33,092 nt of DNA from positions 1 to 33,092 of the forward strand of contig JABUST010000120.1 of assembly GCA_021442595.1 (NCBI GenBank). The letters are read 5' to 3'. A program made the translations under genes and the position numbers. Shown one piece after another: positions 1 to 33,092 of the stretch (position 1 is the first letter of the stretch; each line of letters begins with the position of its first letter). The stretch comes from Lachnospiraceae bacterium (GTDB taxonomy: Bacteria; Bacillota; Clostridia; Lachnospirales; Bianqueaceae). The notes beneath the pieces are model-generated. The model searched no databases, was not told the origin of the DNA, and saw only the letters and a program-made list of their open reading frames with translations.

Positions 1-906
1 ACTGCTTCCGGATTGCAGCGGCAGATGAAACTGGGGACAGACCTTGTCCAGCCGTCCCATGGCATCGATCAGCTCCTGAGACAGGTCCTTGGGATGGGAA
101 GTCATGAAACGGATCCGCTCCAGCCCCTCCACCTCGTTCACCATAGCCAGCAGCTGCGCAAAGGTCACCGGTGTTTTCAGCCCCTTGCCGTAGGAATTTA
201 CATTCTGTCCCAGCAGCTGGATCTCCTTCACCCCGCTCTGCACCAGGCTCCTCACCTCCGCCAGAATGTTCTCCGGCTCACGGCTCCGCTCCCGTCCTCT
301 CACATAGGGCACGATGCAGTAGGTACAGAAATTATTGCATCCGTACATAATGTTGACGGAGGCTTTGAAAGGATATTTGCGAATAGAGGGGAGATCCTCC
401 ACGATCTCCTGCTGCTCCTTCCAGATGTCCACCACCCGGTCATCCGTGTCCAGCAGAGTCTCCAACAGCTCCGGAAATTTATAGATGTTGTGGGTTCCGA
501 AGATCATATCCACTTCCCTGTAAGAAGTGCGCAGCTTCTCCTGCACGGAGGTCTCCTGCATCATGCAGCCGCAGAGTGCAATCTTCATGCGGGGATTCTT
601 TCTCTTCACGGACTTCAGGTAGCCCAGGCGGCCGTACATTTTAGTCTCGGCATTCTCCCGGACACAGCAGGTGTTGTAGATCACCAGATCTGCTTCCTCC
701 TCCGGAGCAGCCACGGCCCCTATCTCCTCCATGATACCTGCCAGCTTTTCCGAATCGTGGGCATTCATCTGGCACCCCATGGTGGCCACAAAATAAGAAC
801 GGGGGCGGTCCTCCCGCCCTTTCAATCTCTCTATGGCCATGCGCTGGCGCAGGGCCTCTTCCTCCCCTTCGTGCACATAAGAAGGTCTGATATTCTTCAC
901 GCTCAT
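1..906 (-). CDS. miaB: tRNA-2-methylthio-N6-dimethylallyladenosine synthase MiaB (3' part runs off the left edge)
   Basis: Minus-strand reading from ATG at 904-906 gives ...MGCQMNAHDSEKLAGIMEEIG...DLVIYNTCCVRENAETKMYGRLGYLKSVK, typical of the MiaB N-terminal UPF0004 domain. Frame stays open to the window edge, so it is missing from the ORF track. Confidence 0.9.
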   Translation of the reverse strand, partial: MSVKNIRPSYVHEGEEEALRQRMAIERLKGREDRPRSYFVATMGCQMNAHDSEKLAGIMEEIGAVAAPEEEADLVIYNTCCVRENAETKMYGRLGYLKSVKRKNPRMKIALCGCMMQETSVQEKLRTSYREVDMIFGTHNIYKFPELLETLLDTDDRVVDIWKEQQEIVEDLPSIRKYPFKASVNIMYGCNNFCTYCIVPYVRGRERSREPENILAEVRSLVQSGVKEIQLLGQNVNSYGKGLKTPVTFAQLLAMVNEVEGLERIRFMTSHPKDLSQELIDAMGRLDKVCPQFHLPLQSGSS

Positions 907-1778
907 GCTTTATCTCCTTTGATGCAGCTCTGGATCCTCTCCGCTGCCTCCCGGATCACCTGATCCGGTGTAGATGCTCCGGCAGTGATGCCCACACGGG
1001 TCTTCTCCCCCAGACCTTCCAACAGGTCCCCGGGAAGGTCTGCCCCTGTCTCCGCAAAAACAGTCTGCGGGCAATGCTGACGGCATAACTCCACTAATTT
1101 TGCGGTATTGGAGCTGCTGCGTCCCCCCAGAACCACCATCACATCGCTGCGGCGGGCAATCTCCACCGCCTCCTGCTGGTGCTGCATGGTGGCTTCGCAG
1201 ATGGTATTGCACACCTTGATCCCCGCTGTCCGCTGCTGCAGCATGTCCACCATGTTTTCAAAGCGGTACCGGTCGAAGGTGGTCTGCGCCACCACCAGAA
1301 AGGGACCTTTCAGGCAGTTCTCCGATTCCAGAGCCGTCTTCAGCTCCTGGGGATCCTTGAAAATCAGGGGCTCTTCCCGGCACCAGCCCCTGATGCCCTT
1401 CACCTCCGGGTGGTTCCGGTCACCGAAAATGATGACCCTTGTCTCCTCCTCTGCCCCCTGTACCAAACGATGGATCTTCTTCACAAAGGGACAGGTGGCA
1501 TCCAGCAGCGTAATGTTCAGACTCTTTAAATAGTCCTCTTCCTCCCGGGATATTCCGTGGGCCCTTATAACAACGGTTCCCCCCTCAGGCACAGACTGGC
1601 CCTCCTTCAGGGCATAGACTCCCTGCTTTTCCAGGTCTCCCAGAGCCTGCACGTTATGGATCAATGGTCCGTAGGTGTACACCGGCCCTTCGGCCTTCAG
1701 GGCAGCTTCTCCTGCTTTTCGGATGGCATTGCGCACCCCAAAGCAAAAACCGGCAGTTCCGGCAATCTCCACATGCAT
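903..1778 (-). CDS. ispH: 4-hydroxy-3-methylbut-2-enyl diphosphate reductase
   Basis: MHVEIAGTAGFCFGVRNAIRKA...YGPLIHNVQALGDLEKQGV...DATCPFVKKIH...TICEATMQHQQEA. Start chosen at the internal Met; the ORF track opens at 1826. Confidence 0.93.
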   Translation of the reverse strand: MHVEIAGTAGFCFGVRNAIRKAGEAALKAEGPVYTYGPLIHNVQALGDLEKQGVYALKEGQSVPEGGTVVIRAHGISREEEDYLKSLNITLLDATCPFVKKIHRLVQGAEEETRVIIFGDRNHPEVKGIRGWCREEPLIFKDPQELKTALESENCLKGPFLVVAQTTFDRYRFENMVDMLQQRTAGIKVCNTICEATMQHQQEAVEIARRSDVMVVLGGRSSSNTAKLVELCRQHCPQTVFAETGADLPGDLLEGLGEKTRVGITAGASTPDQVIREAAERIQSCIKGDKA

Positions 1779-1795
1779 GCTGCTGTTTCCGTTCC

Positions 1796-2467
1796 TTATT
1801 TTCGAATTGAGGAGACCATGCTGCACACGGTCTCAATGACTTCCTCCAGAGACATGCTGCTGGTATCCACCAGCACCGCATCCTCCGCCTGCTTCAGGGG
1901 AGCAATCTCCCTGTGGGAATCCCGGTAGTCTCTCTGAGCGATCTCTTCCATGATTTCTTCCATGGACCCGTGGGGATGCCCTGCTTTTTCCAGTTCTCCT
2001 ATGCGGCGCTTGGCCCGCACTTCCACCGATGCAGTGAGGAAGATTTTCAGATCGGCCCCGGGCAGCACCACGGTTCCGATATCCCGTCCGTCCATGACCA
2101 CGTTAAAGCGCTTTCCTGTCTCCCGCTGGATCCCCAGCAGCTTATTCCGGACGCAGCCGTGGACAGCCACCTTGCTGGCTCCGTCTGCCGCATCCTGGGT
2201 CCGGAGATAAGGCGTTAAGTCCTCTCCGTTCACAAAGACCAGCTGTCTGCCATCCTCCGCGTATTCCAGACTTAATTCCACAGAGGGCAGGGCGCCGGCC
2301 ACCGCCTGTTCATCCTCCGGATCCACTCCCCGCTGTTTCAGGGCCAGGCCCAGAGCCCGGTACAGGGCGCCGGTATCCAGATACTTCAGGTCCATACGGG
2401 CAGCCAATGCCTTGGCCACGGAACTTTTTCCGCTTCCTCCGGGACCGTCAATGGCAATATTCAGCAT
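1796..2467 (-). CDS. cmk: cytidylate kinase
   Basis: MLNIAIDGPGGSGKSSVAKALAARMDLKYLDTGALYRA...MDGRDIGTVVLPGADLKIFLTAS. Start at internal Met of the 1796-2635 ORF. Confidence 0.93.
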   Translation of the reverse strand: MLNIAIDGPGGSGKSSVAKALAARMDLKYLDTGALYRALGLALKQRGVDPEDEQAVAGALPSVELSLEYAEDGRQLVFVNGEDLTPYLRTQDAADGASKVAVHGCVRNKLLGIQRETGKRFNVVMDGRDIGTVVLPGADLKIFLTASVEVRAKRRIGELEKAGHPHGSMEEIMEEIAQRDYRDSHREIAPLKQAEDAVLVDTSSMSLEEVIETVCSMVSSIRK

Positions 2468-2540
2468 AACTCCGTCTCCTTTTGTTAAAGAGTTTTTTCT
2501 TTGAGTCACATACGATCCGAGATGCTCATTTCTTTCTGCA

Positions 2541-3830
2541 TCACCGATATTTATTGATATACTCCGCAGCGCCTTTTCCTGCCAGATTTCCTGTAGAAAA
2601 AGCAATCTGCAGATTGAATCCGCCGGTAAAGGCATCCAGATCCAGAAGCTCCCCTGCCATGAACAGGCCGGGAATCATCTTCACCATCATGGTGGAGGGA
2701 TCCATCTCCTTCACACTGACACCCCCCATGGTCACGATGGCCTCTTCCACCGGCCTTGTACCGGTGATGGTCATGGCGAAATCCTTCAAAAGGGCCCCCA
2801 GGCGTTTTCTTTCTTCCTTTGTCAGATCCCCCGCTTTCTTCAGAGGATCGATCCGGCTGAGTCTCACCACCACGGGAATCATGGTGCGAGGCAGAAGATC
2901 ATCCAGAGAATGCCGGAAATCTCTGGCCTTGTATTTATCCATATCCTCCAGCAGGCGCCGGTCCAGCTGCTCTTCATCAAGACCGGGCTTCAGGTCAATA
3001 TGCAGGGTGTAGCTGCCGTCGGCATAATCCCTTTGATTTTTTCTGTTCAATGACTGGAGCACTGAAGAGGCGCTGAGGATCAGAGGACCGCTGACTCCGA
3101 AGTGAGTGAACAGCATCTCCCCTGTGTCTTCATAGACCAGCTGCTTTTTTGGTTTGGTCTGGGATGCATCCCGGATGCTGACCTTCACATTCTTCAGGGA
3201 CAGGCCCATCATTTCCCTGCACCACTCCTCACGGATGGTAAAGGGAATGAGTCCGGGACGCAGATCCGTTACCTCCAGTCCCAGCTCCCGAGCCAGCATG
3301 TGTCCTGTGCCGTCAGAGCCGGTGACCGGATAGCTGACACCACCGGTGCAGAGGATCACGCAGGGAGCCTCATAGGTGCCCTTATCGGTTTTTACGGAAA
3401 AGGAGCCATCCTTGAGCACGGAGAGATTCCGGACGGTTGTCCCCGTGACCAGGCGCCCCCCCTGTTTTTTCACATAGCGCAGCAGCCCGTCAATGATGTC
3501 AAAGGATCGGTCGGAGGCGGGAAACACCCGCTGCCCCCGTTCCACCTTCAGGGGAACACCGCAGCTCTCCAGCAGCTTCATCATGCCTTCCGGATCCAGC
3601 TCCTTCAAAGCGGAATAGAGAAACTTTCCGTTGGTTACCACCTTATTCATGAAGGCCCGGCTGTCGCAGCAGTTGGTCACATTGCAGCGTCCCTTGCCGG
3701 TAATGCCGATCTTTCTGCCCACCTTTTCATTGCGTTCCAGAAGAATGGTATCTGCCCCATCTCCCGAGGCCCGGGCGGCAGCCATCATGCCGGCGGCGCC
3801 GGCGCCGATCACCAGCACTTCTGTTTTCAT
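2541..3830 (-). CDS. NAD(P)/FAD-dependent oxidoreductase, BaiN/HI0933-like flavoprotein family
   Basis: N-terminal dinucleotide fold VIGAGAAGMMAAARA, GRKIGITGKGRCNVTN, C-terminal GVSVKEMDPSTMMVKMIPGLFMAGELLDLDAFTGGFNLQIAFSTG. Confidence 0.88.
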   Translation of the reverse strand: MKTEVLVIGAGAAGMMAAARASGDGADTILLERNEKVGRKIGITGKGRCNVTNCCDSRAFMNKVVTNGKFLYSALKELDPEGMMKLLESCGVPLKVERGQRVFPASDRSFDIIDGLLRYVKKQGGRLVTGTTVRNLSVLKDGSFSVKTDKGTYEAPCVILCTGGVSYPVTGSDGTGHMLARELGLEVTDLRPGLIPFTIREEWCREMMGLSLKNVKVSIRDASQTKPKKQLVYEDTGEMLFTHFGVSGPLILSASSVLQSLNRKNQRDYADGSYTLHIDLKPGLDEEQLDRRLLEDMDKYKARDFRHSLDDLLPRTMIPVVVRLSRIDPLKKAGDLTKEERKRLGALLKDFAMTITGTRPVEEAIVTMGGVSVKEMDPSTMMVKMIPGLFMAGELLDLDAFTGGFNLQIAFSTGNLAGKGAAEYINKYR

Positions 3831-4726
3831 GAAAGCAGCTTTCCGAAGGTGTCCTCATCCGTCTTCTCGTAGACATCATATTCCTTCCAGATACTCTCCA
3901 GCGCAGTCAGATTCTCCTGAACCTCCTCCTGTCTCTGCCGGGTAACGGCGATGATGAGGGCATTCATGAGACTCATGGGGCCTACCAGAGAATCCACGAA
4001 GGATTCCATGCTGCTGTAGGCCTTCAGCACCGTGTCCGCATTGGCGGCAATGGGAGACTGGTCATTATCGGTAACGGCCACCACCGCAGCTCCCCGGGCC
4101 TTGGCATATTCCATGGCCTTGACGGTACGCTTGGAGTAGCGGGGGAAGCTGATGCCGATCATACAGTCCTCGGGGCCGATCTTCAGGATCTGCTCAAAGG
4201 TCTCGCTGATACTGTTGGTGAGGCCCAGATGCACATTTCCGAAGAACAGATTCAGGTAGTAGCCCAGATAGGATGCCAGAGGCGCAGAGGAGCGGACGCC
4301 CAGCACATAGATTCGCTTGGCATTCATAATGGTTTCCACTGCCTGCTGGAAGGCTCCGTCATCCACCAATGTCATGGTCTCCCGAATGTTCAGGATGTCT
4401 CCCTGCAGCACGGACTGGACCAGATGCTCGTCGTCAATATTGGCGCTGCTGACCTCCATGCGCTGCAGCGCAGTGAGACGGGTGCGGATGGTCTCCTCCA
4501 TGGCCCGCTGCATGCCGGGATATCCGTCGTATCCCAGTTCTCCTGCAAACCGCACCACGGTGGACTCAGACACACCCACCAGCTCGCCCATGCGGGCAGC
4601 GGTCAGGTAGACTGCTTTCTCGTAATGATTCTGAATGTAATCGGCCAGGCGCTTCTGGCCCTTGCTCAGAGTCTGATACTTTTCTCTGATGCGGTGGAGC
4701 ACATCGTCCTGCTTTACTTTAGCCAT
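3827..4726 (-). CDS. MurR/RpiR family transcriptional regulator (HTH_6 + SIS domain)
   Basis: LVGVSESTVVRFAGELGYDGYPGMQ (HTH), AKRIYVLGVRSSAPLASYLGYYL and IGISFPRYSKRTVKAMEYAKARGAAVVAVTDN (SIS). AGGAG upstream of ATG at 4726; stop overlaps the next start. Confidence 0.88.
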   Translation of the reverse strand: MAKVKQDDVLHRIREKYQTLSKGQKRLADYIQNHYEKAVYLTAARMGELVGVSESTVVRFAGELGYDGYPGMQRAMEETIRTRLTALQRMEVSSANIDDEHLVQSVLQGDILNIRETMTLVDDGAFQQAVETIMNAKRIYVLGVRSSAPLASYLGYYLNLFFGNVHLGLTNSISETFEQILKIGPEDCMIGISFPRYSKRTVKAMEYAKARGAAVVAVTDNDQSPIAANADTVLKAYSSMESFVDSLVGPMSLMNALIIAVTRQRQEEVQENLTALESIWKEYDVYEKTDEDTFGKLLS

Positions 4727-4743
4727 TGCTGATCTCCTCCCGG

Positions 4744-5463
4744 TCATCCCAGTTTCTTTAATGCTTCTACTTCTTTGTCGGAAAGCACCCGATACTCGCC
4801 TTCCTTTACATTGCCCAGCTTCAGGGGGCCCTCCTGGATCCTCCGGAGTCTGAGCACCGGATATCCTACTGCTTCTGCCATCCGGCGGACCTGATGATTC
4901 CGGCCCTCGTGGATGGTGATCTCAATGGTGGAATTGCCGCCTTTGATGCCCAGCAATTTCACCTTGGCGGGGCTGGTGACTACCCCCTCTTCCAGGGTCA
5001 CGCCCTCTTCCAGACGGCGGATGGCTTCCAGCTTGATCTCGCCTCTTACCAGAGCCCGGTAGACCTTATCGATCTGGTGGGCCGGATGGGTGAGCTTGTA
5101 AGCCAGCTCTCCGTCATTGGTGAGAAGCAGCAGTCCGGTGGTCTGATAGTCCAGCCGTCCCACAGGGTAGAGGCGCACACCATTCATCCGCACCAGCTGA
5201 GTCACATCCGGACGGCCGAATTGATCCCGGGCGGTGGTCACAAAGCCGGCGGGCTTGTTCAAAAGCACGGTGGTGGCAGGCTGGGTGTTTTTCAGCACCT
5301 TTCCTGCGTATTCCACGATGTCCTTCCCGGGATCCACCTTGAATCCCATCTCCGTCACCGTGGCACCGTTCACCTTGACCCGTCCTTCTTTGATGATCTC
5401 TTCACAGCGGCGTCTTGAACCCACGCCGCACTCTGCCATATATTTCTGTAATCTTTCTTCCAT
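4744..5463 (-). CDS. rluB: RsuA/RluB-family 23S rRNA pseudouridine synthase
   Basis: S4 domain MEERLQKYMAECGVGSRRRCEEIIKEGRVKVNG and catalytic motif LYPVGRLDYQTTGLLLLTNDGELAYKLTHP; EGRNHQVRRM. Confidence 0.85.
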   Translation of the reverse strand: MEERLQKYMAECGVGSRRRCEEIIKEGRVKVNGATVTEMGFKVDPGKDIVEYAGKVLKNTQPATTVLLNKPAGFVTTARDQFGRPDVTQLVRMNGVRLYPVGRLDYQTTGLLLLTNDGELAYKLTHPAHQIDKVYRALVRGEIKLEAIRRLEEGVTLEEGVVTSPAKVKLLGIKGGNSTIEITIHEGRNHQVRRMAEAVGYPVLRLRRIQEGPLKLGNVKEGEYRVLSDKEVEALKKLG

Positions 5464-6098
5464 CAGTCTCGGGCCTCCCCCGGTACTTTCTCTTCGGGGC
5501 TTTTCGTTTCGGAGGACGTTTTCTCCGAAGAATCTTCCGGCATCCGGGGGAGCTCCAGATTATCCAGAGTCTCTTGGGAAGGCTCCGGCAGATGGGGCAT
5601 TTCCCTTACCGAGCTGAGTTTGAAGGCCTTTAGAAACGCATCGCTGGTCTTCAGCAGCAGAGGTCTTCCCGGAGCTTTCAGGCGTCCGGCCTCCTCCACC
5701 AGTCCCATCTCCTGCAGACGGGTAACTACCGCATCGGAGGATACGCCCCTGATGTCGTTGATTTCCTGTCTGGTCACAGGCTGCCGGTAGGCTATGATGG
5801 CCAGTGTCTCCAGCTGGGTATCCGTCAGCCGGATCTGGGCCTGCTGCCGGTAAAGAAGCTCAATGTTGGGATAATACAGGGGGTTGGTGGTCATCTGGAA
5901 TCTGTCCTCCAGGCGGATCACCTGCATGCCCTTATCCTGCATTTTATATTCCTGAGCCAGATCCAGCACGATGCTCTCCGCCTCCTGCTCGCTGACTCCC
6001 AGGACCTTGGCCAGATCCTTCCGGGACACCGGCTCCCCTGCGGCAAACAACAGGGCCTCAGCGATATTCCTGTTCCTGGCCGGGCAACGTTTCTCCAT
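5463..6098 (-). CDS. scpB: segregation and condensation protein B
   Basis: NIAEALLFAAGEPVSRKDLAKVLG...LTDTQLETLAIIAYRQPVTRQEINDIRGVSSDAVVTRLQEMGLVEEAGR. Start MEKRCPARN with GAGGAAA upstream; overlaps the scpA 3' end. Confidence 0.93.
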   Translation of the reverse strand: MEKRCPARNRNIAEALLFAAGEPVSRKDLAKVLGVSEQEAESIVLDLAQEYKMQDKGMQVIRLEDRFQMTTNPLYYPNIELLYRQQAQIRLTDTQLETLAIIAYRQPVTRQEINDIRGVSSDAVVTRLQEMGLVEEAGRLKAPGRPLLLKTSDAFLKAFKLSSVREMPHLPEPSQETLDNLELPRMPEDSSEKTSSETKSPEEKVPGEARD

Positions 6099-6852
6099 AG
6101 GCTTTTTCCTCTTCTGTCTTAATGGTAGCTCTGATATCTCCGAACATATGCTCCTGGTAGAGGGAGACCTCATTCATGCGGGACAGCTCCAGCATGGCCA
6201 TGAAATAGGTGACCTCCTCGTCTCTGGAGCGGGCCCCTTTGCGCAGTTCGTAGAAGCTTACGGCTTCCACCATTGCCAGGCTCTGCTGCAGTTCCCGGAT
6301 CTTGTCGGACACATGGTATTTCTCTCTGGAAACGGAGCGGAAATTCTTGCGGACTTCATCGATGCTCTCCCGCTTGCTGACCATCAACCGCAGGTAGATG
6401 GTATACAGCTCCTCCAGATTCTGATCTTCCAGCAGTTCCTCAGGAGAAGGCAGCGGCCTTTTCCCCCGGATGGTCTCCGGTTTTCGGGTGAGGATACTCT
6501 CCTGCTCCCGGCGCATCATAGGTCTCAGGCGGAGTGCAGCGTCCTTATATTGCTTGTAGAGCAGAAGGCGGCGGATCAGCTCCGCTTCCTCATCCTCCTG
6601 CTCTTCCTCCTCCTGCTGGGCGGCAGGGAGCAGTTTCTTTGCCTTCATGTGGATCAGCGTTGCAGCCATTACGATGAACTCGCTGGCCACCTCCATATCC
6701 ATATCATCCCACTGCTTCAGGATCGCCAGATACTGTCCGGTGATTTCCAGGATCGGGATGTCGTAGATGTCCACCTTGTTCTTTTCTATGAGATGCAGCA
6801 GCAGATCCAGGGGGCCTTCAAAAGAAGGCAGACTGAACCTCATACTATCCAT
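6058..6852 (-). CDS. scpA: segregation and condensation protein A
   Basis: FSLPSFEGPLDLLLHLIEKNKVDIYDIPILEITGQYLAIL...EVASEFIVMAATLIHMKAKKLLP. Confidence 0.94.
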   Translation of the reverse strand: MDSMRFSLPSFEGPLDLLLHLIEKNKVDIYDIPILEITGQYLAILKQWDDMDMEVASEFIVMAATLIHMKAKKLLPAAQQEEEEQEDEEAELIRRLLLYKQYKDAALRLRPMMRREQESILTRKPETIRGKRPLPSPEELLEDQNLEELYTIYLRLMVSKRESIDEVRKNFRSVSREKYHVSDKIRELQQSLAMVEAVSFYELRKGARSRDEEVTYFMAMLELSRMNEVSLYQEHMFGDIRATIKTEEEKAYGETLPGQEQEYR

Positions 6853-6868
6853 ATCGATTTCCTGTCTC

Positions 6869-7717
6869 TTACTTGTCTAAAGGATAAATGCTTCCGATGT
6901 ACAGAATGCCCTTGTCCAGATCCTCCCGGTACAGAGGGTCGCCCGGCTTCAGGGAGTTGTAGTCTACTCCGTCGCTGCCGGCTTTGGCCGTGGAGTGGAT
7001 GTACATCTGCCGCTCTCCTCCCAGATACATGGCCACATGGCCGGGAAAGAACAGCAGATCACCCGGTTTCATGTCTTTCCGCTCAATTTTATGCATGCAG
7101 AACTCCGGCTCCAGGGAGGCATCCCGGTGGATTACCACACCGCAGAGCAGATAGGCCATGGAACACAGGCCGCTGCAGTCGATGCCGAAGGGACTCTTGC
7201 CGCCCCAGCGGTAGTGAGTTCCCTCATACATTTTGACCATCTCCGTCACCCGGACCCGGAAGGTCTCTTCATCCATGTCAGGTCCCTCCCGGTTCAGCTC
7301 CACGCAGGGCACCAGGTAGGAGGTTTTGGTATAGCCTTTTCTGCCATCCGCCAGCCGGACGCAGGTCCATCCTTCCTTCTCTTCTCCCTCTGCCAGGGCC
7401 ACCACGGAGCCCATAGGCATACTTTTATAAACAGGAGAAGCCACTTCCGGTCTCTCCATCACATCCATGTTGCGCTTCATGACCCGCATCCGGCGATCCT
7501 CCGGAGCCCAGGCCCCCTCCCGGAGACCACTGCCAAGGACCCAGCCCTTATATCCGTACTCCATCCTTATGTAGACGTAGTCCCCTTGCTCCTCCAGGAT
7601 ACTGCAGCTCATACCGTAAAGGCCCTCGTCGGTCACCACCTGACCCGGCTCCGGTTTTCCGTACAGGGAAAGAATCCCCTCATTGATCAATGCCTTTCTT
7701 TCAGCCTTACAGTCCAT
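6869..7717 (-). CDS. SH3-domain NlpC/P60 family peptidase (cell wall hydrolase-like)
   Basis: YEGTHYRWGGKSPFGIDCSGLCSMAYLLCGV, KPGDLLFFPGHVAMYLGGERQMYIHS (Cys/His catalytic motifs); SH3-like segments upstream. GAGGAGGAAACC directly before ATG at 7717; no signal peptide seen from that start. Confidence 0.85.
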   Translation of the reverse strand: MDCKAERKALINEGILSLYGKPEPGQVVTDEGLYGMSCSILEEQGDYVYIRMEYGYKGWVLGSGLREGAWAPEDRRMRVMKRNMDVMERPEVASPVYKSMPMGSVVALAEGEEKEGWTCVRLADGRKGYTKTSYLVPCVELNREGPDMDEETFRVRVTEMVKMYEGTHYRWGGKSPFGIDCSGLCSMAYLLCGVVIHRDASLEPEFCMHKIERKDMKPGDLLFFPGHVAMYLGGERQMYIHSTAKAGSDGVDYNSLKPGDPLYREDLDKGILYIGSIYPLDK

Positions 7718-7832
7718 GGTTTCCTCCTCTTCGCTCTCTCTGTTTCCTGCAGCAGAATGGTCCTCATCCTGCATTTTAGTCTTAAGAGCAATGGAGGACA
7801 TTATAGCACATTGCAGGATTTCCGTCAAATGA

Positions 7833-7878
7833 AAAAGCGGTCTCAGTGCCGATAAATAAAAGCACCGAGACCGCTTTT
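7833..7878 (-). terminator. intrinsic terminator downstream of the pullulanase-HAD gene
   Basis: aaaagcggtctcagtgc (7833-7849) / gcaccgagaccgctttt (7862-7878), 17-bp arms with one mismatch, 12-nt loop, A/T run at both sides. Confidence 0.75.
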
Positions 7879-8010
7879 CAGTCTTAAAACGATCCTTTGA
7901 TCCGTGACCGGAGAAAGCATCCTGCAACACCCATTATGAACAAAAGCCCCTGTCCGGGATGCAGGTTTTCTCCCGTGAAGTCCGACCTTACCCGAAGACT
8001 CATGCCTCCG

Positions 8011-10716
8011 TCAGACGAATTTCAGGAGGTCGGCAGGTGTGTGGATGATATATGCAGCCCCGAACTCCTCCAGCTCCTGCCGGGAGCCGTAGCCATAAAG
8101 CACGGCAATGGTTTCCAGACCATTCTGCCGGGCACCGGTAATGTCATACTTTCTGTCTCCCACCATGACCACACGGGACAGATCTTTGATGCCTGCCAAC
8201 TCCAGGGCGTAAGCTACCACCTGCTCCTTTTTATTGCGGCTGGTGTCCGCGGATGCTCCCGCCAGAAAATCAAAATAGATATCCACTCCAAGATATTTAA
8301 GGATGGCAACAGCCTGGGGCTCCGGCTTGGAGGTGGCCAATATGAGCCTTTTCCCGGCAGCCTTCAGAGAAGCCAGCACCGGGCGGATCCCTTCGTACAG
8401 GAAACACTCGTACATACCCTTCACCGGATAATATTCCCGGAACAGGTCCACCGCTTTCCGGGCAGTCTCCGGATCCATACTGCAGAACTCCCGGAAAGAC
8501 TCGATGAGAGGAGGTCCGATGAACTTGTTCAGCTGAGATCGCTCCGGCACTTCCAGTCCCATCTTTGTCAGGGCATAGGCTACCGCATTGGTGACTCCCT
8601 CTCCGGAGTCGATGATGGTGCCGTCCAGATCGAAGAGGAATGTATCGTACTCTCCTCTGAAGATCTCCTCCGAAACCGCTATGAGGGCACTGCGCATATA
8701 TACGTGAGCCTCTTTGCCCCGGAAGCTCCACAGAGCATCTGCGGAAGCATGGGCTTCGTCTGCCAGCACCTGCCACTCCATATCCTCCGGGATCAGCTCC
8801 GGCAGCTCCACCGTCTTTTCTTCCTCTGTTCCATTCAGCAGCACCAGAATCCAGCGGGGATCTCCCGGCTTGATTCCGGGCAGCAGATAGCCTACCTGAT
8901 TGTCTGTTTCCAGGAAGATCACGGCACCCCGGGCAGCTCTCCCGGTCTCATCCGTAAAGGCCTTATAGCGCTTCCGCATGGCGATCAATCCCTTGTAATA
9001 CTCAAACAGCTCCCGGAATCTGGCCTTACGGCTCCAGAAGATGTCATTGATCTCCGGTCCCAGGTTATAGCTGTTATCCTCTCCCTGCTTACTGCGTCCG
9101 AATTCTTCTCCGGCCTGCATGAACACCATGCCCTGAGCCGTTAGATAGCAGGCTGCCGCCAGCTTGTTCACTGCCACCCGCAGCATCTCCGGCGCATCGA
9201 AGCCGGACCCGTCGGATTCCACCGTAAAGGTAAGCTTATCCCACAGGGTAAAATTATCATGAGCGCTGACATAGGCCACCCGTCTGTCCGGCAGCATCTT
9301 TTCATTCTTATCCAGAAATGCCCGGAAGACACTCCGCAGCTCCGGCTCTGTGCCTGCCACACCGGTGACGAAGCCTCCCTCCTCCTTCTCGAAGCAGGAG
9401 CCCTTCACGCTGTCCCTGAGCCGATCGTCAAACACGCCGATGTGCTCTTTCATATCCAGCAGATGTCCGCCGTCAGCCGGCAGTACCCCTTTAGGTATAG
9501 CCGGAGGCAGGGCTGACCACGGCTCACCGTACAGCAGGTAATTCTTTCCGGGAAGGCTGTCCAGCATGTCCCGGATCTCATTCATGGTCTCCACATCGTG
9601 GATCCCCATAAGATCAAAACGGAATCCGTCCACATGATATTCCCGGGCCCAATACTCCAGGGAATCCAGCATATAGCGGCGCATCATGGGCCTCTCGGAG
9701 GCTGTCTCGTTGCCGCAGCCGCTGGCATTGCCGAAATCTCCGTCCGGCATGGTCCGGTGGTAGTAGCAGGGCATGATGCGCTCAAACCAGGAATCCTTAG
9801 TGTGATAGGTATGGTTGTACACCACATCCAGCACCACGCCGATGCCCTGTCGGTGCAGCCTCAAAACAGCTTCCTTCAGTTCCCGGATCCGCACATCTCC
9901 ATGGAAAGGATCCTGGGAAAAAGAGCCCTCCGGCACATTATAATTCAGCGGGTCATAGCCCCAGTTGTAGCTGCTCTCCCTGACAGCCTCATTCACCGTG
10001 GCATTCTCCGCCACCGGCAGCAGATGCACGTGGGTAATACCCAGCTCTCTCAGATGGTCTGTGCCCGTGCTGATGATGACGTCGCCATTGCCTTCGGGGA
10101 GCAGAGCTCTGGTTCCGGGCACCCCCAGGGCGGCATACTTGCCCTTGGGTTCCATGCCGGAATCCGCAGCATGGGAGAAATCCTTCACGTGAACTTCCCA
10201 GACCACTGCTTCCGTCTGGTGCCCCCGGTAGCTGTAGGAGTCCTCCTCCCAGCCCTCCGGGTCTGTGGCTCTGAGATCCACCACCATGGAACGAAGGCCG
10301 TTCACCCCTGCGGCCCTGGCGTAGGGATCCGCCGTCTCCACCTTCTCCCCGCAGAAATCCAGAGTGAAGGTATAATATACGTTTTTCAGGTCCCCCTTCA
10401 GAACCAGGCTCCATACTCCCGCCTCGGAGGGAGTATTCATGGGAAAATGCCCTATGCTTTGCGCGCCTTCTTCTCCGTCCGAACCTGTGGCAAACAGATT
10501 GACCCACACGGCGTCAGCTGCAGGGGACCAAAGTTTGAAGCAGGTCCTTTCCTTTGTATATACGACTCCCAGATCATGTCCTTCGTAGGTATACTTCTCC
10601 GCAAAGGCGGGTGACCGGTAGGTCTTCACCAGACCGGGGATCTCCTGATACAGGACCCCATCCAGCCTTATGCCGTTTTTGAGCCAAAGTCGTTTTTTAT
10701 TCATCGTTCTCTTCAT
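8011..10716 (-). CDS. type I pullulanase fused to a C-terminal HAD-superfamily phosphatase
   Basis: One continuous 901-aa ORF. Pullulanase/GH13: YNWGYDPLNYNVPEGSF, VVLDVVYNHTY, VDGFRFDLMGIHD, LLYGEPWSALPP, YVSAHDNFTLWDKL. HAD segment (~aa 688-901, ~8014-8655): FLFDLDGTIIDS, LILATSKP, RNKKEQVV, MVGDRKYDITGA. Start may be Met5 at 10704. Confidence 0.92.
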   Translation of the reverse strand: MKRTMNKKRLWLKNGIRLDGVLYQEIPGLVKTYRSPAFAEKYTYEGHDLGVVYTKERTCFKLWSPAADAVWVNLFATGSDGEEGAQSIGHFPMNTPSEAGVWSLVLKGDLKNVYYTFTLDFCGEKVETADPYARAAGVNGLRSMVVDLRATDPEGWEEDSYSYRGHQTEAVVWEVHVKDFSHAADSGMEPKGKYAALGVPGTRALLPEGNGDVIISTGTDHLRELGITHVHLLPVAENATVNEAVRESSYNWGYDPLNYNVPEGSFSQDPFHGDVRIRELKEAVLRLHRQGIGVVLDVVYNHTYHTKDSWFERIMPCYYHRTMPDGDFGNASGCGNETASERPMMRRYMLDSLEYWAREYHVDGFRFDLMGIHDVETMNEIRDMLDSLPGKNYLLYGEPWSALPPAIPKGVLPADGGHLLDMKEHIGVFDDRLRDSVKGSCFEKEEGGFVTGVAGTEPELRSVFRAFLDKNEKMLPDRRVAYVSAHDNFTLWDKLTFTVESDGSGFDAPEMLRVAVNKLAAACYLTAQGMVFMQAGEEFGRSKQGEDNSYNLGPEINDIFWSRKARFRELFEYYKGLIAMRKRYKAFTDETGRAARGAVIFLETDNQVGYLLPGIKPGDPRWILVLLNGTEEEKTVELPELIPEDMEWQVLADEAHASADALWSFRGKEAHVYMRSALIAVSEEIFRGEYDTFLFDLDGTIIDSGEGVTNAVAYALTKMGLEVPERSQLNKFIGPPLIESFREFCSMDPETARKAVDLFREYYPVKGMYECFLYEGIRPVLASLKAAGKRLILATSKPEPQAVAILKYLGVDIYFDFLAGASADTSRNKKEQVVAYALELAGIKDLSRVVMVGDRKYDITGARQNGLETIAVLYGYGSRQELEEFGAAYIIHTPADLLKFV

Positions 10717-11956
10717 TTCCGTCCTGTTTTTCCAGGGTCATAAGAAGTTTCCACAGGGTGGGGTGTATACCCGCTGCCCTCATGGCTTCCTCCACCCTGG
10801 CCTTAGCTGCCGGGTCCTTCTGTCCCTGCTTCACGCAGCGCAGCAGAAGATTCTTGGGAGAATGCTGCATATCCACAAATTCCAGCACATCCACCCTGTA
10901 TCCCTGCCATTTCAGCATGTCTGCCCGCAGGGCATCGGTCATCAAAGCTGCCATGCGCTCCTTAATGAGGCCGTATTCCGTATAGGTCCCCAGGGTATGG
11001 CGCCCCATCTGGTAGTTGAGTTCATGCTGGCAGCAGGGGACCGAGAAGATTCTGGGGGTGCCCCAGGAAACAGCATTATACAGGGCAAAATCCGTGGCTG
11101 TGTCGCAGGCATGGAGAGAGATGACCATGTCGATCTTTCCCTCCGGCACAAAGCCGTTGATGTCCCCTACCTGAAAGCTGAGGTCTTCATATCCGTAGCG
11201 CCTGGCAATGCGGTTGCAGTCCCGGATGACCTCTTCCTTCAGGTCAAGACCGATGATCCTGGCCCGGATGCCCCGGACCCGGCAGAGATAATCATAAAGC
11301 ACAAAGGTCAGGTAGGACTTGCCGCAGCCGAAATCAACGATCTGCAGCTCTTTCACATCCTGTCCGATGCTGTCATCAATGACTTCCACAAAGCGGTTAA
11401 TCTGCTTGAATTTATCATACCGTTTGGCTGCCACCTTGCCCTCTTTGGTGACCACTCCCAGATCTACCAGAGGGGCCGGAGCATCTGCTGCCTCCAACAG
11501 ATACTTTTTCTCTCTGTTCTGGGCGAGGACATGACCGTTGCTTTGACCGTTTCCGGAGCAGCCGGTAAAGGGCGGGCCCCCGGCAGACTCCTGTCCGTCC
11601 TGTCCTTCCGAATCATCCGGTCCGCAGACAGTGAGTACCGGCTTCTTTCTGTACAGCACTTTACCCTTCCGGGAGATTTTAACAAAGGCCGTATACCGGG
11701 AGGACCAGCTGTCCAGCTGCATATACTCCTCCAGCAGAGTCTGCAGGGCCCCGGGAAGCTCCTCCGGCAGGAGATTTTCGTGAAATGCCTGTTTATCCGT
11801 AAATCGCTCCACCTGCCACATCTCCCGGGAACGGATCAGTACCGGGCGGATATTCACCTTTCGGTAGGAGTTGCCGTTTTTATCCCTTGCACAGGACAGG
11901 ATCATCCGATCCGGGTGCTGCATGCACAGGTCGCTGACCACTTCATGGATCTCCAT
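10697..11956 (-). CDS. class I SAM-dependent methyltransferase
   Basis: Motif I VDFGCGKSYLTFVLYDYL, ARIIGLDLKEEVI, MVISLHACDTATDFALYNAV, FSVPCCQHELN. Confidence 0.82.
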   Translation of the reverse strand: MEIHEVVSDLCMQHPDRMILSCARDKNGNSYRKVNIRPVLIRSREMWQVERFTDKQAFHENLLPEELPGALQTLLEEYMQLDSWSSRYTAFVKISRKGKVLYRKKPVLTVCGPDDSEGQDGQESAGGPPFTGCSGNGQSNGHVLAQNREKKYLLEAADAPAPLVDLGVVTKEGKVAAKRYDKFKQINRFVEVIDDSIGQDVKELQIVDFGCGKSYLTFVLYDYLCRVRGIRARIIGLDLKEEVIRDCNRIARRYGYEDLSFQVGDINGFVPEGKIDMVISLHACDTATDFALYNAVSWGTPRIFSVPCCQHELNYQMGRHTLGTYTEYGLIKERMAALMTDALRADMLKWQGYRVDVLEFVDMQHSPKNLLLRCVKQGQKDPAAKARVEEAMRAAGIHPTLWKLLMTLEKQDGNEENDE

Positions 11957-12068
11957 GGGCTCCTCCTCTCAGGTGAATTAACGTAAAAAAGCACGTAAAC
12001 CACGCAAGTATAGCATGATTTCAGGACCTGCACAAGAATGAGCCACATGTGCAATATGATGAAAATGC

Positions 12069-12097
12069 TTGACAAAGGAAGGGGCAGCCGTTAATAT
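12069..12097 (+). promoter_or_regulatory. sigma-A-type promoter for tRNA-Trp
   Basis: TTGACA (12069-12074), 17-bp spacer, TAATAT (12092-12097), 20 nt before the tRNA. Confidence 0.7.
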
Positions 12098-12116
12098 ATA
12101 TAGGTCTGCAAGACAA

Positions 12117-12187
12117 AGGGGCATAGTTCAATGGTAGAGCAGCGGTCTCCAAAACCGTAGATACGAGTTCGACTCTTGTTGCCCCTG
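12117..12187 (+). tRNA. tRNA-Trp (anticodon CCA)
   Basis: Hand-folded cloverleaf: acceptor AGGGGCA/TGCCCCT, D-stem GTTC/GAGC, anticodon stem GCGGT/ACCGT with loop CTCCAAA, T-arm ACGAG-TTCGACT-CTTGT. CCA tail not encoded. Confidence 0.93.
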
Positions 12188-12191
12188 CTGA

Positions 12192-12218
12192 GGACCGACC
12201 CATGAGGTCGGTCCTTTT
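12192..12218 (+). terminator. intrinsic terminator of the tRNA-Trp unit
   Basis: GGACCGACC-CATGA-GGTCGGTCC followed by TTTTCTGTTT. Confidence 0.85.
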
Positions 12219-12305
12219 CTGTTTCTGCAGCTCCCGCAGGATATATCAACACGTTTTGTCCTATAACCCTATAACTTCCTGTAACTCTAACACTAACTCT
12301 ACAAG

Positions 12306-12350
12306 AAAAGCCTCTGCCGTCCGCACCAAAAGCGGATAGCAGAGGCTTTT
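12306..12350 (-). terminator. intrinsic terminator of the PQQ-propeller gene
   Basis: AAAAGCCTCTGC (12306-12317) / GCAGAGGCTTTT (12339-12350), with an inner TCCGC/GCGGA stem. Confidence 0.75.
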
Positions 12351-12362
12351 TCAATCCGTTTC

Positions 12363-15300
12363 TTATTTCAGAGAAATACAGTAGATTTCACTGCCTCGGG
12401 TTCCCACCACCAGGCGGTCCTCAAAGACAGCCGGGGATGCTTCCACGAGCCAGCCTACGCTGGTGGAGTCCATTCTCTCTCCGGTGAGACCATCCATCAG
12501 GAAGCCGTCACCCTCCGAGTCAAAGACGATCATGTAGCCCTTTCCGTCGTCGGTGTATACACCTACAGGAGAGCTCCAGGTATAATCTGCCATCTCCCAG
12601 CGCCAGATCTCTTCACCGGTCTCCGTGTCCAGAGCCACCATCAGACCGGAGTAGTAATCGTAGGGATTCTCCTCACGGTAGATACGGGCAATGGTGTAGA
12701 AGATCATGCCTTCAAGGTTCGTGCCCGGACGGCCGATGGCAGGGGAGGACTGTACACCGCCGGAGATATCCGTGATGGTCAGACACTTATAGTCCACCTT
12801 CCAGATGATCTCACCGGTAATGGCGTCCAGCTTATAGATGGGTACAGTACCGGAATCACTGTAGTCCTTGGTCCAGTGAAGGGAAGGAGCAGTATAGAGA
12901 TATCCCCGTCCCGTCTTCTCATCGAATTCAAAGATAGGCGTGGAATTGGAGTCATCATTTGTATCCTGCAGCCAGATGACCTCCATGGTGTTCAGATCCA
13001 CGCAGAAGAAGAATCCTGCGTTATCGGAATAATATCCGTAGTGATCAAAGGCCGTCATGCTGCACTCCACACCGTAGTAACGCTCATAGGACAGAGGGCA
13101 GGTGTAGCGCATTCTCACAGGCTCATCCGGTTCACAGGTGAACTCCCCGGTGGCAGCATTGAAGGAAGTATTCAGCTTCACGGTATACAGAATACCGTTC
13201 TCACCGGGCCAGATCAGGGTGTCCGTCTCCGCATTCACAATGGGGGAGGAGTCGAAGGCGGGCCAGTCACGATGGGCAAAGGAATCGTACTGTCCGAAGG
13301 AAGTAACGATGGAATTGTCCACCAGATTGATGATGTATGCTCTGGGCGCCTCGCTGTAATAATTGTAAACACCGGAGCCCACATACATCAGGGGAAGGCC
13401 TCGGGGATCCAGCGCGCCGGCTCCCTTAAAGGTCATGCCCACCCAGAGGGAATCTCTGGTTTTGGACCCGTCCTCCAGATCGAAGAAGTAGATATATCCA
13501 TCCATGGTGGCGTAGATCACCTCCACCAGGCCGTCCTTCTCCCGCTTCTCCTCATACATGGAGGTCATGGCCTTGCGCACATCCTCATCCCAGCGGACGA
13601 TCAGAGGCTGGCCTGTCCAGCCGATGCCGGACCACATATCACCGGAGCTGTCATCCAGTCCGCCATTCATGCGGGTCCACTCGGCGCCGCCGAATTCGAT
13701 CTTTGTCATGCCGGTGGTGCCGAAGGCAGCATCGGTTCTGTAGTTGTTGCCCCGGAAGGTAAGGACACCATCCACCCGGGCATAGTCTGCGCCGTCGCCG
13801 AAGGAGATGCTCTCCTCCCGGGTATAGGTCTCCACAAGCTCGCCGTCCTTGCTGATCTCCCACTCCATATCAAAGTTGGCAGGATCCGTGGATGCCACAT
13901 AGTGAGGCTCCTCCACGAAGGTGGTAAACACAGGCTCCGGTTCAGGTTCCGGTTCGGGTTCAGGCACCACTTCGGAGATCTCCTCCATCGGTTCGGAAAC
14001 CACAGGAGCGGCCTCCACCACTCTGGAAGTCTCATAGGAGGACTCTGCGCTGCTCTGCTCGGGAGCTGCGCTCTTCTTCATAATGCCAGAACCAAGGAAC
14101 AGGTAAATACCTGCGCCAATGCAGACCAGGAACAGGAAAATGGAGACGATCCACAGAGCGATGCGTCCGCCTCTGGAGACCTCGGCCTCTTCCTCTTCTT
14201 CGTCGTCATAATCTTCATCATCCAGAAGATCCTCAGCCTCGGCTGAAGGGAATCTTCCGTTTTGTGCTGCCCGCTGACGCTGGAGTTCGTCGATATCGAT
14301 CTCACCGGCGAGAGCGGCTGCGAACTGGGCCTTGTCTGCCATGCGGCGGGCACGGGCTTCGTCATCCCCTTCGGAATACGCTTCCTCTGCGCCATAGTAA
14401 GTGTCGGGTGCGGCGGGCATGACAGCCGTCATATCCTCTGCTTCTTCTTCGGCGATTCCCAGCTCCTCATCGGTCATATTGAAATCGATGCCAAAGGTCG
14501 GATTCTGATACACAGGAGCTGCCGGGGCAGGTGCCTGGTATACAGGAGCTGCAGGTGCAGGTGCCTGGTATACAGGAGCTGCAGGTGCTTGAAGTCCCGG
14601 TGCCGCCTGAGCAGGAGCCGTGTACATGGGTGCCGCAGGTGCCGTATACACCGGTCCGGCGACTGCCTGCTCCATAGGCGCAGGTTCCAAGGTCTCAGGA
14701 GCAGGAGCATAGCCGGCAAAGGAAGTCTCCGGCTGAGGTGCCCCGTACTGAGGCATAGAAACTGCCGGTGCAGGCGTTTCTGTTACCGGATTTTGAGGCC
14801 CAGCTGCTTCAGGTGCAGATCCGGGAGCTGCCATCCGGTTTTCAAAGTCATTGGCTTTGACTTCGTATTTATCCCGGAAGGGCATAAATACAGATTCCTG
14901 GGTGGGCTTTTCCTCTTCCGTGCGGAATCTGGGAGAGAAGTTGATATCCTCTTCCACGGGAATGGTCATAACAGGCGCGATCTCTGCAGCAGCTGCCACA
15001 GCCGGCTTGACCTCCTCCTTCACAGGAACAATGGGCACAGCCTGCTTTTCGGCTTTTTCCGCTGCCTCCATGCGGGAGGCCATGGAACGAAAGAAGGCAG
15101 AAGACTCCGGATCTGCGGGGGCCACAGGCTCCACAGCGGGCATTGCAGGTTCTACAGCAGAAACTGCAGGCTCTATGGCCGGCATTGAAGGTTCCACGGC
15201 GGGAGCTGTTTCCGGTACCAGGGTGGGAGCCACCGGAACAGACGTTGCCGGCATGGTCCGGTTTTCATAGTCAGCAGATGCTGTCGGCGCATAGACCGGC

Positions 15301-15746
15301 TCGGGAGCCACGTAGGGGGCAGTCACTGCCGGCGCAGATACACCGGGCGCTTGACCATATCCGTTCATGGCGCCGCTCATCTGCGCTTCTGCCATCTGGA
15401 GACGCTTCTCCTCCTGCTCGGCTGAGATGAGGGTCTCCAGGTTGGTCCTTCTGGATTCCACCCGCTTGATCCACTGGGACTGGCTCATCTGCAGCACACT
15501 CTCCGGTGTCTGCACGGCGGCAGGTCCCCGGTTCATTGCTTCAAAGGCATTCACCTGGCCGTTTCTGGCCTTGCGAAGGGACTCTTCCCGCAGTTTTCTG
15601 CGCTCTTCAGCCCTTGCCCGGGCTTTTGCCCGGCGCTGGCGCTCAGCCAGGATCAGGGCAGTGATGCCGCCGCTGATCAATAGAACCACCACCAAAATGA
15701 TGGCATACTTGGTTCCTCCGGCCAACAACAGGGTAAGACTTCTCAT
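12363..15746 (-). CDS. PQQ-like (BamB-type) beta-propeller protein with two TM segments and a long low-complexity region
   Basis: N-terminal TM (YAIILVVVLLISGGITALIL), Ala/Pro/Glu-rich region, acidic run EDLLDDEDYDDEEEEEAE, second TM (IALWIVSIFLFLVCIGAGIYLFL), PEPEPEPEPEP linker, then repeated propeller-type motifs (ATMDGYIYFFDLEDGSK, KLDAITGEIIWKVD, ALDTETGEEIWRWEMADYTWSSPVGVYTDDGKGYMIVFDSEGDGFLMDGLTGE). ATG at 15746 has GAGGTG upstream. Confidence 0.82.
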   Translation of the reverse strand: MRSLTLLLAGGTKYAIILVVVLLISGGITALILAERQRRAKARARAEERRKLREESLRKARNGQVNAFEAMNRGPAAVQTPESVLQMSQSQWIKRVESRRTNLETLISAEQEEKRLQMAEAQMSGAMNGYGQAPGVSAPAVTAPYVAPEPVYAPTASADYENRTMPATSVPVAPTLVPETAPAVEPSMPAIEPAVSAVEPAMPAVEPVAPADPESSAFFRSMASRMEAAEKAEKQAVPIVPVKEEVKPAVAAAAEIAPVMTIPVEEDINFSPRFRTEEEKPTQESVFMPFRDKYEVKANDFENRMAAPGSAPEAAGPQNPVTETPAPAVSMPQYGAPQPETSFAGYAPAPETLEPAPMEQAVAGPVYTAPAAPMYTAPAQAAPGLQAPAAPVYQAPAPAAPVYQAPAPAAPVYQNPTFGIDFNMTDEELGIAEEEAEDMTAVMPAAPDTYYGAEEAYSEGDDEARARRMADKAQFAAALAGEIDIDELQRQRAAQNGRFPSAEAEDLLDDEDYDDEEEEEAEVSRGGRIALWIVSIFLFLVCIGAGIYLFLGSGIMKKSAAPEQSSAESSYETSRVVEAAPVVSEPMEEISEVVPEPEPEPEPEPVFTTFVEEPHYVASTDPANFDMEWEISKDGELVETYTREESISFGDGADYARVDGVLTFRGNNYRTDAAFGTTGMTKIEFGGAEWTRMNGGLDDSSGDMWSGIGWTGQPLIVRWDEDVRKAMTSMYEEKREKDGLVEVIYATMDGYIYFFDLEDGSKTRDSLWVGMTFKGAGALDPRGLPLMYVGSGVYNYYSEAPRAYIINLVDNSIVTSFGQYDSFAHRDWPAFDSSPIVNAETDTLIWPGENGILYTVKLNTSFNAATGEFTCEPDEPVRMRYTCPLSYERYYGVECSMTAFDHYGYYSDNAGFFFCVDLNTMEVIWLQDTNDDSNSTPIFEFDEKTGRGYLYTAPSLHWTKDYSDSGTVPIYKLDAITGEIIWKVDYKCLTITDISGGVQSSPAIGRPGTNLEGMIFYTIARIYREENPYDYYSGLMVALDTETGEEIWRWEMADYTWSSPVGVYTDDGKGYMIVFDSEGDGFLMDGLTGERMDSTSVGWLVEASPAVFEDRLVVGTRGSEIYCISLK
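14508..14590 (-). repeat. 30-bp in-frame tandem repeat within the PQQ-propeller gene
   Basis: tacaggagctgcaggtgcaggtgcctggta-type unit with 30-bp period (tacaggagct ends at 14520, 14550, 14580), encoding APAAPVYQAP. Confidence 0.85.
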
Positions 15747-16087
15747 ATTAGTCACCTCTTTTGATCCATATATCGAAGGCTGCGATTCTTCTCATCAAAA
15801 ACAAACCATGTCTCCTCTACAGACAGATTCCGTCCGCTGCGAGGTTTTTCAGCCATAGTAAACGCAACCATTATAGCAGATATCACGGGCTTTTGTATAT
15901 ATTTTTCGTTATAACGAAGAGTCCGTTTTCCTGCCTGCTTCTTCCCTCTGCCATGAATTTCGTCCCTGCCTGTTTCTTTCCTCTGCCCCCCCTCACCGCT
16001 GCTGCATTCTTTCCATTTATCCTCAAAAATGCTATAATACACCACTACGGCAACGAAACTGCCTGAATTCACACCTGAGGTGACCTT

Positions 16088-16831
16088 ATGAAGACCTGCC
16101 CCCATTGCGGCGCTAAACTGAAAAAAAGGAGCTCCATCTGCCCCTCCTGCAAATATGATGCCGAAGTCGATCCCATGGGCTACGGTTCTGTAGTTACAGA
16201 TCTCTTTGCGGAGAGTCCCTCTCCCGCCCCCACCCTGATCCGTCCCTCCACGGAGACCAAAGTCCTCTCCGGTCTATCGGAGGATCCCTCTTCTGCCACT
16301 TCAAATAAAAAGGAAAAAAAGTCCCTGAAGTCCCTCTTTCAAAAGAAGGAAAAGAAGCCCCGGGCTCCCGGAGGCTTTGGCACGCTTCTGACAGAGGAAG
16401 AGATGGAGCGCAACGCAGCAGAAAGCTTTCGCATTGCCGCCCTGCTGGATACCCCGGACGATAATGACCTGATCTCTCCCCGGGACATCCGGGCAAACAA
16501 AGACATCTGCATGCTTTGCTATCTGCCCTTCCTTTTCTGGTTTCCCCTCCTGTCCCGTCCCGCCTCACGCTTTGCCCGCTTCCATGCCAATCAGGGCATG
16601 CTGCTGACTTTGGTCTCCTCCTGTTGGTGGATCCTGGAGTACACGCTGACCAGCTATTTTAATGATGAGCTTCTGTATTTCCTCAGTATTCTGCTGGGAG
16701 CTCTCAACGTCTTTGTGCTGATCCTCATAGGCTTCGGCATCATCAACTGTTCCAACGGTCTTGCTAAAGAAATGCCCCTCTTCGGCCATTTCCGCATCAT
16801 CGAGACCATCAAGCCCCTCAAAGAAGAATAA
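16088..16831 (+). CDS. zinc-ribbon membrane protein (C-terminal DUF4870-like multi-TM segment)
   Basis: MKTCPHCGAKLKKRSSICPSCKYDA zinc ribbon; ASRFARFHANQGMLLTLVSSCWWILEYTL and further hydrophobic helices. GAGGTG before ATG; TATAAT at 16033-16038. Confidence 0.75.
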   Translation: MKTCPHCGAKLKKRSSICPSCKYDAEVDPMGYGSVVTDLFAESPSPAPTLIRPSTETKVLSGLSEDPSSATSNKKEKKSLKSLFQKKEKKPRAPGGFGTLLTEEEMERNAAESFRIAALLDTPDDNDLISPRDIRANKDICMLCYLPFLFWFPLLSRPASRFARFHANQGMLLTLVSSCWWILEYTLTSYFNDELLYFLSILLGALNVFVLILIGFGIINCSNGLAKEMPLFGHFRIIETIKPLKEE

Positions 16832-16848
16832 AAATCAAAGGATACAAT

Positions 16849-18996
16849 ATGGATATCATCGCCCAGCTGGCCAAGGAGCTCAGCATCAAAACCACACAGG
16901 TCAAGGCCGCCGTGGACCTCATCGACGAGGGGAACACCATTCCCTTCATAGCCCGTTACCGCAAGGAAGCCACCGGCGCCCTGAATGATGAAATTCTGAG
17001 AAATCTCGACGAACGCCTGAAATATCTCCGCAACCTGGAAGAGAAAAAGACCCAGGTTCTGGACACCATCCGGGAGCAGGGAAATCTGACTCCCGAACTG
17101 GAAAAGCAGATCCTGGAGGCCGCCACCATGGTAGCTGTGGAGGATCTGTACCGCCCCTTCCGCCCGAAACGGCGCACCCGGGCCATGGTGGCCAAGGAAA
17201 AGGGTCTGGAGCCTCTGGCTATGAAGCTGCTGGCCCAGGATCTCCAGCGCTCTGCCTTGAAGGAAGCCGCCGTCTGCATTAACCCGGAAAAGGAAGTGAA
17301 TACTGCCGAGGAAGCTCTGCAGGGGGCCATGGATATTCTGGCAGAGCTGTTCTCCGATAATGCCGAGTACCGCACTTACATCCGTGACCTGACCCGACGG
17401 GAGGGACACCTGACCTCCTCCACAAAGGATGACACGGTGACCACTGTCTATGAAATGTACTACCATTATGACGAGCCTCTTCCCCGGGTGGCCCGCCACA
17501 GAGTCCTGGCCCTCAACAGGGGGGAGGCGGAAAAAGTTCTTTCTGTTAAGATCACTGCCCCCGAGGAGCAGATCATCTCCTATCTGGAGAAAAAGATTAT
17601 CAAGGGTTCCAACGAATATTCTGCCGCTGTGCTGCGGGATGCCATTGCCGACAGCTATCAGCGCCTCATGGGCCCTTCCATAGAAAGAGAGCTGCGCAAT
17701 GACCTTACGGAAACTGCAGAGGACGGCGCCATAGAAGTGTTCGGCAAGAACCTGCGGCAGCTGCTGATGCAGCCTCCCATTACCGGTCAGGTGGTTTTGG
17801 GATGGGATCCTGCCTTCCGCACCGGCTGCAAGCTGGCGGTGGTAGATGCCACCGGCAAGGTGCTGGATACAGTGGTGGTCTACCCCACCGCTCCCCAGAA
17901 CCGGGTGGAGGAAGCCAAGCGGGTGGTGAAGGCCCTGATCCGCAAGTACCATGTGACATTGATCTCTCTGGGTAACGGAACCGCCTCCCGGGAATCAGAG
18001 CAGATCATCTCCGAAATGCTTCATGAGATAGGCGGCGGAGTATCCTATGCCATCGTGTCCGAGGCCGGAGCCTCCGTCTACAGCGCCAGCAAGCTGGCAA
18101 CAGAGGAATTTCCCCAGTTCGATGTGGGACAGAGAAGCTCAGCCTCCATTGCCCGCCGTCTGCAGGACCCTCTGGCAGAGCTGGTCAAGATCGATCCCAA
18201 GGCCATCGGTGTGGGACAGTACCAGCATGATATGAACCAGAAGAAGCTGGATGAATCTCTGCGCATTGTGGTGGAGGACGCCGTTAACCAGGTGGGCGTG
18301 GATGTGAATACCGCCTCCGCTCCTCTTCTTGAATACGTGTCCGGTATCAGTAAAACTGTAGCTAAGAATATCGTTTCCTACCGAGAAGCCAACGGCGCCT
18401 TCCGTGACCGCCGGGAGCTTCTGAAGGTGGAAAAGCTGGGACCCAAGGCCTTCGAGCAATGCGCCGGTTTCCTGCGCATCCGGGGAGGCAAGGATCCTCT
18501 GGACATGTCGGCCGTCCATCCCGAGAGCTATACTGCCGCCAAGAAGCTCATGAAGGAGCTGGGGTATGAGCCCAAGGATCTGCTGAAGGGAGGGCTGAAG
18601 GGTATTCGTGCTCAGGTCAAGGATGTTCCTGCTATGGCTGCCTCTCTGGACATTGGAGAGATCACCCTGAAGGATATTCTGGAGGAGCTGGAGAAGCCCT
18701 CCCGGGATCCCCGTGAGGAAATGCCCAAACCTGTTCTTCGCACAGATGTCCTGGCCATGGAGGACCTGCAGCCCGGCATGATATTGAAGGGTACGGTCCG
18801 CAACATTGTGGACTTCGGCGCCTTTGTGGACATCGGTGTTCACCATGACGGTCTGGTACATATTTCCCAGATGGCCCGCCGCCGCATTCAGCATCCTCTG
18901 GAGGTAGTCTCCGTGGGGGATGTGGTGGAGGTTCAGGTCATGAGCGTTGAACTGAACAAAAAACGGATCCAGTTGACCATGAAAGTGGAAAAATAA
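16849..18996 (+). CDS. tex: Tex-family RNA-binding transcriptional accessory protein
   Basis: IAQLAKELSIKTTQVKAAVDLIDEGNTIPFIARYRKEATGALNDE, GWDPAFRTGCKLAVVD, VGQYQHDMNQKKLDESL, C-terminal S1 domain GMILKGTVRNIVDFGAFVDIGVHHDGLVHISQM. Confidence 0.95.
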   Translation: MDIIAQLAKELSIKTTQVKAAVDLIDEGNTIPFIARYRKEATGALNDEILRNLDERLKYLRNLEEKKTQVLDTIREQGNLTPELEKQILEAATMVAVEDLYRPFRPKRRTRAMVAKEKGLEPLAMKLLAQDLQRSALKEAAVCINPEKEVNTAEEALQGAMDILAELFSDNAEYRTYIRDLTRREGHLTSSTKDDTVTTVYEMYYHYDEPLPRVARHRVLALNRGEAEKVLSVKITAPEEQIISYLEKKIIKGSNEYSAAVLRDAIADSYQRLMGPSIERELRNDLTETAEDGAIEVFGKNLRQLLMQPPITGQVVLGWDPAFRTGCKLAVVDATGKVLDTVVVYPTAPQNRVEEAKRVVKALIRKYHVTLISLGNGTASRESEQIISEMLHEIGGGVSYAIVSEAGASVYSASKLATEEFPQFDVGQRSSASIARRLQDPLAELVKIDPKAIGVGQYQHDMNQKKLDESLRIVVEDAVNQVGVDVNTASAPLLEYVSGISKTVAKNIVSYREANGAFRDRRELLKVEKLGPKAFEQCAGFLRIRGGKDPLDMSAVHPESYTAAKKLMKELGYEPKDLLKGGLKGIRAQVKDVPAMAASLDIGEITLKDILEELEKPSRDPREEMPKPVLRTDVLAMEDLQPGMILKGTVRNIVDFGAFVDIGVHHDGLVHISQMARRRIQHPLEVVSVGDVVEVQVMSVELNKKRIQLTMKVEK

Positions 18997-19013
18997 AGCA
19001 TTATAGTATAACA

Positions 19014-19046
19014 CCCCTTTCCGATGCCTTTGGCATCGGAAAGGGG
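19014..19046. other. perfect 15-bp inverted repeat (hairpin) 3' of tex
   Basis: CCCCTTTCCGATGCC-TTT-GGCATCGGAAAGGGG; no adjacent U-tract on either strand. Confidence 0.8.
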
Positions 19047-19074
19047 GAGCGAATAATTGCCATTCAAAAGACGG

Positions 19075-19647
19075 TTATTTGTGAGGAACATAGATAATCC
19101 GGAGTAGGATGACCCGATTCTCTTCTTCTCCAAATAACTCCAGGTTGACCTTACAGTCAACTCCATTTCCTGCATCCCAGATTTCGACATATGTCTGACC
19201 CGGATCCAAATTTTGCATATTCGGTAATATGCGATCTTCTATTCCGGGATATGTTATGGGATCTCCGTAACTTTCCGAGAGGCTGTCCATCAAAGACAAC
19301 AAATGAGCAGCTGCTTGCTCGTCATAAGTCTCATCAAAATAGAAATATAAAGAGTCTAGTTTTCCTTCAACAATGTTAACAACCTGCTTGTATTCCATAC
19401 CGGAAATAATACGCAGAGTATCGGCATTGAGCACTTGATAGGGAGTATTTGAATCATAAGATTCATTGAACCGGAGATTCAGAAAATGTAACAGTTCATC
19501 TACGTCACCACTTGTTCGATAATAAAATTGAAGGTGCTTAGTATCTTCTGCTGATAGCATCCCGTTGTCAGACATAACCTGACTATTACAGGCGGTGATA
19601 AGGGAAAGAACAAGCAGTAAAACTATAATAGCAAAGTATCTGCGCAT
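19075..19647 (-). CDS. putative lipoprotein, unknown function
   Basis: MRRYFAIIVLLLVLSLITACNSQ lipobox (LITAC). ATG one nt after the upstream gene's stop (TAATATG). Low GC relative to the window. Confidence 0.7.
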   Translation of the reverse strand: MRRYFAIIVLLLVLSLITACNSQVMSDNGMLSAEDTKHLQFYYRTSGDVDELLHFLNLRFNESYDSNTPYQVLNADTLRIISGMEYKQVVNIVEGKLDSLYFYFDETYDEQAAAHLLSLMDSLSESYGDPITYPGIEDRILPNMQNLDPGQTYVEIWDAGNGVDCKVNLELFGEEENRVILLRIIYVPHK

Positions 19648-19648
19648 A

Positions 19649-19840
19649 TTAGAATATCCCCAAATCAATCGAATCCCATCCGGCTTGACCATCAATCATA
19701 TATGTAAATGCTAACGCCTGCATTGCATTCAGTAACAGAAGTCTATTTGAACTTGCATTGTCTGAATTATCAGCACGAACGGTTGTTAATGAAGAAAAAC
19801 ACAATAAAAGAGATAAAATAAAAGCGAACGTTTTTTTCAT
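19649..19840 (-). CDS. small secreted peptide (63 aa, ~40 aa after predicted signal cleavage)
   Basis: MKKTFAFILSLLLCFSSLTTVRA|DNSDNASSNRLLLL...; AGGAGG 5-8 nt before ATG; TATAAT on the minus strand at 19862-19867. Confidence 0.65.
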   Translation of the reverse strand: MKKTFAFILSLLLCFSSLTTVRADNSDNASSNRLLLLNAMQALAFTYMIDGQAGWDSIDLGIF

Positions 19841-19981
19841 AATAACCTCCTATTCTCAACGATTATACTTTGTGCAAAAAAGAGAAAACACATACATGTT
19901 GAACCTCTTTTATAGAACAATTGTATAATATCATCAACAATAGGTATTGTCAAGTAAAGAGGAAGCCGCACCGCTTAACAG

Positions 19982-20016
19982 AAACAGAGCCGGAGTTCAT
20001 CACTCCGGCTCTGTTT
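19982..20016 (-). terminator. terminator downstream of the GGGtGRT gene (possibly bidirectional)
   Basis: AAACAGAGCCGGAGT-TCATC-ACTCCGGCTCTGTTT, perfect 15-bp arms. Confidence 0.75.
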
Positions 20017-20046
20017 GTTTCCATATTTTATTGAAATCTCAGCGTA

Positions 20047-21057
20047 TCAGAACTTGCCTGCGCGAGCGGCTTCTTCCACAGCCACGGCCACAGCAACGGT
20101 AGCGCCCACCATGGGGTTGTTGCCCATACCGATCAGACCCATCATCTCAACATGAGCGGGGACGGAGGAGGAACCTGCAAACTGAGCATCAGAATGCATA
20201 CGTCCCATGGTATCGGTCATGCCGTAGGAAGCGGGACCTGCTGCCATGTTATCAGGATGCAGGGTACGTCCGGTACCGCCGCCGGAAGCCACAGAGAAGT
20301 ACTTCTTTCCCTGCTCGATGCATTCCTTCTTGTAGGTACCTGCCACAGGATGCTGGAAGCGGGTGGGGTTGGTGGAGTTACCGGTGATGGAAACACCGAC
20401 ATTCTCCTTATGCATAATGGCAACGCCTTCCTGAACATCGTCAGCGCCGTAGCACTTAACGGTAGCGCGAAGACCGGTGGAATAGGGCTTCTCGTAGATG
20501 GTATTCAGGGTAGCAGTCTTGTAATCGTACTGGGTCTCCACATAGGTGAAGCCGTTGATACGGGAAATGATCTGAGCAGCGTCCTTTCCGAGACCGTTCA
20601 GGATGACCCGCAGAGGCTTGGTGCGAACCTTGTTAGCCTTCTCGGCAATACCGATAGCGCCTTCAGCAGCAGCGAAGGACTCGTGACCTGCCAGGAAGCA
20701 GAAGCACTCGGTCTCCTCTTCCAGAAGCATCTTACCCAGATTTCCGTGGCCCAGGCCTACCTTGCGGTGGTCGGCAACAGAACCGGGGATGCAGAAGGCC
20801 TGGAGACCCTCACCGATAGCGGCGGCAGCATCAGCAGCCCGGCGGCAGCCCTTCTTGATAGCAATGGCAGCGCCCACAGTATATGCCCAGCAAGCATTCT
20901 CAAAGCAGATGGGCTGGATCTTCTTGACCTGTTCGTAAACATTCAGGCCGGCGTCCTTGGTGATCTTCTCAGCTTCTTCGATGGAAGCGATGCCGTACTT
21001 GTTCAAAGCGGCATTGATCTGATCGATTCTTCTCTCATAGGATTCAAATAAAGCCAT
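20047..21057 (-). CDS. GGGtGRT family protein (function unknown)
   Basis: Contains the family-naming motif SVASGGGTGRTLHPDNMAAGP; AAAGGAG before ATG. Confidence 0.88.
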   Translation of the reverse strand: MALFESYERRIDQINAALNKYGIASIEEAEKITKDAGLNVYEQVKKIQPICFENACWAYTVGAAIAIKKGCRRAADAAAAIGEGLQAFCIPGSVADHRKVGLGHGNLGKMLLEEETECFCFLAGHESFAAAEGAIGIAEKANKVRTKPLRVILNGLGKDAAQIISRINGFTYVETQYDYKTATLNTIYEKPYSTGLRATVKCYGADDVQEGVAIMHKENVGVSITGNSTNPTRFQHPVAGTYKKECIEQGKKYFSVASGGGTGRTLHPDNMAAGPASYGMTDTMGRMHSDAQFAGSSSVPAHVEMMGLIGMGNNPMVGATVAVAVAVEEAARAGKF

Positions 21058-21083
21058 CGTTCTATTCTCCTTTCAGCCTTCCA

Positions 21084-21785
21084 TTACTCTTTACGAGGAT
21101 CGATGATCTTGACAGCGCCCTGCTCGGGAGTGACACGGCCGTAGGAACCGGAAGCCTTCTCCCATGCGGTGTTGGCATCGTCGCCCTTCTTGATGAAGTC
21201 GGTCATCTTGCCCAGGGAAACGAACTTGTATCCGATGACTTCGTTATTCTCATCCAGAGCGATACCGGTAACATAACCTTCCGCCATCTCCAGATAACGA
21301 ACGCCCTTTGCCTTGGTGGCATACATGGTTCCCACCTGAGAACGAAGACCCTTTCCAAGGTCCTCCAGGCCTGCGCCTACAGCCAGACCATCATCGGAGA
21401 ATGCAGACTGGGAACGTCCGTAGACGATCTGCAGGAACAGCTCTCTCATAGCAGTGTTGATGGCATCGCAGACAAGGTCAGTATTTAAAGCTTCCAGAAT
21501 GGTCTTTCCCTGAAGGATCTCAGCAGCCATAGCTGCGGAATGAGTCATACCGGAGCAGCCGATGGTCTCCACCAGGGCTTCCTCGATGACCCCTTCCTTA
21601 ACGTTCAGGCTCAGTTTACAGGCGCCCTGCTGAGGAGCGCACCAGCCGATGCCATGGGTGAATCCGGAGATGTCACCGATCTGCTTGGCATGTATCCACT
21701 TTCCCTCCTCGGGAATGGGAGCCGGCTCATGCTTTGCGCCTTTTGCTACAGGGCACATATTCTGGACTTCTTTTGTGTAAATCAT
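21084..21785 (-). CDS. NifU/IscU-like iron-sulfur cluster scaffold family protein
   Basis: WCAPQQGACKLSLNVKEGVIEEALVETIGCSGMTHSAAMAAEILQGKTILEALN resembles the NifU_N fold. ATG at 21785 with AAAGGAG upstream. Confidence 0.8.
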   Translation of the reverse strand: MIYTKEVQNMCPVAKGAKHEPAPIPEEGKWIHAKQIGDISGFTHGIGWCAPQQGACKLSLNVKEGVIEEALVETIGCSGMTHSAAMAAEILQGKTILEALNTDLVCDAINTAMRELFLQIVYGRSQSAFSDDGLAVGAGLEDLGKGLRSQVGTMYATKAKGVRYLEMAEGYVTGIALDENNEVIGYKFVSLGKMTDFIKKGDDANTAWEKASGSYGRVTPEQGAVKIIDPRKE

Positions 21786-21846
21786 ATCATTTACTCCTTT
21801 CGTGAATGAAAATCCGGAAATGGAGAACTTCATCCGATTAGAGAAA

Positions 21847-21875
21847 ATTTTATCATTTTCACTACCTATAATCAA
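21847..21875 (-). promoter_or_regulatory. predicted promoter for the NifU-like/GGGtGRT operon
   Basis: Minus strand TTGATT, 17-bp spacer, TAAAAT. Confidence 0.6.
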
Positions 21876-21990
21876 GTGTTCCAGGGGTACCGACATTGAA
21901 ATATATACCAAAGGAGGAAACCGGAAAGGGCACATCCTTCATCACCCTGCCGAAAAAGGCCTGCAGCCCCCATGGATCCTGTCTGTTTCA

Positions 21991-22019
21991 TTGACGATAA
22001 TCTACCTATATGATACAAT
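21991..22019 (+). promoter_or_regulatory. predicted promoter for the oxidoreductase operon
   Basis: TTGACG (21991-21996), 17-bp spacer, TACAAT (22014-22019). Confidence 0.65.
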
Positions 22020-22152
22020 TTTCTGCTATACGCTTAAATGTGCCTTATCTGCATATCACAGACACGATCAACGTACGATAAACCATCGGCGGAACAACAT
22101 CCGGATCCTCCGGCTTAAGCCGCCGATTCTAAATCAGTGAAGAGGAAAAGAC

Positions 22153-22725
22153 ATGAACAACACTGTAGAGATCCGCTGGCACGGCCGCGGCGGCCAGGGC
22201 GCCAAGACCGCAGCCCTGCTGCTGGCAGACGTTGCCTTTGAAACCGGTAAGTTTGTACAGGGCTTCCCCGAGTACGGTCCGGAGCGCATGGGCGCCCCCA
22301 TCACCGCCTACAACCGCATCAGCGACAAGGAGATCCGCGTACATTCCAACATTTATGAACCCGACTATGTGGTCGTGGTGGACGAGTCCCTCCTGGAGGC
22401 TGTGGACGTAACCGCCGGTCTGCGCAAAGAGGGCGCCGTGGTGGTCAACACCGCTAAGTCCGTAGAAGAGATCCGTCCCCTCCTCAGAGGCTATGAGGGC
22501 GATGTCTATGTGATCGACGCCAGAACCATCTCCATCGAAGCTCTGGGCCGCTATTTCCCCAACTCTCCCATGCTGGCTGCCATCGTAAAGGTCAGCGGCG
22601 TCATGGACCGGGAAACCTTCATGACCGAGATGAGAGGCTCCTATGCCCATAAGTTTGCTTCCAAGCCCGAAGTCATCGAGGGCAACATGAAGGCTCTGGA
22701 AATGGCCTTCGATGCCGTAAACTAA
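22153..22725 (+). CDS. 2-oxoacid:ferredoxin oxidoreductase, gamma subunit
   Basis: MNNTVEIRWHGRGGQGAKTAALLLADVAFETGKFVQGFPEYGPERMGAPITAYNRIS, typical Por/Vor gamma. Confidence 0.92.
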   Translation: MNNTVEIRWHGRGGQGAKTAALLLADVAFETGKFVQGFPEYGPERMGAPITAYNRISDKEIRVHSNIYEPDYVVVVDESLLEAVDVTAGLRKEGAVVVNTAKSVEEIRPLLRGYEGDVYVIDARTISIEALGRYFPNSPMLAAIVKVSGVMDRETFMTEMRGSYAHKFASKPEVIEGNMKALEMAFDAVN

Positions 22726-22739
22726 GGAGGATAAGCAGC

Positions 22740-23042
22740 ATGACTGACTTAAATAAAGTAGGTCCTTCCTGTACCTGGAAAGACCTGACGGAAGGTATGA
22801 TGATCTATGAAGGCGGCACCAGCCGGCAGTTCAAGACCGGCGAATGGGCTTCCATTAAGCCCGAGTACATTGAGAGCAAGTGCATCCACTGCCTGCTCTG
22901 CACCCCCGTATGCCCCGACAGCGCCATCCCCGTAAAGGACATGAAGAGATGCGCCTTTGATTATGACCACTGCAAGGGCTGCGGCATCTGTGTCAAGGCC
23001 TGCCGCTTCGGCGCTATCGTTATGGAAGGAGTGAACAAATAA
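22740..23042 (+). CDS. 2-oxoacid:ferredoxin oxidoreductase, delta subunit (2x[4Fe-4S] ferredoxin)
   Basis: CIHCLLCTPVCPD and CKGCGICVKACRF, two CxxCxxCxxxC clusters. Confidence 0.92.
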   Translation: MTDLNKVGPSCTWKDLTEGMMIYEGGTSRQFKTGEWASIKPEYIESKCIHCLLCTPVCPDSAIPVKDMKRCAFDYDHCKGCGICVKACRFGAIVMEGVNK

Positions 23043-24220
23043 TGGCAAGAAGAGACCGTCTTTCCGGAAATGAAGCTGTGGCTGAAGCCCTGCGTCAGAT
23101 CGATCCGGACGTAATGCCCGCTTTCCCCATCACCCCTTCCACCGAGATTCCCCAGTATTTTTCCAAGTTCTGTGCCAATGGACAGGTACATACTGAGTTT
23201 ATTCCCGTAGAGTCCGAGCACTCCGCCATGTCTGCCGCCATCGGCGCCGAATCCGCCGGTGCCCGCACCGTTTCCGCCACCTCCTCCGCCGGCATGGCAT
23301 ACATGTGGGAGGAGCTGTATCTGGCCAGCGCCAACCGTCTTCCTCTGGTTCTGGCTCTGGTGAACCGTGCCCTTTCCGGTCCCATTAACATCAACTGCGA
23401 CCATTCCGATTCCATGGGCGCCAGAGATGCCGGCTGGATCCAGATCTACGCCGAGACCAACCAGGAAGCCTATGACAACATGGTCATGGCTTACCGCATC
23501 GCCGAGGCTGAGGGTGTACACCTGCCTGTCATGGTGTGCCAGGACGGCTTCATCACCTCTCATGCCGTGCAGAACATCCTGCTGATGGAGGACAAAGAAG
23601 TCAAGGAATTCGTGGGCGAGTACAATCCCGAGCATTCCCTTCTGGATCCCAATGGCGTTATGTCCGTGGGCCCCTACTCCATTACCAACTATTACATGGA
23701 AGCCCGCCGGGCTCAGGCCGAGGCTCTGCATAATGCCAAGGCTGTGGTCAAGGCCGTGGGAGAAGAATTCGGACGCCTCACCGGCCGCAGCTACGGCTGG
23801 TTCGAAGAGTACTGCATGGAAGATGCAGAGTACGCCATCGTCCTCATCGGCTCTGCCGCCGGCACCGCCAAGGATGCCGTGGACAAGCTGCGCGCAGAGG
23901 GCAAGAAGGTGGGTCTCATAAAGATCCGCATGTTCCGTCCCTTCCCCGGCGCTGAAATTGCAGAAGCTCTGAAGAATGTGAAGGCTGTTGGTCTCATGGA
24001 CCGCACCGAGAGCTTCAACGACTGCGCCGGCCCCATCGGTGCCGAGGTATCCTCCGCTCTGTTCCGGGCCCGCCATATGTGCGAGACCATCAACTATGTC
24101 TACGGTCTGGGCGGCCGCGATGTCCGGGTGGAAGATATCGAAAAGGTCTTTGAGGATCTCTTCGATGCCGCCGAAAACGGAACCGCCGACTACTACCGTT
24201 ATCTGGGTGTCAGAGAATAA
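23042..24220 (+). CDS. 2-oxoacid:ferredoxin oxidoreductase, alpha subunit
   Basis: FPITPSTEIPQYFSKF...VESEHSAMSAAIGAESAGARTVSATSSAGMAYMWEELYLASANRLPLVL, ADRxTEx-type LMDRTESF. Confidence 0.93.
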   Translation: MARRDRLSGNEAVAEALRQIDPDVMPAFPITPSTEIPQYFSKFCANGQVHTEFIPVESEHSAMSAAIGAESAGARTVSATSSAGMAYMWEELYLASANRLPLVLALVNRALSGPININCDHSDSMGARDAGWIQIYAETNQEAYDNMVMAYRIAEAEGVHLPVMVCQDGFITSHAVQNILLMEDKEVKEFVGEYNPEHSLLDPNGVMSVGPYSITNYYMEARRAQAEALHNAKAVVKAVGEEFGRLTGRSYGWFEEYCMEDAEYAIVLIGSAAGTAKDAVDKLRAEGKKVGLIKIRMFRPFPGAEIAEALKNVKAVGLMDRTESFNDCAGPIGAEVSSALFRARHMCETINYVYGLGGRDVRVEDIEKVFEDLFDAAENGTADYYRYLGVRE

Positions 24221-24235
24221 GAGGGGTGAAACACT

Positions 24236-25171
24236 ATGGCTTACAACTTTAAAGAAACAATGAATCGCCCCGAGCGTCTTGCTCCCGGCCACAGAATGTG
24301 CGCAGGCTGCGGCGGAACCATCGCCGTGCGCAATGTCCTCCGGGCTCTCCACGAGGGGGACCGGGCCGTCATCGGAAATGCCACCGGATGTCTGGAGGTC
24401 TCCACCTTCACCTATCCCTATGTGGCTTACGAAGACAGCTATATCCATAACGCCTTTGAGAACGCAGGAGCCACCATGGCCGGCGTGGAGGGCGCCTACA
24501 ATGCCCTGAAGCGTGCAGGGAAGCTTCCTGCCGACCAGAATACCAAGTTCATCACCTTCGGCGGTGACGGCGGCACCTACGACATCGGCTTCCAGTCTCT
24601 GTCCGGCGCCATGGAAAGAAATCACGACATGGTCTATGTGTGCTACGACAACGGTGCCTACATGAACACCGGTATCCAGCGCTCTTCCGCAACCCCCATG
24701 TTTGCCGATACCACCACTACACCTGCCGGAACCCAGTCCAACGGCAAGCCCCAGAACCGCAAGGATCTGGCCACCATCATTGCCGCCCACGACGTTCCCT
24801 ATGTGGCCCAAACCACTTTCCAGCCCAACTTCAAGGATCTGCACACCAAGGCCGAGAAGGCCATCTACACTCCCGGCGCCGCTTTCCTGAACATCATGGC
24901 TCCCTGCCCCCGGGGCTGGAGATATGAGACCCAGGACATCATGGAGATCTGCCGTCTGGGCGTGGAGACCTGTTACTGGCCCCTCTTTGAGGTGGTGGAA
25001 GGCAAGTGGATCCTGAACTATCAGCCTAAGAACAAGCTTCCCATCGAGGATTGGCTGGTGAAGCAGGGCCGCTTCAAGCATCTGTTCAAGAAGGGCAACG
25101 AGTACCTCATCGAGGCCTTCCAGAAGGAAGTGGACCGCCGCTGGGAAGACCTTCTGAAGCGCTGCAATTGA
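24236..25171 (+). CDS. 2-oxoacid:ferredoxin oxidoreductase, beta subunit (TPP-binding)
   Basis: HRMCAGCGGTIAVRNV, IGNATGCLEV, GDGGTYDIGFQSLSGAMERNHDMVYVCYDNGAYMNTGIQRSSATP. Confidence 0.93.
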   Translation: MAYNFKETMNRPERLAPGHRMCAGCGGTIAVRNVLRALHEGDRAVIGNATGCLEVSTFTYPYVAYEDSYIHNAFENAGATMAGVEGAYNALKRAGKLPADQNTKFITFGGDGGTYDIGFQSLSGAMERNHDMVYVCYDNGAYMNTGIQRSSATPMFADTTTTPAGTQSNGKPQNRKDLATIIAAHDVPYVAQTTFQPNFKDLHTKAEKAIYTPGAAFLNIMAPCPRGWRYETQDIMEICRLGVETCYWPLFEVVEGKWILNYQPKNKLPIEDWLVKQGRFKHLFKKGNEYLIEAFQKEVDRRWEDLLKRCN

Positions 25172-25203
25172 TGGACCATATCCCATAAACAAACGAGGAA
25201 CCT

Positions 25204-26718
25204 ATGTATCGCATCATGACTTCCGACGAGGCAGTCAGCCTGATCAAAGACGGCGACTGTATCTGCGTCAATTCCTTTGTGGGAATCGAGAACCCGGTGG
25301 AGCTTCACGAAGCCATCCATCGCCGTTTTCTGGCCAACGGCTCTCCCAACAATCTGACCATCGTATCCAGCGCCGGCTTCGGCATCTTCGATGAGAACAG
25401 AGCTGCCGAGGGCTACATCCGGGACGGCGCCGTAAGCCGCCTGATCTGCGGCCACTTCGGCTCCATGCCCAGCACCAAGCGTCTGGTCCTGGAGGATCGC
25501 TTCGAGGCCTACAACCTTCCCCTGGGCTGCATTTCCCATGCCATCCGGGCTCAGGCCGGCGGACTGCCCGGCGCCCTCTCCAAGGTGGGTCTGGACATCT
25601 TTGTAGACCCCGATCGGGAAGGCCCCGGCATCAACAACATCTCCAAGGACACCAGCTTCATCCGTCATATCGATGTAGACGGAGAGGACTTCCTTTTCTA
25701 CAGTCTGCCAAAGTTCAACATTGCCCTCATCAAGGGTACGGCAGCGGACTACAAAGGAAACATTTCCTTCGATGATATGTACATGTCCGGCGATGCCCTG
25801 TCCATATGTCAGGCAGTAAAGGCCAACAAGGGAAAGGTCATCGTGCAGGTGGATTATGTTCAGAGCACCCCCACCCGTCCCCGCAATGCCATCATTCCCG
25901 GCTGCTTCGTGGACGCCATCGTGGTATCTGCTCCCACCAAGCTTCCCACCGCCTACAAGGCCCTCACCGGCGACTTTGACATTCCCTATGACGAATGGGA
26001 CGACTGGAGCAAGCAGCTGGATGCCCTCACCAATCCCCGTCAGCAAAAGACAGACGCCGCCGCCAAGATCATCGGACGTCGGGCAGAGCGTGCTTTAAAG
26101 GCAGACAACATCGTCAACATCGGCATCGGACTGCCGGAGATGGTGTCCCGCTATGCCAGAAAATCCGGCATGATGGACCAGATCACCCTCACAGTGGAAT
26201 CCGGCGGCATCGGCGGTTTCCCTGCCTCCGGCACTGTCTTCGGCGCCATGATCGGAGCCACCTCCGTGAATGATATGTCCAACCAGTTCGATCTGTATGA
26301 CAACGGCGGTCTGGACATCTGCTTCATGGGTGCCTATGAGGTGGACAAATTCGGCAATGTGAATGCGCACCGCGGTCCCGGAGCCTATGCCGGCATCGGC
26401 GGCTTTGCCAACATCACCGCCAAGACTCCCACGGTGGTTTTCTGTCTGACCTTCAATACCAAGGGACTGGACGTATCCTATAAGAACGGACGGGTCACCA
26501 TCAACCAGGAGGGGTCCATTCCCAAGTTCGTGGAAAATGTGAAGAGCGTCAGCTTTTCCGCCAAGCGGGCCCTGGAGAACGGGCAGAAGGTCCTGTATGT
26601 CACCGAGCGCGGTGTGTTCCGTCTGACCCCCAACGGTCTGAAGCTCACAGAGGTCTATCCCGGTGTGGATACGGAGAAGGATATTCTCAGCCGTCTCCCC
26701 TTCCCTGTGGAGATCTGA
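25204..26718 (+). CDS. acyl-CoA:acetate/3-ketoacid CoA-transferase family protein (propionate CoA-transferase-like)
   Basis: IMTSDEAVSLIKDGDCICVNSFVGIENPVELHEAI, NIGIGLPEMVS, probable catalytic Glu in TVESGGIGGFPASGTVFGA; full-length alpha-beta single-chain type. Confidence 0.85.
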   Translation: MYRIMTSDEAVSLIKDGDCICVNSFVGIENPVELHEAIHRRFLANGSPNNLTIVSSAGFGIFDENRAAEGYIRDGAVSRLICGHFGSMPSTKRLVLEDRFEAYNLPLGCISHAIRAQAGGLPGALSKVGLDIFVDPDREGPGINNISKDTSFIRHIDVDGEDFLFYSLPKFNIALIKGTAADYKGNISFDDMYMSGDALSICQAVKANKGKVIVQVDYVQSTPTRPRNAIIPGCFVDAIVVSAPTKLPTAYKALTGDFDIPYDEWDDWSKQLDALTNPRQQKTDAAAKIIGRRAERALKADNIVNIGIGLPEMVSRYARKSGMMDQITLTVESGGIGGFPASGTVFGAMIGATSVNDMSNQFDLYDNGGLDICFMGAYEVDKFGNVNAHRGPGAYAGIGGFANITAKTPTVVFCLTFNTKGLDVSYKNGRVTINQEGSIPKFVENVKSVSFSAKRALENGQKVLYVTERGVFRLTPNGLKLTEVYPGVDTEKDILSRLPFPVEI

Positions 26719-26809
26719 TTCCGGGGTCACAGAACAACATGCGCCGGGCTTCATGTCCCGCAAAAGCTCATTTTCAATAACCATTCAAAATATCTGTTCA
26801 AAGCAAAAT

Positions 26810-26850
26810 AACCCCCGCCGGACTCACCAGAGCCCCGGCGGGGGTTTGTT
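26810..26850. terminator. terminator between the convergent CoA-transferase and CDF genes
   Basis: AACCCCCGCCGG (26810-26821) / CCGGCGGGGGTT (26835-26846) then TGTTGTCTT. Confidence 0.8.
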
Positions 26851-26868
26851 GTCTTAATGTTTCCTATC

Positions 26869-28053
26869 TTACAGATTTGCACTTCCCCGATCCACGGTGA
26901 TGACACAGAAGAAGTTCTCGTTGATCTTCTCCTTCACCAGAGAGTCCATCCGATTTCTGATCTCCTCATCCGTGTACCTGCAATCAAAGGGCACCGCCAT
27001 GTCGAAGATTACATTCGTATGGCTGTCTCCCCACACCACCCGGAAATCGTGGATGGTCACCTCTTCATGGATCTCCTGCACCAGCTTATGAATATCTTCC
27101 TTCAACCTATTGGTAGCGGGATCATCCGTAATGACAGGATCCATGTGGATGGTGGCGATGCAGCCCACCTCCTTCTGGAGCTTCTTTTCCAGGTTGTCGA
27201 TAACATCGTGAATGGTCAGAATGTCCGAAGAAGCCGGTACCTCCGCATGGAGAGAGATGATGCGCCGCCCCGGACCGTAATCGTGAACCATCAGGTCATG
27301 GCAGCCGATGATACAGGAATCATAGTTCAGCACCACCTGACGGATCTCTTCCACGAATTCAGGGTCCGGAGGAGTCCCCAGCAGGGGAGAGATGGTTTCC
27401 TTCATGGAGGTATAGCCTGCAATCAGAATGAACACAGACACCACACAGCCGGCATAACCATCAATGTTCACCCCAAAGAAATGGAAGATCAGGGAGGCCA
27501 GGAGTACGGCAGTGGTGGCGCCGCAGTCTCCCAGAGCATCGGCGGACACCGCCATCACCGTGGGGGAGTTGATCTGCTTTCCCACCTTGTGGTTGTAATA
27601 GGCCATATAAGCCTTCACCAGAATGGAGAACACCAGAATGCCTGCAGACAGCAGGGACCACTCCATATCCTGAGGATGGATGATTTTATTGAGGGATTCC
27701 CGGATCATACCGAGACCCATGGCAATGATGACCCCGGATACCAGCCCTCCGCTGAGATACTCAATGCGGCCGTGGCCGTAAGGATGATCTGCATCCGGCT
27801 TCTGGGAAGCCAGCTTAAAGCCCAGGAGAGCCACGATGGAGGAGCCGGCATCGGACAGGTTGTTGGCAGCATCTGCCGTCATGGATACGGAACGGCTGAT
27901 GCTTCCGGCTATGAATTTAAGAGTGGAAATGAGCAGGTTGAGGAAGATTCCCACCATGCTGGTCAACGTGCCGTACAGTTCTCTCTTCCTGGAGATTGGA
28001 AGATCTTCCTTTACGAAGATCCTGGCAAGCAATGTAATCATGTAAGTTGACAT
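26869..28053 (-). CDS. cation diffusion facilitator family transporter
   Basis: SVSMTADAANNLSDAGSSIVALLGFKLASQKPDADHPYGHGRIEYLSGG, C-terminal CDF dimerisation-like domain. Confidence 0.9.
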   Translation of the reverse strand: MSTYMITLLARIFVKEDLPISRKRELYGTLTSMVGIFLNLLISTLKFIAGSISRSVSMTADAANNLSDAGSSIVALLGFKLASQKPDADHPYGHGRIEYLSGGLVSGVIIAMGLGMIRESLNKIIHPQDMEWSLLSAGILVFSILVKAYMAYYNHKVGKQINSPTVMAVSADALGDCGATTAVLLASLIFHFFGVNIDGYAGCVVSVFILIAGYTSMKETISPLLGTPPDPEFVEEIRQVVLNYDSCIIGCHDLMVHDYGPGRRIISLHAEVPASSDILTIHDVIDNLEKKLQKEVGCIATIHMDPVITDDPATNRLKEDIHKLVQEIHEEVTIHDFRVVWGDSHTNVIFDMAVPFDCRYTDEEIRNRMDSLVKEKINENFFCVITVDRGSANL

Positions 28054-28149
28054 CCATCGGGCAGACAGAAAAGAACGACCTCACCAAACATCACCGCCCG
28101 CCGGATCCGTCGGACAGATAAGGGCATGCTGCGCTCATCAAAAGAAAAC

Positions 28150-28169
28150 GCCCGGTGAATTCACCGGGC
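28150..28169 (-). terminator. palindromic terminator for the MATE gene
   Basis: GCCCGGTGAATTCACCGGGC perfect 20-bp palindrome followed on the minus strand by GTTTTCTTTT. Confidence 0.65.
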
Positions 28170-28240
28170 ATTATCTGCCTTATGGAAAACTCCCTTAAGA
28201 ATTCCTGCTATTGTAATGGAAAAATCTCGGGCTTTCAACA

Positions 28241-28280
28241 AAGTTAGTCATAACTTCAGGCAGTTAGTCACAACTTCAGG
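28241..28280. repeat. 20-bp direct tandem repeat, 2 units
   Basis: aagttagtcataacttcagg / cagttagtcacaacttcagg. Confidence 0.85.
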
Positions 28281-28341
28281 TATTTATTTCCACATCAGGC
28301 CGGTCAGATATCATGTTGTGAAACGGCCTCCGGCATCCTTT

Positions 28342-29733
28342 TCAGGTATCTGCTTCCGTTTTTTCCTCCTGTCTGGCAATGCAGCGCTTAAGCCAGTTGC
28401 CTCTCCGGTAGTAGATAATAAAAATCAGTCCGGTAATGCCCCAGCTGATGGGCCAGCTGAGAGACACGGTAAAGAGGGTATGGAACCGGGGAACCAGACC
28501 CAGCAGAACTCCCAGCCTCAAGCCGCAGACACAGGAAACTGTCAGGATCATAGGCCGGAGAGACTCGCCGCAGGCACGGATGGATTTGGGCAGCAGATTG
28601 CTGAATACATTGGTCAGGTTGGCCAGGGCGAGGGTAAACAGCAGGGTGGTTCCTGCCTCTATGACGGCGGAATCTCCGTTAAAGATGCCGATGATCTGCG
28701 GACAGTACAGACAGATAACCAGCACCGCCGCAGATATGGTACCCAGGTTCATAAAGATACCTGTCCGGACGATCTTTTTGACCCTGTCATACTGCCGGGC
28801 CCCGAAGTTCTGTCCCACCATGGTACTGACAGACACGGCATAGGACATCTGGATCATATACATAATGCCATCCACCCGCAGCACGGCGGCCCAGGCGGCA
28901 ATGGCTGCTGTATGAAAACCATTGATGACTGTCTGGGCAATGAGATTCGTCCCGGAATAACACAGGGACTCCATGCAGGAAGGAAAGCCGATACGCACCA
29001 TTTCCTTCAGATTAGACCAATCTATGGCCGTCTTTCGTATCTCATATCGATAGGAAGCCTTCGTCTTCATAAGGATCGCCATGACCAAGACTGCGCTGAT
29101 GATCTGAGACATGACCGTAGCCACCGCTACGCCGAACACACCTAAGCGGAGTCCCAGCACAAAGATCAGGTCCAGGATCACATTCATGATGCTGGTAATG
29201 ATCAAAATAAACAGAGGCGTCCTGGAATTGCCGATGGCCCGCAGGACTCCGGTCCCGGTGTTATACAGGAGACTGGCGGTTGCACCTATGAAATAGACCT
29301 GCATGTAGGTGACGGAATCATTCAGTATCTCCTCCGGAACCCGGGTCATAGCCAGCACCGGTCTTGCCAGCAGGATGCCCACCAGGGTCAGAATGACACC
29401 ACCCACCAGAGATGCGGCGATGGCTGTATGTACGGCCTTCTCTACTCTCTTCTCGTCGCCGGCCCCAAACCACTGGGCAATGACCACGGAGGCTCCGCCG
29501 GAAATGGCCACGAAAAGACTGTTCAGCAGGGTGGATACCGTGGTGGTGGCTCCCACCGCCGCCAAAGCGTCCGCGCTGACGGCCCTGCCCAGCACGATGG
29601 CGTCCACCAATGAATACATCTGCTGAAAAACAGCCCCCAGCAGAATGGGGAGGGAGAAAACGAGGATCTTTTTCCAGATGACACCCTGCAGAAGATCCAC
29701 CTCTGCCCTTTTGTTATTGCTCAATAGCTTCAT
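28342..29733 (-). CDS. MATE family efflux transporter
   Basis: KKILVFSLPILLGAVFQQMYSLVDAIVLGRAVSADALAAVGATTTVSTLLNSLFVAISGGASVVIAQWFGAGDE. Start MKLLSNN at 29733. Confidence 0.92.
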   Translation of the reverse strand: MKLLSNNKRAEVDLLQGVIWKKILVFSLPILLGAVFQQMYSLVDAIVLGRAVSADALAAVGATTTVSTLLNSLFVAISGGASVVIAQWFGAGDEKRVEKAVHTAIAASLVGGVILTLVGILLARPVLAMTRVPEEILNDSVTYMQVYFIGATASLLYNTGTGVLRAIGNSRTPLFILIITSIMNVILDLIFVLGLRLGVFGVAVATVMSQIISAVLVMAILMKTKASYRYEIRKTAIDWSNLKEMVRIGFPSCMESLCYSGTNLIAQTVINGFHTAAIAAWAAVLRVDGIMYMIQMSYAVSVSTMVGQNFGARQYDRVKKIVRTGIFMNLGTISAAVLVICLYCPQIIGIFNGDSAVIEAGTTLLFTLALANLTNVFSNLLPKSIRACGESLRPMILTVSCVCGLRLGVLLGLVPRFHTLFTVSLSWPISWGITGLIFIIYYRRGNWLKRCIARQEEKTEADT

Positions 29734-29845
29734 CTCTCTACCTTCTGTCTGTGAAAAGCTTGCATATTCTTTCCACAGAAAACAATGTATCACCGGCACC
29801 GCCCAAAAGCAAACCTTTTTTACAAGGTGTTAAAAACTCTCTCAT

Positions 29846-29937
29846 CCTGCCGGTTCCCAAATTCTTCCCCTGCCTGTTCCCGTCTTTTCACCTTGCCGGT
29901 TTCTGAATACTCACCTTACCGGTCCCCGACTTCTCTC
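29846..29937. repeat. degenerate 23-bp tandem repeat, 4 units
   Basis: Units at 29846, 29869, 29892, 29915: cctgccggttcccaaattcttcc / cctgcctgttcccgtcttttcac / cttgccggtttctgaatactcac / cttaccggtccccgacttctctc. Confidence 0.7.
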
Positions 29938-29953
29938 CTACACAAATTTCATA

Positions 29954-29983
29954 TTACGCACTGGAGGAGTTATAAGCTATAAT
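29954..29983 (+). promoter_or_regulatory. predicted luxS promoter
   Basis: TATAAT at 29978-29983; weak -35 TTACGC at 29954-29959 (18-bp spacer). Confidence 0.45.
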
Positions 29984-30034
29984 AGGAAACACACTCTCAT
30001 AAGAAGCCTGCGCCGCTTAAGAAATCCGTACTTC

Positions 30035-30142
30035 CATATCTCATAGTACAGCTTGCGCGAACCCCACCGGCATATCTCATGGTACAGCTTACGCAAACCC
30101 CACCGGCATATCTCATGGTACAGCTTGCGCAAACCCCACTGC
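30035..30142. repeat. 36-bp tandem repeat, 3 abutting units, upstream of luxS
   Basis: catatctcatagtacagcttgcgcgaaccccaccgg / catatctcatggtacagcttacgcaaaccccaccgg / catatctcatggtacagcttgcgcaaaccccactgc. Confidence 0.93.
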
Positions 30143-30168
30143 CATTTCACTTAGGAGGAACATACATC

Positions 30169-30684
30169 ATGGATCTCATCCCCAGCTTTCAGGTAGACCA
30201 CACCCGCCTTGTCCCCGGCATCTACGAGTCCCGGGTGGACACTCTGGGCAGCGAGTACGCCACCACCTTCGACATCCGCATGAAGACCCCGAACCTGGAG
30301 CCTGTCATCCATGCCAACGCCATGCACACCATCGAGCATGTGGTGGCCACCTTCCTCAGGAATGATCCCGAATGGAAGGACCGCATCATCTACTGGGGCC
30401 CCATGGGCTGCCTCACCGGCTGCTATCTCATCGTCAAGGGCCGTCCCGCTCCTCAGGAGCTGCTGCCCCTGATGCTCCGTGCCTTCGAATTCTGCGCCGC
30501 TTATGATGACGTAGTCCCCGGCACTGCCCCCATCAATTGCGGAAACCACCTTTTCCACGACCTCCCCATGGCCCGCTATGAGGCCGCCCGCTATGTGGAT
30601 ATCCTGAAGACCTCCCCCTGCTTTGACTATCCCACCGTAGACCGCATTACCACGGAAAAAGGCCAAACCTTCTACGACTCCTGA
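30169..30684 (+). CDS. luxS: S-ribosylhomocysteine lyase
   Basis: HTIEH zinc motif, GPMGCLTGCYLI, CGNHLFHDLPMARYEA. ATG at 30169 preceded by TTAGGAGGAACATACATC. Confidence 0.93.
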   Translation: MDLIPSFQVDHTRLVPGIYESRVDTLGSEYATTFDIRMKTPNLEPVIHANAMHTIEHVVATFLRNDPEWKDRIIYWGPMGCLTGCYLIVKGRPAPQELLPLMLRAFEFCAAYDDVVPGTAPINCGNHLFHDLPMARYEAARYVDILKTSPCFDYPTVDRITTEKGQTFYDS

Positions 30685-30735
30685 TATTTCATCCGCTCCC
30701 TCGAAGACCGGGTCTGCATCGCCTCCGCTTTCCCT

Positions 30736-30790
30736 CGTCCTTTCATCGGGCTTTCACCGTCCTTCCATCGTCCTTCCATCGTCCTTCCAT
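30736..30790. repeat. 11-bp tandem repeat, 5 units (last 3 identical)
   Basis: cgtcctttcat / cgggctttcac / cgtccttccat x3. Confidence 0.88.
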
Positions 30791-30808
30791 CCAATTGATT
30801 GAACCAAA

Positions 30809-31429
30809 ATGAACAAGAAATCAACACTGATCTATCAGGACGACGGTGTCACGCCTCTCCTGCCCGGCAAGCACCGGAAGCAATGCCCTCTTCCCTCCAA
30901 AGGAAAGAGCCTTCCGGAGGCCGGCCCGGACTACACGGTCCTGGATCTGGAGACCACCGGCCTCCAGAAAAAGCGCCATGAGATCATAGAGATCACCGCC
31001 CTGAGGGTTCGGGGAAATGTCATCACCGACGTATTCACCACCCTTGTGAAGCCCGTCAATCCTCCGGAGGCATTCATCACGGATCTCACAGGGATAACCG
31101 GGCGCATGCTGTCCGGCGCCCCTCCTCTGGAAAAAGTATTGCCCTCCTTTCTCGACTTTCTGGGGGACGACCTGCTGATGGGCTACAACATTCCCTTCGA
31201 TCTGGGCTTCCTCAATGCAGAATGCATCACCTTCTGCGACCGCCTCATCACCAATGACTATGTGGACGTCATGCGTGTGGCTAAGCGCTGTCTTCCGGAG
31301 CTTCAGCACCATCGTCTGACAGATGTGGCTTCCTGCCTGGGTCTCAGCACCGCAGGCGCCCACCGGGCCGAATCCGACTGCCGCATGACTCACCTGTGTT
31401 ATCAGAAATTGAAAGATAAAACTGCTTGA
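30809..31429 (+). CDS. DnaQ-like DEDDh 3'-5' exonuclease
   Basis: VLDLETTGLQKKRHEIIEITALRV, MGYNIPFDLGFLN, HRAESDCRMT. Confidence 0.85.
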   Translation: MNKKSTLIYQDDGVTPLLPGKHRKQCPLPSKGKSLPEAGPDYTVLDLETTGLQKKRHEIIEITALRVRGNVITDVFTTLVKPVNPPEAFITDLTGITGRMLSGAPPLEKVLPSFLDFLGDDLLMGYNIPFDLGFLNAECITFCDRLITNDYVDVMRVAKRCLPELQHHRLTDVASCLGLSTAGAHRAESDCRMTHLCYQKLKDKTA

Positions 31430-31502
31430 ACAGGCATCCCCATAATGACTTACAGAAAAGACTTCATACCTGTCTCATCTCCATTGACAGGCTGCGAACA
31501 CA

Positions 31503-31543
31503 AAAAGGGACATGAAGGAGTTCTCCTCCTGCATGTCCCTTTT
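31503..31543. terminator. terminator after the exonuclease gene (probably bidirectional)
   Basis: AAAAGGGACATG...CATGTCCCTTTT with inner AAGGAG/CTCCTT-like pairing. Confidence 0.75.
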
Positions 31544-31695
31544 ATGTTATTCGGTTTCTGAAACCATTCTCCCCAACAGAATCTCCAACAGACTCTCTTT
31601 CGGATAAATTGCCGGCATCACCGGCAAAATATCCGCCGGAATGGCTGTCAGATCCATTGATAGGCTATTGATGGACCCCTGTCAGAAGAGATGCT

Positions 31696-32502
31696 TTACA
31701 GCAGCTCTTTCTTTTTCTTCTCGAATTCCTCTTCCGTGATGGCCCCCTTGTCCAGCAGATCCTTAAAAGCTGCGATTGCTTGCGCTGCTTTCAGAGCCTT
31801 CGCCTCCGGGCTGATACCCACACACTTCACAGCATCCATACACTGTTTGATGTATGCCACCATACCGTCCATGATTTCATTATCCACCGTGGCATGATCA
31901 AAGGTAAAGCTGTTCTCATTGAAGAAGTTGCTCTCCCTGTTGTTCATAAGACCTGTGGAGGTCTCAAACTGCAAATATCCAATGGTCGTCTTGGTGTGTT
32001 TATACTGAAGTCCCACCACATCCCGGTAGTAGATGGTCTTTTCTCCATCCGTCACATTCCCGGTAATAAGGGAGCCCAGAGATGCGTCCACTGTGATGAC
32101 ACATTTTTCCGGATAGATATCAATACTTCTTCCCATACAGCCATCCACATGGTATACGACCCCTCTGCCGTCTCTGGGATGATAATCCTCAATCCGACTT
32201 CCCATGAGACGGTTCTGCAGCTGAGCAGCAGGCCCTTCTTCCTCCTGTCTCCGCTGAAATGCGGCCAGCATAGTCTCCAGATAGGACCTGACTTCGCTCT
32301 TGGTCTGCTGGGGCCATCCGCAGCCTTCGGCAGCCCGGTCCAGCTTCTCCTCCGCAGCATCCTTCTGTCCGGCATTGGCCACGTCCACCAGATGCCTGAA
32401 TCCGGCCATACACTTGTCGCATACATTATAATGATTGACTTCCGGAAGGAAATTGCCTCCGAGGATCCCTGTTTTATTTCCGCACATGCTGCATTTTGCC
32501 AT
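31696..32502 (-). CDS. zinc-finger (DUF4428-like) protein with C-terminal SHOCT-type motif
   Basis: N-terminal CSMCGNKTGILGG...NVCDKCM; C-terminal LKAAQAIAAFKDLLDKGAITEEEFEKKKKELL. Confidence 0.78.
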   Translation of the reverse strand: MAKCSMCGNKTGILGGNFLPEVNHYNVCDKCMAGFRHLVDVANAGQKDAAEEKLDRAAEGCGWPQQTKSEVRSYLETMLAAFQRRQEEEGPAAQLQNRLMGSRIEDYHPRDGRGVVYHVDGCMGRSIDIYPEKCVITVDASLGSLITGNVTDGEKTIYYRDVVGLQYKHTKTTIGYLQFETSTGLMNNRESNFFNENSFTFDHATVDNEIMDGMVAYIKQCMDAVKCVGISPEAKALKAAQAIAAFKDLLDKGAITEEEFEKKKKELL

Positions 32503-32520
32503 GATACTGCTCCTTTCCGG

Positions 32521-32988
32521 TTAGAAATCTTCACCCGGGCACATGGCAAAGAACACATACCCGTCCACAACTTCTCCTACTGTCTCTTCTGCTTCGGTGC
32601 AGATGTTCCAGCGGGGATCCGCCAGATCATTCAATGTCTGCAGCAGCGCCTCCGGATCCTCCGTTTCAAACACGTAGCACACAAGGGGCACCGTTCCGAT
32701 CCAGGGCATGATCATATAACCTTTGGTAAACCCGGTCACCTCTCCGGAAAAACCGCTTAGCCATCCTTCTGTCACCTCTGCGGTGCCGCAGCTGTAGCCA
32801 CTGACGGACTCCTCCGCCATGGCTTCCGCCACAGCAGCCAGGTCCTGACCGGCTTTTACTCCTTTTTTGAACTCCGCCAGCAGCTTGGTGCCGGTGGTGT
32901 TTGCTTCCGGTTCCGTTTCCTTGTTTCCGCAGCCCATGAGGCTAAGGCACACAGCTGCACACAGTATCCATACACATACTTTTTTCAT
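32521..32988 (-). CDS. putative lipoprotein
   Basis: MKKVCVWILCAAVCLSLMGCGNKET lipobox. ATG at 32988 overlaps the upstream stop (TGATG); the track's 32991 start is TTG. Confidence 0.75.
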   Translation of the reverse strand: MKKVCVWILCAAVCLSLMGCGNKETEPEANTTGTKLLAEFKKGVKAGQDLAAVAEAMAEESVSGYSCGTAEVTEGWLSGFSGEVTGFTKGYMIMPWIGTVPLVCYVFETEDPEALLQTLNDLADPRWNICTEAEETVGEVVDGYVFFAMCPGEDF

Positions 32989-33092
32989 CAAACTTCATCC
33001 TTTCTTTTGAATCCTTTTATCAGCTCTCTGAAGAGCATTCTTCCCCGGTGATAGATTAAAGCTGCTCCTATCAGGCAAAGGGCTGTCAGCGC
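32988..33092 (-). CDS. C-terminal fragment of a probable membrane protein (5' end outside window)
   Basis: Open frame to the window edge: ALTALCLIGAALIYHRGRMLFRELIKGFKRKDEV*, stop TGA at 32988-32990 overlapping the next ATG. Confidence 0.5.
   Translation of the reverse strand, partial: ALTALCLIGAALIYHRGRMLFRELIKGFKRKDEV

Follow-up and report, generated by a model that had tools for sequence, protein, structure and literature searches.

We asked whether an open reading frame that joins a type I pullulanase to a HAD phosphatase is a genuine gene fusion, where its two halves came from, and whether their union means that debranching of alpha-glucans is coupled to a dephosphorylation step. The frame lies in a stretch of 33,092 nucleotides, referred to here as the window, which was analyzed as a whole.

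Domains, motifs and distribution of the fused protein

Read on the minus strand from 10716 to 8011, the frame continues for 901 residues without interruption, with Met5 as an alternative start. Its parts are the following:

8011..10716 (-): fused pullulanase-HAD gene, 901 aa; an open frame that passes the cut-offs of TIGR02104 and HAD_2
8662..10716 (-): type I pullulanase part, residues 1-685; CBM48, GH13 catalytic domain and C-terminal beta domain
8650..8661 (-): linker FRGE, about 4 residues (686-689); the point where relatives' pullulanases terminate, with the start of stand-alone HADs right behind it
8011..8649 (-): HAD phosphatase half (residues 690-901 and the stop codon); all four motifs

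The preliminary description of this DNA had proposed that a complete pullulanase and a complete HAD domain share one frame, only a few residues apart, and our comparisons agree on both counts. Residues 38-658 scored 615.6 bits against the NCBIfam model for type I pullulanases, TIGR02104 (cut-off, 504.5), residues 694-872 scored 100.8 bits against Pfam HAD_2 (cut-off, 23.8), all catalytic motifs were found, and the short linker was recovered by alignment with relatives. In the pullulanase half we located YNWGYDP at 250, DVVYNHT at 297, GFRFDLMG at 364 (D368), YGEPW at 396 (E398), and VSAHDN at 483 (D487). The GH13 catalytic triad of D368, E398, and D487 is in place along with YNWGYDP, and in an alignment of pullulanases D368 and E398 are invariant and D487 nearly so. 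This half is 44-55% identical to pullulanases elsewhere in the family, and its nearest relatives in the PDB are the pullulanase-type enzymes 9qf8, 7lsa, and 2e8y. The type I pullulanases (TIGR02104, GH13) represented by 9qf8 (Ruminococcus bromii Amy10) and 2e8y (AmyX) have the same order of CBM48, GH13, and C-terminal beta domain, and share the catalytic residues and YNWGYDP with the fused protein. Known type I pullulanases end at the beta domain or bear other modules, however, and in our analysis none but that of the window carries a HAD domain. A structure prediction, informative for the pullulanase half alone, placed the last pullulanase strand at 676-682; the HAD half, modeled from an alignment without HAD relatives, had a pLDDT below 50.

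The HAD half carries motifs I to IV (DxDGT, Ser/Thr, Lys, GDxxxD) as DLDGT at 696, ATSKP at 794, NKKEQ at 828 (K830), and GDRKYD at 853. In the PDB it matched, over full length, the Gph-like HADs 3mc1 ("Predicted phosphatase, HAD family"; E, 4e-57) and 3sd7 ("Putative phosphatase"; E, 1e-55), which have the same four motifs. Both are stand-alone, putative phosphatases, whereas the HAD of the window is fused. For each named HAD equivalog among its listed NCBIfam matches, the HAD half scored below the curated cut-off; these include PpaX (96.8 bits; cut-off, 218) and the phosphoglycolate phosphatase Gph, TIGR01449 (89.1 bits; cut-off, 180), and no curated nucleotidase model was among its best 25 NCBIfam matches.

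Within the family, 1 of 19 genomes carries the fusion, that of the window itself, and we found none in the rest. We also searched with the HAD at three ranks, through 295 genomes from the order, 399 from the phylum, and 391 from the class; counted by handle, these amount to about 1,050 distinct genomes, and about 330 of them had this HAD. Among the matches listed, no other HAD belonged to an open frame of more than 658 aa. Pullulanases of about 930 aa in relatives were considered as fusion candidates and discarded, since none of the listed HAD matches fell in a frame of such length; the one in G005 starts with a lipoprotein-like signal. At 65 pullulanase loci from a collection of 84,980 species, no closely related HAD adjoined the pullulanase, and at one of them a 27% HAD match lay 4 kb away. 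A literature search for pullulanase-HAD fusions returned nothing relevant. Excerpts of a review from 2024 on the alpha-glucan enzymes of prokaryotes name sucrose- and trehalose-phosphate phosphatases as having HAD-like domains and do not mention a pullulanase-HAD fusion (PMC11046441). By these comparisons, the architecture appears to be new among the genomes searched.

The junction and its flanking genes

Alignment with relatives sets the last residue of the pullulanase part at about I685 and the first of the HAD part at Y690. The pullulanase of a sister genome, G001, ends in ...SALILASEARI followed by a stop, and the window reads ...SALIAVSEEI-FRGE-YDTFLFDLDG. Such a frame might be an artefact of assembly or base calling, in which two genes that are really adjacent seem joined because the stop between them was misread. 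The assembly is a draft of 223 contigs, probably a metagenome bin, the fusion occurs in one genome only, and a one-codon substitution near the junction (a miscalled base in the former stop) would be enough to restore the natural length of the pullulanase. The junction itself argues otherwise. Past the last conserved residues of the pullulanase (about 685), the first stops in the other two frames lie 73 and 356 nt downstream, so that shifting the frame in the linker by a small indel would still not yield two tidy genes, and an indel error there cannot explain the open frame. Moreover, at the usual start of the HAD there is no in-frame ATG, GTG, or TTG, the nearest in-frame ATGs being codons 674 and 719, and two normal genes would therefore need two independent changes.

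The genes on either side bear on the same question:

10697..11956 (-): methyltransferase gene (Methyltransf_32, by Pfam); upstream ancestral neighbor, overlapping the start of the pullulanase
6869..7930 (-): NlpC/P60 endopeptidase with SH3 domain (by Pfam); downstream ancestral neighbor, annotated start uncertain
6058-6852 (-): ScpA-like, by synteny; a fixed point of the ancestral order
5463-6173 (-): ScpB, by Pfam/TIGR00281 and synteny; a fixed point of the ancestral order

Relatives have the order methyltransferase, pullulanase, aminotransferase, (epimerase), NlpC/P60, ScpA, ScpB, pseudouridine synthase, RpiR, and HI0933-like, with the epimerase, of the mandelate-racemase type, present in several of them. 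The methyltransferase stands beside the pullulanase in relatives whose contig shows that side, and the position of the NlpC/P60 gene is conserved in most of the genus (an NlpC match at this place is lacking in G004 and genus g3); the stretches of G009, G010, G013, and G014 (L111, L106, L112, and L107) do not show this neighborhood. In the genome of the window, the fused HAD takes the place of the aminotransferase and the epimerase. Across five relatives, the orthologous aminotransferases share 66-82% identity, but the closest copy in this genome, on another contig, reaches 41-44%, and a search of this genome for the epimerase gave no match.

A contig chimera, at a contig end or elsewhere, was rejected because the ancestral gene order is kept on both outer flanks, where two false joins would be needed to produce it. 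Separate genes in close homologues had been named beforehand as a finding that would refute the fusion. Relatives do encode the pullulanase and the HAD separately, and this points to a recent, lineage-specific fusion rather than to an artefact. The join between pullulanase and HAD looks genuine from the sequence, and we regard an artefact as rather unlikely.

The same synteny shows that the pullulanase itself is vertically inherited. In the pullulanase tree the sequence of the window is sister to that of G001, from the same genus (91/92). Its branch measures 0.72 and that of G001 0.32, although the G001 sequence spans no more than 31% of the columns. Branches of neighboring genes are also longer in this genome (NlpC, 0.79 versus 0.23; RpiR, 0.28 versus 0.13), and for this reason we make no claim of faster pullulanase evolution after the fusion.

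Origin of the HAD half

In G004, FtsH and DUF1292 enclose the HAD, and a 387-aa gene and MntR come next (names assigned by eye, from sequence). The same four neighbors persist on contig C71 of the window's genome, but FtsH and DUF1292 have no HAD between them there, leaving the ancestral site empty. The fused HAD shares 58% identity with the HAD of G273, a genome of another family, and 37-46% with the copies of its own family. In the HAD tree it pairs with G273 and falls outside a clade of most family HADs (98/98); its branch is long (0.73), and the pairing with G273 is only moderately supported (96/55). An AU test rejected placing it with the HADs of G003, G004, G007, and G011, which represent the genus and family (p = 0.0002), and a second grouping gave 8e-6, on which we rejected a translocation of the family's own HAD. 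By the empty site, the tree, and the AU test, the fused HAD is a foreign copy and not the family's own. GC and GC3 of both halves match the surroundings (GC3, 0.66 and 0.69), which means that the transfer was not very recent or that the donor was similar in composition.

HAD partners and the question of metabolic coupling

The same class of HAD has been joined to other proteins in related bacteria. We found it in frame behind an O6-methylguanine-DNA methyltransferase (OGT) in two species of one genus (L121:6707-7867 in G007; L118:7005-8135 in G011) and behind a GNAT acetyltransferase (L186:3395-4585 in G270). In both OGT-HAD and GNAT-HAD the junctions are short, as in the pullulanase-HAD protein, but the partners are unrelated. 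Five further frames place the HAD N-terminal to an Rce1-like membrane domain of the CAAX protease type, in contrast to its C-terminal position in the window (L181:3002-4531, L182:2306-3820, L183:3289-4971, L184:3952-5901, and L187:1949-3457). Pfam was run on L181 and L184 only; the genomes, from several genera, are G086 and G112 and, by sequence, also G213, G233, and G291. A putative alpha/beta-hydrolase-like partner, below the Pfam cut-off, precedes the HAD in L185:3756-4970 (G168). The earlier view that HADs of this class normally stand alone therefore describes most members and fails for these fusions. Two or three tandem copies of the same HAD were also seen (G978:C33:66616-68574; G1012:C5:207292-208578).

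The preliminary description had further suggested that the fusion couples debranching to dephosphorylation of a glucan product. In such a bifunctional enzyme the HAD would take phosphate from a glucan-breakdown product or co-metabolite such as glucose-1-phosphate or phosphorylated maltodextrins; the tethering would have been selected. The fusion has left both active sites intact, and glycoside hydrolase-HAD fusions exist in carbohydrate metabolism, such as a beta-phosphoglucomutase-like HAD with GH65. Several observations stand against coupling. In relatives the HAD has FtsH, DUF1292, and MntR as neighbors rather than glucan genes, and in G273 it is flanked by what resemble, by eye, genes for a branched-chain aminotransferase and ispG. 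Among the genomes searched, one alone has the pullulanase-HAD arrangement, the HAD half scores below the cut-off of each named equivalog listed, and the variety of its partners elsewhere (DNA repair, acetyltransferase, membrane protease) argues against a specific pullulanase-phosphatase pathway. With a foreign HAD and with relatives' genes at unrelated loci, the suggestion of coupling gains no support. We judge it unlikely that tethering was selected for such a reaction, and it seems quite improbable that the protein is a new bifunctional alpha-glucan enzyme, with debranching tethered to a phosphatase acting on a product or regulator of glucan breakdown. Metabolic coupling of the two halves is a possible but weakly supported idea for which we found no positive evidence. 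The spread of one phosphatase class over different proteins also counsels caution in drawing a "Rosetta stone" inference from a single fusion.

The most economical reading is that two working enzymes were recently fused in a single lineage. A stand-alone HAD gene from outside the family would have inserted directly behind the vertically inherited gene for a cytosolic pullulanase, replacing the aminotransferase and epimerase genes formerly at that place. Loss of the pullulanase stop and of the HAD start would then have produced a single polypeptide of 901 aa with a short linker. This protein would be made whole, with both halves active, one in alpha-1,6-debranching of cytosolic glucan and the other in hydrolysis of a small phosphomonoester; the halves would act independently, and the fusion would amount to co-production rather than a channeled pathway. 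We consider this history, from the insertion of a foreign HAD to two independently acting enzymes, probable as a whole. A single fusion-bearing genome offers no evidence that selection has kept the two halves together. It is very unlikely that the frame yields two proteins, the fusion and a free HAD started at M674: this codon is in frame and 22 codons ahead of the HAD nucleophile, but by eye no good ribosome-binding sequence precedes it at normal spacing, and it falls within the conserved end of the pullulanase, in the region of the last strand. The locus offers a snapshot of a gene fusion: besides the continuous frame with its two complete domains and the old neighbors on both flanks, one can read that the aminotransferase and epimerase are gone, that the ancestral HAD site stands empty, and that the added domain has foreign affinities.

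Elsewhere in the window, a frame of 1130 aa (12363-15755, minus strand) has only a C-terminal beta-propeller-like match and is for the most part without a Pfam match. Ketoacid:ferredoxin oxidoreductase genes (POR, POR_N, and TPP enzyme) followed by a CoA-transferase gene occupy 22153-26718 on the plus strand, and LuxS lies at 30079-30684. The C-terminal part of a GGGtGRT protein (20047-21057) is 88-98% identical to short pieces in other genomes (G012:C9:2-265, G014:C11:10-267, and G010:C9:16210-16362), some of them at contig ends, above the 71-85% identity of the longer matches in the family.
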